Part shown: positions 1 through 64,000 of the stretch, piece after piece
Layout: the number at the start of each line of letters is the position of its first letter
How positions within the stretch are numbered: the stretch's first letter is position 1
Origin: Streptomyces sp. 11x1
GTDB taxonomy: Bacteria > Actinomycetota > Actinomycetes > Streptomycetales > Streptomycetaceae
Length of the DNA: 64,000 bases
Reading direction: 5' to 3'
NCBI RefSeq assembly: GCF_032598905.1
Contig: NZ_CP122458.1
Coordinates: 8,581,001 to 8,645,000, forward strand
The notes under the pieces: model-generated
What the model saw: the letters and a program-made list of their open reading frames with translations, nothing else
Database searches by the model: none
What the model was told of the DNA's origin: nothing
Made by a program: the position numbers and the translations under genes

Positions 1-2166
1 GCGACCGTCGCGATGCCCGAGACCTACCGCGTCCGCCACGCCGTCCGGGACGTGGGGGCGGCCCTCTCCCTGGACCCCGCCGACATCGACCGGATCGCCA
101 AGTCCTTCCCGCACATCAGGGCCCGGGACGCGCGGGCGGCGCTCGAAGAGCTGCCCGAACTCAGGCAGTTGGCGGGGGAGAAGGAGAAGTACGGCCGACT
201 GTGGGAGCTGGTCGAGGCGTTGGACGCCCTCCCGCGCGGAGTCGCCATGCACCCGTGCGGGGTGCTCCTCTCCGACGCGTCCCTGCTGAGCCGTACGCCG
301 GTGATGCCGACCAGCGGTGAGGGGTTGCCCATGTCCCAGTTCGACAAGGACGACGTCGAGGACCTCGGGCTGCTCAAGCTCGACGTGCTGGGGGTGCGGA
401 TGCAGTCGGCGATGGCACACGCGGTGGCGGAGGTGGCGCGGGCGACGGGGGAGCGGGTCGACCTGGACGCGCTCGACTTCGAACGGGGCGCGGGCGACCC
501 GGCGACGTACGAACTCATCCGCTCCACCGAGACCTTGGGCTGCTTCCAGATCGAGTCGCCCGGCCAGCGGGACCTGGTGGGGCGGCTCCAGCCGGCCACC
601 TTCCACGACCTCGTGGTGGACATCTCGCTGTTCCGGCCGGGGCCGGTCGCCGCCGACATGGTGCGGCCGTTCATCGCGGCCCGGCACGGGCGGGCGCCGG
701 TCCGCTACCCGCACGAGGATCTGGCGGAGCCGCTGCGGGAGACGTACGGCGTGGTCGTCTTCCACGAGCAGGTCATCGACATCGTGCACCGCATGACCGG
801 CTGCGGCCGGGACGAGGCCGACCGGGTGCGACGCGGGCTGTCGGACCCCGAGTCGCAGGGGCGGATCCGGGTCTGGTTCGCGCAGCACGCGGCGGCGAGG
901 GGGTACGACGCCGAGACGATTCGGCGGACCTGGGAGATCGTGGAGGCCTTCGGGTCGTACGGTTTCTGCAAGGCGCACGCGGTGGCCTTCGCGGTGCCGA
1001 CGTACCAGTCGGCATGGCTGAAGACGCATCATCCGGCGGCCTTCTACACCGGGCTGCTCACCCACGATCCCGGGATGTACCCCAAGCGCCTGCTGCTGGC
1101 GGACGCGCGGCGGCGCGGGGTGCCGATCCTGCCGGTGGACGTGAACCGGTCCGCGGTCGCTCACCGTATCGAACTGGTGTCCGATTCAAAGGAGTCGGGG
1201 AAGGCGGAGGAGGCCGAGGGGACGCGGGGGCCGAAGGGCCCGGCCGGGGAGAAGGTATGGGGGATCCGGCTCGCGCTCTCCGACGTGCACGGCATCAGCG
1301 AGGCCGAGGCGGCGCGGATCGCGGACGGGCAGCCCTACGCCTCGCTGCTGGACTTCTGGGAGCGGGCGCGGCCGAGCCGACCGCTGGCTCAAAGGCTCGC
1401 CCAGGTCGGCGCGTTGGACGCGTTCGGCGCCAACCGGCGTGACCTGCAACTGCACCTGACCGAGCTGCACCGGGGCGGCCGGGGCGCGGGCGGCGGCCAG
1501 CTCCCGTTGTCCGGCGGGCGGCGGACCGCCTCGGCCGGCCTGCCGGACCTGTCCTCCGCCGAGCGGCTCAGCGCCGAACTGGGCGTGCTGTCGATGGACG
1601 TCTCCCGCAACCTGATGGACGACCAGCGGGCGTTCCTCGACGAACTCGGCGTGGTGTCGGCGCGGCGGCTGCGCACGGCGCGGCACGGCGAGACGGTGCT
1701 GGTCGCGGGCGCCAAGGCGGCGACCCAGACCCCGCCGATCCGCTCCGGCAAGCGGGTCGTCTTCACCACCCTCGACGACGGCACCGGCCTGGTCGACCTC
1801 GCCTTCTTCGACGACTCCCACGACACCTGCGCCCACACCGTCTTCCACTCCTGGCTGCTGCTGGTGCGCGGAGTGGTGCAGCGGCGCGGACCGCGCAGCC
1901 TCAGCGTGGTGGGCGCCGCCGCCTGGAACCTCGCCGAACTGGTGGAGCTGCGGCGCGAGGGCGGCCTCGACGCGGTGGCACCTCGGCTGGCGGAGCCGGA
2001 GCCGGAGCCCATGGGCACCGGGGGCGACACCGGGCGGCGGATCCGGATGCCCACCGGTTACGAGATGCATCCATGGGCCGATCTGCGGCCCGCGGGCGAA
2101 GAGCCCTCACAAGGTCCTTCTCGGATACGGAAGTTGTGGCACCAGAGTCCAGGGAGTGCGGGATGA
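1..2166 (+). CDS. dnaE2: error-prone DNA polymerase DnaE2, 3' part (start lies before the window)
   Basis: C-terminal 721 residues of a type-III alpha polymerase of the DnaE2/ImuC class, which carries out translesion synthesis in SOS mutagenesis. The frame is open from base 1; family members are about 1,150 aa, so roughly 430 residues (PHP domain and first catalytic aspartates) lie upstream. Visible are the third palm aspartate in LLKLDVLGVR (about residues 124-133), the conserved LGCFQIES, the fingers segment with FGSYGFCKAHA, a helix-hairpin-helix (GISEAEAARI, about 431) and a C-terminal OB fold with VVFTTLDDGTGLVDLAFF. The stop overlaps the ATG of the Y-family gene (ATGA), the standard pairing of the damage-tolerance cassette. 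A LexA box would sit upstream and cannot be judged. DnaE1 is less likely because of the Y-family partner and the short tail. Confidence 0.93.
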   Translation, partial: ATVAMPETYRVRHAVRDVGAALSLDPADIDRIAKSFPHIRARDARAALEELPELRQLAGEKEKYGRLWELVEALDALPRGVAMHPCGVLLSDASLLSRTPVMPTSGEGLPMSQFDKDDVEDLGLLKLDVLGVRMQSAMAHAVAEVARATGERVDLDALDFERGAGDPATYELIRSTETLGCFQIESPGQRDLVGRLQPATFHDLVVDISLFRPGPVAADMVRPFIAARHGRAPVRYPHEDLAEPLRETYGVVVFHEQVIDIVHRMTGCGRDEADRVRRGLSDPESQGRIRVWFAQHAAARGYDAETIRRTWEIVEAFGSYGFCKAHAVAFAVPTYQSAWLKTHHPAAFYTGLLTHDPGMYPKRLLLADARRRGVPILPVDVNRSAVAHRIELVSDSKESGKAEEAEGTRGPKGPAGEKVWGIRLALSDVHGISEAEAARIADGQPYASLLDFWERARPSRPLAQRLAQVGALDAFGANRRDLQLHLTELHRGGRGAGGGQLPLSGGRRTASAGLPDLSSAERLSAELGVLSMDVSRNLMDDQRAFLDELGVVSARRLRTARHGETVLVAGAKAATQTPPIRSGKRVVFTTLDDGTGLVDLAFFDDSHDTCAHTVFHSWLLLVRGVVQRRGPRSLSVVGAAAWNLAELVELRREGGLDAVAPRLAEPEPEPMGTGGDTGRRIRMPTGYEMHPWADLRPAGEEPSQGPSRIRKLWHQSPGSAG

Positions 2167-3131
2167 CCATCCTCTGCGTACGATTCCAGCTGCCGTCGGG
2201 GTACGAGGCGGCCCTGCCCGGTCTCCTCGGTCTGGTCGAGGACTTCACCCCGGTCGTTCAGGCGCTGCCGCCGGACGGCGTGCTCGCCGATCTGCGGGGT
2301 GCCGAACGGTACTTCGGCCGGGACGCCGAGGAGCTGGCCCGGCTGATCCGGATCCGCGCCCTCGCGCTGTACGGCGTCGACTGCGTGATCGGCGCCGGGC
2401 CCGGACCGCTGACGGCGCGGCTGGCGCTGGGGGCGGCGGCGCCCGGGTCGCCGTGCGCGGTGCCCGAGGGCCTCGTCGTGGACTTCCTCGCCGAACTGCC
2501 CGTCGGAGCGCTGCCCGGCGTCGGTACCGCGACCGCCCGCACCCTGCGGGAGTACGGCCTCGAAACCCTCGGCGGGGTCGCCTGCGCGCCGCTGTCCACG
2601 CTGCAGCGGCTGGTCGGCGCGCGGACCGGCCGTGACCTGCACGAGAAGGCCAACGGCATCGACCGGGGCCGGGTCGTACCGAACGCCGCCGCCCGCTCTC
2701 TCGCCACCGAACAGACCTTCCCGTACGACGAGTTGAACCCCGACCGGCACCGCCGCGCCCTGCTCGCCGGCACCGAGGAGCTGGGCTCGCGGCTGCGCGC
2801 CCTGGAGAAGATCTGCCGCACCCTGACCCTCACCGTCCGCTACGCCGACCGATCCTCGACAACCCGCACCCGCACGCTCAAGGAGCCGACCGCGCACTCC
2901 CCGGCGCTGACCGCGGCCGCCTACGCCCTGTACGAGACCCTCGGCCTCCAGCGCGCCCGCGTCCGCGCGGTCGCCCTGCGCGCCGAGGGTCTCACCCCCG
3001 CCGACCAGGCCTCGCGCCAGCTCGCCTTCGACCCCGTCGACGAGAAGGTCCGCCGTATCGAGGAGGTCGCCGACCTGGCCCGTGCCAAGTTCGGCCCGCA
3101 CGCGGTGATGCCGGGGACGCTGGCCGCGTGA
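2163..3131 (+). CDS. Y-family DNA polymerase-like protein (ImuB/DinP type), degenerate catalytic site
   Basis: 322-residue Y-family polymerase homologue, expected to partner DnaE2 in translesion synthesis. The ATG overlaps the dnaE2 stop by 4 bases; longer in-frame starts lie inside dnaE2 and were rejected. The fold is recognisable: VLADLRGAERYFG (40-52) matches the strand after the usual SIDE motif, ALPGVGTATARTL (116-128) is the helix-hairpin-helix, and a little-finger-like region follows. The metal site is degraded: the first D/FFAxVE element reads LCVRFQLPSGYEA and SIDE reads PPDG. RQLAFD (285-290) resembles a beta-clamp-binding QLxLF motif. This fits an ImuB-like scaffold rather than an active polymerase, although it is shorter than mycobacterial ImuB (about 500 aa). 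Confidence 0.85.
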   Translation: MTILCVRFQLPSGYEAALPGLLGLVEDFTPVVQALPPDGVLADLRGAERYFGRDAEELARLIRIRALALYGVDCVIGAGPGPLTARLALGAAAPGSPCAVPEGLVVDFLAELPVGALPGVGTATARTLREYGLETLGGVACAPLSTLQRLVGARTGRDLHEKANGIDRGRVVPNAAARSLATEQTFPYDELNPDRHRRALLAGTEELGSRLRALEKICRTLTLTVRYADRSSTTRTRTLKEPTAHSPALTAAAYALYETLGLQRARVRAVALRAEGLTPADQASRQLAFDPVDEKVRRIEEVADLARAKFGPHAVMPGTLAA

Positions 3132-3279
3132 GCCGCCCCCGCCGGTCCCGCCGCCCCCGTCCGGTGACGGTCCGACGTCACGTGTCAGTGGCCCCGATCA
3201 TCACTTGAAGTTTTTACTGACGCGTAACTTCCCACTTTTTCTACCCGCCCGTAACTTGGCGAATAAGAACAGCATCCTC

Positions 3280-3293
3280 GTGATCCGGATCAC
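3280..3293. promoter_or_regulatory. CRP-like palindrome upstream of the lipase gene
   Basis: Perfect palindrome GTGATCCGGATCAC about 50 bases before the lipase ATG. It has the GTGA-N6-TCAC layout of CRP-family sites. Streptomyces has a CRP; binding here is inference only. Confidence 0.45.
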
Positions 3294-3340
3294 AGGGCGA
3301 ACGTCGTCGCACGTCCCTTGAGCCGCAAGGAGATCACCCG

Positions 3341-4210
3341 ATGCTGCCCTGGAAACGCCTGATCAGACCGTTGGCCGCCCTGTGCCTGGCCGCCGCCGCG
3401 ACCCTCGTGCCGGTCACCGCCGCGGAGGCCGCCGACTCGGCCGCCGCCACCAGCCGTGGCTGGAACGACTACACCTGCAAACCCTCCGACGCCCACCCGC
3501 GCCCCGTCGTCCTCGTCCACGGGACGTTCGCGAACTACGTCGACAACTGGCTGGGTCTCGCGCCGTACCTCGTGAACCGCGGCTACTGCGTCTACTCCCT
3601 CGACTACGGCCAACTCCCCGGCGTCGCCTTCTTCCACGGCCTGGGACCCATCGAGAAGTCGGCGGAGCAACTCGACGCCTTCGTCGACCGGGTGCTCGCC
3701 GCGACCGGCGCCGCCGAGGCCGACCTCGTCGGCCACTCGCAGGGCGGCATGATGCCCCGCTACTACCTCAAGTTCCTCGGTGGCGCTGCCGAGGTGAACG
3801 CGCTCGTCGGCATCGCGCCCTCCAACCACGGCACCACCCTGAACGGCCTCACCCAGCTCCTCGACCACTTCCCCGGCGCCGGCGACCTGCTCTCCACCGC
3901 CACCCCGGCCCTCGCCGACCAGGTGGTCGGGTCCCCCTTCCTGACCAAGCTCAACGGGGGCGGCGACACCGTCCCCGGTGTCACCTACACGGTTCTCGCC
4001 ACCCGGTACGACGAGGTGGTCACGCCGTACCGGTCCCAGTTCCTCGACGGGCCGAACGTACGCAACATCGTCATCCAGGACCTCTGCGCGCTCGACCTCT
4101 CCGAGCACGCGGCGATCGGGCTCCTCGACCGGATCGCGTTCCACGAGGTCGTCAACGCCCTGGACCCGGCCCACGCCACCCCGACGACCTGTCTGTCGGT
4201 CGTCGGCTGA
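3341..4210 (+). CDS. secreted triacylglycerol lipase (alpha/beta hydrolase, lipase class 2)
   Basis: 289-residue extracellular esterase/lipase. An Arg/Lys start, a hydrophobic core (about 8-25) and an AEAA cleavage region near residue 31 form a Sec signal peptide. VVLVHG (56-61) supplies the oxyanion-hole HG and GHSQGG (131-136) the nucleophile elbow with Ser133; both are typical of the EstA/LipA-like class 2 lipases. Several cysteines suggest disulfides. The ATG has an AAGGAG Shine-Dalgarno 8 bases upstream. It converges with the AA10 gene across a strong hairpin. The position matches my memory of the secreted lipase SCO1735. Substrate chain length cannot be read from sequence. Confidence 0.9.
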   Translation: MLPWKRLIRPLAALCLAAAATLVPVTAAEAADSAAATSRGWNDYTCKPSDAHPRPVVLVHGTFANYVDNWLGLAPYLVNRGYCVYSLDYGQLPGVAFFHGLGPIEKSAEQLDAFVDRVLAATGAAEADLVGHSQGGMMPRYYLKFLGGAAEVNALVGIAPSNHGTTLNGLTQLLDHFPGAGDLLSTATPALADQVVGSPFLTKLNGGGDTVPGVTYTVLATRYDEVVTPYRSQFLDGPNVRNIVIQDLCALDLSEHAAIGLLDRIAFHEVVNALDPAHATPTTCLSVVG

Positions 4211-4229
4211 CACGTGCCGTCACGTTCCG

Positions 4230-4268
4230 CCGGGGCCTGTCCGGCCTGAGCCGCCCGACAGGCCCCGG
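4230..4268. terminator. bidirectional terminator hairpin between lipase and AA10 genes
   Basis: Perfect 12-bp stem CCGGGGCCTGTC/GACAGGCCCCGG with a 15-base loop, between two convergent stops. There is no U-tract, as is common in Streptomyces. Confidence 0.75.
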
Positions 4269-4274
4269 AAGTCG

Positions 4275-5321
4275 TCAGCGGCCGTGCCGGCCACGGGCCG
4301 TCGCGCGGCGGCGGGCCGCGGCGAAGAGGAGGGAGGAGCCCGCCGCCAGGACGGCGGCACCGCCGAGGGCCAGATACGGGGTCACGCCCTCGCCGCCGGT
4401 GTCGGCGAGGCCGTCCTTGCCGCCGACGGGTTCCGCGAGGCCGGCGGAAGCGGCCTCCACGGCCGACCTCTCGTCGGTCGTGGACATGGCGGTCGGTGAC
4501 GTGTCGTCGGAGGCGGTGTCCCCGGTGTCCCCGGTGTCCGCTGTGCCCCCGGCCTTCTCGCCCTTCTCGCCCTTCTCGTCCTTCTCGGCCGAGGTCCGTT
4601 CCGTCGCCTTCGCCGAGGTCTTCGGCGTCGGGTCGGTCGTCGTGCTCGCGTCGTCGTCGCCGAACGAGACGTCCGAGCATGAGTAGAACGCCTCCGGGCT
4701 GTCCGAACGCTGCCAGACCGCGTACAGCAGGTGCTTGCCGGAGCGCTGTGGGAGGGAGCCGGAGAACGTGTAGAAGCCGCCCGACGCGGCCGGGTCGGTG
4801 GCCGTCGCCACCGGGTTCGCCAGGTCGAGGTCGTCCCAGGCGAGCGGCCGGGACGGGTCGTAGCCGCCCTTGGTGAGGTACACCCTGAACGTCCCCTTGT
4901 GCGGGGCCGTGACCCGGTACTTGAAGGTGTACGACCCGGCGCGCACGCTCGTCGCCGGCCAGTCGCTACGGGCCAGGTCGAGGCCCTTGAACGCCTCGCT
5001 GCCCGCGCTGCACAGCTCGCCGTCCGGGATCAGCTCCCGATGGCGGCCGGCCGCGTCGCCGATCCGTACGCCGTTCCAGTCGTAGAACGCCTGGGTGCCG
5101 CCGGCCGTGACCGCCGCCCGGCAGGCCGCCGACCTCGGGCTCTCGGGGCCCTCCGCGTAGCACTGCGCCACCCGGCTCACCGGGTCGCCCAGCGAGCCGT
5201 GCGCCGCGGCCGGCCCGGCGGCGCACAGGGTCAGGGCGAGCGGGGCGACCCCGGCCGCGCCCATCGCACCGACGACACGTGCGGTGGCGGACGCGGTGGC
5301 CTTGCGGCGGGCAGCGGGCAT
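4275..5321 (-). CDS. AA10 lytic polysaccharide monooxygenase with LAxTG cell-wall sorting signal
   Basis: 348-residue copper monooxygenase for oxidative cleavage of chitin or cellulose. The ATG at 5321 was chosen because it has GAGGAG upstream and opens a signal peptide ending AAA|H, leaving His41 as the mature N-terminus, the first ligand of the histidine brace. The second brace histidine is His141 in TAPHKGTFRVYL. FYSCSDVSF matches the AA10 C-terminal region with the axial Phe. A Ser/Thr/Glu-rich linker follows, then LADTG (305-309), a hydrophobic span and an Arg-rich tail: a sortase E-type LAxTG signal. The enzyme is therefore probably attached to peptidoglycan. The order lipase-AA10 matches SCO1735-SCO1734 from memory. 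Chitin versus cellulose specificity is unresolved. Confidence 0.92.
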   Translation of the reverse strand: MPAARRKATASATARVVGAMGAAGVAPLALTLCAAGPAAAHGSLGDPVSRVAQCYAEGPESPRSAACRAAVTAGGTQAFYDWNGVRIGDAAGRHRELIPDGELCSAGSEAFKGLDLARSDWPATSVRAGSYTFKYRVTAPHKGTFRVYLTKGGYDPSRPLAWDDLDLANPVATATDPAASGGFYTFSGSLPQRSGKHLLYAVWQRSDSPEAFYSCSDVSFGDDDASTTTDPTPKTSAKATERTSAEKDEKGEKGEKAGGTADTGDTGDTASDDTSPTAMSTTDERSAVEAASAGLAEPVGGKDGLADTGGEGVTPYLALGGAAVLAAGSSLLFAAARRRATARGRHGR

Positions 5322-5439
5322 GGCGGGGCGCTCCTCGAAACGGTCCTGAACGGCTCCCGGGTGGGGCCCGGTTGCCGGGGTGATCAGCAAGCTAGCCCCG
5401 AGGAACCGTGAAATCGCCTGCTGAGGGCGGGCGCGCGCG

Positions 5440-5462
5440 ATCCTTATGGTGGCGTTAAGGAT
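5440..5462. promoter_or_regulatory. dyad ATCCTTA-N9-TAAGGAT in the AA10/hydrolase divergent region
   Basis: Inverted repeat with 7-bp arms in the 254-bp divergent intergenic region. On the minus strand it overlaps an ATAAGGAT -10-like sequence for the AA10 gene, so it could be an operator. The regulator is unknown. Confidence 0.35.
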
Positions 5463-5575
5463 GGGCTAATCGAGGGCTCAGGAAAGCCCGTCGGGAAGTC
5501 CGCCGAAGATCCGATTCTTACCTCGGTGCGTGACACTGGGCCCGTTCGTATCCGTCGTAGAGAAGGGACCCGCGC

Positions 5576-6346
5576 ATGACCGCCGTACGCGGAACATCCG
5601 TGGACATCGCCATCGAGGACGGCACCGTCGACGCCTACTTCGTCCACCCCGACGACGACGCTGCGCATCCGGCGGTCCTGTTCTACATGGACGCGTTCGG
5701 GCTGCGGCCGCATCTGAGGGCGATGGCCGACCGGCTGGCCGGTGCCGGATACACGGTCCTCGTGCCCAACGTCTTCCATCGGTCGGGGCGGACCCCGGTG
5801 TTCGGCCTGCCCGAGTTCATCGACCCGGCCGCGCGTCCGGAGATATGGGACCAGATCCTGCCGGTCATGCTGGCGCTGACGCCGGACCTCGCCCTGCGGG
5901 ACGCGGCCGCGTATCTGGGATGGCTGGCCGACAGCCCCCGGGCCGCCGACGGGCCCGTCGGGACCACCGGGTACTGCATGGGCGCCCGGCTGGCCCTGCG
6001 TACCGCCGGCGCCTTCCCCGAACGGGTCGCCGCCGCAGCCGGCTTCCACGGGGGAGGCCTGGCGACCGACGCCCCGGACAGTCCGCATCTGGCGGTGGCA
6101 CGGATCACCGGTGAGGTCTACTTCGGCCACGCCGACGGGGACCCCTCCCTGCCCCCGGAGCAGATGGACCTGCTGGACAGGACGCTGACCGAGGCCGGCG
6201 TCCGCCACCGCACCGAGGTCTACCCGGGCGCCGCGCACGGCTACACCCAGGCCGACACGGCCGCGTACGACGCCGACGCGACGGAACGCCACTGGACGGC
6301 GCTGCTGGACCTGTTGGACCGCGCCCTGAAGCGGCCGAGGTCATGA
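5576..6346 (+). CDS. dienelactone hydrolase family protein
   Basis: 256-residue cytoplasmic alpha/beta hydrolase. The nucleophile is Cys134 in GYCMGARLA, the hallmark of dienelactone hydrolases (Cys-Asp-His triad). HADGD (185-189) supplies the acid and AAHGY (219-223) the histidine (His221). Length and motif order fit DLH/carboxymethylenebutenolidase, but no aromatic ring-cleavage genes are adjacent, so the substrate is unknown. It is transcribed alone and divergently from the AA10 gene. Confidence 0.9.
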   Translation: MTAVRGTSVDIAIEDGTVDAYFVHPDDDAAHPAVLFYMDAFGLRPHLRAMADRLAGAGYTVLVPNVFHRSGRTPVFGLPEFIDPAARPEIWDQILPVMLALTPDLALRDAAAYLGWLADSPRAADGPVGTTGYCMGARLALRTAGAFPERVAAAAGFHGGGLATDAPDSPHLAVARITGEVYFGHADGDPSLPPEQMDLLDRTLTEAGVRHRTEVYPGAAHGYTQADTAAYDADATERHWTALLDLLDRALKRPRS

Positions 6347-6453
6347 CGGTCCGGTCGGCCGGGGCGGTTGCCGTTCGGACGGTCTGAAGGTCTGGCGGTC
6401 GGGTGGACGGGTGGCGGGGCGCGGGTGGTCGGCGGGGCGGGAGCGCGGAACGC

Positions 6454-6588
6454 TCAGCCGTCCGGCCACCACGTGCGCGCGATGTCCTTTCGCACTTCCC
6501 GGCGCTCGACGGGGCGTTCGTCGGCCTCGTCCCGCACCCGGCGGGACGGGGACTTCCTCAGGGGCTTCTGCACGGTCGTACGGCGCAT
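6454..6588 (-). CDS. small basic hypothetical protein, 44 aa
   Basis: Short reading frame not matching any family I recognise. The ATG is preceded by a near-perfect AAGGAGG six bases upstream, and almost every codon ends in G or C (all but about 4 of 44), both strong signs of a real Streptomyces gene. The peptide is highly charged: it opens MRRTTVQKPLRK, has a run of Arg/Glu/Asp residues and ends in TWWPDG. No signal peptide or membrane segment. It is divergent from the methyltransferase gene. The function is unknown. Confidence 0.65.
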   Translation of the reverse strand: MRRTTVQKPLRKSPSRRVRDEADERPVERREVRKDIARTWWPDG

Positions 6589-6668
6589 GGCTGCCTCCTT
6601 GCGTCTACCGGGTTCCGCGTTTTCACGGAGGTAGACCTTTTCCGGGAGCGTTACTCATCGTTCGTGCT

Positions 6669-6719
6669 CTGTCAGTGGCGGCTGTCACCATCTGGACTGT
6701 CAGTGGCAGGTGTCACTAT
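6669..6719 (+). promoter_or_regulatory. tandem damage-type promoter elements (RecA-NDp/PafBC-like)
   Basis: Two 20-bp near-identical units 28 bases apart (6669-6688 and 6697-6716). Each has TGTCAGTGGC-N6 followed by CACCAT or CACTAT. This resembles the LexA-independent actinobacterial RecA-NDp promoter as I remember it (TTGTCAGTGGC-N6-TAGGGT). The downstream copy would start transcription at about 6726, which is the A of the methyltransferase ATG, giving a leaderless mRNA. Confidence 0.6.
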
Positions 6720-6725
6720 GGCGGC

Positions 6726-7385
6726 ATGACCAACATCGACGACGGCGAAACCTCCCCGGCCCCGCGAACACCGAACAACCCGGCGGCAGATGACCCTCCC
6801 GGGGCCGTCGACTGGGACGCGGAAGCCCCCTCCTTCGACGACGAACCCGATCATGGCCTGCGGGAACCCGCCGTCCGGGAGGCCTGGGCGGCCAGGCTGC
6901 GGGACTGGCTGCCGGGGCGCGCCGGCGACGTGCTCGACGTCGGCTGCGGCACCGGCAGCCTGTCACTCCTCGCGACCGAACAGGGGCACCGGGTGACCGG
7001 AGTGGACTCCTCCACCGCCATGGTCGCCCTGGCCCGCGCCAAGCTCGCCGAGCGGCCCGCCGTGTTCCTCGTCGGCGACGCGGCGGTCCCGCCCGTGGGC
7101 GAGGAGCGGTTCGACGTGGTCCTCGCCCGCCATGTGCTGTGGACCCTGCCCGACCCGGGCCGTGTGCTGCGCCGCTGGTGCGGACTGCTGCGGCCCGGCG
7201 GCCAACTCGTGCTGGTCGAGGGCGTGTGGGGCACGGTCAGCCCGGTCGGCATCCCCGCCGAGCAGCTGTACGGGCTGCTCGTGCCCCTCGTGTCCGACGC
7301 GGAGCTGGTGCGGCTGGGGGACGACCCGTCGCTGTGGGGGAGGGAGGTCGAGGACGACCGGTACGCCATCGTGGGCCGCCTCTGA
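6726..7385 (+). CDS. class I SAM-dependent methyltransferase
   Basis: 219-residue methyltransferase. Motif I is DVLDVGCGTGSLSLLA, followed by the acidic residue of motif II in VTGVDSS and by FDVVLARHVLWTLPDP, all in the order of methyltransferase domain 11/25 proteins. The ATG at 6726 was preferred over longer in-frame starts because it coincides with the predicted transcription start and has no Shine-Dalgarno, as expected for a leaderless gene. The substrate is unknown. The promoter suggests induction by DNA damage. Downstream it converges with the DUF402 gene. Confidence 0.88.
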   Translation: MTNIDDGETSPAPRTPNNPAADDPPGAVDWDAEAPSFDDEPDHGLREPAVREAWAARLRDWLPGRAGDVLDVGCGTGSLSLLATEQGHRVTGVDSSTAMVALARAKLAERPAVFLVGDAAVPPVGEERFDVVLARHVLWTLPDPGRVLRRWCGLLRPGGQLVLVEGVWGTVSPVGIPAEQLYGLLVPLVSDAELVRLGDDPSLWGREVEDDRYAIVGRL

Positions 7386-7393
7386 CCCCCCCC

Positions 7394-7407
7394 AGCCGGT
7401 GCCGGCT
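7394..7407. terminator. short hairpin between convergent genes
   Basis: AGCCGG-TG-CCGGCT lies between the methyltransferase stop and the DUF402 stop, preceded by a C-run. The loop is very short, so this is a weak terminator candidate. Confidence 0.3.
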
Positions 7408-7918
7408 AGGCCAGCAGCGACTCCAGGCCGCCCTCGGTGGTGGCGAGCGCCTCCAGCGTGTCGAGGGCGGCGACCGCGGCGGCCGCAGCCGCCGGGTCGC
7501 TCCGCGCGAGCCCGCTCTCCTCGAACTCGTCCTCGTCCAGCCGCAGTACGGTTCCGCCGTCGGCCGACCGCCACAGGTCCAGGTCGAGATCCTCGACGAC
7601 GACCTCCCCACCCGAGAAGACGGCCGGCCTGGTGATGTCGCAGTACCAGCCCTTCAGCACGCCCCGGGGATCCCGGACCTCCTTCACCGCGTACCACCGG
7701 TCGCGCCAGTAGTACTCGGTGAACACGTCACCCGGCCCGAAGCGTACGAAGCCGAAGTCCCGTACGCTCTCGGTCGCCCAGTCGGCCCGGACCACGATCC
7801 GGGTGCCGTCGTCGCTCACCAGCCGTGCGGGGTAACGGATCTTCGTACGGCCCGCCTTGAGCAGGACGACGTCCACCTCGCGCCCCTCCTCCCGGGGCTC
7901 AGCCGAGTTCACGGACAT
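7406..7918 (-). CDS. DUF402 domain protein
   Basis: 170-residue protein of the DUF402 family, which includes nucleotide phosphatases and FomD-like CMP-phosphonate hydrolases. Features are a small beta-rich core with FGFVRFGPGDVFTEYYWRDR, KGWYCDITRP and the acidic VVEDLDLDLW, the conserved order for this fold, followed by an Ala/Asp/Glu-rich tail. The ATG has GGAGG at good spacing. The gene overlaps the end of the GNAT gene by 20 bases, so the two are co-translated. The substrate is not predictable. Confidence 0.8.
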   Translation of the reverse strand: MSVNSAEPREEGREVDVVLLKAGRTKIRYPARLVSDDGTRIVVRADWATESVRDFGFVRFGPGDVFTEYYWRDRWYAVKEVRDPRGVLKGWYCDITRPAVFSGGEVVVEDLDLDLWRSADGGTVLRLDEDEFEESGLARSDPAAAAAAVAALDTLEALATTEGGLESLLA

Positions 7919-8828
7919 ACCGCGCCTCCGTCGCGCAGACCTCGTACCCGAACCACTTGTTGACCGCGAGCATCGGCCCGTTGCCGGCGTCGTTGCCCGT
8001 GAACGCCTCCGTGCAGCCGGCGGCGCGGGCGCGGTGCAGGGAGTCGTTCTTGGCGAGCTTGGCGAGGCCGCGACCGCGGAAGGCGCGGGCCGTGCCCGTC
8101 ATCACGGTGAAGTAGCGGTCCCGGCCGTCCGTGTGGACCGCGGTGAACGCGGCGGGGGTGCCGTCCACGACGACCACCGTGCTCAGGGCGTGGTCCAGCA
8201 GGGGGTGGCCGTAGATCTCCTCGGCCCACTGCCCGTAGTCGTCCAACTCGGCGTCGACGTCGCCTGGTTCGTCGGCCGTGGTCTCCGCGTCCAGGTCGAA
8301 CAGGGGGCGCGGGTCGTCGGCGAAGTCGGCGGCCGTACGCAGTTCCACGCCCGGGGGCGGCGAGGAGAGCGGGGGGAGGGTGCCGTGGGCCAGGTCCAGG
8401 CGCAGGAAGTGCGCGAAGCGGCTCGGTGTGTAGCCGCGTCGCTCGGCGAACGCGCGGTTGTCCGGGGTGTCCAGCACCCAGGACAGCAGGCGCCGCGCGC
8501 CCACCGCCGTCAGCCGCTCCTCGGCGGTGCGCGCCAGCAGGGCGCCCGCGCCCCGGCGCAGGTGCGCCGGGTGGACGTACACGGTGATGTCGCCCTGGCC
8601 GGGTTCGGGGCTGTCGTGGGCGATGGACAGTTGCGCGGTGCCGATCACCTCGCCGTCGGCCTCGGCGACCAGCTGCTGGTGGTGGGCCTCGGGAGGCGCG
8701 AGCGTCGCGTCGTGGAGCAGGGACGCGGCGGTGCTGACCATGAAGGGCAGGGCGCGCCGTCGTACGTCGGCGAAGGCCTCGGCGTCCGCCGGGTCGGCGG
8801 CGCGGAGGTCGCGCACGATCAGAGTCAT
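7899..8828 (-). CDS. GNAT family N-acetyltransferase (two-domain)
   Basis: 309-residue acetyltransferase. The N-terminal GNAT domain carries GDITVYVHPAHLRRGAGALL (acetyl-CoA pyrophosphate loop RRGAG), and a second GNAT-like half contains TGTARAFRGRGLAKLAK (RGRGLA). Tandem GNAT folds of this size are common in Streptomyces. The ATG at 8828 (MTLIVRDLR) is the sensible start; upstream open frame runs into the divergent GntR gene. It is the first gene of a two-gene unit with the DUF402 protein. The acceptor is unknown. Confidence 0.85.
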   Translation of the reverse strand: MTLIVRDLRAADPADAEAFADVRRRALPFMVSTAASLLHDATLAPPEAHHQQLVAEADGEVIGTAQLSIAHDSPEPGQGDITVYVHPAHLRRGAGALLARTAEERLTAVGARRLLSWVLDTPDNRAFAERRGYTPSRFAHFLRLDLAHGTLPPLSSPPPGVELRTAADFADDPRPLFDLDAETTADEPGDVDAELDDYGQWAEEIYGHPLLDHALSTVVVVDGTPAAFTAVHTDGRDRYFTVMTGTARAFRGRGLAKLAKNDSLHRARAAGCTEAFTGNDAGNGPMLAVNKWFGYEVCATEARYVRELG

Positions 8829-8899
8829 GTGAGCGCACGCTACGCGGGCGTCGCCGGGCGTCGCCTCCGATTTTCCGGTGGGTACGGGACAATCGCCGC

Positions 8900-9268
8900 G
8901 TGACCTTGAAGATTCGCATCGTGGAGGGGGGCGCGCCCTACGAGCAGGTGCGCGCCCAGATCTCGGAACAGGCCCGCTCCGGAGCGCTGCCCGTGGGGTA
9001 CCGGCTGCCGACCGTACGCGGGCTCGCCGAGCAGCTCGGGCTCGCGGCCAACACCGTCGCCAAGGCGTACCGGGCGCTGGAGACCGACGGGGTGATCGAG
9101 ACGCGGGGGCGCAACGGGACGTTCGTGGCCGCGGCCGGCTCCGCCGCGGAACGGGAGGCCGCCGTGGCGGCTGGGGCGTTCGCGGAGCGGGCGCGCCGCC
9201 TGGGCCTGAGCGAGACGGAAGCACTGGCGGCGGCCCGGGACGCCCTGCGGGCCGCGTACGTGGAGTAG
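8900..9268 (+). CDS. GntR family regulator, short YtrA-like type
   Basis: 122-residue regulator. The winged helix-turn-helix is seen as YEQVRAQISEQARSGALPVGYRLPTVRGLAEQLGLAANTVAKAYRALETDGVIETRGRNGTF in order, and a short C-terminal helical pair replaces a ligand-binding domain, as in YtrA-type proteins. The start is GTG. A GACAAT -10-like box ends seven bases upstream, so the message may be leaderless. It is divergent from the GNAT gene. Its last 31 codons are duplicated downstream. Confidence 0.85.
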   Translation: MTLKIRIVEGGAPYEQVRAQISEQARSGALPVGYRLPTVRGLAEQLGLAANTVAKAYRALETDGVIETRGRNGTFVAAAGSAAEREAAVAAGAFAERARRLGLSETEALAAARDALRAAYVE

Positions 9269-9324
9269 GGCCGGCGGGGCGCGAGGCCGGTTCGGCACCG
9301 CCGAGATCGACCGCCGTGGCTGAG
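9225..9324 (+). repeat. 100-bp direct repeat, copy A
   Basis: Covers the last codons and 3' flank of the GntR gene. It is identical over 100 bases to 9457-9556, an offset of 232 bp. Weaker similarity extends on both sides. Confidence 0.9.
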
Positions 9325-9407
9325 TGCCGCCGCGGCGGGATCATGTGTGGCGGCGTGGGAAGGCCGAGCGGACGGGCTGTGACGGAGAGGCGGGGCTGCG
9401 GCGGGGG

Positions 9408-9500
9408 TTGTACGCGGAGCGCGTACGCCGACTGGGGCTGAGTGAGCCGGAGGCGTTGGCGGCGGCCCGGGACGCCCTGCGGGCCGCGTACGTGGAGTAG
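9408..9500 (+). pseudogene. duplicated C-terminal remnant of the GntR gene
   Basis: A 30-codon in-frame remnant (YAERVRRLGLSEPEALA onward) matches the end of the intact GntR regulator with a few substitutions and ends at the same TAG. There is no start and no DNA-binding region, so it is a dead duplicate. The 453 bases from 9269 to 9721 hold no other gene; they contain decayed tandem copies, including three versions of a TGTGTGGCGGC-type block near 9343, 9574 and 9649. Confidence 0.75.
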
Positions 9501-9556
9501 GGCCGGCGGGGCGCGAGGCCGGTTCGGCACCGCCGAGATCGACCGCCGTGGCTGAG
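9457..9556 (+). repeat. 100-bp direct repeat, copy B
   Basis: Second copy of the repeat at 9225-9324, overlapping the GntR remnant. Confidence 0.9.
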
Positions 9557-9721
9557 CGCCGCCGCGGCGGAAATTGTGTGCGGCGGCAGGGAAGGTGCAG
9601 GGGACCGCACGGCAAGGCTGTGGCGGAGGGGTGGGGCCGCGGCGCGGATCGTGTGTGGTGGCGGGGGAGACCGCGCGCGGGCTGCGACGCGTCCGTCGAG
9701 AGGTCGCCGTGGGCAAGCCCG

Positions 9722-10492
9722 CTACGTCCGTGCCAGGCGACCCGGTGTCCGGGTGGGGTGCAGGCCTGCTCTTCCGGCCGCTTTCGCGAACGTCGTCGCG
9801 TCCTGCACCGCCGCCGCGTGGGGGTCGTTGTTGAAGTAGACGTATGCGTCGGCCGTGGCGGGCCAGGTGTCCGCCAGGCGGTGGGCCCAGGTCGTCAGGG
9901 AGCGGCTGCCGTAGTGGGGCCAGGGGTGGGCCCGGCCCTGGTGGAGGCGGAGGTAGCACCAATCGGTGGTGCGCCAGAGCGGGGTGGCCGGGCGGGAGTG
10001 GCTGTCCGCCCAGCACAGGGCGGCGCCCCGGGACTCCAGGACCTCGCGGACCTCGGGGGTCCACCACGAGTCGTGCCGGGGCTCGACCGCGACCCGGGTG
10101 CCGGAGGGGAAGCAGCCCAGGCAGGCGTCCAGGAGAGCGGCGTCGGCTCTCAGCGTCGGGGGGAGCTGGAGCAGGACCGGGCCCAGGCGGTCGCCCAGGC
10201 CCTCCGCATGGGTCATCAGACGCCGCACCGGCTCCTCGGGATCCCGCAGCCGTTTGATGTGGGTCAGGTACCGGCTCGCCTTCACCGCGACCACGAAGTC
10301 CCCCGGCACCCGGTCCCGCCACGCCTCGAAGTTCTCCCGCGTCGGCAGCCGGTAGAACGCGTTGTTGAGCTCGACCGTCGCGAAGTGAGCCGCGTACTCC
10401 TCCAGCCACGACCGGGTGGGGCATCCCTCCGGGTAGAAGGCGCCCCGCCAGTCCTTGTACTGCCACCCCGACGTACCGACGAACAGGGTCAT
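9722..10492 (-). CDS. DUF72 (YecE-like) protein
   Basis: 256-residue TIM-barrel-like protein of the DUF72 family. Diagnostic segments are the opening LFVGTSGWQYKDWRGAFYP, then FATVELNNAFYRLP, FVVAVKASRYLTHIKRL, GPVLLQLPP, VAVEPRHDSWW and AYVYFNNDPHAAAV, all in family order. No enzymatic activity is established for DUF72. It appears to be transcribed alone on this strand. Confidence 0.9.
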   Translation of the reverse strand: MTLFVGTSGWQYKDWRGAFYPEGCPTRSWLEEYAAHFATVELNNAFYRLPTRENFEAWRDRVPGDFVVAVKASRYLTHIKRLRDPEEPVRRLMTHAEGLGDRLGPVLLQLPPTLRADAALLDACLGCFPSGTRVAVEPRHDSWWTPEVREVLESRGAALCWADSHSRPATPLWRTTDWCYLRLHQGRAHPWPHYGSRSLTTWAHRLADTWPATADAYVYFNNDPHAAAVQDATTFAKAAGRAGLHPTRTPGRLART

Positions 10493-10540
10493 ACATCCAT
10501 CAAAGCACCGTCGGTCTCATGTCACAGAAGGGCCCCAGCC

Positions 10541-11653
<1,113 letters not shown>

Positions 11654-11767
11654 CGAGGGCTCCCCGTGCATCCGCTTTGCGTGGCGTGCCGGTGGTGTCG
11701 GCGCGATTGCCCGGGAGTTCACGGACGGAAGCTCCCCCGGCAGGGGTTCGCGCGGTTACTGTTGCCC

Positions 11768-13186
11768 ATGATGGGACGTCATGGGTGGATTGCGGGGGAC
11801 CGGCGATGGCGGCTCACCGCGCTCGTGGGCGTGGGGGTGGCGGCGCTCGCCCTCGTCGTGACCTTGCTCAGCACACTGCCCGGGGGCGGCAGCACCGCCG
11901 GCACCACGCCCGACGGCGACAAGGTGCACGGCACGCCCGCGACCCCGCCGGGGGACGTCGGGCCCAGTGTGGGCTGGGGTTTCACCCACACCCAGTACAG
12001 CGCGGACGTGGGCAGCGGGACGGCCGTCGAGCGCGTCGAGGAGTGGCTCGGTGAGCGGCCCCTGCCGCAGATCCAGCACATCATGGGCTGGGGCGCGGGC
12101 AACCCCGAACCCGTCGAGGGGCGTTACGACTTCGAGGAGATGGACCGGCGCATCGACTTCGTCCGCGCCACCGGCGGAACCCCCGTCGTCACCCTGTGCT
12201 GCGCGCCCGACTGGATGAAGGGCGGCAGACCGGGCGCCGACCGGACCGACTGGAGCCAGGCCGCGCTGGAGACCGCGCCCGAGCCCGAGCACTTCGCGGA
12301 CTACGCCGCGCTCGCCGCGACCGTCGCCAAGCGCTACCCGGACGTACGACACTTCATCGTCTGGAACGAGTTCAAGGGCTTCTGGAACGACGCGGAGGCC
12401 CGCTGGGACTACGAGGGGTACACCGAGCTGTACAACCTCGTCCACCAGGCCCTGAAGAAGGTCGACAAGGACATCATGGTCGGCGGGCCCTATCTGGTCA
12501 TGGACAGTGTCGATCCACGGCAGAAACAGGACGCGTCGACCTCCCTGAAGGGGCCGTGGGGCTCCCTGGACCAGCGGGTCCTCGACGCCTTCGACTACTG
12601 GAACGAGAACAAGGCCGGCGCCGACTTCGTGGTGGTGGACGGCTCCAGCTACACCCGGGACGACGAGCTGGTCCCCGACGAGTTCGCCGCGAGCGACAAG
12701 TTCACGGCCGTCAGCCGGTGGGTGCGGGAGCGGTCCGGTGATCTGCCGCTGTGGTGGGCCGAGTACTACGTCGAGCCCGCCGACGTCGACGACAACCGGC
12801 ACGGCTGGTCCGAGAACCGCCGCGTCGCCGTCCAGGCCTCCGGGCTGATGGCCATGGCCAAGGGCGGTGCCACCTCCGGCTTCTACTGGAATCCGGAGGA
12901 GAAGACCGGGGAGTGCCCCGGGTGCCTGTGGACGCCGACCGACAAGAAGGACGGGGGCGAGGAGCTCCCCATGTACGGGTTGCTGTCCCGGTTCGACGAG
13001 GAGTTCCCGCCGGGGACCAGGTACGAGTCGGTGGCCGTCGCCGACGACGACAAGCCCAACGTGCGGGTGCTCGCCGACGACAAGGCGGTGCTCGTGGTCA
13101 ACACCCTCGACCGGAAGATCAGCGCCGACATCGACGGCCAGAAGTTCGACATGGCCGCCTACGAGGTGAAGTGGCTTCAGAGGTGA
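11768..13186 (+). CDS. membrane-anchored GH39-like glycoside hydrolase
   Basis: 472-residue protein with a short basic N-terminus, one membrane segment (about 17-36) and an extracytoplasmic TIM-barrel resembling beta-xylosidase/GH39 enzymes. VWNEFKGFW places the likely acid/base at Glu201 and LWWAEYYVEP the nucleophile at Glu332. TACTGT at 11757-11762 is a -10 box that would start transcription at the ATG itself, and no Shine-Dalgarno is present, so the gene looks leaderless. It converges with the polysaccharide operon and may trim or process that polymer (inference). Confidence 0.82.
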   Translation: MMGRHGWIAGDRRWRLTALVGVGVAALALVVTLLSTLPGGGSTAGTTPDGDKVHGTPATPPGDVGPSVGWGFTHTQYSADVGSGTAVERVEEWLGERPLPQIQHIMGWGAGNPEPVEGRYDFEEMDRRIDFVRATGGTPVVTLCCAPDWMKGGRPGADRTDWSQAALETAPEPEHFADYAALAATVAKRYPDVRHFIVWNEFKGFWNDAEARWDYEGYTELYNLVHQALKKVDKDIMVGGPYLVMDSVDPRQKQDASTSLKGPWGSLDQRVLDAFDYWNENKAGADFVVVDGSSYTRDDELVPDEFAASDKFTAVSRWVRERSGDLPLWWAEYYVEPADVDDNRHGWSENRRVAVQASGLMAMAKGGATSGFYWNPEEKTGECPGCLWTPTDKKDGGEELPMYGLLSRFDEEFPPGTRYESVAVADDDKPNVRVLADDKAVLVVNTLDRKISADIDGQKFDMAAYEVKWLQR

Positions 13187-13192
13187 GGGGCA

Positions 13193-13228
13193 GGGCGCGC
13201 CCAGAGAGGTGGGGGTCAGGGCGCGCCC
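13193..13228. terminator. paired GGGCGCGCCC palindromes between convergent genes
   Basis: The 10-bp palindrome GGGCGCGCCC occurs twice, 26 bases apart, spanning the gap between the GH39-like gene and the flippase fusion. The second copy covers the last codons of the fusion gene. Possible transcription stop; unproven. Confidence 0.35.
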
Positions 13229-16200
13229 ATCGTCAGGAAGCGCTGCACCAGTGAGGCCAGCAGGAGAGCCAGCAGAGGCAGGCTGAACCAGAAGCTGCTC
13301 TGGAGCCAGCGGAGTTGCCGGACGCCGGGGCGGACCGCCACCCGGACCATCTCGCGGACGCTCAGCAGCACGATCAGGGCGATCGCGGCCAGGCCGCCCA
13401 CCACGGACCACGGGGTCCAGGTGACCTGCGGGCCGATCGGGCCGGGATCGGGCTCCGGGGCCTTCCCGGTCTGGTCGCGCAGGGCGAAGATCGTGGCGTC
13501 CCTGTTGGAGAAGACCTTCTCGATGTCGGCGCGCTCGTCGAGGTTCCGGATGAGCCGGGACTCCCAGTTCGCGGAGTAACCGGCGTCCATCTGGAGGTTG
13601 GTGACCTGGCTGCGGTTGACGATCAGGAAGGAGCCCGCGCCCGCGTCCTTCAGCGCCTTGGCCACACCGGACACCAGGACCGGGTCGATCGGCGCGAGCG
13701 TCGGCACGTACTCGACCTTCTCCATGTCCTGGGCGCCCCACGGCATCGCGGGTGTCACGTTGTTCACCGGGTCGTCGCTGAGCCAGAGCAGCCGTACCGT
13801 CGGATCGTCGTGGGCGTAGACGTACTCCATGGCGGCGACCTCCCCCGGGCGGACGCGCTCGAAGGGCTCGTTGCCCCAGCGGGCCACCAGGAAGCCGCCG
13901 ATCAGGACGAGACCGGCCATGAGGGCGGCCAGCGGGGCGAGGCTCACCCGGTCCTTGTCGCGTTCCCCGTCGGTGACGCCGGTGCGCGGGAAGAGGGCGA
14001 GCGCGGCCAGCAGCGCGGCGCCCGGCAGGGCGAACATGAAGACCCGCAGGGCCATCTCACCGCCGTACGACTGCATGCCGAAGCCCAGGAACGGCACGAA
14101 CGTCAGGACGAGCAGGGAGCGTTCGCGGTACCTGTTCGCGCGGCGGCGCCAGAAGCCGTAGCAGGCCAGGAGCATGACAGTGCCGGCGAGGGCCACGCGC
14201 GCGTACAGCACGAGCTTGTGCGTCGAACTGCCCTCGCCGATCCGGCCGGAGACCGAGGACGTGACGTTCCCGCCCACACCGCCGACCCCGCCGAAGAGTT
14301 CGTCGAAGTGGCCCGACCAGTACGGCTCGGCGAGGAAGCCCACCCAGACGGCGACCAGCACGGCGAACAGGATGGGCAGCCCCCGCAGTTCCGAGCGGCC
14401 GATCAGGACGAGGGCCGCGAGGACGCCCAGCATCACGAACGGGGTGAGCTGGTGGGCCGGGACCGTCGCCGCGTACAGCGCGATCAGGACCGCGAGGAGG
14501 ACCGCCCGCTGCCGGCGGTCGGCGGGTTCCACCTCCGCCTCGCCGGGGCGCACCGTGCCCCACAGCATGTGCGGGGCGCGGAACCAGACCAGCAGGATCG
14601 CGACGAAGACCAGATAGAGGAGATAGGTGAAGCCCTGGGGGGAGAAGTAGTCCTGGCCCACCCAGCCGCTCAGGACGAAGATCCAGACGCCCGTCCACCT
14701 GGCGCGCCAGCTCGCCCGCATATGGCGGGCGAGGAGGAACATCGGTGCCAGGTACAGGAGTTGGACGGCCGTTGGCCACCAGCGGATGATCTCGGTGAAA
14801 TCGGTGACCCCGCAGGCCTCGGCGACGAACGCGGCCGCCGCGAAGAACCCCGGCCAGCTCCAGCGGGCGTCCAGGTCGGGTACGGCGGAGCCGGTGCGGT
14901 CGATGTAGTCGATGAAGCCCAAATGCTGCCAGGCCGTCGCGAACCGGGGTTCGGCCTCGATCACGGCCGGCAGCGCGTGCAGCGAGAACACGGTGGCCAG
15001 CAGGGTGATCAGCAGCAGTGCGCGGTGCTCCCGGGCCGGCCACAGCAGCGAGGCGAACACGACGGCCAGCAGGGCCGCCCCGATCAGCGTCGGCGTGGGC
15101 AGCACGGAGATCAGGCCGAGGCCGCCCATGCGGTCCAGGTCGGAGTCGTCCAGCGCCAGCGCGGGCACCCAGTACAGCAGCAGCGCGGCGAGCAGCAGGA
15201 AGCCGAGGACGATCCCGGTGGTCGTGGGGTGCGGCAGTCGTTCGCGGAGGGGCGCCCGAGGTGCGTCCTGCGCGGACGGCGTCTCCTCGGCCCCGGGACT
15301 CACCGGCTCCCGTACGGACTTCTCCAGCGTCTCGGCCTCTCCTGCCGCGTCCGGTTCCCCCGCGGCCTCCTCGAACGGGGCGTCCACCTCCGGGGACGGC
15401 GCCGGGCCCAGGGAGGACTCCGAGCCCGGCTCGCGGGACTCCACCGGCAGGCCCAGCCCGGACGGAGGCAGCAGCGGACGCGTCGGCCGGTCCTGGGCCC
15501 AGGCCGGCCGGTGGTCCCTGCGCGGCACCGCGGTTCCGGCGGGCGGGGTGCCGGGGCCGGGCCGTACGTCCGGGCGGCGCTCCAGATGGTCGAAGTCGAC
15601 GTGGACGCCGAGGGCGAGGGTGTCGGAGTCCAGGCGGCGGGACCAGGCGCCGCTCTGCTTCTTCGCGGCGGTGGCCACCCGGCCCAGGTCGGCGAGATCA
15701 CCGTCGGGTGCCGCGTCGGCGGGCACCTCGGCGGGCCCGGCGGTCCGCAGGATCCGGTACAGCCGTGGCGCGGCGATCAGCACGATCACCGCGAGGCTGG
15801 AGATCTCGGCGACGCCCGCGCCGGTCAGGCCCATCCGGGGGAGCAGGGCCAGCGTCAGGCCGAGGACCAGGGCGCACAACAGGCCCTGCAGCCAGGCGAG
15901 TCCGGCCGTGCGGCTCTGCGCGCGCAGCACCGCGAAGTACGTCTCCATCACCACCCGCAGGACCGCGCCGACCGCGAACCAGCGCAGCAGCGGGGTCGCC
16001 GCGTCCGCGTAGCCCTGCCCGAAGACGGCCAGGATCCAGGGCGCCCCGAAGAACAGCACCGCGCACACCGGCAGCATGATCCGGGCCATCCGCTTCAGCG
16101 CGGCCCGGGTGTTGGCGGCCAGGCGCCCCGGGTCGTGGGCGCCCTCGACGGTCAGCGAGGCGCCCATGTTGATGGCGAGCAGATTGACCGTGCCGCCGAT

Positions 16201-17091
16201 GGTGGTGGTGATGTAGAAGTACGCGTTGTCGGCGGAGCCGACCTGGGCGGCGACGATCACCGGGACCGCGTAGACGACCGCGAGGGAGAAGAGGGACCCC
16301 GTGTAGTCGCCGGCGAGGAAGCGGCCGATCTCCCGCCACGACGGGGGGTGCGCGCGCTCGGCGGTGGCCTCGACGTGCCTCGGGATCAGCCGCCGGAACA
16401 CCAGCCAGCCCAGCGGCAGCACGGACATCGCGATCGCCGCGACCCAGGAGACGAAGACGCCCATGGTCGGGACCGCGGCTGCGAACACCACCAGGAGCAC
16501 CAGCTTCACCGCCGAGAACACGGTGTTGCCGACCGGCACCCACACCGCGCTGCGCAGCCCGGTGAGCACCCCGTCCTGGAGCGTCAGCGTCGACCAGGCG
16601 ACCACCGCGAGCACGAAGAACACGGCGTAGAGCGGATCGTGCAGAAAGCTGTACGACGACCCCCACAGGCCCAGCGTCAGCAGGAACACCCCCGCCGCGA
16701 GCGCCACGACCACCGCACTGCCCGCGTACGTGCGGAAGATCAGCCGTCCGGTGTCGCGCCCCGCGACCGGGATGAACCGGGCCAGGGCGCCCGTCAGCGT
16801 GAGCGCGGTGAGCCCGGCGAGGAGCTTCATCGCGGCGATCGCGGCGGAGCCCTGACCGACCGAGGCCTCGGTGTAGTAGCGGGCGGCGGCCAGCCAGAAG
16901 CCGAGACCGAGCACGGCCGAGATACCGGTGTTCAGCATCAGGGCGTAGGCGTTGCGGAACAGCTGGTCGCCCCCCGCGCCCCGGCCCAGCCCGGGCAGGC
17001 GCAGCCTGCGGCCGGGGCCGGGCGAGGGCCCGGTCTCCGCGGCCGGGGTGCTCTCGGCCTCGTGCGCCGTGGTGGTCGTCGTGTCAGACAC
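13216..17091 (-). CDS. giant polysaccharide flippase/multi-TM (GT-C or polymerase-like) fusion protein
   Basis: 1,291-residue integral membrane protein. The N-terminal half (about 35-455) is a MATE/Wzx-type flippase with about a dozen hydrophobic segments (NAYALMLNTGISAVLGLG, QDGVLTGLRSAVWVPVGN, GLAWLQGLLCALVLG). A Pro/Glu-rich soluble linker follows (about 456-620), then a second multi-TM block (about 620-1080) with YFSPQGFTYLLYL, reminiscent of GT-C glycosyltransferases or polymerases. A soluble domain (about 1080-1215) and two final TM helices close the protein. The GTG start overlaps the deacetylase stop by 8 bases; the longer ATG frame lies inside that gene. It is the last gene of the envelope-polysaccharide operon. 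The flippase assignment is firm; the C-terminal activity is inferred. Confidence 0.8.
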   Translation of the reverse strand: MSDTTTTTAHEAESTPAAETGPSPGPGRRLRLPGLGRGAGGDQLFRNAYALMLNTGISAVLGLGFWLAAARYYTEASVGQGSAAIAAMKLLAGLTALTLTGALARFIPVAGRDTGRLIFRTYAGSAVVVALAAGVFLLTLGLWGSSYSFLHDPLYAVFFVLAVVAWSTLTLQDGVLTGLRSAVWVPVGNTVFSAVKLVLLVVFAAAVPTMGVFVSWVAAIAMSVLPLGWLVFRRLIPRHVEATAERAHPPSWREIGRFLAGDYTGSLFSLAVVYAVPVIVAAQVGSADNAYFYITTTIGGTVNLLAINMGASLTVEGAHDPGRLAANTRAALKRMARIMLPVCAVLFFGAPWILAVFGQGYADAATPLLRWFAVGAVLRVVMETYFAVLRAQSRTAGLAWLQGLLCALVLGLTLALLPRMGLTGAGVAEISSLAVIVLIAAPRLYRILRTAGPAEVPADAAPDGDLADLGRVATAAKKQSGAWSRRLDSDTLALGVHVDFDHLERRPDVRPGPGTPPAGTAVPRRDHRPAWAQDRPTRPLLPPSGLGLPVESREPGSESSLGPAPSPEVDAPFEEAAGEPDAAGEAETLEKSVREPVSPGAEETPSAQDAPRAPLRERLPHPTTTGIVLGFLLLAALLLYWVPALALDDSDLDRMGGLGLISVLPTPTLIGAALLAVVFASLLWPAREHRALLLITLLATVFSLHALPAVIEAEPRFATAWQHLGFIDYIDRTGSAVPDLDARWSWPGFFAAAAFVAEACGVTDFTEIIRWWPTAVQLLYLAPMFLLARHMRASWRARWTGVWIFVLSGWVGQDYFSPQGFTYLLYLVFVAILLVWFRAPHMLWGTVRPGEAEVEPADRRQRAVLLAVLIALYAATVPAHQLTPFVMLGVLAALVLIGRSELRGLPILFAVLVAVWVGFLAEPYWSGHFDELFGGVGGVGGNVTSSVSGRIGEGSSTHKLVLYARVALAGTVMLLACYGFWRRRANRYRERSLLVLTFVPFLGFGMQSYGGEMALRVFMFALPGAALLAALALFPRTGVTDGERDKDRVSLAPLAALMAGLVLIGGFLVARWGNEPFERVRPGEVAAMEYVYAHDDPTVRLLWLSDDPVNNVTPAMPWGAQDMEKVEYVPTLAPIDPVLVSGVAKALKDAGAGSFLIVNRSQVTNLQMDAGYSANWESRLIRNLDERADIEKVFSNRDATIFALRDQTGKAPEPDPGPIGPQVTWTPWSVVGGLAAIALIVLLSVREMVRVAVRPGVRQLRWLQSSFWFSLPLLALLLASLVQRFLTMGAP

Positions 17092-17899
17092 GGGAACGGA
17101 TGGCCTTCCGGACCTGTCGTGCTCTTCGGACCATGGCGTACCCCTTGGTGAGGGCACGGTCCCTGGCGAAGGTTCGGGCGATCGCGCGGCCCTCGACGAG
17201 CCGCTCGAACTCCGCGATGCCCGTGGAGCGCCGCACGGTCACCCGGCGCAGCGCGTACGGGCCCTGCGCGCGCCGGGCCAGCGCGTTGCCGACGGCGAGC
17301 GACTGGGCGAAGCCCGTCTCCCGCACCGCGACGCGCACCCGGCGGCTGGAGTAGCCGTACGGGTAGGCGAACGAGACGGGCGGCGTGCCCAGCTCGTCGG
17401 CGACGATGCTCCGGCAGCGCCGCAGCTCGGACCGGAGCCGGTCGTCGTCGAGCATGTCGAGCTGCGGGTGGGTGTGGCTGTGCCCGCCGATCTCCACGCC
17501 GCCCGCGGCGAGTTCGCGGACCTGGTCCCAGCCGAGCATGGTGTCGAGGGCCTCGCCGTTGTCGTGGGGGCCCTCGATCCAGCCCGTGGTGACGAACAGC
17601 GAGGCCGTGAAGCCGTGTTTGGCGAGGGCGGGCAGGGCGTGCCGGTGGACGCCCGCGTAGCCGTCGTCGAAGGTGATCAGCACGGGCCGGGCGGGGAGCG
17701 GGCGGCCGTCCCGCCAACTCGCGGCCAGGGCCGCGGTGTCGACCGGGGTGAGACCCAGGTCGTCGATGACCGCCATCTGTTCCGCGAAGGCCTCCGGGGT
17801 CACCGACAGGTCCCTGGTGGCGTCGTTCGGCGTGGTGGACACCGCGTGGTACATCAGGATCGGCACGGCCGTCCCCGCCGTCGCCGTCGTCTCCGTCAT
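17084..17899 (-). CDS. polysaccharide deacetylase (NodB/CE4 fold)
   Basis: 271-residue NodB-domain enzyme. ITFDDGY gives Asp78-Asp79, and GGHSHTHPQL gives His140 and His144, so the metal triad is Asp79-His140-His144. There is no signal peptide, so it probably acts on the cytoplasmic, lipid-linked intermediate or is peripherally bound (inference). A basic tail (RARQVRKAIRSRV) could contact membrane. ATGA overlap with the preceding glycosyltransferase and 8-base overlap with the flippase gene show tight coupling. Confidence 0.88.
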   Translation of the reverse strand: MTETTATAGTAVPILMYHAVSTTPNDATRDLSVTPEAFAEQMAVIDDLGLTPVDTAALAASWRDGRPLPARPVLITFDDGYAGVHRHALPALAKHGFTASLFVTTGWIEGPHDNGEALDTMLGWDQVRELAAGGVEIGGHSHTHPQLDMLDDDRLRSELRRCRSIVADELGTPPVSFAYPYGYSSRRVRVAVRETGFAQSLAVGNALARRAQGPYALRRVTVRRSTGIAEFERLVEGRAIARTFARDRALTKGYAMVRRARQVRKAIRSRV

Positions 17900-18945
17900 G
17901 ACGAGCCCCCCTCGCCCCCCTTGCCGACCGGGCCGACCGGGCCGACCGTGCGGTCCGTGCTGTCTGGGAGTGCGCCGACCGAGAACGTGACCTCGCCCCT
18001 GCGGGCCCGGACGCTCCCGACAACGTACCCCCCGGCGGCCGCCGCCACCCCCAGGACGATCGCGCCCGCACGGCCCGCGCCCCCCACGCGCCCGAGCAGG
18101 GCGTCCCGCAGCCCGCGCGCGACCCCGGCGGGCAGCACCCGGGTGGTGTACCGGCGTTCCGACTCCAGCCCCTTGTCCGCTCCGACGCTCCGCGCCACCA
18201 GCGCCTTCGACAGGCCTTCGGCGTAGGTGCGCGTCCGGAAGTACGCCAGGCGCTCCCGTGCGTCGGGTACCCGGTGGTGGATCACCGCCCGGTCGTCGAG
18301 CAGCAGCACCGCCCCCGGCAGGGCCCGGGAGAGCCGGATGCACAGCTCCGTCTCCTCGCAGCCCAGCGGGCGTTTGTCCCCGTCCCGGCCGATACCGGTG
18401 GCGAAGCCTCCGGCCGCGTCGAAGGCGGCGCGGCGGAACGAGGCGTTGCCGCCGAGGACGTTGCGGACCTCGGCGACCCCGCCGGGCAGCCCCTTGTAGG
18501 CGCAGCCCACCACCCAGTCGAACTCCTCGGGGAACCAGGCCGGGCGGCGGCCGGACGCCCACACGGGCACCGTACGGCCGCCGACGGCCATGACGTCGGG
18601 GTCGGCGTACCCCTGGACGAAGTACCGCAGCCAGTCGCGCTCGGCCACGGCGTCGTCGTCGAGGAAGGCGATGATCTCCCCGTGCGAGGCGGCGATGCCC
18701 GTGTTGCGGCCCGCGGACAGCCCCCGGGGGCCCGCGTTGGCCAGCACCCGGACCTCGCCGCTCTCCTGGTGTTCCTTGTATTCCCTGGTCAGACGCTCCA
18801 GCAGGGTCCGGTTGTGGTCCACCACCAGGAGCGTCTCCAGGGCTGGCCGGGACTGCGCGCGCACCGAGGAGACCGCCGCGAGGATGTCCTCCCAGCGGTC
18901 CTCGGTGTACACACAGATCACGACCGAGACGGTCGGCTCGTTCAA
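17896..18945 (-). CDS. family 2 glycosyltransferase (TTG start)
   Basis: 349-residue GT2 enzyme with VSVVICVYTEDRW, GLSAGRNTGIAASHGEIIAFLDDD (DDD is the nucleotide-sugar/metal motif) and ETELCIRLSRALPGA in the usual order. The only start fitting the N-terminus is TTG at 18945, which overlaps the upstream stop as TTGA and has GGAGAGG just upstream; no ATG or GTG is available. A Gly/Ala-rich hydrophobic stretch near residues 285-305 may dip into the membrane. Sugar and acceptor are unknown. Confidence 0.87.
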   Translation of the reverse strand: MNEPTVSVVICVYTEDRWEDILAAVSSVRAQSRPALETLLVVDHNRTLLERLTREYKEHQESGEVRVLANAGPRGLSAGRNTGIAASHGEIIAFLDDDAVAERDWLRYFVQGYADPDVMAVGGRTVPVWASGRRPAWFPEEFDWVVGCAYKGLPGGVAEVRNVLGGNASFRRAAFDAAGGFATGIGRDGDKRPLGCEETELCIRLSRALPGAVLLLDDRAVIHHRVPDARERLAYFRTRTYAEGLSKALVARSVGADKGLESERRYTTRVLPAGVARGLRDALLGRVGGAGRAGAIVLGVAAAAGGYVVGSVRARRGEVTFSVGALPDSTDRTVGPVGPVGKGGEGGSS

Positions 18946-19775
18946 GACGCCTCTCCCCGCCCCGCGGTGAGCATCGTGGCGTGCGAACGGCGGCGCAGGG
19001 CACGCCGGTTGGAGCGTTCCTCCAGGATCACCTTCAGCACCCGCAGTCCGTCGCGGACGGCACGCAGGTTGCTCGCGCCGTGGATGCGCAGGTACTCGTG
19101 GCTGGGGATCTCCTGCACCTTCAGGCCTGCCTTGACGACCCGGATGTTCATCAGGGTCTCCACCTCGAAGCCGGTGCAGTCGAGGTCGATCTTGTCGAGG
19201 CAGTGCCGCCAGAACGCGTTGTAGCCGTAGCACAGGTCGGTGTAGCGGGCGCCGAACTTGCGGTTCACGGTGGTGCACAGCGCCCAGTTGCCGAGCTTGC
19301 GGATCAGGGTCATGTCGTCGGTGCCGCCGCCGTTGGCGAAGCGGGATCCCTTGGCGAAGTCGGCGCCCGAGACGAGGGCGGACACGTACGAGACGATCTC
19401 GTGGCCGTCGGCCGAGCCGTCGGCGTCGACCATCACGACGATGTCACCGGTGCACGCCGCGAAGCCGGTGATCAGGGCGTCCCCCTTGCCCTTGCCCCGC
19501 TGCGGGACGACCTTGACGTCCGGCCACAGTTCGCGGGCCACCTCGACGGTGTCGTCGGTGGAGTTGCCGTCGACCAGGACCACCTCGTGGATCCAGCCCG
19601 GCAGCGTCTTGAAGACGTACGGAAGGTTCTCCGCCTCGTTCATGGCGGGGATCACCACGCTCACCGGTGGTGCGATGGCCAGGTGGTCGGAGATCGGCCG
19701 GTACTTCGCGAGCGCCGGCGTCCCGGCGCCGCCGGTATCGGATTCGGATATCGCCGGGCGCAGAACTGAGCTCAT
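18942..19775 (-). CDS. family 2 glycosyltransferase (dolichyl-phosphate-mannose-synthase-like)
   Basis: 277-residue GT2 enzyme and first gene of the four-gene operon. VSVVIPAMNEAENLPYVFKTL, VLVDGNSTDDTVEVA, GKGKGDALITGF and VVMVDADGS (DxD) match the DPM1/GT2 group, and DLCYGYNAFWR is typical of actinobacterial members. No membrane segment. The ATG has GAGAGG upstream. It probably builds or primes the lipid-linked unit that the later genes modify and export. Confidence 0.88.
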   Translation of the reverse strand: MSSVLRPAISESDTGGAGTPALAKYRPISDHLAIAPPVSVVIPAMNEAENLPYVFKTLPGWIHEVVLVDGNSTDDTVEVARELWPDVKVVPQRGKGKGDALITGFAACTGDIVVMVDADGSADGHEIVSYVSALVSGADFAKGSRFANGGGTDDMTLIRKLGNWALCTTVNRKFGARYTDLCYGYNAFWRHCLDKIDLDCTGFEVETLMNIRVVKAGLKVQEIPSHEYLRIHGASNLRAVRDGLRVLKVILEERSNRRALRRRSHATMLTAGRGEAS

Positions 19776-20127
19776 GAGTCTGGTCCCTCTCGTCCGGTGA
19801 ACCACCCGCCCCTGGGTGGTCCGGAATGTTGTCCGGTTCGAAAGGGGGGTTCTCACTCAGGGCACGGCGAAGTCGATCTCCGTGCATGCCTGGTGAGCTG
19901 GCAAAGCCGGCCGACTGTCGCGACTCGGCAGTCGGTCGCGCGGCACGACTCGGTAATCGGTGCGGTCACCGAGCACGGCACCCCCCTACCGCGCCCCGCG
20001 CCGGGGCCGCCGCGCTCCTTGAGCCCTCCCCTAGGAGCATGTGCCGACGGACCGATGCGGGTGTAAGTACAACGATGCAAGACGGTATTGATGATTGCGA
20101 CCATATGGCAAGACCTCGTACGAGGAC
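19776..20127. promoter_or_regulatory. 352-bp leader region of the polysaccharide operon with clustered dyads
   Basis: No gene seen. It holds several inverted repeats: ACCACCC-N6-GGGTGGT (19801-19820) directly abutting CCGGA-N6-TCCGG (19821-19836), CCGACTG-N11-CAGTCGG (19911-19935), and the 12-bp palindrome CCTCGTACGAGG (20114-20125) just after the CelD-like stop. The first two lie in the probable 5' leader of the operon. Part of the region has lower GC than its surroundings. Confidence 0.5.
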
Positions 20128-21249
20128 TCACGTTTTTGATGATGTGTCCGTTACCTGGCCCCCCGACCGGAATTTCCCCATCCGTTTCAACAATTTATCG
20201 GCTTGCTCGAACAGTTCCGGTCGCGCCAGGACCGTGTTGCGCAAGGCCCGGACCGGTGCCCGTCGAGCCCGGTGCCCGAGCGCCACCGGATGGCGTCGGG
20301 TGACCCACCCCTCCGACACGGAGATCTCCCGGGTCTTCAGGGAATCCTTGTACTGCTTCTGCCCCCGGCCCAGATCCAGATAGGCGATGCCGTCGGCGGC
20401 TCCCTCCTCGGCCATGTGCAGATGCAGGAGCAGGCCCGGCGAGAACCTCGCGAACGCCGGGTCGTACGCCGGGAACCAACAGGTCAGCACCCGCTCTGAG
20501 CGCAGTCCGAAATGAGCCGCGGCCGGCTTGCCGTCCGTGTACAGCACGGACAGCTGGCCGGCGAAGGAGGCGGAGCGGGTGTGGAAGAGGCGGTGCACCA
20601 GGCGGGTGATCCACGGGTGCGCGAAGCGGTCGCTGCGGCCCGTCCTGCGGTACTGCGCAGACTTCCAGGCCATCAGGGTGCGCAGGGCCGCCGGGTCGCG
20701 CTCGTCGTGCACGTAGCGCACCTCGTCCACCGCGCGGCCGAGCCTGCGCTCCTTGGCGAACGTCGAGCGGACGAACTTCGGCGAGCGGGCGCGCAACTGG
20801 CCGAGATAGGCCTCGTAGCCCTGCTCCAGGTCCATGACCGGCGACGGAAAGCTTTCGGTGACGTGCGCGGCGAACGGCGTCTGGCCCTCCGCCAGGTGGT
20901 CGAACTCCCACACCGCGAGCCCGCAGGCCCGCAGCAGCTCCTGGGCGTCCCAGGTGAAGCCGGGGCGGTGGACCACACCCTGGCAGTCGGAGAGGCCGAG
21001 ACCGACGGCTCTGCCCACCCCGACGGTTGATCTCTGGTACGGGAAGAAGGCCGCCGGTTCGCCACCCTCCCGTATGACCGCGATCCGTACGCCGCGTCGG
21101 CAGCTGCCCACCGCGAGGGCGAACTCCGGGGACAGGAACGGATTGGCCAGCTCGGGAGCGCCGTGGAGATGGGCCTTCGACTGCAAAGCGGTCCAGGCCG
21201 CCCGGTCGGCGGCCGTCAGCTCGCCTGGGCGGTACACACTGATGTCCAC
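20128..21249 (-). CDS. CelD/BioF2-like GNAT acyltransferase
   Basis: 373-residue protein of the COG5653 type (GNAT_6 domain), often found with cellulose or exopolysaccharide genes. Recognisable are the N-terminal ADRAAWTALQ...NPFLSPEF region, the central GYEAYLGQLRARSPKFVRSTFAKERRL in order, and AYLDLGRGQKQYKDSLKT. The GTG start lies 3 bases after the upstream stop. Codons at the 3' end (GAT AAA TTG TTG AAA) are unusually AT-rich for the region. It likely transfers an acyl group to an envelope glycan or lipid (inference). Confidence 0.82.
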   Translation of the reverse strand: MDISVYRPGELTAADRAAWTALQSKAHLHGAPELANPFLSPEFALAVGSCRRGVRIAVIREGGEPAAFFPYQRSTVGVGRAVGLGLSDCQGVVHRPGFTWDAQELLRACGLAVWEFDHLAEGQTPFAAHVTESFPSPVMDLEQGYEAYLGQLRARSPKFVRSTFAKERRLGRAVDEVRYVHDERDPAALRTLMAWKSAQYRRTGRSDRFAHPWITRLVHRLFHTRSASFAGQLSVLYTDGKPAAAHFGLRSERVLTCWFPAYDPAFARFSPGLLLHLHMAEEGAADGIAYLDLGRGQKQYKDSLKTREISVSEGWVTRRHPVALGHRARRAPVRALRNTVLARPELFEQADKLLKRMGKFRSGGQVTDTSSKT

Positions 21250-21252
21250 GTC

Positions 21253-21642
21253 TCAGGTCCGTCTTCTCTCCGTACGGCCGCGCAGGAGCCGTACCAGACT
21301 CGGCAGAATGACGAGCGAGCTGATCACGGTCACGGCCGTGATCCCACCGGTCACCGACCACGAGTGGGTGGCGATCATGCCCTGGGCGACGAGGAGGTTC
21401 ACCGCGATCGCGCCCGCGAGAGACGTCACGACCCGGCCGAACGGCTCCAGCCCGTGCAGCGCGGCCCCGATGGCGGCTCCTGGCGCGACGAGGAGGAAGA
21501 ACAGAGCGAACGGGCCGCGCAGCACCGAGTCGGAGCCGGCGAACGCGAGCACCGCGCCGACCCCCGCCACGGCCGCGGCCACACCCGCCAGCAGCGGCCC
21601 CCCACTGCCTGACGACGATGGCTTGATACGCAAGGTCTGCAT
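21253..21642 (-). CDS. small four-helix membrane protein
   Basis: 129-residue protein with about four hydrophobic segments (PLLAGVAAAVAGVGAVLAFA, GPFALFFLLVAPGAAIGAAL, VVTSLAGAIAVNLLVAQG, GITAVTVISSLVILPSLV) and an Arg-rich C-terminal tail, giving a positive-inside orientation. No family recognised. The ATG (MQTLRIK) was chosen over a longer frame because an AGGGGG lies upstream. It is followed within 3 bases by the CelD-like gene, so it probably acts in the same envelope pathway. Confidence 0.7.
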   Translation of the reverse strand: MQTLRIKPSSSGSGGPLLAGVAAAVAGVGAVLAFAGSDSVLRGPFALFFLLVAPGAAIGAALHGLEPFGRVVTSLAGAIAVNLLVAQGMIATHSWSVTGGITAVTVISSLVILPSLVRLLRGRTERRRT

Positions 21643-21789
21643 TGGCGACTTTGCCCCCTGAAGCGCCGGATGCCGGGCTTCAATGTCGCTCAGTCGGCGC
21701 GGGGGAGTCAATACGTCGAGACCCGCCACGCCCGACCGTACGTCCAATTGTCATACGGCGGCGGGGGAGTGCGCGGTCGCACACGAGAA

Positions 21790-21818
21790 TCCCCGGAGGC
21801 GACCCGCGCCTCCGGGGA
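21790..21818 (-). terminator. strong hairpin downstream of the subtilisin gene
   Basis: Perfect 12-bp stem TCCCCGGAGGCG/CGCCTCCGGGGA with a 5-base loop, 30 bases after the protease stop and followed on that strand by TTCTC. Confidence 0.8.
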
Positions 21819-21847
21819 AACATCTCTTCAGGGCGTGGCGGCCACCC

Positions 21848-23053
21848 TTACGGGACGATCTGCAGCAGACGGTTCGGGGAACCGGTGCCGGGGCTGGTGA
21901 CCTTGCCGGTGACGGCGCCGGCGGTCAGGGCCGAGGCGACCTGGGCCGGGGTGGCCGAGGTGTGGCCGGCCAGGTAGATCGCGGCCGCGCCCGCGACGTG
22001 CGGCGTGGCCATCGAGGTGCCCGAGATGGTGTTGGTCGCGGTGTCGCTGGTGTGCCAGCCCGCCGTGATCGACGAACCCGGGGCGAAGATGTCCAGGATC
22101 GACCCGTAGTTGGAGTAGCTCGCCCGCGCGTCCGTGCTGGTGGTGGCGCCGACGGTGATCGCCTCGGTGACGCGGGCCGGGGAGTACGAGGAGGCGTTGG
22201 CCCTGCTGTTGCCGGCCGCGACGGCGTAGGTCACGCCGCTGGCTATGGAGTTGCGGACGGCCGTGTCGAGCGCGGTGGAGGCGCCGCCGCCGAGGGACAT
22301 GTTGGCGACGGAGGGGCCGCTGTGGTTCGCGGTCACCCAGTCGATGCCCGCGACGACACCGGCAGTGGTGCCCGAGCCGGAGTTGTTGAGCACCCGCACG
22401 GCCACGATCTTCGCCGACTTGGCGATGCCGTAGGTCGAGCCCGCGATGGTGGAGGCGACGTGCGTGCCGTGGCCGTTGCCGTCCTGGGCCACGGTGTCGC
22501 CGTCGACGGCGTCGTAGCCGTTGACCGCCCGGCCGCCGAACTGCGTGTGCGAGATGCGTACGCCGGTGTCGATGACGTACGCGGTCACTCCGCTGCCCGC
22601 GCTGTCCGGGTAGGTGTAGGTACCGGACAGCGGCAGTGACGCCTGGTCGGAGCGGTCCAGGCCCCAGGGGGCGTTGGTCTGGGTGGCGTCGGCCGTGAAG
22701 ATCTGGTTCTGCTCGACGGAGGCGACCGCCGGGTCGCCGGCCAGTCTCTTCGCCTCGGTGGCGGAGAGCTCGGCCGAGTAGCCGTTGAGCGCGGACTTGA
22801 AGGTCCGCTTCACCGTGCCGCCGTACTCCTCGACCAGGTCCTTGCCGGCGCTCGACGCGGCCTTGAGGCCCGCGCTCTTCTTGAGCGTGACGATGTAGCT
22901 GCCCTTGATGGCGGTGGGGGAGTCCGCCGCGAGCACCTTGCCCTCGGCCGGGGCGGCCTGGGCGGGGAGCGCGGTCAGACCGCCGAGCAGGGCGGTGGTC
23001 GCCAGGGTGGTGACGGCGGCGACGCGGATGTTCTTGATACGCAGGTGTGCCAT
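21848..23053 (-). CDS. secreted subtilisin-family serine protease (S8) with I9 propeptide
   Basis: 401-residue preproenzyme. The signal peptide ends near AQAAPA (31-36). An inhibitor I9 propeptide follows (SYIVTLKKSAG to ASVEQNQIF, about 52-119), then the catalytic domain. The triad is Asp162 (YVIDTGV), His195 (GHGTHVAS) and Ser347 (GTSMATPHVAG); the oxyanion Asn is in AAGNS. Length and layout match Streptomyces extracellular alkaline proteases. The ATG at 23053 is preceded by GGAGG at long spacing. A hairpin terminator follows. It is expressed divergently from the SGNH lipase. Confidence 0.95.
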   Translation of the reverse strand: MAHLRIKNIRVAAVTTLATTALLGGLTALPAQAAPAEGKVLAADSPTAIKGSYIVTLKKSAGLKAASSAGKDLVEEYGGTVKRTFKSALNGYSAELSATEAKRLAGDPAVASVEQNQIFTADATQTNAPWGLDRSDQASLPLSGTYTYPDSAGSGVTAYVIDTGVRISHTQFGGRAVNGYDAVDGDTVAQDGNGHGTHVASTIAGSTYGIAKSAKIVAVRVLNNSGSGTTAGVVAGIDWVTANHSGPSVANMSLGGGASTALDTAVRNSIASGVTYAVAAGNSRANASSYSPARVTEAITVGATTSTDARASYSNYGSILDIFAPGSSITAGWHTSDTATNTISGTSMATPHVAGAAAIYLAGHTSATPAQVASALTAGAVTGKVTSPGTGSPNRLLQIVP

Positions 23054-23368
23054 TACGAGGGTTTCCTCCTCATAGGCGACGCGTGCCTGGGTGGGGCGCG
23101 CGTCCGTGGGGGGTGCGTGCGGGATCGCGCGCACGGCCGGGAACGTCGCGTTCCGTTCGCGGCTGTAAGCAGACTGGGTGATCTACGGGTGTAGCTCAAG
23201 AGAGTTGAAGCGTTGTCATGTTTCTGTCACACATCTGAAATCGAACAAGGGTGGGAGCGTGGTGGATACAGCTGCTTGCGGGAGGGAAAGTATTGACATG
23301 AACACTTCCGATCAACACGCGTAGTTGCTACGACGGTTGAGGCAGAGATCCTGCTAAAGGGAGGTTCC
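23054..23368. promoter_or_regulatory. 315-bp divergent promoter region, protease/SGNH lipase
   Basis: No gene seen. Toward the lipase it holds TTGACA (23293-23298) and a CGTAG-TTG-CTACG dyad (23320-23332). Toward the protease, on the minus strand, an ACATGA-n-CTTC-n-CTACACCCGTAG arrangement occurs, similar to ACATGA-n-CTTC-n-CAACACGCGTAG on the lipase side. Both may be targets of one regulator of secreted hydrolases (inference). Confidence 0.4.
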
Positions 23369-24175
23369 ATGAGACGTTCCCGACTTGCGGCATACATGAC
23401 CTCACTCCTCCTCGCCGTCGGCGCGGGCCTGACCGGGGCCGCGACGGCGCAGGCGTCCCAACAGGCCGCCGCCACCGGCTATGTGGCGCTCGGCGACTCC
23501 TACTCCTCGGGTGTCGGCGCGGGGAGCTACCTCTCCTCCAGCGGCGACTGCAAGCGCAGCACGAGGGCCTACCCGTATCTCTGGGCGGCCGCCAATGCTC
23601 CCTCGTCCTTCGCCTTCACAGCCTGCTCGGGCGCCCGAACGGGTGACGTTCTGGCGAGTCAACTGGGGCCGCTCGGCGCGGGCACGGGGCTGGTCTCCGT
23701 CTCCGTCGGCGGCAACGACGCCGGCTTCGCCGACGTCATGACCACCTGCGTCCTGCAGTCCGACAGCGCCTGCGTCTCGCGCATCGACACGGCGAAGGCG
23801 TACGTCGACTCGACGCTCCCCGGCCAACTCGACAAGGTCTACTCGGCGATCAGCGCGAAGGCACCGTCCGCCCATGTGGTGGTGCTCGGCTACCCCCGCT
23901 TCTACCAGCTGGGCGGCATCTGCCCCGGCCTGTCCCAGGTCAAGCGGACCGCCATCAACAACGCATCCGACTACCTGAACACCGCGATCGCCAAACGCGC
24001 CGCCGACCACGGGTTCACTTTCGGCGACGTCCGCTCCGCGTTCACCGGGCACGAACTGTGCTCGGGCAGCGCGTGGCTGCACAGCCTCAACCTGCTGAAC
24101 ATCGGCGAGTCGTACCACCCGAAGGCCGCGGGCCAGTCGGGCGGGTATCTGCCGGTGTTCAGGAACGCGGCCTGA
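23369..24175 (+). CDS. secreted SGNH/GDSL lipase-esterase
   Basis: 268-residue secreted esterase. The signal peptide ends near AQAS (27-30). Block I is VALGDSYSSGVGAG with nucleophile Ser44, the Gly block lies in the middle region, block III is SVGGNDAGF and the C-terminal block is YHPKAAGQ with His250. Cysteines are spaced as in the three-disulfide Streptomyces SGNH lipases. The ATG has AAAGGGAGG upstream. From memory it corresponds to SCO1725. Confidence 0.93.
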   Translation: MRRSRLAAYMTSLLLAVGAGLTGAATAQASQQAAATGYVALGDSYSSGVGAGSYLSSSGDCKRSTRAYPYLWAAANAPSSFAFTACSGARTGDVLASQLGPLGAGTGLVSVSVGGNDAGFADVMTTCVLQSDSACVSRIDTAKAYVDSTLPGQLDKVYSAISAKAPSAHVVVLGYPRFYQLGGICPGLSQVKRTAINNASDYLNTAIAKRAADHGFTFGDVRSAFTGHELCSGSAWLHSLNLLNIGESYHPKAAGQSGGYLPVFRNAA

Positions 24176-24231
24176 GGCCAGGAACGGTCTGGGGGCGGCC
24201 AGGACGGCCTCAGGTCAGGAACGCGGCCTGA
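24159..24231 (+). repeat. 17-bp direct repeat spanning two convergent stop codons
   Basis: TCAGGAACGCGGCCTGA occurs at 24159-24175 (the last codons of the lipase) and at 24215-24231 (the last codons of the kinase, opposite strand). Each copy has TCAGG/CCTGA ends that can pair. Confidence 0.75.
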
Positions 24232-25942
24232 CGGCCCCGTTCAGGGCTCCGGCCTCGGCGTCGTAGTCGGCGTCGGAGTCGCTGTAGCCGTCCGGGTTCT
24301 CCGAGTCGTCGGAGGGGGAGGTCCCGCCCGTGGTCGGGGCCTCCGACTCGCACGTCACCGAGAACGCGACCTTGTTCGACTCCGTCTTCACCGGACCGCG
24401 CACCTCGACGCCGATCTCGTCCGAGTGGCTCGCGTTCGTCGAGACGACGACCCGGTCCTGCTTGGTCTTCCCGCCGCCGGACGCGAACGACAGGGTCTTC
24501 CAACCCTCGTCCTCCACCTCGCCGCTCCTCGCCACCCACCGGTAGTCGACGTCCACGGGGACGCTGCCCACGGTGAACGTCGCCGTGAAGGTGGGCGCGT
24601 CGGCGTCCTGCGGCGGACAGGTGCCGGAGTAGTCGGTGTTCACGCCCTCGACGGTCACCTCGACCGACTGCGCGGGCGGCCTGGTGGTCGGCTTGTCCTC
24701 GGTGGGCGTGTCCGAGGGCGATTCGTCGGCGCTCGTCTCGTCGCCCCCGCCGGGCTCCTCGCCCGTACCGCCGTCGTCCGTCTGGTCGTTGGTGCCGCCC
24801 ACCGTGCCCGCCCCGTTGGTCGGACTGCCGTCCTTCCCGCCGTCGTCCCGGTTGACCAGCGCGTACGTCAGGCCGGCGATGGCGAAGGCGATCGCCGCGA
24901 TCCCCGCCACCAGGAAGACGAGGGCCCGGCGGTTGCGGTCCGGCTCGCGGGCGGGCACCGGGGAGGGGTGGGTGGCGGCCGGGGTGGGGTGCGGCGGGGT
25001 CGGCGGCCCGTACCGGTTCGAGTCCGGTTCCGTGTTCGTGCTCGCGCCCGCGACCGGGAAGGCGGCCACCGTGGGGCTGTACGGAGTCGTCGCGTCCGTG
25101 TGCGGGGTGCCTCCGGCGCCGATGATCCGCAGGTCCCGCTCGGCCTGCTCGGCGGAGATCCGTTCGGCCGGATCCTTTCGCAGCAGCCCCTCGATCACCG
25201 GAGCCAGCGGCCCGGCCCGGCGCGGCGGCGGAAGCTCCTCGTCGACGACCGCGCGCAGGGTGCTCAGCGGAGTGTTCTGCCGGAACGGCGAGTTGCCCTC
25301 GACCGCCGCGTACAGCAGCACCCCGAGCGACCACAGGTCCGACTCGGGGCCGAACGCCCGGCCGAGCGCCCGCTCGGGGGCGAGGAACTCCGGGGAACCG
25401 ATGACCTCACCGGTCATGGTCAGCGCGGAGCTGCCCTCGACCGTGGCGATGCCGAAGTCGGTGAGCACGACCCGGTTGTCGTTGGAGATGAGCACGTTGG
25501 CCGGTTTCACGTCACGGTGCAGCACCCCGGCCTCGTGCGCGGCGCGCAGCGCGGACAGCACCTCGGCGCCGATGTGAGCGGCGCGCTGCGGGGACAGAGG
25601 CCCCTCGCCGTCCAGGAGGTCGGCGAGCGACAGACCGCGCACCAGCTCCATCACGATCCACGGGCGGCCGTCCTCCATCGCCACGTCGTACACCGTGACG
25701 ACATTGCGGTTGGCGACCCGGGCAGCCGCCCACGCCTCCCGCTCCAGACGGGCGTACATCCGCTCGACGTCGGAGACCGCGATACCGCCCGGCGCCCGCA
25801 CCTCCTTGACGGCGACCTCACGGTGCAGCACCTCGTCGCGGGCCCGCCACACGGTTCCCATGCCGCCCTCGCCCAGCGGGGTCAGCAGCCGGTAGCGGCC
25901 CGCGATCACCCGTTCACCGCCCGGTTCTTCGGACACGGCCAT
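24215..25942 (-). CDS. receptor-like Ser/Thr protein kinase (PknB type)
   Basis: 575-residue membrane kinase. The cytoplasmic kinase domain (about 16-270) is complete: glycine loop LGEGGMGTVW, Lys46 in VAVKEV, catalytic HRDVKPAN (Asp145), DFG (Asp163) and SPEFLAPER. A Pro/Thr-rich juxtamembrane stretch leads to one TM helix (341-363), then an extracellular Gly/Thr/Asp-rich linker and a C-terminal beta-rich domain with two cysteines (SGTCPP and SVTCES) but no PASTA repeats. The ligand is unknown. The extreme C-terminus is encoded within a short repeat shared with the lipase gene. Confidence 0.93.
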   Translation of the reverse strand: MAVSEEPGGERVIAGRYRLLTPLGEGGMGTVWRARDEVLHREVAVKEVRAPGGIAVSDVERMYARLEREAWAAARVANRNVVTVYDVAMEDGRPWIVMELVRGLSLADLLDGEGPLSPQRAAHIGAEVLSALRAAHEAGVLHRDVKPANVLISNDNRVVLTDFGIATVEGSSALTMTGEVIGSPEFLAPERALGRAFGPESDLWSLGVLLYAAVEGNSPFRQNTPLSTLRAVVDEELPPPRRAGPLAPVIEGLLRKDPAERISAEQAERDLRIIGAGGTPHTDATTPYSPTVAAFPVAGASTNTEPDSNRYGPPTPPHPTPAATHPSPVPAREPDRNRRALVFLVAGIAAIAFAIAGLTYALVNRDDGGKDGSPTNGAGTVGGTNDQTDDGGTGEEPGGGDETSADESPSDTPTEDKPTTRPPAQSVEVTVEGVNTDYSGTCPPQDADAPTFTATFTVGSVPVDVDYRWVARSGEVEDEGWKTLSFASGGGKTKQDRVVVSTNASHSDEIGVEVRGPVKTESNKVAFSVTCESEAPTTGGTSPSDDSENPDGYSDSDADYDAEAGALNGAVRPRS

Positions 25943-26014
25943 CCCCCGTCACTCGCATCCGCACGCGCATCGGCCCGGAATCTCCACTCCGTGCTATTTC
26001 TTCCCAAAAGTAGC

Positions 26015-27838
26015 TCAGCCGAGTGCGGATGTTGCCCCCCTGAACACCAGAACGGCCCCGAGCGTGACGACCAGCAGAGCCGACGCCAGCGGTACGGTCC
26101 TGCGCACCAGCGCGGCCGTCGGCCCGCCGAGCCGGCCCTCGCCCCGGTCCATCACCCGTGTCACCCAGCCGCCCGCCTTCACGACGGCGTAGCCGGCCGC
26201 GGTCAGCGTGAGCGCGAGGCCGATGCCGTACGCCAGCACGAGCAGCAGTCCGAACCACGCCTTCCCCAGTGCCGCCGCGCCGACCAGGACGACCACGGCG
26301 GACGGGCTCGGCACCATGCCGCCCGCGAAACCGAGCAGGATCGTGCCGCGCAGGGTGGGCGCGGTGGGGTGGGTGTGGGTGAAGCCGCCGTGGGTGTGCG
26401 TGATTCCGCCGCCGAAGAGGGAGCGCTTCTCTTGGGGCGCGTCGTCGTGGCTGTGCGGGTGGCCGTGGTGGTCATGGCCGTGGTCGTGCTTGTCGCCGTG
26501 TTGGTGGTCGTGGGTGTGGGGGGTGACCGGCGCGTGGGTGTGCGTGTGGGGCTCGCCGTGCGCGTGGGCGTGTGAAGGAGCGGCCTGGGCGAGTACGAGC
26601 TCCCGGCTGGGCTCCGGCTCGTGGTCGTGCGCGTGGGTGTGCCCGTGCGTGTGGCTGTGGTCGTGGCCATGGTCGTGCTCGTGGTTGTGGTCATCGCCGT
26701 GGCCGTGGCCGTGGCCGTGGCCGTGGCCGTGATCGTGATCGTGATCGTGCCCATGGTCGTGTGAGTGCCCGTGGCCGTGCCCGTGTGCGCTCGCGTGGGT
26801 GAGGGCCAGTTTGCGGTTGAGCCATGCGCGGCGGGCGAGGGCGACGCCCGCGCCCATCACGAACAGGCCGCTGGCGATGCCCAGCCAGGTGATCACGGAC
26901 GGGGCGGCGGCGGAACCGGCCAGGACGAGCAGGCCGAGGGCGACGACGCCCAGGGTGTGGGTGACCGTCACGGACGCGGCCATGGGCAGCACGTCCCGCA
27001 TCCGGGCCCGGTCGCGCGCGGCGGCCGTCGCGGCCATCAGGGTCTTGCCGTGACCCGGGCCGAGCGCGTGCATGGCGCCCAGGAACAGGGCGATGCCGAA
27101 GGCCAGGGCGCCGAACCCGAAGGTGAGGTCCTGGCTGGAGACCAGGTCGTCGAGGGCCCTGGTCCAGCGGTCAGCGCCGCGCGGGAGGATCGAGGCGCCG
27201 GGCGCGGCGCTCTCCCGCTCGGCCAGCGCGGGACCGCCCGGCCGCACCTGGAGCGAGGCCGTGGCCGTGTCCTCCGGCGACTGCAACAACTCCGCGGGGT
27301 AGTCGGTGAGTCGCTTCGACACCGACTCCTCGGGCACATCCGACCCGGCCAGGGTCATCCGGTCGCCCTGGGCGGTGACCTCGCGCCAGCCGGGGCCGGA
27401 GTCCACGGCGGCGTGAAAGCGTACGTCGGCGGCCCGGTCCGGCAGTGCGGCCGTCAGCCGGCACTCCACCCGCAGCGTCTTCAGCCCCGCCTGGCCCGGC
27501 CGCTCCTCGGCGCGGCTCGACTTCAGGGCCACCTCGGCGGCGCTCCCGTCGACGGTGACCTCACTGCCCTCGGCGGCCTTCTCGCACCGCTCCCGGGCCC
27601 AACTCTCCACGCCCTGCCGCTTGATGGCGGGTGCGGCCTGGGTCGCCGGGATCTCCGCCAGGTCCTCGACGTGGAGGATCCTCAGCTGCTCTGGGGCGGC
27701 GACCAGGCCGTCGTACCGGTTGACGGTGAAGTTGCCGAGCGGGTGGGCGCTCGCGGCTTCGGCGGGGCCGAGGACGAGCGCGCAGGCGGCCGCCAGGACC
27801 GCCGTGCCGGAGGCGAACACGCGCCGGGGAGAAATCAC
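26015..27838 (-). CDS. NicO-family nickel/cobalt transporter with giant histidine-rich loop
   Basis: 607-residue membrane protein. A signal-like N-terminus and a long extracytoplasmic domain (about 30-230) precede a NicO/RcnA-type core: MHALGPGHGKTLM, SVTVTHTLGVVALGLL, then a loop of mostly His-Gly/His-Asp pairs (about 346-490), then FAGGMVPSPSAVVVLVGA and the last helices. The His loop probably binds Ni/Co/Zn. The GTG start overlaps the TPR stop (GTGA), so the gene is co-translated with the DUF4331-TPR operon. Direction (efflux as in RcnA, or uptake) is not decidable. The repetitive DNA makes the loop prone to length change. Confidence 0.88.
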   Translation of the reverse strand: MISPRRVFASGTAVLAAACALVLGPAEAASAHPLGNFTVNRYDGLVAAPEQLRILHVEDLAEIPATQAAPAIKRQGVESWARERCEKAAEGSEVTVDGSAAEVALKSSRAEERPGQAGLKTLRVECRLTAALPDRAADVRFHAAVDSGPGWREVTAQGDRMTLAGSDVPEESVSKRLTDYPAELLQSPEDTATASLQVRPGGPALAERESAAPGASILPRGADRWTRALDDLVSSQDLTFGFGALAFGIALFLGAMHALGPGHGKTLMAATAAARDRARMRDVLPMAASVTVTHTLGVVALGLLVLAGSAAAPSVITWLGIASGLFVMGAGVALARRAWLNRKLALTHASAHGHGHGHSHDHGHDHDHDHGHGHGHGHGHGDDHNHEHDHGHDHSHTHGHTHAHDHEPEPSRELVLAQAAPSHAHAHGEPHTHTHAPVTPHTHDHQHGDKHDHGHDHHGHPHSHDDAPQEKRSLFGGGITHTHGGFTHTHPTAPTLRGTILLGFAGGMVPSPSAVVVLVGAAALGKAWFGLLLVLAYGIGLALTLTAAGYAVVKAGGWVTRVMDRGEGRLGGPTAALVRRTVPLASALLVVTLGAVLVFRGATSALG

Positions 27839-29844
27839 TTGGCGGTCTCCAGAGCCTGCAGTGCCTTCAGGGTCTCGCGGGCCTCGGCCGCGCCGAGCGG
27901 CGAGAAGCCGGCGTTGAGGTCGAGCGCCGCCTTCAGGGTCGTGCGGGCGTCCTTCTTGTCGCCGGCCGCGTACTCGACCATGCCACGGTGGTACAGGAAG
28001 GTCGCGTCCTTGTAGCCGGTGGCGGTGGCCCGGCGCGCGTACGGCAGGGCCTCCTCGTCGCGGCCGTTGACGTGCAGCGCCCAGGCGAGGGCGTCCGCCG
28101 TGTGCACCGTCTCGCGGCGCTTGAACTCGGCCTCCGCGGCCCGCAGCGCGGCCTTGGTGTCGCCGTGGTCGGCGGCGGCCAGCGCGGTGTCGAGGTCGGC
28201 GTTGACGCCGTTGGCGCGAGCGATGGCGGTGTAGGCGTCCACCAGCGCGTACTGGTCGTTCGCCTTGGTCCTGTCGCCCTCGGCCTCGTACAGCTCGCCG
28301 AGTACGACGAGCGGTCCCGGCAGCGGGTAGGAGGAGACCACCTGCTCCAGGCCGCGGATCGCCTCCGCGCCGTCGCCGCTCGCGGCCTGGGCGCGGGCGC
28401 GGCCCTCAAGGGCGGGGAGGTAGGTGTCGTCGGCGCCGAGGGCGCGGGCGTAGTGGTCGAGCGCGGTCCTGTGATCGCCCTGCTTCCAGGCGAGTTGGCC
28501 GAGCTGGGTGGCCACGTAGGCGATGTCGCCGCGGGTGGCCGCCGAGTCCAGGGCCTGCTCCAGCACGCGTCGGGCGGTCTTCACGTCGCCGCGCAGCTCG
28601 TACACGTAGGCGTAGCGGGTGAAGACGGGGATGCCGGGGCGGCGGGTGTCGGCGAGGCGGACCGCCGCCAACGCGTCGTCGTAGCGGCCGAGTTCGACGA
28701 GGGCGTCGACGCGGCTGCACAGCGCCCGCTCGCTGTACGGGTTCTCCTTCAACGCCCGGTCGGCGAACCGCAGGGCGTCCTCGAACTCGTGGCGGGCGGC
28801 GGCGAGGGCGGCGAGGCCCGCGAGCGCCGGGTCGTTGTCCGGGCGCAGCTCCAGCGAGCGCTGCAGGGCCTTCTCGGCCTGCGGGTAGCGGGAGGGGTCG
28901 CCCTTGACCCGGGCCTGCTCGACATAGGCGAGGCCGAGCGTGGACCAGGAGCCGAAGTCCTTGGGCTGTTCCTTGAGATGGGCCTGGAGCCGTTCGACCG
29001 CCGTGTCGAGGTCACCGCCGGCGAGCTGGGCCGCGGACACACCCGGCGAGGAGGACATGGCCACCGTCCGGTCGTCGTCCCCGGCGCCGAGCGCCACCGC
29101 GAACCCGGTGAACGCGACGGCCAGCGCCACCGCACAAGCTCCGACCCGCACCAGCCGCCGCCCGCCCGACTCGGCCACGGGCCTCCGCCCGGACCGGGAC
29201 GCCGACCCACGACCGGCCACCGGCGCGGGAGCCGGGGCCCCTTCGCCTTGTGACGCGGCCCCGGACACGGGCATCGCGTCTGAGCCGGCGTCCAGGTCGA
29301 CGCCGGGCGCGGAACCGGTCTCGGTGTCGGGCGTGGGTCTGCTTTCGGTGTCGGACGCGGAGCCGGCCTTCGCGTCGGGTCCGGCGTCGGACGCTGATCC
29401 GGACCCGGTGCCAGAGTCGGCGCCGGAGTCGGCCTCCGTGTCCGACACGAAGCGGGACGCGGGTTCGGCCTCGGCATCGGGCGTGGACCCGGCCTCGGCC
29501 GCTGCGCCGGACGCCGGGCTCGGCTCCGCAGCGGAAGCCGAGTCGGGGCGAGCGTCGGCCCCGGACCCGGTCGCCGGACTGGGCCGGGACCCGCCGTCCG
29601 ATGCCGGACCGGGCACCGGGGCAGACCCGGTGTCGGCCCCTCGCTCCGCCACCGTGGCGGACCCGGCGTCGGTCGGCCGAGCGGATGCTGCGGAGCCGGG
29701 GTCCGTCGGGCGAGCGGATTCGGTGGGCCCGGTGCGCGTCGGCCCGGTGGATGTGGTGAGTTGGGGTCGGTCCTGGTCGGGAGCCCCCCCGTCGGGACGC
29801 GGACGCCCGCTTCGGGGCGCGCTGTCGGTCGTACGCGGGGACAT
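27835..29844 (-). CDS. TPR-repeat membrane protein with long disordered N-terminus
   Basis: 669-residue protein. Residues 1 to about 215 are low-complexity Ser/Ala/Pro/Asp/Gly sequence, one TM helix follows (about 232-252, VRVGACAVALAVAFTGFAVALG), and the rest is a chain of tetratricopeptide repeats (for example DFGSWSTLGLAYVEQARVKG, DPALAGLAALAAARHEFEDA, ALDHYARALGADDTYLPALE) ending LKALQALETAK. The TPR part is probably extracytoplasmic, acting as a scaffold for the DUF4331 protein and the transporter (inference). The ATG has GAGGAGAGG. It is the middle gene of three in the SigK-facing operon. Confidence 0.83.
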   Translation of the reverse strand: MSPRTTDSAPRSGRPRPDGGAPDQDRPQLTTSTGPTRTGPTESARPTDPGSAASARPTDAGSATVAERGADTGSAPVPGPASDGGSRPSPATGSGADARPDSASAAEPSPASGAAAEAGSTPDAEAEPASRFVSDTEADSGADSGTGSGSASDAGPDAKAGSASDTESRPTPDTETGSAPGVDLDAGSDAMPVSGAASQGEGAPAPAPVAGRGSASRSGRRPVAESGGRRLVRVGACAVALAVAFTGFAVALGAGDDDRTVAMSSSPGVSAAQLAGGDLDTAVERLQAHLKEQPKDFGSWSTLGLAYVEQARVKGDPSRYPQAEKALQRSLELRPDNDPALAGLAALAAARHEFEDALRFADRALKENPYSERALCSRVDALVELGRYDDALAAVRLADTRRPGIPVFTRYAYVYELRGDVKTARRVLEQALDSAATRGDIAYVATQLGQLAWKQGDHRTALDHYARALGADDTYLPALEGRARAQAASGDGAEAIRGLEQVVSSYPLPGPLVVLGELYEAEGDRTKANDQYALVDAYTAIARANGVNADLDTALAAADHGDTKAALRAAEAEFKRRETVHTADALAWALHVNGRDEEALPYARRATATGYKDATFLYHRGMVEYAAGDKKDARTTLKAALDLNAGFSPLGAAEARETLKALQALETAK

Positions 29845-29983
29845 GCCCTCTCCTCAACATCCTTGCCGAGTGCGGTGTTCGTGGTCGTGGGGCGCGGCCC
29901 GCGCCGTGGGGGATGGATACGAGCGGGCCGCGCCGGTCACGTCGGCCGGGCCCCATGGGGAAGGGCCCGGACGAGGGGATCTG

Positions 29984-31507
29984 CTAGTAGTACGCGCGGT
30001 CGTTGCGACGGCGCCACCACAGCAGACCCGAGCCGATCAGCAGGACACCGGCCGCGCCGGCGCCGGCCGAGGCGGCGATCAGCGTGGTGTCGTCGGTGCC
30101 GCTCTCTACACTGCCGCCCAGTGCGCTGCGGACGCTGTTCGTGGTGTTGCCCTTGACCGTCTTGCCCCGCGACCCGGCCGTCGGCAGACCGACGTAGGGG
30201 AAGGACTTGCCGAACTTCTTGTCGTTCTTGTCGACCGCGTCACCCAGGTCGTTCGGCGCGTCGACCAGTTCGCCCTCGACGACCTGGAGTGCGATGTCGA
30301 TCACGTCGTCGGTGAGCCGGCGCCCGTTCGGGAAGCCCTGGTTGTCACCGTCCAGCACGCCCAGCCGCTTCGGCTTCTTGGTGGGCGCGATGGAGGTGTT
30401 GAGCCGCAGCTGCTCCGAAGGCGTCACGTGCGGGGGCTGGTTGAGCCCCTCGACGCCCTTGAGGAAGACGTCGACGAGGTCGTTGCGCGGCTCCTTGGGC
30501 GCCGGGATCTTGTAGATCGCCTCGATGAGCTTGGGCAGCTCGGGCTCGGTGACGTTCTTCAGGAACTGCCCGTCGTCCACCGGCGAGGACGCGTTGAACT
30601 TGTCCTTGTCGCCGATGGGGTTGACGACCTCGTTCACCAGCGGCATCCCGAGGCGCGAGACCTGGTGGTACCGGCCGTCGGCGCCCTGGCGCTGCGTGGT
30701 GGACCAGATGCCGACGATCGGCTGGTCCTTGGACTGGACGAGCGCCTCGCTCGGGATCTGCAGGGCGATCGAGTTGACGTTGTAGCCCTTCAGCGTGTCC
30801 CGCCCGACCTCGGAGAGGTCGCCGCCGTACAGCAGGTCGAAGACGCGCAGGTCCAGGAAGAACGGGTCGTCGGCCTGCCCGGCGTACGTGGTCACTCCGC
30901 TCGCCGTCTTGTAGACGGCCTCGTCGCGCAGCTTCTTGAAGTCCGGCATCGACGCCTTGCCGACGTTCGACGGCGCCACCCACACGTCGTCCGCGAGCTT
31001 CGTCTTGGAGACCGCCCGACGGTTCTTCAGCTTGATGAGGTCGATGTCGTACGTCTGCGTGATGTTCAGGTCCGGGTCGTCGAGGCTCTCCACGACGCCC
31101 GTGTTGTACAGGAAGGTCCTGTCGTTCTTCGTCTTCGTCTTGAACGTGTACCGGAAGATCAGGTCTTCCTGGGCGTCGCCGTCCTGGTCGACGCGAATGT
31201 CGTACTCCGCGTCCTCGGAGAAGGTGAAGAAGTTCGGGCCGCCCGCGGGCTCCTCGAAGGGGATCCAGTTCGCGATCACCGTCGTCGTGTCCGGCTTGTC
31301 GGGGCTGACGAACGCGTACACGTCGGTGTTGTCGAACTGGGGCTCCCCCGAGATGAGCGGGGCCTCCCGGTGGCTGGAGGCGGAAGCCGCCCCCGGCTCC
31401 AGCACGGTGACTCCGGCGGCCGCGAGTCCTCCGGCGGCCAGCGAAGCACAGATGAGGGACGCGATGCTCCGCCGTCCCGCGCCGCTCCTGGAAGTAGGTG
31501 TCGTCAT
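29984..31507 (-). CDS. secreted, membrane-anchored DUF4331 protein
   Basis: 507-residue envelope protein. The signal peptide runs to about residue 44 and ends before SSHREAPLI, the signature opening of DUF4331 proteins. The body carries DNTDVYAFVSPD, DPDLNITQTYDIDLIKL and GYNVNSIALQIPSEAL in family order. A C-terminal helix (GAGAAGVLLIGSGLLWW) with an RRRND tail anchors it. No catalytic activity is known for the family. The start at 31507 was chosen over one 21 bases upstream because GAGGAC lies at reasonable spacing. It is the first gene of the DUF4331-TPR-NicO operon, behind a SigK-type promoter. Confidence 0.9.
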   Translation of the reverse strand: MTTPTSRSGAGRRSIASLICASLAAGGLAAAGVTVLEPGAASASSHREAPLISGEPQFDNTDVYAFVSPDKPDTTTVIANWIPFEEPAGGPNFFTFSEDAEYDIRVDQDGDAQEDLIFRYTFKTKTKNDRTFLYNTGVVESLDDPDLNITQTYDIDLIKLKNRRAVSKTKLADDVWVAPSNVGKASMPDFKKLRDEAVYKTASGVTTYAGQADDPFFLDLRVFDLLYGGDLSEVGRDTLKGYNVNSIALQIPSEALVQSKDQPIVGIWSTTQRQGADGRYHQVSRLGMPLVNEVVNPIGDKDKFNASSPVDDGQFLKNVTEPELPKLIEAIYKIPAPKEPRNDLVDVFLKGVEGLNQPPHVTPSEQLRLNTSIAPTKKPKRLGVLDGDNQGFPNGRRLTDDVIDIALQVVEGELVDAPNDLGDAVDKNDKKFGKSFPYVGLPTAGSRGKTVKGNTTNSVRSALGGSVESGTDDTTLIAASAGAGAAGVLLIGSGLLWWRRRNDRAYY

Positions 31508-31545
31508 GCCGTCCGTCCTCTGTCCCAACTTGCCTGACGAACGCC

Positions 31546-31572
31546 ATTCGGAGCGGTCGGCAGGGTGGATTG
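31546..31572 (-). promoter_or_regulatory. ECF (SigK-type) promoter for the DUF4331 operon
   Basis: On the minus strand CAATCC-N15-CCGAAT, about 40-65 bases before the DUF4331 ATG. The same elements at the same spacing precede the divergent sigma gene. They resemble the mycobacterial SigK consensus as I recall it (CCATCC/CCGAAT). Confidence 0.65.
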
Positions 31573-31636
31573 GTCGAATCCCAAACGTTCTTACGGCGCG
31601 TTTGAAAGGTTGTTTCAGCGGAGAGCGGGATTTGTT

Positions 31637-31675
31637 GATCCGGATCTCCTCCGGATCCGTAACCCCATCCGGAGG
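31637..31675 (+). repeat. overlapping TCCGGA dyads upstream of the sigma gene
   Basis: Two mutually exclusive perfect inverted repeats: GATCCGGA-N5-TCCGGATC (31637-31657) and CCTCCGGAT-N10-ATCCGGAGG (31648-31675). They share the middle TCCGGAT and the second overlaps the proposed -35. They could be protein-binding sites or, if transcribed from further upstream, an RNA switch hiding the GGAGG. Confidence 0.6.
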
Positions 31676-31691
31676 TGGGTTGGTTGCGAAT
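31665..31691 (+). promoter_or_regulatory. ECF (SigK-type) autoregulatory promoter
   Basis: CCATCC-N15-GCGAAT, the same architecture and spacing as the divergent DUF4331 promoter. It predicts transcription from about 31698 and therefore favours the downstream GTG as the sigma start. Confidence 0.6.
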
Positions 31692-31740
31692 GCCTTACGC
31701 GCGAGGATGGCCGTGCTCGGCCGGAGGCGAGGGGGAGCGA

Positions 31741-32283
31741 GTGGAGGCGGACAGGTTGCTGGTCCGGGTGGCCGGGGGCGACCAACGGGCGTTCGAGGAG
31801 TTGTACGCCCTGGTGTCCGGCCCGGTGTTCGGGCTGGTGCGCCGGGTCGTACGGGACCCCGCGCAGTCGGAGGAGGTGGCCCAGGAGGTGCTGCTCGAAC
31901 TCTGGCGTTCCGCGGGCCGGTTCGACCCGGGGCGGGGCAGTGCGATGTCCTGGATACTCACCCTCGCGCACCGTCGCGCGGTGGACCGGGTGCGCAGCGC
32001 CCGCGCCGCCACCGAGCGCGAGCAGCGCGAGGGACGGCGCAACCACCACACCGCCTTCGACCAGGTCGCCGAGGAGGTCGAGGCCGGCCTCGAACGCCAG
32101 TGGGTGCGCCACTGCCTGGAGAAGCTCACCACGCTCCAGCGCGAGTCCGTCACCCTCGCCTACTACGACGGCTACACCTACCGTGAAGTGGCCGAGCGGC
32201 TCTCCCTGCCGCTCGGGACGGTCAAGACCCGTATGCGCGACGGACTCACACGGCTGCGCGAATGCCTGGGAGGAGTCGCATGA
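31741..32283 (+). CDS. sigK: ECF sigma factor, SigK/ECF19-like
   Basis: 180-residue (from GTG) extracytoplasmic-function sigma factor. Region 2 is seen in GDQRAFEELYALVSGPVFGLVRRVVRD, AQEVLLELWRSAGRFDPGRGSAMSWILTLAHRRAVDRVR, and region 4 in LQRESVTLAYYDGYTYREVAERLSLPLGTVKTRMRDGL. GTG 31741 was chosen because the proposed promoter would start transcription near 31698; longer in-frame starts exist at 31675 (GTG) and 31690 (ATG, with GGAGG 14 bases upstream). It is followed by a 13-codon mini-ORF and a zinc anti-sigma gene. The SigK label rests on similarity of the protein and of the promoter elements. Confidence 0.87.
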   Translation: MEADRLLVRVAGGDQRAFEELYALVSGPVFGLVRRVVRDPAQSEEVAQEVLLELWRSAGRFDPGRGSAMSWILTLAHRRAVDRVRSARAATEREQREGRRNHHTAFDQVAEEVEAGLERQWVRHCLEKLTTLQRESVTLAYYDGYTYREVAERLSLPLGTVKTRMRDGLTRLRECLGGVA

Positions 32284-32321
32284 GCGCCCTGTACGGCCGG
32301 CCCGGGGGAGGTGCCGAGTGA
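32280..32321 (+). CDS. 13-residue mini-ORF linking sigma and anti-sigma genes
   Basis: ATG overlaps the sigma stop as ATGA and the TGA overlaps the anti-sigma start as GTGA. GGGAGGAG stands a few bases before the ATG. Encoded peptide MSALYGRPGGGAE. It may simply carry ribosomes from the sigma gene to the anti-sigma gene; a functional peptide is speculative. Confidence 0.45.
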   Translation: MSALYGRPGGGAE

Positions 32322-33148
32322 GCCTGTTCCGCCGCGAGGACCTCCACTCGCTCGCCGCTCCCTACGCGCTGGACGCCCTGGAGCCCGACGAACGGCGCCG
32401 CTTCGAGCAGCATCTGGAGAGCTGCGACCGCTGTCCGGCCGAGGTGCGCGCCCTGTCCGAGGACGCGGTCCGGCTCGCCTGGTCGACGGCCGCGCCGGCC
32501 CCCGCCGCGATGCGCGACCGGGTCTTCGCCGCCGTACGCAACACACCTCAGGAGAGCGGCGCGCCCCAGGAGAACCAGTCCTGGAGCGCCCAGCCGCCGC
32601 GGTCCCAGCATCTGCCGCGGCATGTGTGGGGGACCGAGCCGCCGCCGAGGTCGCGCGCCCGTGCGCCCCGGTTGCGCTCTTGGCTCGTCCCGCTGTCCAC
32701 CGTCACGGCGGCCGCCGCGCTCGTGGTGGCCTCCCTCTTCGCCGTCCAGGCCGACCGCAGCCGCGACCAACTGGCCACCGAGCGCGCGCAGGCGAGTGAG
32801 ATCGCCCACGTTCTCACCGCGCCGGACGCCCGTGCGACCAGCGACCGGGACGCGGAGGGCCACAGAATCGGAGTGATCGCTTCTGCGGAGGAGGGGAGCG
32901 CGATCGTGACCCTCAGCGGATTCGAGGACCTCCCGAAGAACCGGGTGCACCAGCTCTGGCTCATGCGCCCCGATGTGCAACCACGCTCCCTGGGTCTCTT
33001 CGACGGCGACACGCCCTTGGTCACGAGCGGAATGAACACCGACGCGACGTCACTCGCCGTGACCGTCGAACCCGACGGGGGGTCACCGCAGCCCACCAGC
33101 CAGCCAGTTGTCCAACTCGCCCTGGAATCGGTCGGATTCGGAGAGTAA
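32318..33148 (+). CDS. zinc-type anti-sigma factor, RskA-like
   Basis: 276-residue single-pass membrane anti-sigma factor. The N-terminal domain has HLESCDRC with His32-x3-Cys36-x2-Cys39, the ZAS motif, in an ASD fold that clamps the sigma factor. A Pro/Arg-rich linker, one TM helix (about 122-143, LVPLSTVTAAAALVVASLF) and an extracytoplasmic RskA-type domain (IVTLSGFEDLPKNRVHQLWLM) follow. The GTG start has GGGGGAGG upstream and overlaps the mini-ORF stop. Family precedent (mycobacterial RskA) implies release of the sigma factor by regulated proteolysis. Confidence 0.9.
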   Translation: MSLFRREDLHSLAAPYALDALEPDERRRFEQHLESCDRCPAEVRALSEDAVRLAWSTAAPAPAAMRDRVFAAVRNTPQESGAPQENQSWSAQPPRSQHLPRHVWGTEPPPRSRARAPRLRSWLVPLSTVTAAAALVVASLFAVQADRSRDQLATERAQASEIAHVLTAPDARATSDRDAEGHRIGVIASAEEGSAIVTLSGFEDLPKNRVHQLWLMRPDVQPRSLGLFDGDTPLVTSGMNTDATSLAVTVEPDGGSPQPTSQPVVQLALESVGFGE

Positions 33149-33263
33149 TCAGCAACATCGATACGGGGTAGGTGAATACCGGGACCGTGATTCCCGAGTG
33201 CTCGGGCGGGGCGATATGGTTACGCTGCCCGGGCCGGGTGGACTCGTACGGGTGGGGAGTGAC

Positions 33264-33530
33264 ATGGAACAGATAACAGTGCGCAGGGCGCGAGTCCCTG
33301 CGATCACGTGCGGGAGCAGCGCGGCCAGCTCGCGCCTCGACCGACATCTCTCGGTGCTGAGCGGCCCCGCCGTGCCACAGCGCGAGGCCGCCGAGGCGAC
33401 CTCGCTGATGCGCGAGATAACGTCACGTTCCCCGCAGGAGCGCAGTAGCCGCAAGGACACGCGCGTCGGCCGGGTCTCGCTGTTCGCCCCCCTGAAGAGG
33501 CTGCGCCGCTCGCTGTTCGGCAGCCGCTAG
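33264..33530 (+). CDS. small hypothetical basic protein, 88 aa
   Basis: Starts at ATG with GGGGAG 5 bases upstream. MEQITVRRARVPAITCG opens the protein; a Ser/Arg-rich middle and an Arg/Leu C-terminus (LKRLRRSLFGSR) follow. No signal peptide, domain or membrane helix. I do not recognise it. It lies just after the anti-sigma gene but 115 bases separate them, so its own promoter is likely. Confidence 0.65.
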   Translation: MEQITVRRARVPAITCGSSAASSRLDRHLSVLSGPAVPQREAAEATSLMREITSRSPQERSSRKDTRVGRVSLFAPLKRLRRSLFGSR

Positions 33531-33570
33531 CACCACCGCACCAAGGGCTTTCCCCGCGGGAGGCCCGCGC

Positions 33571-34794
33571 TCAGGCCACCACGCCGTCCCGGCGCAACGC
33601 TGCGATCTCGTCGTCCGTCATCCCCGCGGCACGCAGCAGCGACCCGGTGTGCTCCCCGAGCGCGGGCACCGCACCCATCCGCGCCTCGTCCCCGCCCGGC
33701 AGCGTGATGGGCGGCAGCAGCGCCCTGAGCGGCCCCACCGGTGAGTCCACTTCCCGCCATCGGTCCCGGGCCGCCAACTGCGGGTGCTCCGCCACCTCCG
33801 TCACATCCCGTAGCCGCGCGCAGGCGATCCCCGCCGCCTCCAGCCGCGCCAGCGCCTCGTCGGTGTCCAGCAGCCCCAGTGCCTCCGCGACGAGCTCGTC
33901 CGTACGGTCCCGGCGCTCGACCCGCGCCGGATTCGTCGCGAACGCCGGGTCGTCCGCCAACTCCGGGCGCCCCAGCACCTGTTCGGCGAGCCGCCGCCAC
34001 TCCCGGTCGTTCTGCACCGACAGCAGCACCCGCCCGCCGTCCGCCGTCGGATAGGCGTCGTACGGCGCGATCACCGCGTGGCCGAGGCCCGTGCGGGCCG
34101 GCGCGCTCCCGCCGTGCATCGCGTGGTGCAGCGGATGCCCCATCCACTCCGCCAGCGCCTCCAGCATCGACACCTCCACCGGCCCGCCCCGCCCGGTCGT
34201 ACCCCGCCGGACGAGCGCCGCGAGAACCCCCGAGAACGCGTACATCCCGGCGGCGATGTCCGCCGCCGGGATGCCCGCCTTCACGGGCCGCTCCGGTGTC
34301 CCCGTCACCGACACCAGCCCGGCCTCGCACTGCACGAGCATGTCGTACGCCCGCTTGCGCGCGTACGGGCCCGACGCCCCGTAGCCGGAGATGTCCACGG
34401 CGATCAGCCGGGGGTGCGCTGCGCACAGCGAGGCCGCGTCCAGGCCGAGCCGGGCCGCCGCGCCGTGCGCGAGGTTCTGCACGAACACGTCCGCGTCCGC
34501 CACCAGCCGGCGTACGACGGCCAGTCCGCGCGGGTCCTTCAGGTCCAGCGCGAGGGACTCCTTGCCCCGGTTGCACCACACGAAGTGCGAGGCCAGGCCC
34601 CGGGCCGCGGTGTCGTAGCCGCGGGCGAAGTCACCGCCGTCCACCCGCTCGACCTTGATGACCCGGGCGCCGAGGTCGGCGAGCTGCCGGGTGGCGAAGG
34701 GGGCCGCGACGGCCTGCTCTACGGCGACGACGGTGATGCCGTCGAGGGGCAGGGGGTCACCGGCGCGGGGGAGTGGAGACATGCCGTGGATCAT
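33571..34794 (-). CDS. CaiB/BaiF family (class III) CoA transferase
   Basis: 407-residue cytoplasmic CoA transferase. GITVVAVEQAVAAPFATRQLADLGARVIKVER at the N-terminus and VWCNRGKESLALDLK are family hallmarks; RAYDMLVQCEAGL supplies the acyl-binding Asp151. IAAGMYAFSGVLAAL and VSMLEALAEWMGHPL continue the pattern. The substrate is unknown. A second in-frame ATG 12 bases downstream (MSPLPRAG) could also be the start. It is monocistronic. Confidence 0.92.
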   Translation of the reverse strand: MIHGMSPLPRAGDPLPLDGITVVAVEQAVAAPFATRQLADLGARVIKVERVDGGDFARGYDTAARGLASHFVWCNRGKESLALDLKDPRGLAVVRRLVADADVFVQNLAHGAAARLGLDAASLCAAHPRLIAVDISGYGASGPYARKRAYDMLVQCEAGLVSVTGTPERPVKAGIPAADIAAGMYAFSGVLAALVRRGTTGRGGPVEVSMLEALAEWMGHPLHHAMHGGSAPARTGLGHAVIAPYDAYPTADGGRVLLSVQNDREWRRLAEQVLGRPELADDPAFATNPARVERRDRTDELVAEALGLLDTDEALARLEAAGIACARLRDVTEVAEHPQLAARDRWREVDSPVGPLRALLPPITLPGGDEARMGAVPALGEHTGSLLRAAGMTDDEIAALRRDGVVA

Positions 34795-34901
34795 GTCCCC
34801 GCCGGGGCGCGGTTGTCACCAGGGAGTGCCGCGTGTCACGTGCCCAGGCGACGCGCCCCGGGGTCGGCGGCCTCCGGCCCGTCCCCCGAACGGGCCGGAG
34901 G

Positions 34902-35684
34902 TCACCTGGGCCCCGCCGCGTAGGTGCGGACCGCGAGCGGTACGAACACCGCGAGCAGCAGCGCGCACCAGAGCAGCGACCCGGCGACGGGATGCGTCAC
35001 CGGCCATGCGGCGCCCTCCGGCACGGCCGCGTTCCCGAAGAGGTCGCGCAGGGCCGTGGCGAGGGCGCTGATCGGGTTCCACTCGGCGGCGGTGCGCAGC
35101 CAGCCAGGCAGACCCTCGGTCGGGATGTACGCGCTGGAGAGCAGCGGCAGGAGGAAGGCGGCACCGCCCAGCTGTCCGGACGCCTCCTCGTTGCGGGTGA
35201 GCAGCCCCAGGAAGATGCCGATCCACACGCACGCGAACCGGAACAGCAGCAACAGCCCGAACCCGCCGGCCGCCGCGAGCGCGCCCCCCTCGATCCGCCA
35301 GCCCACCGCCAGCCCGACCAGCAGGAACAGCACCGTCCCCGCGACCGTGACCACCACGTCCGCCAGCGCCTGGCCCAGGGGCACGGCGGCCCGGCTCATG
35401 GGCAGCGTCCGGAAGCGGTCCATCACGCCTCGGTGGGTGTCCTGGGCGGCCTGGAACATCCCGGTCATGATCCCGCCGGAGGCGGTCGCCACCAGCAGAC
35501 CGGGCACCAGGAACCGCCGGTACTCCTCGCCGGGCACGGCGAGGGCGCTGCCGAAGACGTACCCGAAGAACAGCAGCATCGAGATGGGCATGATCTGGGT
35601 GAGGATCAGCAGGCCCGGGTTGTTGCGGACCCGCCGCAGCTGCCGGCCCAGCATCGCCGTGCCGTCGTACGCCAACGAGCTCAC
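34902..35684 (-). CDS. ABC-2 type transporter permease (DrrB-like)
   Basis: 260-residue permease with about six hydrophobic segments: LILTQIMPISMLLFFGYVFG, FLVPGLLVATASGGIMTG, VVVTVAGTVLFLLVGLAVG, FGLLLLFRFACVWIGIFLG, FLLPLLSSAYIP and LLWCALLLAVFVPLAV. The layout matches daunorubicin-resistance DrrB permeases. GTG start overlapping the ATPase stop (GTGA). Together with the ATPase and the divergent TetR it forms an efflux module whose substrate is unknown. Confidence 0.9.
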   Translation of the reverse strand: MSSLAYDGTAMLGRQLRRVRNNPGLLILTQIMPISMLLFFGYVFGSALAVPGEEYRRFLVPGLLVATASGGIMTGMFQAAQDTHRGVMDRFRTLPMSRAAVPLGQALADVVVTVAGTVLFLLVGLAVGWRIEGGALAAAGGFGLLLLFRFACVWIGIFLGLLTRNEEASGQLGGAAFLLPLLSSAYIPTEGLPGWLRTAAEWNPISALATALRDLFGNAAVPEGAAWPVTHPVAGSLLWCALLLAVFVPLAVRTYAAGPR

Positions 35685-36721
35685 GCCGCACGTCCCTTGA
35701 GGTCGCGCCCGTCGTGTCGCTCGTGTCGCTCGTGTCGGTCGTGTCGCTCGTGTCGGTCGAGTCGGTCGTGTGGGTCGCGGAGACCCGTCGGCGCGCTGTC
35801 GGTGAGACGGAGGAACACGTCGTCGAGCGTGGGCGGGCGCAGGCTCGCGTCGAGCAACGGCACGCCCGCCGCGTCGAGTTCCCGCACCAGTCGGGGGAGC
35901 GTGAGCGTGGGATCGAGCGCGATCGCACCGACGGCGTGCCGGTCGTGGTCGAACGAGGGCTCCGCGCCGGTCAGTTGGTCGAGGACACCCGCCGCCGCCG
36001 TCATCGCGTCCGGGTGGGCGACGACGACCTCCGCGAACGAGCCGATGAGTGCCTTGAGTTGGGGCGGCGAGCCGCTGTGGGCGATCCGGCCCCGATCCAT
36101 CAGCACGATCCGGTCGGCGAGTTGGTCGGCCTCCTCCAGATACTGCGTGGTCAGCAGCACGGTCGTCCCCTCCTCCTTCAGGGCCCGCACGGCGTCCCAG
36201 GTCCGGCTGCGGCTGACCGGGTCGAGGCCGGTGGTGGGCTCGTCCAGGAAGAGCACCGCCGGGTGCCGGATGAGACTGGCCGCGAGGTCGAGCCGACGGC
36301 GCATACCCCCCGAGTAGGTGGAGGCCGGCCGGTCGGCGGCCTCGGTCAGACCGAAGCGGTCGAGGAGTTCGGCCGCGCGGGCCGCCGTGTCGCGGACCCG
36401 GTGCAGCCGGGCGAACAGTCGCAGGTTCTGCCGTCCGGTGAGGTCGCCGTCGACCGACGCGTACTGCCCGGTCACCCCGATCACCCGCCGGACGGCGGCC
36501 GGCTCCCGCACGAGGTCGTGGCCCGCGATCCGGGCCGACCCGGCGTCCGGCCGCAGCAGGGTCGCCAGCAGCCGTACGGCTGTCGTCTTGCCCGCGCCGT
36601 TCGGGCCGAGCATCCCGACCACCGTGCCCTCCTCCACGGCCAGATCGAGACCGCGCACGGCACGAACGTCGCCGAAGCTCTTCTCCAGACCCTGACTAAG
36701 TACAGCGTACGTAGTAGTCAT
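35681..36721 (-). CDS. ABC transporter ATP-binding protein (DrrA-like)
   Basis: 346-residue ATPase: Walker A GPNGAGKTT, Q-loop VTGQYASVD, signature YSGGMRRRLDLA, Walker B VLFLDEPTTGLD, then the DrrA-type C-terminal domain. The last 25 or so residues are an imperfect Arg/His/Asp/Glu repeat (RHERHD type) encoded by short tandem DNA repeats. ATG 36721 lacks a Shine-Dalgarno and sits about 7 bases after TATGGT, so it is probably leaderless. One TetR operator lies inside the first codons and another just upstream. Confidence 0.92.
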   Translation of the reverse strand: MTTTYAVLSQGLEKSFGDVRAVRGLDLAVEEGTVVGMLGPNGAGKTTAVRLLATLLRPDAGSARIAGHDLVREPAAVRRVIGVTGQYASVDGDLTGRQNLRLFARLHRVRDTAARAAELLDRFGLTEAADRPASTYSGGMRRRLDLAASLIRHPAVLFLDEPTTGLDPVSRSRTWDAVRALKEEGTTVLLTTQYLEEADQLADRIVLMDRGRIAHSGSPPQLKALIGSFAEVVVAHPDAMTAAAGVLDQLTGAEPSFDHDRHAVGAIALDPTLTLPRLVRELDAAGVPLLDASLRPPTLDDVFLRLTDSAPTGLRDPHDRLDRHERHDRHERHERHDGRDLKGRAA

Positions 36722-36757
36722 GGGTGGACCATAGCGCATTACGTACGCTGTACGTAA
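36696..36757. promoter_or_regulatory. twin TetR-type operators between ABC and TetR genes
   Basis: TTACGTACGCTGTACGTAA (36739-36757) is a perfect 8-bp-arm inverted repeat. CTAAGTACAGCGTACGTAG (36696-36714) is an imperfect copy in inverse orientation inside the start of the ATPase gene. Centres are 43 bases apart. The first sits between the two divergent promoters. Confidence 0.75.
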
Positions 36758-36784
36758 CTAGGATGGTGGCCGAGGTGATGATCG

Positions 36785-37492
36785 ATGGCTGGCCGAGCGG
36801 CCCGACCCGAAGTGATCTGGGCGCGTCCCGAGCGCACCGGCCGGGGCCCGAGGCCCGCGTTCAGCCGCGCCGACATCGCGGCGGCGGCCGTGCGCCTCGC
36901 CGACGCGGGCGGCCTCGACGCCGCGTCCATGCGCCACGTGGCCGCCGAGCTGGGCTGCGGCACGATGTCGCTCTACAACTACGTGCCGCGCAAGGAGGAC
37001 CTGTACGAGCTGATGGTCGACGTGGTCGCCGGGGAGCACGAGCTGTGGGAGCCGGGCGGGGACTGGCGGGCCGATCTGCGCCGGGTGGCCCACCAGACGC
37101 GTGACCTGCTGCGCCGGCATCCCTGGATGCCCCGGCTGATGTCGCCGGTCTACGGGTTCAGTCCCAACAGCCTGCGGTTTCTGGAGCACTGCATGGCCTG
37201 CATGGACTCGCTCGACGCGCCGTACGGGACGAAGATGCAGCTCCTGGGGATGCTGAACGGGTGCGTGACGACCTACGTCGCGAACGAGCTGGCGACCGCC
37301 GAGCGGGTGCGCTCACTGCCGTGGTCGGAGGAGCGTGAGAACGAGGTCCGGATCGCGTACCTCGGCGGGCAGATCGCGAGCGGGGCGTATCCGCGGCTGG
37401 CCGCGGCCTTCACGGAGGACTCCGGGCCGATCGATCTGGAGGCCGTGTTCGAGTGGATGCTGGACAGGGTCCTGGACTCGTTCGCGCCGTAG
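36785..37492 (+). CDS. TetR/AcrR family repressor of the ABC exporter
   Basis: 235-residue regulator. The HTH is FSRADIAAAAVRLADAGGLDAASMRHVAAELGCGTMSLYNYVPRKEDLYELM in order, and the C-terminal part resembles the TetR_C_1 ligand-binding domain (SPVYGFSPNSLRFLEHCMACMD). It is divergent from the ABC genes with two matching inverted repeats in between, the classic self- and exporter-repressing layout. A TAGGAT -10-like box overlaps the operator side. The inducer is probably the exported compound. Confidence 0.92.
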   Translation: MAGRAARPEVIWARPERTGRGPRPAFSRADIAAAAVRLADAGGLDAASMRHVAAELGCGTMSLYNYVPRKEDLYELMVDVVAGEHELWEPGGDWRADLRRVAHQTRDLLRRHPWMPRLMSPVYGFSPNSLRFLEHCMACMDSLDAPYGTKMQLLGMLNGCVTTYVANELATAERVRSLPWSEERENEVRIAYLGGQIASGAYPRLAAAFTEDSGPIDLEAVFEWMLDRVLDSFAP

Positions 37493-37519
37493 GGGATGCC
37501 CCGGAACACGCCTGGGGCC

Positions 37520-38722
37520 CTACAGCAGGGTGAACTGGCCCTCCGGGCCCTCCTCCCGGTGGTCCAGGACCGAGGCGGGCCGGCGGGAGGAGTCCGGGAC
37601 CGGGAGTACTCCCGCCCGGCGCAGGTCCGCTGTCGTGATCGCGTTCTCGACCGTCAACTCGGCCTGTCGCGGCCGTAGTTCGGCCAGCAACGCCAGGACG
37701 GTGATCAGTTCGAGCAGCTCCGACGTCCAGGCCTGCGGCCAGGTCGTCGGGCGGATCGCCTCCAGGGTGCCCGGCTCCGCCGGTTCCGTTCTGCGGGTGA
37801 ACCACTCCTCCAGCACACGGACACCGCCGACGTGGAAGTCCCAGGCCTCGGCCGGGACGGGGGAGATGCGGCCCTCGTCGACGACGAGGCTCTCCGCGTC
37901 GCGGTCGTAGCGGACGTCGACCGGGCGGGAGGGGAGCGGGGCGCGCACGTACGGGCGACGGCCGCCGGGGAGCTTGGGCCGGTCGCCGTCGCGGCGCATG
38001 AGCCACAGGGCGCGGCGGCCCAGCTCGACGCCGCGCGACCAGACGTCCGGGTCGGCGGCCAGGGGCACTTCGACACCGTCGGGGCCGGGGCGCGCGGCCA
38101 CCAGGATCCAGGCGAGGACGTCGACGGGATCGACCGGATCGACGGGGCCGGTGCGGAGGTGCTCGCCGAGGTACGCCGTCAGCCCCGGCGCGAGGTTCGG
38201 TTCGGCGGCCCCGGGGCGGCGGTACAGCGGGTGGACGCCGCCGATGCGGGGGCCGTGGAGCGGCGCGAGCGGGAGGACGGACGACGCGAGGAGCAGGGGT
38301 CCGGAGGGCTCCGGGGCCGACGTCTGCTCGACCACGAAGACCTGCCGCTCGTCCGCCACCCGCCACAGCTCGGGACGGGCCGAGTCGATGAGGCGGTGGT
38401 CGGGGATGACCCATTGCTCGTCGAAGGGGGCGGCCAGGACGCGGACCGGCTCCGGGCAGGGGCCCGACTCCCGGACCAGCCGGCCGGTACCGGTGGACCG
38501 GCCCGGCAGCTGCGCCACCGCCGAGGTGAGCGTGCGGGAACGCGTGGGGACGAACAGGGTCTCGCGGTCCGGGCCCTCCGCCTTCACCAGGGCGTCCCAG
38601 CGGGCCTTCAGGGACACGGCGTCGGGGGCCGTCGGCCACCCCCGGCCCAGCCGTGGCGGTGCGACGGACCACGGCATGAGGTCCGCGAGTCGCGGAGCGT
38701 CGTCGGGCGTCACGCTGGGCAT
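37520..38722 (-). CDS. orphan type ISP restriction-enzyme C-terminal-like protein
   Basis: 400-residue protein resembling the specificity (target-recognition) half of type ISP restriction-modification enzymes. PWSVAPPRLGRGWPTAPDAVSLKARWDALV opens it in order, and APFDEQWVIPDHRLIDSARPELW and WDFHVGGVRVLEEWFTRR match the family C-terminal domain as I recall it. The nuclease, helicase and methyltransferase parts are absent and no such genes are nearby. Free-standing copies are common in Streptomyces and their job is unknown. The gene is followed at 37492 by the convergent TetR. Confidence 0.7.
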   Translation of the reverse strand: MPSVTPDDAPRLADLMPWSVAPPRLGRGWPTAPDAVSLKARWDALVKAEGPDRETLFVPTRSRTLTSAVAQLPGRSTGTGRLVRESGPCPEPVRVLAAPFDEQWVIPDHRLIDSARPELWRVADERQVFVVEQTSAPEPSGPLLLASSVLPLAPLHGPRIGGVHPLYRRPGAAEPNLAPGLTAYLGEHLRTGPVDPVDPVDVLAWILVAARPGPDGVEVPLAADPDVWSRGVELGRRALWLMRRDGDRPKLPGGRRPYVRAPLPSRPVDVRYDRDAESLVVDEGRISPVPAEAWDFHVGGVRVLEEWFTRRTEPAEPGTLEAIRPTTWPQAWTSELLELITVLALLAELRPRQAELTVENAITTADLRRAGVLPVPDSSRRPASVLDHREEGPEGQFTLL

Positions 38723-38734
38723 CGTACGGCCTCG

Positions 38735-39484
38735 TCAGGGGGCGTCGAGGGTCACGGTGAACGAGAAGCGGTCGCCGCGGTAGTGGATGACCGCCACGTC
38801 GAGGACGCGGCCGGACTCGTCGCGGGTGACGCCCGTGTAGTGCAGGATCGGGCTGAGCAGCGGGACCTGGAGCAGGCGGGCGGTCTCCGGGTCGGCGATG
38901 CGGGCCTCGACGGTGTCGGTGATCCGGCCGATGCCCACGCCCACGACATCGCGCAGCACCTTGGTCATCGGCCAGCGGAGCAGGTCGTCACGGTCGATGC
39001 GTTCAACCAGCTCGGGGCGGACGTAGTTGCGGGCGTGGTTGGTGGGCTCGCCCGTCCGCTCGTCGCCGCGCAGCCGGTGGTAGGTGGCCACCTCGGTCAA
39101 GTCCGGGAAGTACTGCGCGAGTTCACCCGACAGGGGGGTGCTGCCGTGGTCCAACAGCTCGGTCGTCATCCCCGACTGCTGGGCCACGATCGCGTCCACG
39201 GAACCGAGCAGCCGCACCGGGGAGCCCCGCTGGGCGCTCGGCTCGATGAACGTACCGCGCCGGCGGTGCCGGCTGATCAGCCCCTCGTCCTCCAGCTCCT
39301 TCAGCGCCTGCCGCATGGTCAGCACACTCACGCCGTAGTGCCCGGCCAGCTGTTCCTCGGTCGGCAGCCGCAGCGACTCCTGCGGCGACCGGCCGAGTAT
39401 CGAGGCGCGCAGCGACTGCGACACCTGATACCAGAGCGGCAGTTTGCGGTTCAGGACGATCGAGTCCGGAGCGAATGAGGTCAC
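38735..39484 (-). CDS. GntR family regulator, HutC/UTRA type
   Basis: 249-residue regulator: winged HTH (LPLWYQVSQSLRASILG, LRLPTEEQLAGHYGVSVLTMRQALKELEDEGLISRHRRRGTF) followed by a UTRA ligand domain (TEVATYHRLRGDERTGEP, IRDRVLDVAVIHYRGDRFSF-like end). GTG start, 28 bases after the hmgA stop, so the two are probably one transcript. That placement suggests it senses a tyrosine-catabolism intermediate (inference). Confidence 0.88.
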   Translation of the reverse strand: MTSFAPDSIVLNRKLPLWYQVSQSLRASILGRSPQESLRLPTEEQLAGHYGVSVLTMRQALKELEDEGLISRHRRRGTFIEPSAQRGSPVRLLGSVDAIVAQQSGMTTELLDHGSTPLSGELAQYFPDLTEVATYHRLRGDERTGEPTNHARNYVRPELVERIDRDDLLRWPMTKVLRDVVGVGIGRITDTVEARIADPETARLLQVPLLSPILHYTGVTRDESGRVLDVAVIHYRGDRFSFTVTLDAP

Positions 39485-39512
39485 GACGGTATCCGTACCC
39501 GGCCCCAGGCCC

Positions 39513-40838
39513 TCAGTGCAACGGGCCGAAGTGGCGCCGGAGCCCGGACCACACGTCGTCGTACCCGCGCTGCAGCCGCTCCGAGCGGGCCGCCTGCTCG
39601 GTGGTGAGGACGGGCCAGCGCGTCTCGAACATGAACGCGAGCCCGTCGTCCACCCGCTGCGGCTTCAGCTCCGCCGCGCTCGCCCGGTCGAAGGTCTCCC
39701 GGTCCGGGCCGTGCGCCGACATCATGTTGTGCAGCGAGCCGCCCCCGGGCACGAATCCCCCTTCTCCGGCGGTCTTCGCGTCGTACGCGCCCTCGATCAG
39801 GCCCATGTACTCGCTCATCACGTTCCGGTGGAAGTAGGGCGGCCGGAACGTGTCCTCGCCCACCAGCCAGCGCGGCGCGAACACCACGAAGTCCACCGCC
39901 GCGAGCCCCGGGGTGTCGCTCGGCGAGGTCAGCACCGTGAAGATCGACGGGTCCGGGTGGTCGTACGAGATCGTCCCGATGACATTGAAACGGCGCAGGT
40001 CGTAGACGTACGGGGTGTGGTTGCCGTGCCAGGCGACGACGTCGAGCGGGGAGTGGTCGTAGATGGCCGTCCAGAGGTTGCCGCAGAACTTGTTCACCAC
40101 CTCCACCGGGCCCTCGACGTCCTCGTACGCGGCCACCGGCGCCCGGAAGTCACGGGCGTTGGCAAGGCCGTTGGCGCCGATCGGGCCGAGGTCGGGGAGG
40201 CGGAAGGGGGCGCCGTAGTTCTCGCAGACGTAGCCGCGGGCGGAGGCGTCGAGGAGGTCGACGCGGAAGCGGACGCCCCGGGGGATCAGGGCGACCTCAC
40301 CAGGTTCGGCGCGCAGCAGGCCGAACTCCGTGCGCAGCAGGAGGCCGCCCCGCTCCGGGACGATCAGAAGTTCGCCGTCCGCGTCGCCGAAGACCCGCTC
40401 CATGGCGGAATTGGCGTGATACAGGTGCACGGTCATGCCCGAGCGCCGCGCCGCGTCCCCGTTGCCGCCGAGGGTCCACAGGCCCGAGAGGAAGTCGGTG
40501 CCCGCCGGGGGCTCCGGCAGGGGGTTCCAGCGCAGGCGGTTGGGGTCGGGGACGGTCTCGGTGAAGGGGGCCGTGCGCAGCGCGCCGTTGTCCGTGCGCG
40601 TGAACGCGGGGTGCGCGGCGGACGGGCGGATCCGGTACAGCCAGGAGCGGCGGTTGTGCGGCCTCGGTTCGGTGAACGCGGTGCCGCTGAGCTGCTCCGC
40701 GTACAGGCCGAGCGGGGCGCGCTGCGGGGAGTTGCGGCCGTGCGGCAGCGCGCCCGGGACTGCCTCCGAGGCGTGTTCGTTGCCGAAGCCGGTGAGGTAC
40801 TCCAGTCCCTCGGCCGTCTTCCTCGCGTCCCCGTTCAT
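39513..40838 (-). CDS. hmgA: homogentisate 1,2-dioxygenase
   Basis: 441-residue Fe(II) ring-cleaving dioxygenase converting homogentisate to maleylacetoacetate in tyrosine degradation. [57 protein letters not shown] and the iron-site segment [18 protein letters not shown] are all present in order, as is [18 protein letters not shown]. The ATG at 40838 has GAGGGAG; a longer frame runs into the repeat region and was rejected. Loss of this gene typically gives brown pyomelanin. Followed by a HutC-type GntR regulator. Confidence 0.96.
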
Positions 40839-40872
40839 GCCCGCTCCCTCGCGATCCCGATTCCTGTGCTTC

Positions 40873-40901
40873 ACCGTAGGATTCGGCCGGGGTGGGTGCA
40901 A
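40873..40901 (-). promoter_or_regulatory. hmgA promoter
   Basis: On the minus strand TTGCAC-N17-TACGGT, ending about 35 bases before the hmgA ATG. Good match to a housekeeping Streptomyces promoter. Confidence 0.65.
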
Positions 40902-40918
40902 GGGGACGAGGCGGCGGC

Positions 40919-41014
40919 GGGGCGCCGACGGGCGACAACCGGACGTCGGCGGGGCGCAGACGTGCGACAACCGGACGTCGGCGGGGCGCAGACGTGCGAC
41001 AACCGGACGTCGGC
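40919..41014. repeat. three tandem 32-bp repeats upstream of hmgA
   Basis: Units at 40919-40950, 40951-40982 and 40983-41014. The last two are identical; the first differs at a few bases. Each carries GACAACCGGACGTCGGC. They begin 17 bases beyond the hmgA -35. The rest of the 381-bp gap up to the TetR gene shows no reading frame I trust. Confidence 0.92.
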
Positions 41015-41219
41015 GGGGCGTCCGCAGCTCGGGTGCATCGGGCGGAGGGGGAGAACCGGACCGCGAGGAGATCCGTCCTGTCAGTGCGGTGCTCTAGTCT
41101 CCCGGCAGGCTGAGGGTGTGCGGATGTTCGGTGTTCGCACGGTCCAGCGCTGAGCGGGAGCTGCGGTACCGGCCGTACTGATATTCGGACAGCTCATCGG
41201 ACCTAGGCGGAAAGGCATC

Positions 41220-41837
41220 ATGAAGCCCGTGTCCCAGGCGACCTCCCTGCGCCGTGCCCCCGTGCAACGGCGCAGTGCCGAACGACTGACCAGGATCCTC
41301 GACGCCTGCGCCGACCTCCTCGACGAGGTCGGCTACGACGCGCTGAGCACCCGCGCCGTGGCGCTGCGCGCGGGTGTGCCCATCGGCTCCGTCTACCGCT
41401 TCTTCGGCAACAAGCGCGCGATGGCCGACGCGCTGGCCGAACGCAACCTGGACCGTTTCACCGACCGGGTCACCCGCCGCCTCCAGGGGACGGGCGGCCG
41501 GGACTGGCGCACCGCGATGGACGCCGTGCTCGACGAGTACCTCGACATGAAGCGCAACGCCCCGGGCTTCGCCCTCATCGACTTCGGCAACCAGATCCCG
41601 GTCGGCGGCAGCCGGCAGGAGCCCAACCACCGGGTCGCCGACCGTCTGTCCGACCTGCTCTCCGCGTTCATCGGCCGCACCCCCGACGAGGACCTGCGCC
41701 GCACCTTCCTGATCGCCGTCGAGACCGCCGACACCTTGGTGCACCTGGCCTTCCGGGTCTCCCCGGAGGGTGACGAGCGGATCATCCAGGAGATGCGGGA
41801 GCTGCTGCGGGCCTATCTCGCGCGCGTGCTGGACTGA
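41220..41837 (+). CDS. TetR family regulator (SCO1712-like)
   Basis: 205-residue TetR protein. HTH segment: RLTRILDACADLLDEVGYDALSTRAVALRAGVPIGSVYRFFGNKRAMADAL, followed by an all-helical ligand domain. GGAAAGG precedes the ATG. By position between hmgA and the citrate transporter it corresponds, from memory, to S. coelicolor SCO1712, reported as a down-regulator of antibiotic production; I hold that link loosely. A strong inverted repeat lies 134 bases downstream, before the molybdopterin enzyme gene, and is a plausible target. Confidence 0.9.
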   Translation: MKPVSQATSLRRAPVQRRSAERLTRILDACADLLDEVGYDALSTRAVALRAGVPIGSVYRFFGNKRAMADALAERNLDRFTDRVTRRLQGTGGRDWRTAMDAVLDEYLDMKRNAPGFALIDFGNQIPVGGSRQEPNHRVADRLSDLLSAFIGRTPDEDLRRTFLIAVETADTLVHLAFRVSPEGDERIIQEMRELLRAYLARVLD

Positions 41838-41970
41838 GCCCCGCCCGGGGGTCCGGAGCGTCCCGCCGGGCCCCCGCGCCGACCGCCTCCGTGCGCCGAC
41901 CGTGCCCGTGCGGCCGCCCCCTCGTTCTCGCTGTTTCCCGACAAGACCCGCGGCAGCCCCTCCCCGTGAT

Positions 41971-41988
41971 GCATACCGGTCGGTATGC
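41971..41988. promoter_or_regulatory. TetR-type operator GCATACCG-GT-CGGTATGC
   Basis: Perfect 8-bp arms with a 2-base centre, overlapping TATGCT (41984-41989), a likely -10 for the molybdopterin oxidoreductase gene. Typical TetR-family operator form. Confidence 0.7.
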
Positions 41989-42064
41989 TCGGCTCGGTGT
42001 CGCGTGTCCGCACGCGGCCCTCGTCCGAGCGTCACCGTCGCCGCCGCCCCCTCCGGGAGGACCC

Positions 42065-44320
42065 GTGTCCACCACCACCGACTCCCGCACCGCCCTGCGC
42101 GTCTGCCCGCTCTGCGAGGCGACCTGCGGACTCACCCTCACCATCGAGGGCAGCCGGGTGACCAGGGCCCGCGGCGACCGGGACGACGTCTTCAGCAAGG
42201 GCTTCATCTGCCCGAAGGGCGCCTCTTTCGGGGCGGCCGACGGCGACCCCGACCGGCTGCGCACCCCGCTGGTCCGCAAGGACGGGGAGCTGCGGGAAGC
42301 CACCTGGGCGGAGGCCTTCGACGCCGTCGCCGCCGGACTGCGGCCCGTTGTCGAGGCGCACGGCCCGAACTCCGTCGGTGTCGTCCTCGGCAACCCGAAC
42401 GTCCACACCATGGCCGGCGCCCTCTACCCGCCGCTCCTGCTCGCCGGGCTCGGCACCCGCAGCCTGTTCACCGCCTCCACCGTCGACCAGATGCCCAAGC
42501 ACGTCTCCAGCGGGCTCCTGTACGGCGACGCCCACGCGATCCCCGTCCCCGACCTGGACCGCACCGACCATCTGCTGCTCCTCGGCGCCAACCCGCTGGA
42601 GTCCAACGGCAGTCTGTGCACCGCCCCCGACTTTCCCGGCAAGCTCAAGGCGCTCAAGGCGCGCGGCGGCACCCTCACCGTCGTGGACCCCCGTCTGACC
42701 CGGACGGCCAAGCTCGCGGACCGGCACATCGCGATCCGGCCGGGCACGGACGCGCTGCTGCTGGCTGCGATGGCCCAGGTGCTGTTCGAGGAGGGGCTCA
42801 CCGACCTCGGGGACCTCGCACCGCATGTGCAGGGGGCCGACGAACTCGCCGCGGCCATGAGGGAGTTCACCCCGGAGGCCGTCGCCGGCTCCTGCGACGT
42901 CGACGCCGGGACCATCCGCGAGCTCGCCCGCGAACTGGCCGCCGCGCCCACCGCCGCCGTCTACGGCCGCATCGGCAGCTGCACCGTCCCGCACGGCACC
43001 CTCGCCAGCTGGCTGGTCGACGTCCTCAACATCCTCACCGGCAACCTCGACCGGCCCGGCGGCGCGCTCTTCCCGCACTCCGCGACCGACAAGACCCCCC
43101 GGCCCGCCGGACCCGGCCGGGGCTTCGGCCTCGGCCGCTGGCACAGCCGGGTCAGCGGCCACCCCGAGGCCAAGGGCGAACTGCCGCTGTCCGCGCTCGC
43201 CGAGGAGATCGACACCGCCACCCCCGAGGGCAGCCCCGTCCGCGCCCTCATCACGGTCGCCGCCAACCCGGTGCTCTCCGCGCCCGACGGCGACCGCCTC
43301 GACAAGGCGCTCGACTCGCTGGACTTCATGGTCAGCGTCGACCCCTACCTCGGCGAGACGGCCCGCCACGCCGACGTGGTCCTGCCGCCGCCCCCGCCCT
43401 CGCAGGCCCCGCACTTCGACTTCGCGTTCAACGCCTTCGCCGTGCGCAACCAGGTCCGCTACAACCGCGCCGCCGTCCCGCTGGAGGACGGCCGCATGGC
43501 CGAGACCGAGATCCTCGCCCGCCTCACCCTCGCCGCCACCGGGATGCACGGCGCCGACCCGTCCGTCGTGGACGACCTGGTCATCGGCCAGACCCTGGGC
43601 AAGGCCGTCAAGGAGGCCCACTCGCCCGTCCACGGCCGCGACCCGAAGGAACTCGCCGGCCTGCTCACCGGCGACACCGGCCCCGAGCGCCGCCTCGACA
43701 TGATGCTGCGCCTCGGCCCGTACGGCGAGGGCTTCGGCGCGGAGCCGGACGGACTGACGCTGGACAGGCTCCTCGCCCACCCGCACGGCATCGACCTCGG
43801 TCCGCTGAAGCCCCGACTGCCGCAGCCGCTGAAGACGGTCAGCGGAAAGGTGGAGCTGCTGCCGCGACCGATCGTCGACGATCTGCCCAGGCTCCGCACC
43901 GCCCTGCGCGAGCGCCCGGACGGGCTGGTCCTCATCGGCCGCCGCCATCTGCGCTCCAACAACAGCTGGCTGCACAACATCCCCGCCCTCACCGGCGGCA
44001 CCAACCGCTGCACCCTCCACATCCACCCCGCCGACGCCGACCGCCTCGGCCTCGCCGACGGCGACGCCGTACGGATCAAGGGCGCCGGGGGAGAGGTCAC
44101 CGCTCCCGTCGAGGTCACCGACGTCGTACGACGGGGTGTCGTGAGCCTTCCGCACGGCTGGGGACACGACCGTCCGGGCACCCGCATGAGCCACGCGGCG
44201 ATCGACCCCGGGGTCAACGTCAACCAGCTCCTCGACGGCTCCCAGCTCGACCCGCTGTCGGGCAACGCGGTCCTCAACGGAGTGCCCGTGGAACTCGCCC
44301 GAGCAGGCGCAACGCTGTGA
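42065..44320 (+). CDS. molybdopterin oxidoreductase (formate dehydrogenase/nitrate reductase-like)
   Basis: 751-residue MopB-family enzyme. Cys14-x2-Cys17-x3-Cys21-x27-Cys49 (CPLCEATC...FICPKG) is a [4Fe-4S] site. Cofactor-binding stretches include LLLLGANPLESNG, TLTVVDPRLTRTAKLADRHIAIRPGTDALLLAAM in order, and the C-terminal MopB_CT domain begins near GLVLIGRRHLRSNNSWLHN. GTG start with GGGAGG four bases upstream; the longer frame was rejected. It has no Tat signal, so it is cytoplasmic. Substrate unknown; no small subunit or maturation gene is adjacent. Confidence 0.9.
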   Translation: MSTTTDSRTALRVCPLCEATCGLTLTIEGSRVTRARGDRDDVFSKGFICPKGASFGAADGDPDRLRTPLVRKDGELREATWAEAFDAVAAGLRPVVEAHGPNSVGVVLGNPNVHTMAGALYPPLLLAGLGTRSLFTASTVDQMPKHVSSGLLYGDAHAIPVPDLDRTDHLLLLGANPLESNGSLCTAPDFPGKLKALKARGGTLTVVDPRLTRTAKLADRHIAIRPGTDALLLAAMAQVLFEEGLTDLGDLAPHVQGADELAAAMREFTPEAVAGSCDVDAGTIRELARELAAAPTAAVYGRIGSCTVPHGTLASWLVDVLNILTGNLDRPGGALFPHSATDKTPRPAGPGRGFGLGRWHSRVSGHPEAKGELPLSALAEEIDTATPEGSPVRALITVAANPVLSAPDGDRLDKALDSLDFMVSVDPYLGETARHADVVLPPPPPSQAPHFDFAFNAFAVRNQVRYNRAAVPLEDGRMAETEILARLTLAATGMHGADPSVVDDLVIGQTLGKAVKEAHSPVHGRDPKELAGLLTGDTGPERRLDMMLRLGPYGEGFGAEPDGLTLDRLLAHPHGIDLGPLKPRLPQPLKTVSGKVELLPRPIVDDLPRLRTALRERPDGLVLIGRRHLRSNNSWLHNIPALTGGTNRCTLHIHPADADRLGLADGDAVRIKGAGGEVTAPVEVTDVVRRGVVSLPHGWGHDRPGTRMSHAAIDPGVNVNQLLDGSQLDPLSGNAVLNGVPVELARAGATL

Positions 44321-44357
44321 CCTGGAGTTCTGCGCTTATTGCTCGCATGTCAACGTC

Positions 44358-44387
44358 TTGTTAACGCTTGTGGACCCGCCCTAACGT
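44358..44387 (+). promoter_or_regulatory. candidate promoter of the citrate transporter
   Basis: TTGTTA-N18-TAACGT, placing transcription start near 44394, about 50 bases before the ATG. The spacing is one base over the ideal. Confidence 0.4.
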
Positions 44388-44441
44388 CGTCGCACCGCCG
44401 GTGCCCTGGTGGGAGTTCAAGGGCGAACGTTAGGTATCCAC

Positions 44442-45902
44442 ATGTTGACCATCCTCGGCTTCGCCATGATCGCGACCTTCCTGGTCCTGATCATGATGAA
44501 GAAGATGTCGCCGATCGCGGCGCTCGTGCTGATCCCGGCACTCTTCTGCGTGTTCGTCGGAAAGGGAGCCCATCTCGGCGACTACGTCATCGAGGGGGTG
44601 GGCAATCTCGCGCCCACCGCCGCGATGCTGATGTTCGCCATCGTCTACTTCGGCCTCATGATCGACGTCGGGCTCTTCGACCCGATCGTCCGAGGCATCC
44701 TGAAGTTCTGCAAGGCCGACCCGCTGCGCATCGTCGTGGGCACGGCCCTGCTCGCCGCGATCGTCTCGCTGGACGGCGACGGCTCGACCACCTTCATGAT
44801 CACCGTCTCGGCCATGTACCCGCTGTACAAGCGCCTGAAGATGAGCCTGGTCGTGATGACCGGCGTCGCCGCCACCGCCAACGGCGTGATGAACACGCTG
44901 CCCTGGGGCGGCCCGACCGCCCGCGCCGCCACCGCGCTCAAGCTCGACGCCGGCGACATCTTCGTCCCGATGATCCCGGCGCTCCTCGTCGGCCTGCTCT
45001 TCGTCTTCGTCCTCGCCTACTTCCTCGGTCTGCGCGAGCGCAAGCGCCTCGGTGTGCTGAGCCTCGACGAGGTCCTGGAGCAGGAGAAGATCGTCAAGGA
45101 CGAGGAGAAGTCCGGCTCCGAGGAGACCGTGCTCGTGGGCGCGGGCGCCGCGTCGGCCGCCGGCTCCGGCGACGACAAGGTCCGTACGACGAAGGCCACC
45201 GGCGGCGCGGGCTCCGGCACCGACGCCGACTCCGAGGACGACGACGTCGAGGACGTCCGCCTCCAGGGCCTGGACCCCAACCGCCCGACGCTGCGCCCCA
45301 AGCTGTACTGGTTCAACGCGCTGCTCACGGTCACGCTGCTGACCGCCATGATCATGGAGTGGCTGCCGATCCCGGTGCTCTTCCTGCTCGGCGCCGCGCT
45401 CGCGCTGACGGTCAACTTCCCCCACATCCCCGACCAGAAGGACCGGCTCGCCGCGCACGCGGACAACGTCCTCAACGTCTCCGGCATGGTCTTCGCCGCC
45501 GCCGTCTTCACCGGCGTCCTCCAGGGCACCGGCATGGTCGACTCGATGGCCAAGTGGATCGTCGACGGCATCCCCGGCGGCATGGGCCCGCACATGGCCC
45601 TGGTCACCGGCTTCCTGAGCCTGCCGCTCACCTACTTCATGTCCAACGACGGCTTCTACTTCGGCGTCCTCCCGGTCCTCGCCGAGGCCGGTGCCGCCCA
45701 CGGGGTCTCGCCGCTGGAGATCGCCCGCGCCTCCCTCGTCGGCCAGCCGCTGCACATGTCCAGCCCGCTGGTCCCGGCCGTCTACGTGCTCGTGGGCATG
45801 GCGAGGGTCGAGTTCGGCGACCACACCAGGTTCGTGGTGAAGTGGGCGGCGGCGACCTCGCTGATCATCCTCGGTGCCGGTGTGCTGTTCGGCATCATCT
45901 GA
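44442..45902 (+). CDS. CitMHS family metal-citrate:H+ symporter
   Basis: 486-residue transporter with about 12 hydrophobic segments. MLTILGFAMIATFLVLIMMKKMSPIAALVLIPALF opens it in order, SLDGDGSTTFMITVSAMYPLY and TANGVMNTLPWGGPTARAATAL are family signatures, and FLSLPLTYFMSNDGFYFGVLPVLAEA lies near the end. A charged, Asp/Glu/Gly-rich cytoplasmic loop (about 205-275) divides the halves. The S. coelicolor homologue SCO1710 is known to import citrate complexed with metals such as Ca and Fe. The ATG at 44442 was preferred to a GTG 33 bases upstream with no Shine-Dalgarno. Confidence 0.94.
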   Translation: MLTILGFAMIATFLVLIMMKKMSPIAALVLIPALFCVFVGKGAHLGDYVIEGVGNLAPTAAMLMFAIVYFGLMIDVGLFDPIVRGILKFCKADPLRIVVGTALLAAIVSLDGDGSTTFMITVSAMYPLYKRLKMSLVVMTGVAATANGVMNTLPWGGPTARAATALKLDAGDIFVPMIPALLVGLLFVFVLAYFLGLRERKRLGVLSLDEVLEQEKIVKDEEKSGSEETVLVGAGAASAAGSGDDKVRTTKATGGAGSGTDADSEDDDVEDVRLQGLDPNRPTLRPKLYWFNALLTVTLLTAMIMEWLPIPVLFLLGAALALTVNFPHIPDQKDRLAAHADNVLNVSGMVFAAAVFTGVLQGTGMVDSMAKWIVDGIPGGMGPHMALVTGFLSLPLTYFMSNDGFYFGVLPVLAEAGAAHGVSPLEIARASLVGQPLHMSSPLVPAVYVLVGMARVEFGDHTRFVVKWAAATSLIILGAGVLFGII

Positions 45903-45980
45903 ACCAGGGAACCCGACTCCCCGGCACCGGAGCGGAGTTCGCTCGCACCGGCGTGAACTTCCCCCAGGAGGACCCGCATC

Positions 45981-47264
45981 GTGAGGCCCGGTAGGAACCG
46001 CGGCTGGCTGCTCCGCCTCGTCATCGCCTTCAGCTTCGCGCAGGGGGCGGTGTCGATGGCGCGGCCCGCCGTGTCCTACCGGGCCCTCGCGTTGGGCGCC
46101 GACGAGCGGGCGATCGGTGTGATCGCGGGGGTCTACGCCCTGCTCCCGCTGTTCGCCGCCGTCCCGCTCGGCCGCAGGACCGACCAGGGCCGGTGCGCGC
46201 CCCTGCTGCCGGTCGGTGTCGTCCTCATATCCGGCGGCTGCGTCCTGAGCGGTCTGGCGAACTCCCTGGCTGCGATGGCCGTCTGGAGCGGGGTGATGGG
46301 CCTCGGTCACCTCTCCTTCGTCATCGGCGCCCAGTCCCTGGTGGCCCGCCAGTCCGCGCCGCACGAACACGACCGCAACTTCGGCCACTTCACCATCGGC
46401 GCCTCCCTCGGCCAGTTGGTCGGCCCGATCGCGGCGGGCACCCTGATCGGCGGCCCGGACATGGCCCGGACCAGCGCCCTGGCGCTGGTGGTCGCGGGCG
46501 CCGGGGCGGCGGTCGCGTTCACCTCGCTGTGGCGGATAGAGCGTCCCGTCGGACCCAAGTCCCGTGCGGGGCAGGGCGGACGCGTGCCCGTGCACCGCAT
46601 CCTGCGCACCCGTGGCGTGCCGGGCGGCATCTTCATCAGCCTCGCCGTGCTGTCGGCGACGGACATCCTCACCGCGTATCTGCCGGTGGTCGGTGAACAC
46701 CGGGGCATCGCGCCCTCGGTGATCGGCGCCTTGCTGAGCCTGCGGGCGGCGGCGACCATCGCGTGCCGTCTGGTGATGACACCCATGCTCCGCCTGCTCG
46801 GCCGGACCGCGCTGCTCACGGTCACCTGTGTGCTGGGGGCCGTGCTGTGCGCCGGGATCGCGCTGCCCGTGCCGGTGTGGGCGCTCGCCCTGATCCTCGC
46901 CGCCCTCGGGTTCTGCCTCGGGGCCGGGCAGCCGCTGTCCATGACGACGGTGGTGCAGGCCGTGCCGGACGACGCCCGCTCCACCGCCCTCGCGCTGCGC
47001 CTGACGGGGAACCGGCTGGGGCAGGCCGGGGCACCGGCCGCCGCGGGTCTGATCGCCGGGGTCGCGGGCGTGGCCGCGCCGTTCGTGATGCTGGGCGCGC
47101 TGCTGCTGGTGTCGTCGGCCATCGCCCTGCGCTCACCGGCGGAGCCGGGGCGGGTGGGGAGGGCGGGACGGGACCGGAGGCGTGGCACCTCGGCGAAGCG
47201 GAGGGAGAACGGCTCGCGGTCGGCCGCGTCGGACGAGTCCCTGAGCCGTAAGGGGGACATCTGA
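45981..47264 (+). CDS. major facilitator superfamily transporter
   Basis: 427-residue transporter with about 12 TM segments (LLRLVIAFSFAQGAVSMARP, VIAGVYALLPLFAAVPLGRR with the MFS loop RRTDQGR, WALALILAALGFCLGAGQPLSM). The C-terminal 40 residues form a charged cytoplasmic tail (RRRGTSAKRRENGSRSA). GTG start with GGAGG nine bases upstream. It lies 78 bases after the citrate transporter, so co-transcription is possible. Substrate unknown. Confidence 0.9.
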   Translation: MRPGRNRGWLLRLVIAFSFAQGAVSMARPAVSYRALALGADERAIGVIAGVYALLPLFAAVPLGRRTDQGRCAPLLPVGVVLISGGCVLSGLANSLAAMAVWSGVMGLGHLSFVIGAQSLVARQSAPHEHDRNFGHFTIGASLGQLVGPIAAGTLIGGPDMARTSALALVVAGAGAAVAFTSLWRIERPVGPKSRAGQGGRVPVHRILRTRGVPGGIFISLAVLSATDILTAYLPVVGEHRGIAPSVIGALLSLRAAATIACRLVMTPMLRLLGRTALLTVTCVLGAVLCAGIALPVPVWALALILAALGFCLGAGQPLSMTTVVQAVPDDARSTALALRLTGNRLGQAGAPAAAGLIAGVAGVAAPFVMLGALLLVSSAIALRSPAEPGRVGRAGRDRRRGTSAKRRENGSRSAASDESLSRKGDI

Positions 47265-47327
47265 CGGGTCGTCGGGCGCGGCTCCCCCCACGCCCGGTGT
47301 GATGTGACAGAGGGTCAGGCGAAAGAG

Positions 47328-47345
47328 CGATTTGTGTGAAAATCG
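47328..47345. promoter_or_regulatory. CGATTT-N6-AAATCG dyad before the secreted-protein gene
   Basis: Inverted repeat centred about 28 bases before the ATG; could be an operator or leader hairpin for the secreted protein/sortase pair. Confidence 0.35.
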
Positions 47346-47364
47346 TCTGACTCGGAGGTTCTGC

Positions 47365-47991
47365 ATGTCCACCTCGTCCCGCCCGCGCCCCGCCGGAGTG
47401 CGCGCGAGTGCCGCCGCCGTCCTCGCGGCCCTCACCGTCACGGGAGCCAGCCTGATCACGGCACCGGCCGCCGTCGCCGCCCCGGGCGACCCCGACGTCG
47501 TGATCCACAGGGTGGGCTTCCCGTTCGACAACCAGCGCAACCAGCCGCTGGTCTGCGACTTCTACCTCTCCGCCTTCAACTTCCCCGAGGACCCCACGCC
47601 GTCGCAGCGCATCAGCTGGACCATCGACCGCCAGCCCCCCGCGCCGCGCACCGACCCCGTCGCCACGGGCGAGATCACCCTCGCGGCCGACGGCACCGGA
47701 CACAGCACCCCCGTGGCGCCCCCGAACGCGGCGCGCCTGCCCAACGGCAACTACGTGCTGACCTGGCGGACCATCGGCGGGACGCTGGAGGAGGGCCGCC
47801 GGGACATCAACGTCAACTGCCCGCTCAACGGACTCGCCGGGCCCGAGGGCGCGGTTCCGGCCGGTGGCGGCGGCCTCGCCCTCACCCAGAACTTCTCGCC
47901 GGTCGTCGGCGCGGCCGCCGTGGGACTCGCCGCGGTCGGTGGCGTGGCCTATCTGCGGCTGCGCCGTCGCCGCGCCGATGGCGCCGCGTAG
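47365..47991 (+). CDS. secreted protein with C-terminal membrane anchor
   Basis: 208-residue envelope protein of unknown family. The signal peptide ends about residue 38 (AVAAPGDPD). A compact beta-rich domain with two cysteines (LVCDFYL, VNCPLNG) follows, then a glycine stretch, a hydrophobic helix (VVGAAAVGLAAVGGVAYL) and an RLRRRRADGAA tail. The tail resembles a sortase signal but has no LPxTG or LAxTG. GGAGG is well placed. It overlaps the sortase gene by 14 bases, so it is probably a partner or substrate of that enzyme. Confidence 0.8.
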   Translation: MSTSSRPRPAGVRASAAAVLAALTVTGASLITAPAAVAAPGDPDVVIHRVGFPFDNQRNQPLVCDFYLSAFNFPEDPTPSQRISWTIDRQPPAPRTDPVATGEITLAADGTGHSTPVAPPNAARLPNGNYVLTWRTIGGTLEEGRRDINVNCPLNGLAGPEGAVPAGGGGLALTQNFSPVVGAAAVGLAAVGGVAYLRLRRRRADGAA

Positions 47992-48976
47992 ACGACGGCG
48001 CAGGCCCTGGCACCGGACGCGCGCCTACCGCCTGACGCGGACGGTCGTCATGGCCACCGCGCTGGTGGTGGGCGGCGTCCACATCGCGGAGAACAGGGAG
48101 CAGCGGACCGGGACCACCGAGGCCGGCGCCGTCTGGGCCGACTCCGGGGCGCGCGGCGCGGAGGACCCGCGCGCCCGGGAGTCCCTGTACTTCACGCCCC
48201 CGCCGCCCGAGGAGCCCGTACCCACACCGCCCCCGACAGCGGCACCCGACCGACGGGCGGCGGGCGCCGGACCGGCCGCGCCCACCGAGCCGACGCGGCC
48301 GGTCAGCCAGGCACCCGCCCGCCCGACCGTGCCCACCCCCGCGACCGCGCCGACGGGACCGGCGTCCGCCGCACCCACGACGCCGACGGCCGCCGCGCCC
48401 GCCGGACAGACACCCGTCCAGCCCGCCACCACCGCGCCCGTGCGGCCCGCGTCCACGTCCGGGCCCGCCGAGCCGAGGAAACCGGCCCGCCCCCGTACGC
48501 TGCCGCCCTCCCCGGCGAAGACCGTCACCATCCCCTACCTGGGCATCGAGGCACCGGTGACCGCTCTCCGCCTCGACGCCGGTCGACGCCTCCCCGCGCC
48601 GCCGGACGACCAGCCGAAGCTGGTCGGCTGGTACGCGGAGGGGCCCGCGCCCGGCGGACCCGGCACGGCGGTCGTCGTCGGTCACAAGGACACCAGGACG
48701 GGCCCCGCCGTCTTCGCCGCGCTGGACGTGATCAAGCCCGGCCGACTCGTCGAGGTCCTGCGGGCGGACGGCCGTACCGCCGTCTACACCGTGGACGCCG
48801 TGAAGTCGTACGAGAAGGACCGCTTCCCCAGCAAGAAGGTGTACGGCCATCGCGGGCGTCCCGAACTGCGCCTGATCACCTGCGGGGGGACGTACGACCG
48901 GCGGAAGGGCTACGCGAGCAACGTGGTCGTCTTCGCCCACCTCACCGCGACCCGGGAACCGGCGCGCGGTCCCTGA
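47978..48976 (+). CDS. class F sortase
   Basis: 332-residue membrane-bound transpeptidase. A basic N-terminus and one TM helix (about 20-36) lead into a 100-residue Pro/Ala/Thr stalk, then the catalytic domain (about 185-330): VTIPYLGIEAPV, His236 in VVVGHKDT, Cys302 in LITCGGTYD and Arg308. This order (H-C-R) and the absence of the extra class A/B elements fit class F sortases of actinobacteria. The ATG lies inside the preceding gene. The natural substrate of class F enzymes is poorly known. Confidence 0.9.
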   Translation: MAPRRRRRRPWHRTRAYRLTRTVVMATALVVGGVHIAENREQRTGTTEAGAVWADSGARGAEDPRARESLYFTPPPPEEPVPTPPPTAAPDRRAAGAGPAAPTEPTRPVSQAPARPTVPTPATAPTGPASAAPTTPTAAAPAGQTPVQPATTAPVRPASTSGPAEPRKPARPRTLPPSPAKTVTIPYLGIEAPVTALRLDAGRRLPAPPDDQPKLVGWYAEGPAPGGPGTAVVVGHKDTRTGPAVFAALDVIKPGRLVEVLRADGRTAVYTVDAVKSYEKDRFPSKKVYGHRGRPELRLITCGGTYDRRKGYASNVVVFAHLTATREPARGP

Positions 48977-49121
48977 ACCGGTCGCAGCCCCTGCACGGGC
49001 ACGCAAGCCCTGAACCAGCGCGCAGGGCGCGCGCAGCCCGCCTCGACGAGCCCCGGGGGCGTACGGGCGCACGCACGGCCCGGTCCCGGCGCGGCCGAGG
49101 GATCCGGAAGCGGCGATCCCG

Positions 49122-49337
49122 CTAGGCCCTGGCGTCACATTCCCGCCTGCCCCGCGACGCCATGCACGCGCTCTCGACGCACCGGGCACCGACCCGAGTA
49201 CGTCCGGTACGCGAGTCAGTGCCCGGCACGCCCAGAGCACGCTCCCCCGGTCTCGGCTGCGCTCGACCGGGAGGTACCCCCACGACGCCGCGGGGCCGCC
49301 CTTCGGGCGACGACGGGAATGCGACGACAGGGCCTAG
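49122..49337. mobile_element. MITE-like element with 24-bp imperfect terminal inverted repeats
   Basis: The ends (49122-49145 and 49314-49337) match as inverted repeats at 22 of 24 bases, both starting CTAGGCCCTG. CTAG at each outer edge may be the target duplication, as for IS5-type elements. The 216-bp body codes for nothing convincing. Confidence 0.75.
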
Positions 49338-49344
49338 AAGCGTC

Positions 49345-49443
49345 CTGAAGATCTTGAAAATGCGCCCGGCTTGCCCTACTTGATGGCGATTGACATTTAC
49401 CGGCAATCCAGGGTGAGTCGGGCGGCCAGAGCAAGATCTTCAG
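49345..49443. repeat. second inverted-repeat element abutting the MITE
   Basis: CTGAAGATCTTG at 49345-49356 and its reverse complement at 49432-49443 enclose 75 AT-richer bases. It begins 7 bases after the MITE and ends about 20 before the DUF3574 ATG, so it may be a small mobile remnant or a regulatory structure. The rest of the 488-bp intergenic region (from 48977) holds no gene I can support. Confidence 0.6.
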
Positions 49444-49464
49444 CGGTCTCCTAGAGCTGGACCC

Positions 49465-49998
49465 ATGACCTCGCACCCCCCACGGCCGAGCGCTTCCGCG
49501 ACCACCCGGACCCACACGCGCCCCCACTCACACGCCTCCCTGCGCTCCCTTCGTTCCCGGGGCGCCCTCGCGCTCACCGCCTGTCTGCTGGTCGTGGGCG
49601 CCCCGACCGCGTACGCGACCCTCGCCGAGGACGCCCCCGCCGGTACCGTGATCGCCCCGGCACGTGGCACGCCCTACATCGAGACGCGGCTCCTGTTCGG
49701 CACCGAGCGGCCCGACGGCGGCCCGGCCGTCACCGACGCGCAGTTCACGGCCTTCGTCGACCGCGCGGTCACCCCCGGGTTCCCCGACGGGCTGACCGTG
49801 CAGGAGGGGCGCGGGCAGCGGCGGGACGCGAGCGGGACGATCGAGAAGGAGCGGTCGTACGAGCTGATCCTGCTGTATCCGGTGTCGTCGGCCGCCGTGA
49901 GCGACCGGAGGATCGAGGAGATCCGCGGCGACCACCGCGAGGAGTTCGCACAGGAGGCCGTGGCGCGCGTCGACGACAGGAAGCGGGTCGACTTCTGA
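49465..49998 (+). CDS. secreted DUF3574 protein
   Basis: 177-residue exported protein. A His/Arg-rich N-terminus and a hydrophobic core (GALALTACLLVVGAPTAYA) make a signal peptide; the domain reads ETRLLFGTERPDGGPAVTDAQFTAFVDRAVTPGFPDGLTVQEGRGQ in order, the DUF3574 signature. Function unknown. There is no good Shine-Dalgarno before the ATG; the inverted-repeat element just upstream may have replaced the native leader. Confidence 0.82.
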   Translation: MTSHPPRPSASATTRTHTRPHSHASLRSLRSRGALALTACLLVVGAPTAYATLAEDAPAGTVIAPARGTPYIETRLLFGTERPDGGPAVTDAQFTAFVDRAVTPGFPDGLTVQEGRGQRRDASGTIEKERSYELILLYPVSSAAVSDRRIEEIRGDHREEFAQEAVARVDDRKRVDF

Positions 49999-50132
49999 GA
50001 CGAGGCGGCTCCGAGCCCGGCGGGGAGAGCCGCCGGCGTCGTCGTCGGTGACACTTCCGGCCGCCCCGTGGCCGACACATTCTGCCTCGTGGCCGACGAG
50101 TCCTGCCTCACTCCCCGGAGACCTGGTGCCGG

Positions 50133-50153
50133 AAAACTATCAGGGCTAGTTTT
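50133..50153. promoter_or_regulatory. operator AAAACTA-N7-TAGTTTT upstream of the aldehyde dehydrogenase
   Basis: Perfect 7-bp arms, ending 38 bases before the ATG. A matching 21-bp site lies between the TetR and acyl-CoA dehydrogenase genes at 55057-55077. Confidence 0.75.
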
Positions 50154-50191
50154 TGGGGCGGAACGACGACGCCCGCCCCGGAGGCAGCACG

Positions 50192-51580
50192 ATGAAGGCA
50201 CACGACGGCATGTACATCGGCGGTACCTGGCGCCCTGCCGCCGGGACCGACACGATCGAGGTCGTGAACCCGGTCGACGAGCAGGTGATCGACCGTGTCC
50301 CGGCGGGCACCGCCGAGGACGTCGACGCCGCCGTGGGCGCCGCCCGCGCCGCTCTTCCCGGCTGGGCCGCGACCCCGCCCGCCGAGCGGGGCGCGATCAT
50401 CGGCGCGCTGCGCGACGCGCTCGCCGCGCGCCGGGAGGAGGTCGCCGAGACGGTGACGGCGGAGCTCGGCTCGCCGCTGCCGTTCTCCCAGAAGGTGCAC
50501 GCGGACCTGCCGGTCGCGGTCGCCGGCTCCTACGCCGAACTGGCCGCCGAGCACGCCTTCGAGGAGAAGGTGGGCAACTCCACCGTGTACCACGAGCCCA
50601 TCGGCGTCGTCGGTGCCATCACCCCCTGGAACTACCCGCTGCACCAGATCGTCGCCAAGGTCGCCCCCGCCCTCGCCGCCGGTTGCACCGTGGTCCTGAA
50701 GCCCGCCGAGGACACCCCGCTGACCGCCCAGCTCTTCGCCGAGGCCGTGCATGACGCGGGCGTGCCCGCCGGAGTGTTCAACCTGGTCACGGGGCTGGGC
50801 CCGGTCGCCGGTCAGGCGCTCGCCGAGCACGACGGCGTCGACCTGGTCTCCTTCACCGGCTCCACGGCGGTGGGCCGGCGGATCGCCGCGACCGCCGGCG
50901 CCGCGGTCAAGAAGGTGGCCCTGGAACTCGGCGGCAAGTCCGCCAACGTGATCCTCCCGAGCGCCGACCTGACCAAGGCGGTCGGTGTCGGTGTCGCCAA
51001 CGTGATGTCCAACTCCGGTCAGACGTGCAGCGCCTGGACCCGGATGATCGTCCACACCTCCCAGTACGACGAGGCCGTCGAACTGGCGGCGGGGGCCGCC
51101 GCGAAGTACGGGGACCGCATCGGCCCGCTGGTCAACGCCAAGCAGCAGGCGCGGGTGCGGGGTTACATCGACAAGGGCGTCGCCGAGGGCGCCCGTCTGG
51201 TCGCGGGCGGCCCCGAATCCCCGCGCGAGCGGGGCTACTTCGTCAGCCCGACCGTCTTCGCCGACGTCACCCCCGAGATGACGATCGCCCAGGAGGAGAT
51301 CTTCGGCCCGGTCCTGTCGATCCTCCGCTACGAGGACGAGTCCGACGCCCTGCGGATCGCCAACGGCACGGTGTACGGGCTGGCCGGCGCGGTCTGGGCC
51401 GGTGACGAGAGTGAGGCCGTGGCCTTCGCCCGCCGGATGGACACCGGCCAGGTCGACATCAACGGCGGCCGCTTCAACCCGCGGGCCCCGTTCGGGGGTT
51501 ACAAGCAGTCGGGAGTGGGCCGCGAGCTGGGCACGCACGGCTTGGCGGAGTACCTCCAGACCAAGTCCCTGCAGTTCTGA
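50192..51580 (+). CDS. NAD(P)-dependent aldehyde dehydrogenase
   Basis: 462-residue enzyme oxidising an aldehyde to its acid. The general base Glu245 lies in ELGGKSAN and the nucleophile Cys279 in NSGQTCSAW; GVVGAITPWNYPLHQ and FTGSTAVGRRI form the cofactor site. ATG 50192 has GGAGG eight bases upstream; an earlier ATG lacks one. First gene of a two-gene unit with the alcohol dehydrogenase 66 bases downstream, so together they turn an alcohol into an acid. The operator upstream implies TetR control. Confidence 0.94.
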   Translation: MKAHDGMYIGGTWRPAAGTDTIEVVNPVDEQVIDRVPAGTAEDVDAAVGAARAALPGWAATPPAERGAIIGALRDALAARREEVAETVTAELGSPLPFSQKVHADLPVAVAGSYAELAAEHAFEEKVGNSTVYHEPIGVVGAITPWNYPLHQIVAKVAPALAAGCTVVLKPAEDTPLTAQLFAEAVHDAGVPAGVFNLVTGLGPVAGQALAEHDGVDLVSFTGSTAVGRRIAATAGAAVKKVALELGGKSANVILPSADLTKAVGVGVANVMSNSGQTCSAWTRMIVHTSQYDEAVELAAGAAAKYGDRIGPLVNAKQQARVRGYIDKGVAEGARLVAGGPESPRERGYFVSPTVFADVTPEMTIAQEEIFGPVLSILRYEDESDALRIANGTVYGLAGAVWAGDESEAVAFARRMDTGQVDINGGRFNPRAPFGGYKQSGVGRELGTHGLAEYLQTKSLQF

Positions 51581-51646
51581 GCCACCTGCTTTCCGAGTCC
51601 CACCGTTCCGACCGGGTTCCAGGCGAACCAGTAGGAGAGTCGTCCC

Positions 51647-52732
51647 ATGGCCGTTCGAGCCGCCGTACTGCCCGCCGTCGGTGCCCCGTTGGAGATCACC
51701 GAGATCGAGCTGCCGGACCCCGGGCCCGGCCAGGTCCGGGTGCGGCTCGCCGCCGCCGGGGTCTGTCACTCCGACCTGTCGCTGTCCGACGGCACCATGC
51801 GCGTGCCGGTGCCCGCCGTGCTCGGCCACGAGGGGGCGGGCACCGTCCTGGCCGTCGGCGACGGGGTCACCCATGTCTCGCCCGGCGACGGTGTCGTCCT
51901 CAACTGGGCTCCTTCCTGCGGGAGTTGTCATGCCTGCTCGCTCGGCGAGGTCTGGCTGTGCGCGAACGCGCTGCTCGGCGCCGGGAACGTCCACGCCCGA
52001 CGTGCCTCGGACGGCGCCGACCTCCACCCCGGGCTGAACGTGGCCGCCTTCGCGGAGGAGACGGTCGTGGCCGCCGGGTGTGTGCTGCCCGCGCCGGACG
52101 GGGTTCCGCTCACCGACGCGGCGCTGCTCGGCTGCGCCGTCCTCACCGGCTACGGCGCGGTCCACCATTCGGCGCGGGTCCGGGAGGGCGAGACCGTCGC
52201 CGTGTTCGGCGTGGGCGGCGTCGGGCTGGCGGCGCTCCAGGCCGCGCGGATCGCCGGCGCGTCCCGGATCGTCGCCGTGGACGTCTCCCCGGCGAAGGAG
52301 GGACTGGCCCGCGCGGCGGGGGCCACGGAGTACGTGGTCGCGTCCGAGAACACCGCCCGCGAGATCCGCGCGCTCACCGACAAGCAGGGGGTGGACGTCG
52401 CCGTGGAGTGCGTCGGCCGCGCGGTCACCATCCGGACGGCCTGGGAGTCGACCCGGCGCGGCGGCCGTACGACCGTCGTCGGCATCGGCGGCAAGGACCA
52501 GCAGGTCACCTTCAACGCGCTGGAGATCTTCCACTGGGGCCGCACCCTCTCCGGGTGCGTCTACGGCAACTCCGACCCGGCGCGCGACGTGCCGGTCCTC
52601 GCGGATCACATCCACGCCGGCCGCCTGGACCTGTCCGCCCTGGTGACCGACCGCATCTCCTTGGACGACATCCCGGTGGCCTTCGACAACATGCGAGCCG
52701 GCAAGGGCGGCCGGGCTTTGGTGACGTTCTGA
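51647..52732 (+). CDS. zinc-dependent alcohol dehydrogenase (class III-like)
   Basis: 361-residue medium-chain dehydrogenase. The catalytic zinc site uses Cys40 (GVCHSD) and His61-Glu62 (GHEGAG); structural zinc cysteines are 91, 94, 97 and 105 (CGSCHACSLGEVWLC). The Rossmann motif is GVGGVG, with Asp for NAD in IVAVDVS. YGNSDPARDVPVLADH near the C-terminus is typical of class III/mycothiol-type enzymes. GGAGAG upstream. Co-transcribed with the aldehyde dehydrogenase. Formaldehyde-mycothiol oxidation is one possibility, a general primary alcohol another. Confidence 0.92.
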   Translation: MAVRAAVLPAVGAPLEITEIELPDPGPGQVRVRLAAAGVCHSDLSLSDGTMRVPVPAVLGHEGAGTVLAVGDGVTHVSPGDGVVLNWAPSCGSCHACSLGEVWLCANALLGAGNVHARRASDGADLHPGLNVAAFAEETVVAAGCVLPAPDGVPLTDAALLGCAVLTGYGAVHHSARVREGETVAVFGVGGVGLAALQAARIAGASRIVAVDVSPAKEGLARAAGATEYVVASENTAREIRALTDKQGVDVAVECVGRAVTIRTAWESTRRGGRTTVVGIGGKDQQVTFNALEIFHWGRTLSGCVYGNSDPARDVPVLADHIHAGRLDLSALVTDRISLDDIPVAFDNMRAGKGGRALVTF

Positions 52733-52761
52733 TCCGGCTGCGGCTGCGGCTGCGGGTGCGC

Positions 52762-52853
52762 GGGGGCTGGTCGCGCAGTTCCCCGCACCCCTGAAAGACC
52801 CCGGACGCGCCCCGCGCTTGTAAGGGGCGCGGGGAACTGCGCGAGCAACCCCC
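52762..52853. repeat. common Streptomyces GCGCAGTTCCCC inverted repeat
   Basis: Arms of about 31 bases (52762-52792 and 52823-52853) match as inverted repeats at about 28 positions, with the CGCGCAGTTCCCCGC core that recurs throughout Streptomyces genomes. It probably also ends transcription of the dehydrogenase operon. Confidence 0.85.
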
Positions 52854-52902
52854 ACCCGCCCGCAGGCAAAAACCCCTCCCCGAACTGATACCCGCACGAC
52901 CG

Positions 52903-52943
52903 TTGACCTCCATACCGTCCGGTCAGTACGTTCCCGGGAACGT
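52903..52943 (+). promoter_or_regulatory. promoter and operators of the MHS transporter
   Basis: TTGACC-N18-TACGTT. ACCG-TC-CGGT (52914-52923) lies in the spacer, and the perfect 16-bp palindrome ACGTTCCCGGGAACGT (52928-52943) covers the -10 and start point. Two separate controls seem likely. Confidence 0.6.
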
Positions 52944-52969
52944 CCCCGCACCCACCGGAGTGTGCTCGT

Positions 52970-54295
52970 ATGGACACCGCTCCCGTTTCGGCCCCCGTCA
53001 CCACTTCCCCTCCCCAGAGCCACCGCAAGGTGGCCACCGCCGCGGCCCTCGCCTCGGCGGTGGAGTGGTACGACTACTTCGTCTTCGGCATAGCCGCCGC
53101 CCTCGTTCTGGGCGACCTCTACTTCCCGGCCGGCAGCTCCTCCGCGGGAGTCCTCGCCGCGTTCGCCACCTTCGCCGTCGGCTTCCTCGCCCGCCCCCTC
53201 GGTGGCGTCGTCGCAGGTCACCTCGGTGACAAGCGGGGCCGCAAGCCGATGCTGGTGCTGGCGCTGACCCTGATGGGCCTCGCCACCACCGGCATCGGCC
53301 TCCTGCCCACGTACGAGACGATCGGGATCGCCGCCCCGGTCCTGCTCGTCCTCCTCCGTGTCGCCCAGGGCGTCGCCGTCGGCGCCCAGTGGGGCGGCGC
53401 GATGCTGTTGGCCACCGAGTACGCCCCCGAGGGCAAGCGCGGGGTGTACGGCAGCTTCGTCCAGCTCGGCGTCCCCATCGGCGTGGTGAGTGCCAACACG
53501 ATGTTCCTGGTCGTGGGTGCGGCCACCAGCGACTCGGCCTTCGCCGCCTGGGGCTGGCGCGTGCCCTTCCTGGTCGGGCTCTTCGTCCTCGGCCTCGCCT
53601 GGTACATCCACCGCCATGTCGAGGAGACCCCCGAATTCCAGGCAGCGGAAAGGGAGTTGACGGAGAAGGAGAAGGGCGAGAAGAGCTCCCCGCTCAGGAC
53701 GATCCTGCGTGGCCATCTCGGCACGGTCTTCCTGGCCGGCGGCTCCTTCGCCGTGAACACCGCGACCTTCTACATCCTCATCACCGGCGTCCTCGACTAC
53801 ACCACCCGAGAACTCGACATGAAGCGCAGCGCCGTCCTCGCGGTCTCCCTGTGCGTCAGCCTCACCCAGCTGGTGCTGATCCCCGCCGCCGCGGCCCTCT
53901 CCGACCGCGTCGGCAGGATCCGGATCTACGCGATCGGCGCGGCCGGCATCGCCCTGTGGGCGGTTCCGCTGTTCCTGCTCATCGACACCGGCTCCCTGCT
54001 GTGGCTCGCCGTCGGCACCTTCGTCGCCAGTTGCTTCCTCAGCATCATGTACGGGCCCCAGGCCGCCCTGTTCGCCGAGCTGTTCACCCCCGAGATGCGC
54101 TACACGGGTGCCTCCCTCGGATACCAGATCGCCGCGGTGCTCGGCGGCGGCCTCGCCCCGTTCCTGATGGTCCTCCTCCTGGAGGCCACGGGCACGTCCA
54201 TGGCGGTGTCCGCGTACATCATCGGGCTCTCGGTGATCGCCCTCGTCTCGATCAAGATCCTCGCGGGGAGGGCGAGTTCACGAACGGAGGATTAG
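52970..54295 (+). CDS. MHS family (MFS) solute:H+ symporter
   Basis: 441-residue transporter of the metabolite:H+ symporter group. AAALASAVEWYDYFVFGIAAALVLG at the N-terminus (the EWYDF-type motif), GHLGDKRGRKPMLVLAL (MFS motif A), LRVAQGVAVGAQWGGAMLLATEYAP and YGPQAALFAELFTPEMRYTGASLGYQIA in order are diagnostic. About 12 TM helices. It probably imports the substrate of the neighbouring dehydrogenases (a small organic acid, betaine or alcohol). ATG with GGAG upstream. Confidence 0.92.
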   Translation: MDTAPVSAPVTTSPPQSHRKVATAAALASAVEWYDYFVFGIAAALVLGDLYFPAGSSSAGVLAAFATFAVGFLARPLGGVVAGHLGDKRGRKPMLVLALTLMGLATTGIGLLPTYETIGIAAPVLLVLLRVAQGVAVGAQWGGAMLLATEYAPEGKRGVYGSFVQLGVPIGVVSANTMFLVVGAATSDSAFAAWGWRVPFLVGLFVLGLAWYIHRHVEETPEFQAAERELTEKEKGEKSSPLRTILRGHLGTVFLAGGSFAVNTATFYILITGVLDYTTRELDMKRSAVLAVSLCVSLTQLVLIPAAAALSDRVGRIRIYAIGAAGIALWAVPLFLLIDTGSLLWLAVGTFVASCFLSIMYGPQAALFAELFTPEMRYTGASLGYQIAAVLGGGLAPFLMVLLLEATGTSMAVSAYIIGLSVIALVSIKILAGRASSRTED

Positions 54296-54392
54296 GCAGG
54301 CTCCTCGTCGGCGGCCCGGGTCGCGGCTCCGGAACCCCATCCGGGGCCGCGATCCCGAGGCGTTCGTGCCCGTGCGGGCGGTTCCCCGCCGC

Positions 54393-55031
54393 CTATCGGG
54401 TCCCGCCCTGCCCGTACTGCTGCTCCAACCCGTCCAGCAGCGCCCGCAGTCCCACCTCGAACGCCCGCTCGTCGACCTTCTGCTGTTGCTCCGCCAGCAG
54501 GTGGGCCTGCCCGAGATGCGGGTAGTCGGCGGGGTCGTAGGCGCTCTCGTCGTCCACGAACCCCCCGGCGAACGACCCGATCGCGGACCCCATGATGAAG
54601 TACCGCATCAGCGCCCCGATGGACGTGGCCTGGGCCGCCGGCCACCCCGCCTCGACCATCGCCCCGAACACGACGTCGGCGACCCGTAGTCCCGCCGGCC
54701 GGCGCCCGGGTCCCCGCGCGAGGATCGGCACGATGTTGGGGTGGTCGCGCAGTGCCGCCCGGTAGGACACGGCCCAGTCGTGCAGCGCGGTCCGCCAGTC
54801 CCGCCCGTCCCGGAACATCGACAGGTCGACCTGCGCGCTCACCGAGTCGGCGACCGCCTCCAGGATCTGGTCCATGGTGCGGAAGTGGTTGTAGAGGGAG
54901 GGCCCGCTCACTCCGAGCTCCGCGGCGAGCCGCCGGGTGGAGACCGCCGCCAGCCCCTCCGCGTCCACCAGCGCCCGCGCCGTCTCCACGATGCGGTCGG
55001 TGCTCAACAGGGGCTTGCGTGGTCGGGCCAT
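54393..55031 (-). CDS. TetR family regulator of the dehydrogenase/ACAD cluster
   Basis: 212-residue TetR protein. HTH: LLSTDRIVETARALVDAEGLAAVSTRRLAAELGVSGPSLYNHFRTMDQILEAV, then a ligand domain resembling TetR_C. ATG 55031 (MARPRK) was chosen; an in-frame ATG 9 bases earlier (MCAMARP) is the alternative. It has no clear Shine-Dalgarno. It diverges from the acyl-CoA dehydrogenase across the AAAACTA site, and the same site precedes the aldehyde dehydrogenase 5 kb away, so it probably represses both. The effector is probably an acyl-CoA. Confidence 0.9.
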   Translation of the reverse strand: MARPRKPLLSTDRIVETARALVDAEGLAAVSTRRLAAELGVSGPSLYNHFRTMDQILEAVADSVSAQVDLSMFRDGRDWRTALHDWAVSYRAALRDHPNIVPILARGPGRRPAGLRVADVVFGAMVEAGWPAAQATSIGALMRYFIMGSAIGSFAGGFVDDESAYDPADYPHLGQAHLLAEQQQKVDERAFEVGLRALLDGLEQQYGQGGTR

Positions 55032-55056
55032 GGCGCACATAGTAGGGCTGCACCTT

Positions 55057-55077
55057 AAAACTAGCAGTGGTAATTTA
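55057..55077. promoter_or_regulatory. operator AAAACTA-N7-TAATTTA in the TetR/ACAD divergent region
   Basis: Same length and layout as the site at 50133-50153, agreeing at 16 of 21 positions and sharing CAG-N-G in the centre. Confidence 0.72.
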
Positions 55078-55104
55078 ATGGGGGACTGACGAGAGGCGGA
55101 CCGC

Positions 55105-56256
55105 GTGAACCTGGAGCTCAGCGAGGAGCAGACCGCCGCGCGCCGGCTCGCGAGCGACTTCGTGGAGCGCGAGATCGCCCCGCACGTCATCGAGTGGGAC
55201 CGCGCGGAGAACGTCGACCGGGCGATCGTGAAGAAGCTCGGCGAGGTCGGCTTCCTGGGGCTCACCGTCGACGAGGAGTACGGCGGTTCCGGCGGCGACC
55301 ACCTGACGTACTGCCTGGTCACCGAGGAGCTCGGCCGCGGCGATTCCTCCGTGCGCGGCATCGTCTCCGTCTCCCTGGGGCTGGTCGCGAAGACGATCGC
55401 GGCCTGGGGCGACGAGGAGCAGAAGCGGCGCTGGCTGCCGGGACTCACGGCGGGGGAGTACGTCGGCTGCTTCGGTCTCACCGAACCCGGCACCGGCTCG
55501 GACGCGGGCAACCTCGCCGGCCGGGCCGTGCGCGACGGCGACGACTACGTCATCAACGGCACCAAGATGTTCATCACCAACGGCACCTGGGCCGACGTCG
55601 TCCTGCTCTTCGCACGCTCCACCGACGCCCCCGGCCACCGGGGCGTCTCCGCCTTCCTCGTCCCCACCGACACCCCCGGCCTGACCCGGCGCACCATCCA
55701 CGGCAAGCTCGGCCTGCGCGGCCAGGCCACCGCCGAACTGGTCCTGGAGGACGTCCGCGTCCCCGCCTCCGCGATGCTCGGCCCCGAGGGCAAGGGGTTC
55801 ACTCTCGCCATGTCCGCGCTCGCCAAGGGGCGGATGTCGGTGGCCGCCGGCTGTGTCGGCATCGCCCAGGCCGCGCTGGACGCGGCGGTCCGGTACGCGG
55901 GCGAGCGCGAGCAGTTCGGCAGGCCCATCGCCCACCACCAGCTCGTCCAGGAGCTCATCAGCGACATCGCGGTGGACGTCGACGCGGCCCGGCTGCTGAC
56001 CTGGCGGGTCGCCGATCTCGTCGACCGGGGCCGGCCCTTCGCCACCGAGGCCAGCAAGGCGAAGCTCTTCGCCTCCGAGGCCGCCGTCCGCGCCGCGAAC
56101 AACGCCCTCCAGGTCTTCGGCGGTTACGGCTACCTCGACGAGTACCCGGCCGGAAAGCTCCTGCGCGACGCCCGGGTGATGACCCTCTACGAGGGCACCA
56201 GCCAGATACAGAAACTGCTCATCGGGCGGGCGCTGACGGGCGTTTCGGCGTTCTGA
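55105..56256 (+). CDS. acyl-CoA dehydrogenase
   Basis: 383-residue FAD enzyme making the alpha-beta double bond of an acyl-CoA. CFGLTEPGTGSDAGNL and VINGTKMFITNG form the FAD site; REQFGRPIAHHQLVQ and QVFGGYGYLDEYPAGKLLRDARVMTLYEGTSQIQ in order close it, with catalytic Glu363. GTG start with GAGAGG upstream. Transcribed divergently from its likely TetR repressor. Chain-length or branched-chain preference cannot be assigned. Confidence 0.95.
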   Translation: MNLELSEEQTAARRLASDFVEREIAPHVIEWDRAENVDRAIVKKLGEVGFLGLTVDEEYGGSGGDHLTYCLVTEELGRGDSSVRGIVSVSLGLVAKTIAAWGDEEQKRRWLPGLTAGEYVGCFGLTEPGTGSDAGNLAGRAVRDGDDYVINGTKMFITNGTWADVVLLFARSTDAPGHRGVSAFLVPTDTPGLTRRTIHGKLGLRGQATAELVLEDVRVPASAMLGPEGKGFTLAMSALAKGRMSVAAGCVGIAQAALDAAVRYAGEREQFGRPIAHHQLVQELISDIAVDVDAARLLTWRVADLVDRGRPFATEASKAKLFASEAAVRAANNALQVFGGYGYLDEYPAGKLLRDARVMTLYEGTSQIQKLLIGRALTGVSAF

Positions 56257-56304
56257 TCCCGGCTCCGCGCTCGCCGCGGCCCCGGTGCGCGTCAGAGCGC
56301 GGCT

Positions 56305-56365
56305 CTGAGTATGCGACACCGCCGACTGAGTATCCCGACGGATGTGGTTCGGGCCACATCCGTCG
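56305..56365. promoter_or_regulatory. repeat-and-dyad region before the YiaA-like gene
   Basis: CTGAGTAT occurs twice, 21 bases apart (56305, 56326), followed by a perfect 12-bp-arm hairpin CGACGGATGTGG/CCACATCCGTCG (56336-56365) ending 12 bases before the ATG. It may be an activator site plus leader hairpin, or the terminator of the ACAD gene. Confidence 0.5.
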
Positions 56366-56377
56366 AACCATGTCCCC

Positions 56378-56665
56378 ATGAGTGAGACACCGGTCAAGCA
56401 GCAGAACACGGCGGCCTTCTACGGCCAGGCCGTCGTTTCGTTCGCCGTCGCCATGGCGGCCACCACCGTCGGCATCTACAACCTCGACGCCGACACCTGG
56501 GTCCGCGCCTTCCTGGCCATCGCGGTCCTCTACCTGGTGACCTCGTCCTTCACCCTGGCCAAGGTGATCCGTGACCGCCAGGAGGCCGGGCGGATCGTCA
56601 GCCGGGTCGACCAGGCCCGGCTGGAGAAACTCCTCGCCGAGCACGACCCCTTCGAGAAGCTCTGA
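56378..56665 (+). CDS. YiaA/YiaB-like two-helix membrane protein
   Basis: 95-residue protein. Two TM helices (about 14-32 and 41-60) with AFYGQAVVSFAVAMAATTVGIYNLD and WVRAFLAIAVLYLVTSSFTLAKVIRDRQE, the YiaA/B two-helix domain in order, and a short charged C-terminus. Function unknown; the family is often stress- or pH-associated. The ATG at 56378 follows a leader hairpin and lacks a strong Shine-Dalgarno. Confidence 0.85.
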   Translation: MSETPVKQQNTAAFYGQAVVSFAVAMAATTVGIYNLDADTWVRAFLAIAVLYLVTSSFTLAKVIRDRQEAGRIVSRVDQARLEKLLAEHDPFEKL

Positions 56666-56730
56666 GGCCGGGCGCGCGACCCCCGGCGCGTGACCCCCGC
56701 CGCCGTGCGGCACAGCCCTGAGCGGGCCTT

Positions 56731-56746
56731 CTAAGCGCCCGCTCAC
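56731..56746. promoter_or_regulatory. operator CTAAGC-N4-GCTCAC before the TetR gene
   Basis: Same layout as the perfect inverted repeat CTAAGC-N4-GCTTAG upstream of the MaoC gene (59798-59813); here the right arm is degenerate. TATGGT (-10-like) follows at 56756. Confidence 0.6.
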
Positions 56747-56792
56747 CTTCGGCGGTATGGTGGTGCCCAGCCACCGAAGGGACGAACGAGCG

Positions 56793-57419
56793 ATGAGTAC
56801 GGCGGAGGAGACGGCGGGCGGCGAGCCGCAGCCGTGGGGCGAGGTCAATCCGGAGGCGGCCCGGCGGCTGCTGATGGCCGCCGTGGAGGCCTTCGCCGAG
56901 CGTGGCTACCACGCGACGACGACCCGGGACATCGCGGGCCGCGCGGGGATGAGCCCCGCCGCGCTGTACATCCACTACAAGACCAAGGAAGAGCTGCTCC
57001 ACCGGATCAGCCGCATCGGTCACGAGAAGGCCCTCGCCGTCCTGCGGACGGCGGCCAGCTCCGAGGGCGGCCCGGCCGACCGGCTCGCCGAGGCCGTGCG
57101 CTCCTTCGTCCGCTGGCACGCGGGGCAGCACACCGTCGCTCGTGTCGTGCAGTACGAGCTCGACGCCCTCGGCCCCGAGGCCCGCGCCGAGATCGTCACC
57201 CTGCGCCGCGAGAACGACGCCGCCGTGCGCGGCATCATCGAGGACGGCGTCGCGTCGGGCGACTTCGACGTCCCCGACGTCCGCGGGACGACCGTCGCCA
57301 TCCTCTCCCTCTGTATCGACGTGGCGCGCTGGTTCAACGTCAACGGCCCCCGCACCCCCGACGAGGTCGGCGCGCTCTACGCGGACCTCGTCCTGCGCAT
57401 GGTGGGCGCGAAGAGGTAA
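56793..57419 (+). CDS. TetR family regulator (acyl-CoA metabolism type)
   Basis: 208-residue TetR protein. HTH: LLMAAVEAFAERGYHATTTRDIAGRAGMSPAALYIHYKTKEELLHRI. The C-terminal domain (DRLAEAVRSFVRWHAGQHTVARVVQYELDAL) resembles the TetR_C domains of fatty-acid and steroid regulators. ATG with AAGGGA upstream. A CTAAGC-type site precedes it and, in better form, the MaoC gene, so it is likely to control both. Confidence 0.9.
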   Translation: MSTAEETAGGEPQPWGEVNPEAARRLLMAAVEAFAERGYHATTTRDIAGRAGMSPAALYIHYKTKEELLHRISRIGHEKALAVLRTAASSEGGPADRLAEAVRSFVRWHAGQHTVARVVQYELDALGPEARAEIVTLRRENDAAVRGIIEDGVASGDFDVPDVRGTTVAILSLCIDVARWFNVNGPRTPDEVGALYADLVLRMVGAKR

Positions 57420-57441
57420 CTCCCACGATCGGCCCTGACTT

Positions 57442-57553
57442 CGAAACATTCGAAAGCCGGGGCCGTTGCTCTTGTCCCAGCCACTGGCCTCTTGGCGGAT
57501 TGTCGCTGGTGCGGAGCGCGAATGTTTCGGGGTTGGTGCCGAATGTATTGACA
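57442..57553 (+). promoter_or_regulatory. xylanase promoter with inverted CGAAACATTCG operators
   Basis: CGAAACATTCG (57442-57452) and its exact reverse complement CGAATGTTTCG (57519-57529), plus a partial copy at 57540-57550 touching TTGACA (57548-57553). AACACT follows 17 bases on. They resemble the GAAA/TTTC dyads that control Streptomyces xylan genes through LacI-type repressors. Confidence 0.65.
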
Positions 57554-57622
57554 GTTGGCAGGGGCAGGCCAACACTCCCGGGGTGACAGGGCAACCCACG
57601 AGCCCGAGGAGGACGCGAGCGT

Positions 57623-58321
57623 ATGGACGACGCACCCGCACCCACTCCCACCCCGCCCCCGAGCCGCAGGCTCTTCATGAGCGGTGTCTGCGCGACCGCG
57701 ATGGCGGCGGCGACCACGCTGGCCCTGCCCGGCACGGCCCGCGCGGACACGGTGGTCACCAGCAATCAGACCGGCAGCAACAACGGCTTCTACTACTCCT
57801 TCTGGACCGACGCCCCGGGCACGGTCTCCATGACCCTGGCCTCCGGCGGCGCCTACCGCACCTCCTGGCGCAACACCGGCAACTTCGTCGCCGGCAAGGG
57901 CTGGAGCAACGGCTCCCGCAGGACGGTGACCTACTCGGGCTCCTTCAGCCCGTCCGGCAACGCCTATCTGACCCTCTACGGCTGGACGGCCAGTCCGCTC
58001 GTCGAGTACTACATCGTCGACAACTGGGGCACCTACCGGCCCACGGGCGCGTACAAGGGCACGGTCACCAGCGACGGCGGCACGTACGACATCTACCGGA
58101 CCACGCGCTACAACGCCCCCTCCGTCGAGGGCACCCGCACCTTCGACCAGTACTGGAGCGTGCGCCAGTCGAAGAGGACCGGTGGGAACATCACCACCGG
58201 CAACCACTTCGACGCCTGGGCCCGTGCCGGGATGCCCCTCGGCAGTTTCCGGTACTACATGATCATGGCCACCGAGGGATACCGGAGCAGCGGCAGCTCC
58301 AGCATCACGGTGTCCCCGTGA
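57623..58321 (+). CDS. secreted GH11 endo-1,4-beta-xylanase (Tat signal)
   Basis: 232-residue xylanase. SRRLFM (14-19) followed by a hydrophobic stretch and AxA-type cleavage near residue 41 is a twin-arginine signal. The GH11 jelly roll is complete: [18 protein letters not shown], catalytic nucleophile Glu128 in [11 protein letters not shown] and acid/base Glu218 in ATEGYRSSG. There is no carbohydrate-binding module, as in XlnC-type enzymes. Co-transcribed with the downstream esterase (GTGA overlap). The two enzymes act together on acetylated xylan. Confidence 0.96.
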
Positions 58322-59022
58322 ACGCCGGACCATGCCGCTCGCCGCGCCGACCGGTGCGGCGGCTGGCCGTCGTCGCGACGGCGCTGGCGAGTGTCGTCCC
58401 CCTGACGCTCGGCGCCGCCGAGGCCGCGCCGGAGCGGGCCGCCGCCTGCACCGGCTATGTCGGGCTCACGTTCGACGACGGCCCGTCCGGCAGTACGTCG
58501 GCCCTGCTGAACACGCTCCGGCAGACCGGGCTCCGGGCGACCATGTTCAACCAGGGCCAGTACGCCGCCGCCAACCCCGCCCTGGTCCGGGCGCAGGTCG
58601 GCGCCGGCATGTGGGTGGCCAACCACAGCTACACCCACCCGCATCTGACCCAGTTGGGCCAGGCGCAGATCGACGCGGAGATCTCCCGCACCCAGCAGGC
58701 CATCGCCCAAGCGGGCGGCGGCACGCCGAAGCTGTTCCGGCCGCCGTACGGCGAGACCAACGCGACGGTGAGGTCGGTGGCGGCCAGGTACGGCCTGACC
58801 GAGATCCTGTGGAACGTCGACTCGCAGGACTGGAACGGGGCGAGCACCGACGCGATCGTGCAGGCCGCCGCCCGGCTCACCAACGGCCAGGTCATGCTCC
58901 TGCACGACTGGTCCGCGAACTCGCGCGCGGCGCTCCCGCGCATCGCGCAGGGGCTGTCCGCCCGAGGTCTGTGCGCGGGGATGATCTCGCCGCAGACCGG
59001 CCGCGCCGTGGCGCCCGGGTAG
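58318..59022 (+). CDS. CE4 acetylxylan esterase/polysaccharide deacetylase
   Basis: 234-residue secreted CE4 enzyme. Arg-rich start, signal peptide to about residue 37 (AEAAPE), then the NodB domain: [10 protein letters not shown] (Asp53-Asp54), NHSYTHPHL (His103, His107), [11 protein letters not shown] and LLHDWS. Its position directly after the xylanase, with overlapping GTG, indicates acetylxylan deacetylation, as in the AxeA type. There is no binding module; the TAG stop uses the first base of a MITE, so the 3' end may have been cut back by insertion. Confidence 0.93.
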
Positions 59023-59206
59023 GGCCTGTCGTTTGGATCACGGCGGCTTCGGGCGACGGCACCTGACAGCTGCCGGTGAGCGGGGCTTGGTGCGTGCAGC
59101 TGCAAGGCGGAGGAGGGCGTCAACGCGGAGCGTCGGCGACCGACGACAACGCCGCAGATGTGCGCACCAAGCCCCGCGGCCCAGGCGTGATCCAAACGAC
59201 AGGCCC
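59022..59206. mobile_element. foldback MITE with 21-bp perfect terminal inverted repeats
   Basis: The ends (59022-59042, 59186-59206) are exact inverted repeats beginning GGGCCTGTCGTTTGGATCA. A second inner inverted pair, GCGGGGCTTGGTGCG (59080-59094) with 59163-59177, makes most of the element palindromic. There is no coding capacity; an IS5-like transposase acting in trans is likely. The remaining intergenic sequence up to 59310 shows no gene. Confidence 0.85.
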
Positions 59207-59310
59207 CAGGCGGGGCGCGGCGCCCCGCTGAGGCAGGAGCGTGGCGCCGGGCTGGGACGAAAACGTGGCACGGCGGTCGCGAACGCCGCGCCACCGCGCG
59301 CCCCACGCGC

Positions 59311-59772
59311 TCAGAAGTAGTACCGGGACACCGACTCCGCCACGCACACCGGCTTCTCCCCGCCCTCGCGCTCCACGACGACCGCGGCCGTGACCTGGAC
59401 GCCGCCGCCGACCTCCGTGACGTCCTGGAGGGTCGCGGTGGCGCGCAGCCGGGAACCGACCGGGACCGGCGCCGGGAAGCGGACCTTGTTCGTGCCGTAG
59501 TTGACGCCCATCCTGACGTTGTCGACCTTGAGGATCTGCGGTACGAGCAACGGCAGCAGGGACAGGGTCAGGTAGCCGTGGGCGATGGTCGTCCCGAAGG
59601 GCCCGGCCGCCGCCTTCTCCGGGTCCACGTGGATCCACTGGTGGTCACCGGTGGCCTCGGCGAAGAGATCGATCCGCTTCTGGTCGACCTCCAGCCAGTC
59701 GCTGTACCCCAGCGACTCGCCCACCGCCGCCGTCAGCTCCTCGGCGGACGTGAAGATCCTCGGCTCTGCCAT
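59311..59772 (-). CDS. MaoC-family (R)-specific enoyl-CoA hydratase
   Basis: 153-residue hot-dog-fold hydratase. The hydratase-2 motif is clear: FAEATGDHQWIHVDPEKAA with Asp43 and His48, then FGTTIAHGYLTLSLLP. Acts on enoyl-CoA in fatty-acid or polyketide-type metabolism. GGGAGG precedes the ATG. The CTAAGC-N4-GCTTAG operator 26 bases upstream ties it to the TetR regulator at 56793. Confidence 0.94.
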   Translation of the reverse strand: MAEPRIFTSAEELTAAVGESLGYSDWLEVDQKRIDLFAEATGDHQWIHVDPEKAAAGPFGTTIAHGYLTLSLLPLLVPQILKVDNVRMGVNYGTNKVRFPAPVPVGSRLRATATLQDVTEVGGGVQVTAAVVVEREGGEKPVCVAESVSRYYF

Positions 59773-59797
59773 GTCTCGGCCTCCCTGGTCCCATTGT

Positions 59798-59813
59798 CTA
59801 AGCGACTGCTTAG
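59798..59813. promoter_or_regulatory. operator CTAAGC-N4-GCTTAG before the MaoC gene
   Basis: Perfect 6-bp arms in the MaoC/soxR divergent region; matches the degenerate site at 56731-56746. Confidence 0.7.
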
Positions 59814-59879
59814 CATGGTCGGCCGCGCGACCCCTGTCAACGGACCGTGGCCCTTTCGGGTATGGGTAGGCTCGGAGGG

Positions 59880-60365
59880 GTGCCCCAGATCCCTGAGAAG
59901 ATCCACGAGTTGACCGTCGGCCAGCTGTCGGCCCGTAGTGGTGCCGCCGTCTCCGCCCTGCACTTCTACGAGTCCAAAGGGCTGATCAGCAGCCGCCGCA
60001 CCTCGGGCAACCAGCGCCGCTACAGCCGGGACACCCTGCGCCGGGTGGCCTTCGTCCGGGCCGCGCAACGCGTCGGCATCCCGCTCGCCACGATCCGCGA
60101 GGCACTCGCCGAACTGCCCGAGGAGCGCACGCCGAACCGTGAGGACTGGGCCCACCTCTCCGAGGCCTGGCGGTCCGAACTGGACGAACGGATCAAGCAG
60201 CTGAACCGGCTGCGCGACCACCTCACCGACTGCATCGGCTGCGGTTGTCTGTCCCTGGACAGCTGTGTGCTCTCCAACCCCGACGACGTCTTCGGCGAGC
60301 GGCAGAGCGGCTCCCGCCTCCTGGTCGAGCGCCGCAGGACCGAACGGCGCGAACCCGGGAGCTGA
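59880..60365 (+). CDS. soxR: redox-sensing MerR-family regulator SoxR
   Basis: 161-residue SoxR. The HTH region [38 protein letters not shown] is essentially the Streptomyces SoxR sequence, and [12 protein letters not shown] (Cys118, 121, 123, 129; C-x2-C-x-C-x5-C) holds the [2Fe-2S] cluster that senses redox-active compounds such as actinorhodin-like pigments. GTG start; TAGGCT seven bases upstream suggests a leaderless transcript. The GTG was preferred to an in-frame ATG 33 bases upstream, which would lie before the predicted start of transcription. Confidence 0.95.
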
Positions 60366-60394
60366 CAGGGCGGCTCCCAGGTTCGCGCCGGGCG

Positions 60395-61471
60395 TCACTC
60401 GTACTCCGTGCCGCCCTTACGGGTCAGGTACGCCGGGCTGACCGCCTTGGCGACGGCCCGCCCGCCGGTCACGGGGCTGTACCGCTCGATGACCGGCCGG
60501 ATCACGACCCCCTCGCGCAGGTGCAGTTCGCGCCCGGAGACGGTCTCCCGTCCTTCGGCCACCTCCAGGACGAGGTCCGCGGCGTACGGACCCTCGTACA
60601 GCCGTGGCACCAGCGGCAGTTCGCCGTCGAGCAGCGTGGACAGCTCCGCGGAGTCCAGCCAGCGGACCCGGCCGTCGATGTCCGCGGAGACGTCGAACAC
60701 GGCGTACCCGAGGGTGTCGCGGCGGCCGTCCGCGCCGTACGTCAGGTCCTGCACCCCGGCGCCGTAGACCTCGCCGAAAATCCCGACCCGTCGCGCGCCG
60801 AGCCGCTCGGCGAGCCGGGCGGCGACCTCGCCCACCCGGTGGCCGTGGACGGCCCGCCAGTACAGATTGCGCGGATCCTCCTTGAGGGCCAGGGACTTCG
60901 AGCCGAAGCCCTTCGAGGACACCAGCACCCGGCCGTCCTCGGCCAGGTACGTGACCAGGCAGGCCGTGCCGTGCAGCTTCTCCGTCAGGACGACCGGCTC
61001 ACCGGGCGGGAAGATGCCGGGGTGGCGCCGGATGTTCTCGATGTCGACCCAGGGCAGCAGATCCGGCGCCGACTCGACCTCGCCGCTCATCGTGGGCGGG
61101 ATCGGCGGCACCCATTTGACGATGCCGAGCTGCTCCGCGAAGTCCGTGCCGTCGGTGACGGCGGCCGTCAGATCGATGCCCGCGAGGGCCCGTGGGCGGC
61201 AGACGATGCCCTGCGACAGCTCGCCCCGCAGCCGTACCGCCTTCACCCGGTCCGAGTTGCCTCCCGCCAGCCGGCCGGTGAGCCCCAGTTCCTCGATAAG
61301 CGGCGCGGGGAGCACGGACTGCTCCGGGATGTACACGGCGGTGTCACCGGTGCGGTACGCCCCCTTCGCCACGACGGCTCGGTACAGGCCCACCTGGGCC
61401 AGTTCGAGCGCGTCGGCGTTCGGGTGTTCGTGGATCGTCAGCACTTCGGCGGTGACGCGCAGCGTCGACAT
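60395..61471 (-). CDS. ATP-dependent RNA ligase (DraRnl/Rnl5 type)
   Basis: 358-residue covalent nucleotidyltransferase. An N-terminal OB-like module (LRVTAEVLTIHEHPNADALELAQVG, as in tRNA-binding domains) precedes the ligase domain: motif I EKLHGT with adenylated Lys165, motif III GIFGEVYG, motif IV EGVVIRP and motif V AKAVSPAYL. This N-terminal domain plus nucleotidyltransferase order is that of Deinococcus DraRnl, which seals nicked RNA. No RNA-end-healing kinase or phosphatase is adjacent. It converges with soxR. Confidence 0.9.
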   Translation of the reverse strand: MSTLRVTAEVLTIHEHPNADALELAQVGLYRAVVAKGAYRTGDTAVYIPEQSVLPAPLIEELGLTGRLAGGNSDRVKAVRLRGELSQGIVCRPRALAGIDLTAAVTDGTDFAEQLGIVKWVPPIPPTMSGEVESAPDLLPWVDIENIRRHPGIFPPGEPVVLTEKLHGTACLVTYLAEDGRVLVSSKGFGSKSLALKEDPRNLYWRAVHGHRVGEVAARLAERLGARRVGIFGEVYGAGVQDLTYGADGRRDTLGYAVFDVSADIDGRVRWLDSAELSTLLDGELPLVPRLYEGPYAADLVLEVAEGRETVSGRELHLREGVVIRPVIERYSPVTGGRAVAKAVSPAYLTRKGGTEYE

Positions 61472-61588
61472 CGGCCTCTCCTCGCTCTGGGACTCAGGGC
61501 TGTCTCATCGCCCCCAACTCTCCGCACGGGAAAGGGGTGGAGCGAGTGGATTTCGCCCTGGTAAGAGCGCGCCCCGGACGCGCCGGGC

Positions 61589-61625
61589 GCACCCCGTGCC
61601 GTGCCGCGCGCACGCCACGGGGTGC
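61589..61625. repeat. 10-bp-arm inverted repeat
   Basis: GCACCCCGTG and CACGGGGTGC separated by 17 bases, in the intergenic region before the frameshifted gene. Possible terminator or regulatory hairpin. TTGACA near 61686 may serve the next gene. Confidence 0.45.
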
Positions 61626-61735
61626 AACCGCTTTCGTGCCATCGGTGTCATGGACGCGGAGGGGTGGCGTGGCGCGTCCCCCGGGCATTGACACGGCAAG
61701 GGCACAGCGAAGGCACAGCACGGCAGGGAGCGCCG

Positions 61736-62258
61736 ATGAGCGTCGTCATCTGTTCGCTGAAGTGGGAGAAGGCCCACTCGGGGACGCAGCGGATCACCTA
61801 CGACTCGGACGGTTACCACCTGGTGCGCTTCCCGTACGAGGCGACCGAGGAGTCGTACGACCCCTGGAAGATGCACGACCCGGAGAGCGGCGGTGGCACC
61901 GCCTCGAAGTTCCCCGACCCGCGCTCCGGACTGATCTGGCCCAGCCGCGACGGCTGGGGCGTGCTGTCGGCGATGGTGTTCTGGGAGGCGGACGCCAGGA
62001 CGCTGGAGTACCGCACCCGCTTCGTGCGCGATCCCCTGAACCTGACCAAGAAGAAGTACGACTCCACGGGCACGACGGACAGTGTGCGCACCCGGGGCGG
62101 TCAGTACCGGACCTGCGTGTGGCAGATGTTCGTGCACAAGGGCATGCCGCTGGGCCTGAAGATATCCGCGCGGGGGGGCGGGGGACACGCGGCGGGCCAC
62201 GGCGATCAGCCTCGCCGAGTTCAAGCTCGCCATCCACACGGACGTCGAGAAGCCGTAG
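61736..62258 (+). pseudogene. hypothetical protein gene with an apparent +1 frameshift
   Basis: The ATG has GGGAG upstream and opens MSVVICSLKWEKAHSGTQRI, an otherwise well-coded protein of about 173 residues with many Trp/Tyr/Asp residues and no signal peptide. At the G-runs 62172-62178 and 62180-62184 one extra base shifts the frame; the other frame then continues sensibly (TAISLAEFKLAIHTDVEKP) to a TAG at 62256-62258. As read, translation would run in a low-quality frame to 62335, colliding with the convergent gene. Sequencing error, a true mutation or slippage are all possible. Family unknown. Confidence 0.65.
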
Positions 62259-62331
62259 CCGTCACGCCGTACCGGAACCTCGTCGACACACATGCACGGG
62301 GGTGCGGCATCCCCGGCGCACCCCCGCCGCG

Positions 62332-62934
62332 CTAGGCCGAGACCAGCAGTCGCCCGCGCCTGGACTCCGCCAGGGCCTCGGGGGTGAGTACCGGTCGTGG
62401 CACCACGATTCCGCACTCCGTGCAGACCGGACCCGAGGACGGCTCATGGGCCAGGTCGTACATCCAGACGAGGAGCTCGCCCTCGCACACCGGGCAGGAC
62501 GAGCCCGGTTCGCGCTCCAGCGCGGCGATGAGCCGGCGCAGCACCTCCGCCAGTGGTTCACGGGGGTGGACCTTCGGGTCGTCGCACCATGCGACACCGA
62601 AACCGCCCCAGGTCAGCCGGTGCCAGTCGTCGACACTGCCCGGCCTGCGCAGCCCGTCGTACTTCTCCTTCTTGCGGCGCCGCGCGAACTGCACCTCGTA
62701 GTCGAGCCAGACGGAGCGGGCCTCTTCCAACTCCTCCAGTGCGGCCACGAGCCGCGCCGGGTCGGGGTTGCGGTCCTCGGGGCCGAAGCCGGCCCGCGAG
62801 CACAAGTGGTCCCACGTCGCCCGATGCCCGTAGGGGGCGAACCTCTCAAGGCACTTGCGCAGTGAATACCGCCGCAGTGCCAGATCGCACCTGGGATCTC
62901 GCACCTGTCTTGCCAGACTCCGGAAACCGGCCAT
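62332..62934 (-). CDS. hypothetical zinc-ribbon protein
   Basis: 200-residue soluble protein I do not recognise. The N-terminal 140 residues are helical and rich in Arg, Trp and Glu. The C-terminus carries CPVCEGELLVWMYDLAHEP and CTECGIVV, a CxxC-x(23)-CxxC zinc ribbon. GGAGG stands nine bases before the ATG. The stop overlaps the end of the out-of-frame extension of the convergent frameshifted gene. Nucleic-acid or protein binding is the likely role (inference). Confidence 0.75.
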   Translation of the reverse strand: MAGFRSLARQVRDPRCDLALRRYSLRKCLERFAPYGHRATWDHLCSRAGFGPEDRNPDPARLVAALEELEEARSVWLDYEVQFARRRKKEKYDGLRRPGSVDDWHRLTWGGFGVAWCDDPKVHPREPLAEVLRRLIAALEREPGSSCPVCEGELLVWMYDLAHEPSSGPVCTECGIVVPRPVLTPEALAESRRGRLLVSA

Positions 62935-63289
62935 CGCCCTGCACCTCCGTCACACCTGCACCTGAACTTCGGTCACTTCGGCGTCGTCGTCGGGACGTCG
63001 CCGAATAGACGTATCGACACGCGATTCGGCTCCATCCGATTTCCGATGACCTCCCTAAGTCGTCTGCTGAGCCGTTCACGGACCGTTCCTGCCTACGCCT
63101 GACTGCCTCTGACTTCTTCTTGCGCTTTTGTTGCGCTTCTTCTTGGGCTTACGACTACTTCTGAGTACCTGTTCACGCTGTCCGTCACCTGTGTGTCCGC
63201 GGTGATCCAGAAAACGTGACGCATGTTCATGTTCAAAGTCGGGGATACCGGCGGTAACATCCGGCCCACCCCTGTCAGGAGGAGCTGCC
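62935..63289. other. 355-bp intergenic region
   Basis: No gene I can support. A pyrimidine-rich stretch (63110-63170) contains CTTCTTCTTG repeated in TTGCGCTT context, and the sequence near 63220-63270 is AT-richer with GATACC and TAACAT, the probable promoter of the acylase gene. Confidence 0.5.
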
Positions 63290-64000
63290 ATGCCCTGGCG
63301 CACCCCACGCACTTCACGCAACGCACCGGACGGACTGAGAACTCCCCGCAGATTCCCGGAGTTCCTCAAGGCCGCCTCCCTATGCGCACTCGTTGCCGGT
63401 CTTTTGTCGCCTCTTTCCCCGACTTCCCCGGCGGCGGCCGCCGACACCGGGTCCGTGCAGGCGGCAGCCGTGACCGACCACTGCGGCGGACAGTGCTCCG
63501 ACATCCTGCCGCCCGGCCAGAACGGCAACGCCACCCTCGCCCAGATCCTCCTCAACCAGGTGTTCGGCTCCATGCCGGAGAACGCGAGCAACCAACTCGG
63601 CCCCTACAACAACCTGGCCACCGGTTACCCCGGCCTCACCAACTCCACGATCAACACCTTCTTCAACGATGCCTCCTTCGGCGTCGCCTCCGACCAGGTC
63701 GCCTCCACCCTGAAGCCGGCCGGCCGCACCGACGTCACGATCGTCCGCGACAAGAAGACCGGCGTGCCGCACATCACGGGCACCACCCGCTACGGCACCG
63801 AGTTCGGCGCGGGCTACGCCGCCGCCCAGGACCGGCTGTGGCTGATGGACGTCTTCCGCCACGTCGGCCGCGGCAAGCTGACCCCGTTCGCGGGCGGCGC
63901 CCCGTCCAACCAGGGCCTGGAACAGGAGTTCTGGCGCCACGCCCCCTACACCGAGGCCGATCTGCAGGCCCAGATCGACAAGGCGGTGGCCGCCAACGGC
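63290..64000 (+). CDS. secreted penicillin-acylase-family hydrolase (3' end beyond window)
   Basis: First 237 residues of an Ntn-hydrolase precursor. A long signal peptide (hydrophobic about 28-45, cleavage near AAAAD) is followed by the start of the alpha chain: TIVRDKKTGVPHITGTTRYG and GAGYAAAQDRLWLMDVFRHVGRGKL in order are characteristic of penicillin/acyl-homoserine-lactone/aculeacin acylases. The autocatalytic Ser of the beta chain is beyond the window. AGGAGGAG precedes the ATG. Substrate (lipopeptide, AHL, beta-lactam) unknown. Confidence 0.88.
   Translation, partial: MPWRTPRTSRNAPDGLRTPRRFPEFLKAASLCALVAGLLSPLSPTSPAAAADTGSVQAAAVTDHCGGQCSDILPPGQNGNATLAQILLNQVFGSMPENASNQLGPYNNLATGYPGLTNSTINTFFNDASFGVASDQVASTLKPAGRTDVTIVRDKKTGVPHITGTTRYGTEFGAGYAAAQDRLWLMDVFRHVGRGKLTPFAGGAPSNQGLEQEFWRHAPYTEADLQAQIDKAVAANG

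Follow-up and report, generated by a model that had tools for sequence, protein, structure and literature searches.

What does the SigK-type sigma factor of Streptomyces sp. 11x1 control, and what is the operon that it faces for? In the 64,000-nt stretch of DNA that we analysed (the window), the ECF sigma factor gene sigK is divergent from genes coding for a DUF4331 protein, a TPR protein and a NicO-like transporter. We consider it likely that a SigK/RskA-type ECF system drives three units from the sequence CMATCC-N15-SCGAAT, including a metal-related envelope module. The product of sigK (31741..32283, forward strand; 180 aa when read from GTG 31741) passed the NCBIfam profile NF007228 when scored from 31675 (298.8 bits; cut-off 226). 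The adjacent rskA gene (32318..33148, forward strand), beginning 34 nt downstream of sigK, codes for an anti-sigma factor of 276 aa with one transmembrane (TM) segment at residues ~123-141 by hydropathy and with scores above cut-off for RskA_C (110 bits; cut-off 29.4), RskA_N (35.8; 27) and zf-HC2 (26.9; 22.2). The sigma factor score and the adjacent RskA bear out the preliminary description of a SigK-type sigma/anti-sigma pair. SigK has a pair of cysteines 50 residues apart, Cys125 and Cys175, which we equated by this spacing, rather than by alignment, with C133 and C183, the cysteines named in PMC7509140 for SigK (ECF18/19). The Streptomyces SigKs that adjoin DUF4331 formed one clade (support 100/99).

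The DUF4331 protein (29984..31507, reverse strand; 507 aa) scored 541.8 bits against PF14224 (cut-off 27) and has a hydrophobic N-terminal segment (~18-36) and a C-terminal TM segment (~476-494), both by hydropathy; the motif SHREAPL was invariant in the aligned DUF4331 sets. Its fold had no trustworthy structural match, a sequence search of the PDB with it gave nothing usable, and a limited literature search found no mention of DUF4331. The TPR protein (27835..29844, reverse strand; 669 aa) consists of a low-complexity N-terminal region and a TM segment (~234-252) followed by the TPRs. Among 71 named loci at which 5 kb of room was available, the TPR gene came next after DUF4331 in 70, and the NicO-like gene lay downstream of the TPR gene likewise in 70. 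A gene for a Ser/Thr protein kinase (24215..25942, reverse strand; Pkinase, 162.9 bits; one TM segment at ~340-358) starts 72 nt past the NicO-like gene and was next in order at 61 of the 71 loci; the kinase gene is syntenic, and its membership of the operon is uncertain. The earlier claim that the genes are translationally close holds for the TPR and NicO-like genes, which overlap in GTGA, but not for the DUF4331 and TPR genes, whose 139-nt gap could accommodate a promoter of its own. The operon also occurs away from the sigK divergon: DUF4331-TPR-NicO was found elsewhere in the phylum (28 distinct loci in the phylum set), and in one other family, to which all five N16 cases belong, it is preceded by the variant CMATCC-N16-SCGAAC.

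The putative NicO-like transporter (26015..27838, reverse strand; 607 aa) had been identified as NicO, which remains its best Pfam match, but PF03824 scored 23.7 bits (cut-off 27.7), over a stretch (248-406) that extends into the His loop; the best NCBIfam match, the RcnA-type NF007454, also lay below cut-off (117.7 bits; 195). The His loop, previously put at roughly 145 residues, is real, with 50 His in residues 346-495, but its length is not conserved and differs several-fold among 26 aligned orthologues. From the N-terminus, the protein has a signal peptide, the motif HPLGNF, an exported domain, a TM core with HALxPGHGKT and the His loop. The exported domain is tentatively predicted, in a structure model with a pTM of 0.46, to fold like the Cu-bound Ang-1 domain of HupE/UreJ-2 (PDB 9gce) and the Zn-bound ZrgA/PA4063 proteins (8f1b, 7amx), from which it differs in having 11% identity or less and no sequence match; PDB sequence searches with the whole protein, its profile and its N-terminal domain gave nothing usable. 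Because of this predicted likeness to Cu- and Zn-binding domains, the model speaks for the metal link that had been proposed. HPLGNF was found in an open frame at 72 of 73 named loci and at 11 of 12 distant ones, a conservation that is at most suggestive of Cu/Zn binding; His56 was kept in just 2 of 11 distant sequences. On the strength of the model, the operon probably has a metal-related output, which would be new for a SigK/RskA regulon, and the most likely role of the module would be to handle a transition metal at the cell surface, be it copper, zinc or nickel/cobalt.

The TM core with HALxPGHGKT and the His-rich loop are shared with the RcnA/NicO nickel-cobalt exporters and, together with the best profile matches, would suit an ordinary RcnA-kind nickel/cobalt exporter with accessory proteins, whose control by SigK is incidental. 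We regard this as possible but rather unlikely, given that both scores are below cut-off, that the long exported N-terminal domain beginning with HPLGNF, with its predicted Ang-1/ZrgA-like fold, sets the protein apart from those exporters, and that a predicted sigma-factor control, through the conserved SigK-type site described below, does so as well; to our knowledge, DUF4331 and TPR proteins are not components of RcnA systems. It is unlikely that the operon handles something other than a metal (e.g., heme or a surface glycan), with the NicO-like protein as its exporter.

SigK would act on this module and on its own gene through two putative promoters with shared sequence and an identical 15-nt spacer, both of which we found where the preliminary description had placed them: CAATCC-N15-CCGAAT before the DUF4331 operon (31546-31572, reverse strand; extended form CCAATCC-N12-GCTCCGAAT) and CCATCC-N15-GCGAAT before sigK-rskA (31665-31691, forward strand). 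They match each other in both hexamers and in spacer length, and they are the sole matches without mismatch in the 64-kb window, where matches with up to two mismatches were at chance level (11 observed; 11.9 expected). Genome-wide, the exact pattern with spacers of N13-19 gave nine sites (control pattern: 0); four had N15, two of them being the window pair, and the five with other spacers were L002, L004, L005, L006 and one without a locus. Judged on ORFs only, no convincing gene start lies behind the site of L003 (4970722). Allowing one mismatch gave 108 sites (control: 28) in this genome, and the relaxed pattern was discarded for calling the regulon. The rarity of the pair in window and genome, along with its conservation in orthologous loci, rules out a chance origin.

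On the DUF4331 side, the 63 named loci with a divergent sigK comprised 43 with the exact site, 18 with one mismatch and two with two mismatches, when compared to chance rates in first-order shuffles of 0.06%, 0.9% and 12.6%, respectively. The elements, whose absence from orthologous loci would have spoken against the proposed control, were thus within one mismatch at 61 of 63 loci on this side, and the site stayed while the spacer varied. The exact site also stands before second copies of DUF4331 (G011, G452, G399 and G509) whose 700 nt of upstream sequence contain no sigK, and the site is kept in other lineages that lack a divergent sigK. A changed form (N16, CCGTAT; scored as one or two mismatches) was present at 15 of 57 scored loci, 13 of which lack the sigK-side site; no SigK residue separated, at the 70% level, these 15 loci from the 42 of CCGAAT type. 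In one DUF4331 clade no site was found, and 18 DUF4331 paralogues (~55% identity) had none on the sense strand, the best match, in four of them, having two mismatches. All three genomes without SigK and without the site belong to that one site-less clade, of which another member, L184, has SigK elsewhere in its genome, and the co-loss therefore counts as a single event. Tracking of site loss with SigK loss (13/14 versus 0/3; p 0.006) carries little weight: the losses all fall in one clade, and of the 13, six match with two mismatches, for which chance is 12.6% each.

On the sigK side, conservation in the same 63 loci was partial: the site was recognisable within two mismatches in 43 (34 exact, seven with one mismatch and two with two) but not in the other 20. 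Ahead of the sigK promoter, GATCCGTA (31654..31661, forward strand) belongs to a conserved element made up of two blocks, of which the partner block, CCGCGTTTT, is missing in the window. The 20 loci without a site, the sigK frame that is open up to 31675, and the sequence GGAGGTG inside an unusually conserved spacer could mean that SigK has a promoter on the DUF4331 side alone and that the match beside sigK reflects a GGAGG ribosome-binding overlap and an N-terminal extension of SigK from TTG/ATG 31684-31690. We find this quite improbable: from the -10 element to the start, the sigK frame is interrupted by stops in three orthologues (L136, L164 and L169), and at six loci (L136, L140, L141, L147, L164 and L192) the site is kept within one mismatch at a distance to the start that shifts the frame, on which grounds we reject the extension; moreover, a Shine-Dalgarno (SD) sequence does not account for CCATCC, and the two sites have hexamers and spacing in common. 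Owing to these stops and frame shifts, and to the SD-like GAGGGGG preceding it, GTG 31741 rather than 31675 is most likely the start of sigK.

With promoters on both sides of the divergon, the regulon had been described as sigK and the DUF4331 operon; both recur across genomes, but the description was incomplete by at least one further conserved member. In 15 genomes the exact pattern occurred at 62 sites (2-8 per genome; control: 2), ~40 of which fell into three recurrent units, with 12 before sigK, 15 before DUF4331 and 13 of a third form (10 of the 13 confirmed by coordinates), and the remaining 22 had no unit assignment. The third unit, missed in the preliminary description, is a remote zinc-finger anti-sigma gene adjoining a second ECF sigma; among 20 orthologues examined, its site was exact in 15 and had one mismatch in two. 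The same site was found at fasciclin-type SigK cassettes (fasciclin adjoins SigK at L092, L095, L096 and L104) and, in another family, at a DUF1365-sigK locus, in line with PMC7509140, which describes SigK sites as highly conserved in Actinobacteria. Of 127 Streptomyces genomes carrying DUF4331, 126 also had a SigK, as did 77 of the 119 lacking DUF4331 (p 2e-14, uncorrected for descent). It is very improbable that a different ECF sigma with the same consensus uses these sites as its promoters and that SigK has other targets. This genome does have many sigmas (a first sigma query gave 114 candidate stretches), the assignment of site to sigma comes from comparison, and L184 lacks the site despite its genomic SigK; but the site precedes sigK itself and lies at other SigK cassettes, and SigK is present in nearly every Streptomyces genome that carries DUF4331. 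Comparison gives good support to the SigK-type promoters and the proposed regulon; the earlier proposal of a sigma-controlled envelope operon with shared SigK-type promoters is likewise supported, including by their conservation in orthologous loci.

MPT83, the product of the mpt83-sigK-rskA cassette, is a fasciclin protein. Our locus has in common with that cassette a SigK above the NCBI cut-off, an adjacent RskA, the cysteine pair 50 residues apart, and a SigK-type site upstream of both the target and the sigma operon, the SigK consensus having reportedly been published by Veyrier in 2008. The locus differs in that the divergent target is DUF4331-TPR-NicO in place of the fasciclin gene that typically adjoins sigK-rskA in SigK cassettes, in that the Streptomyces SigKs next to DUF4331 are a clade of their own, and in that its predicted targets include a second anti-sigma gene. 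The cassette is present in mycobacteria, other Actinobacteria and Yersinia, as stated in PMC7509140; the portion of PMC4821874 that was available contained no SigK consensus. Limited literature searches found nothing on ECF19 together with fasciclin, and for SigK, fasciclin and anti-sigma in Streptomyces matched M. kansasii alone.

Together, we propose that the membrane anti-sigma factor RskA would hold SigK until an envelope signal inactivates RskA, whereupon free SigK would start transcription at CMATCC-N15-SCGAAT. In this Streptomyces clade, SigK would then drive its own sigK-rskA operon in a positive loop (which about one-third of the loci do not recognisably show), the divergent DUF4331-TPR-NicO(-kinase) operon, and the remote zinc-finger anti-sigma gene adjoining another ECF sigma, with possible cross-talk to that second sigma. 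The envelope module would comprise three proteins: DUF4331, exported and anchored in the membrane; the TPR protein, as a membrane scaffold; and a transporter whose exported domain is of metal-binding type. A wider proposal, which we hold to be decidedly doubtful, is that SigK/RskA of Actinomycetota is fundamentally a system for surface-metal stress (copper or zinc), with DUF4331-TPR-NicO as its old output and fasciclin as an alternative, and that Streptomyces SigK dampens a second ECF sigma through its anti-sigma. The signal that activates SigK is described as still unknown in PMC7509140; the surface-metal reading, if true, would give it a candidate. With a tight SigK regulon, numbering some three promoters, in a tractable Streptomyces, and with a main output that includes a probable metal transporter, the question of the signal would become directly testable. 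The widespread DUF4331 family, whose function is unknown, would gain a regulatory context, and a new link from a sigma factor to an anti-sigma factor is predicted.

The two promoter elements that the preliminary description had placed before DUF4331 (31546-31572, - strand) and sigK (31665-31691, + strand) were both found there, and they are the sole exact matches to CMATCC-N15-SCGAAT within the window; once as many as two mismatches are tolerated, the count is what chance predicts (11 observed vs. 11.9 expected). A scan of all 10.7 Mb of the genome for exact matches, spacers of 13-19 nt being allowed, gave nine sites, four of them with N15, and none for the control pattern. Upstream of DUF4331, the promoter's -35 element forms part of an inverted repeat (GGATT-GGTCG-AATCC; 31567-31581), which is also present in the orthologue consensus, where an A/T tract then follows.

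A DUF4331 profile search returned at least 577 relatives, the best 80 of which, mostly from Streptomyces, were fetched as named loci; 63 of these 80 carry a divergent sigK. When the best site was scored at the 63 loci, with spacers of 15 and 16 both allowed, the DUF4331-side site was exact in 43, had one mismatch in 18 and two in 2 (first-order shuffles of this region: exact 0.06%, one mismatch 0.9%, two 12.6%), in agreement with its proposed conservation. Conservation of the sigK-side site held only in part, with 34 exact, 7 one-mismatch and 2 two-mismatch sites but none at 20 loci. The extended form of the DUF4331 site is CCAATCC-N12-GCTCCGAAT, with the remaining spacer variable. At 15 loci this site is changed to CAATCC-N16-CCGTAT or near it, L174 and L200 having CAAACC; the sigK-side site is missing from 13 of the 15. 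Many orthologues (among L129-L202) also carry, ahead of the sigK promoter, a pair of conserved blocks 18 nt apart, CCGCGTTTT and GATCCGTA. Of the 24 loci that lack an N15 sigK-side site with at most one mismatch, 12 retain this pair; in the window GATCCGTA alone is present (31654-31661, + strand). The pair may act as an additional promoter of sigK or as an operator.

The 17 named loci without a divergent sigK had six exact, one one-mismatch and six two-mismatch sites and four without a site, and SigK is encoded elsewhere in 14 of the 17 genomes. The three SigK-less genomes fall among the four site-less loci, which form a single clade, so that loss of SigK and of the site counts as one event. 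We examined a further 22 DUF4331 starts, picked because the listing showed no adjacent orthologous sigK; a search of the 700 nt upstream of them found no sigK. Sites were exact at eight (including second DUF4331 copies in G011, G452, G399, and G509), had one mismatch at three and two at two, and were missing at nine, two of which are the same contigs as those of L183 and L184. No exact or one-mismatch site was found on the sense strand of 18 DUF4331 paralogues (~55% identity). At four such paralogues (L249, L255, L256, and L259), antisense sites (exact at two, one-mismatch at the other two) lie more than 500 nt upstream and point away from DUF4331. Among 246 Streptomyces genomes, 127 had DUF4331 (E 1e-120) and 203 had SigK (E 1e-35), and G416 was the sole DUF4331 genome without SigK (Fisher p 2e-14 for co-occurrence, kinship among the genomes being ignored).

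The exact N15 pattern was sought in 15 Streptomyces genomes that encode a SigK of this type, giving 62 sites (2-8 per genome) and 2 for the control; of the 40 sites assigned, 12 belong to sigK, 15 to DUF4331 (two in G011) and 13 to a third form, its gene being confirmed by coordinates in 10 and assigned by form alone in G239, G218, and G435. In the Streptomyces sp. 11x1 genome, this third site (G000:C1:1153628-1153654) lies 98 nt before the gene for a 221-aa protein that scored 43.2 bits for the NF052375 anti-sigma signature (below the cut-off of 100) and 19.5 bits for zf-HC2 (under 22.2; two orthologues score 27.1 and 30.7). Across 20 orthologues including this one, the site was exact in 15, had one mismatch in two and was missing in the three most distant. 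Judged by sequence likeness, the anti-sigma gene sits two genes after an ECF sigma gene in 7/7 loci examined (NF007227 in our genome: 241.4 bits vs. cut-off 202), and from this position we infer that the two products are partners. Since the third site precedes an anti-sigma gene near an ECF sigma gene, SigK is predicted to raise the anti-sigma of another sigma factor. In this region (G000:C1:1153628-1154414; loci L001, L269, and L289), another conserved sequence, TGAGTGATTC...CGTACC or something close to it, lies nearer the anti-sigma start. It is present also in the three anti-sigma orthologues without a SigK site and could be a promoter belonging to the neighbouring ECF sigma factor. One more exact match, CCATCCTTCTGCAC..., recurs as a fourth form with a nearly invariant spacer (G007:C1:6534885, G185:C1:1664193, G011:C1:427563, and G382:C1:8771663), perhaps within conserved coding sequence.

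The divergon encodes a DUF4331 protein, a TPR protein, a NicO-like transporter, RskA and an ECF sigma factor that scored as SigK (298.8 bits vs. cut-off 226); in Streptomyces coelicolor, "SigK" also names an unrelated SigB-like sigma factor, not to be confused with this one. GTG 31741 should be the sigK start, because in three orthologues (L136, L164, and L169) stops interrupt the sigK frame ahead of this codon, downstream of the -10 element, the distance to the start shifts the frame in six site-bearing loci, and GAGGGGG precedes this codon. The operon had been called translationally close, which is true of the TPR and NicO-like genes (GTGA overlap) but not of DUF4331 and TPR, 139 nt apart; sigK and rskA are separated by 34 nt. 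A Ser/Thr kinase gene (24215-25942) follows the NicO-like gene at a distance of 72 nt. Seventy-one named loci offered 5 kb or more of sequence for comparison; TPR and NicO are in order in 70 of them, and the syntenic kinase, a candidate member of the operon, comes next in 61. Hydropathy indicated for DUF4331 a hydrophobic segment at the N-terminus and a transmembrane segment at the C-terminus, and one transmembrane segment each for TPR, RskA and the kinase, which has an exported domain. The cysteine pair of SigK is 50 residues apart, like the pair described in PMC7509140.

A tree was built from 83 SigK-like proteins after thinning of close relatives among the orthologues; in it, the DUF4331-adjacent Streptomyces SigKs formed one clade (36 rows, support 100/99) and other Streptomyces SigKs fell outside. 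Pfam tests of one neighbour at each of nine other SigK loci revealed fasciclin (L092, L095, L096, and L104), a sulfite-oxidase-type protein (L091 and L106), DUF1365 (L108), a siderophore-interacting protein (L093) and an rRNA methylase (L107). Exact sites surround sigK at L091, L092, L095, L096, L104, and L106, and CCATCC-N15-CCGAAT precedes the DUF1365-sigK operon at L108. The sulfite-oxidase-like neighbour at L091 and L106, where SigK-type sites flank sigK, is a molybdopterin protein. PMC7509140 describes SigK sites as highly conserved across Actinobacteria, and the mpt83-sigK-rskA cassette with its site as found even in Yersinia.

Sampling across the phylum detected DUF4331 in 49 of 296 genomes. 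At 20 loci outside the close group, a TPR gene was near on the same strand in 17, a NicO-like gene was present in 12, and a SigK-like ECF gene lay in the fetched stretch in seven (one at 26% identity), directly adjoining DUF4331 at L109, L115, and L122. The NCBI SigK model was the best match for six of seven distant ECFs tested, all under cut-off, and these proteins were spread over separate tree lineages. At L208 (Actinoallomurus spadix), sigK-rskA is not divergent but shares the strand of the NicO-like gene and lies downstream of it. The -AAT form was found upstream of DUF4331 at 0/28 distinct distant loci. Using an SCGAAC variant, its final C picked after inspecting these upstream regions, we found CMATCC-N16-SCGAAC at 5/28 and CMATCC-N15-SCGAAC at 2/28, with one of each in the remaining 0.6 Mb (both strands). 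Because the five N16 loci all come from a single family (f18; eight of its loci in the set), the final C was post hoc and two of the seven sites are >200 nt upstream, the data suggest a SigK-like control of the module in that one additional family and give no more than a hint of it for further lineages. A broader reading, in which SigK/RskA is a surface-metal system with DUF4331-TPR-NicO as its old output and fasciclin as an alternative, and the Streptomyces SigK dampens a second ECF sigma, seems to us improbable; confinement of the SCGAAC variant mainly to one family lowered our estimate of it slightly further.

Regulation of the Streptomyces units by SigK is well supported by comparison, and on these sequence grounds we regard the SigK/RskA regulon in this clade as real. 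Its main output here is probably a metal-handling envelope operon, and the second anti-sigma gene is a predicted further output. What is new would be a known SigK/RskA-type regulon that has the DUF4331 operon and a second anti-sigma gene as its outputs.
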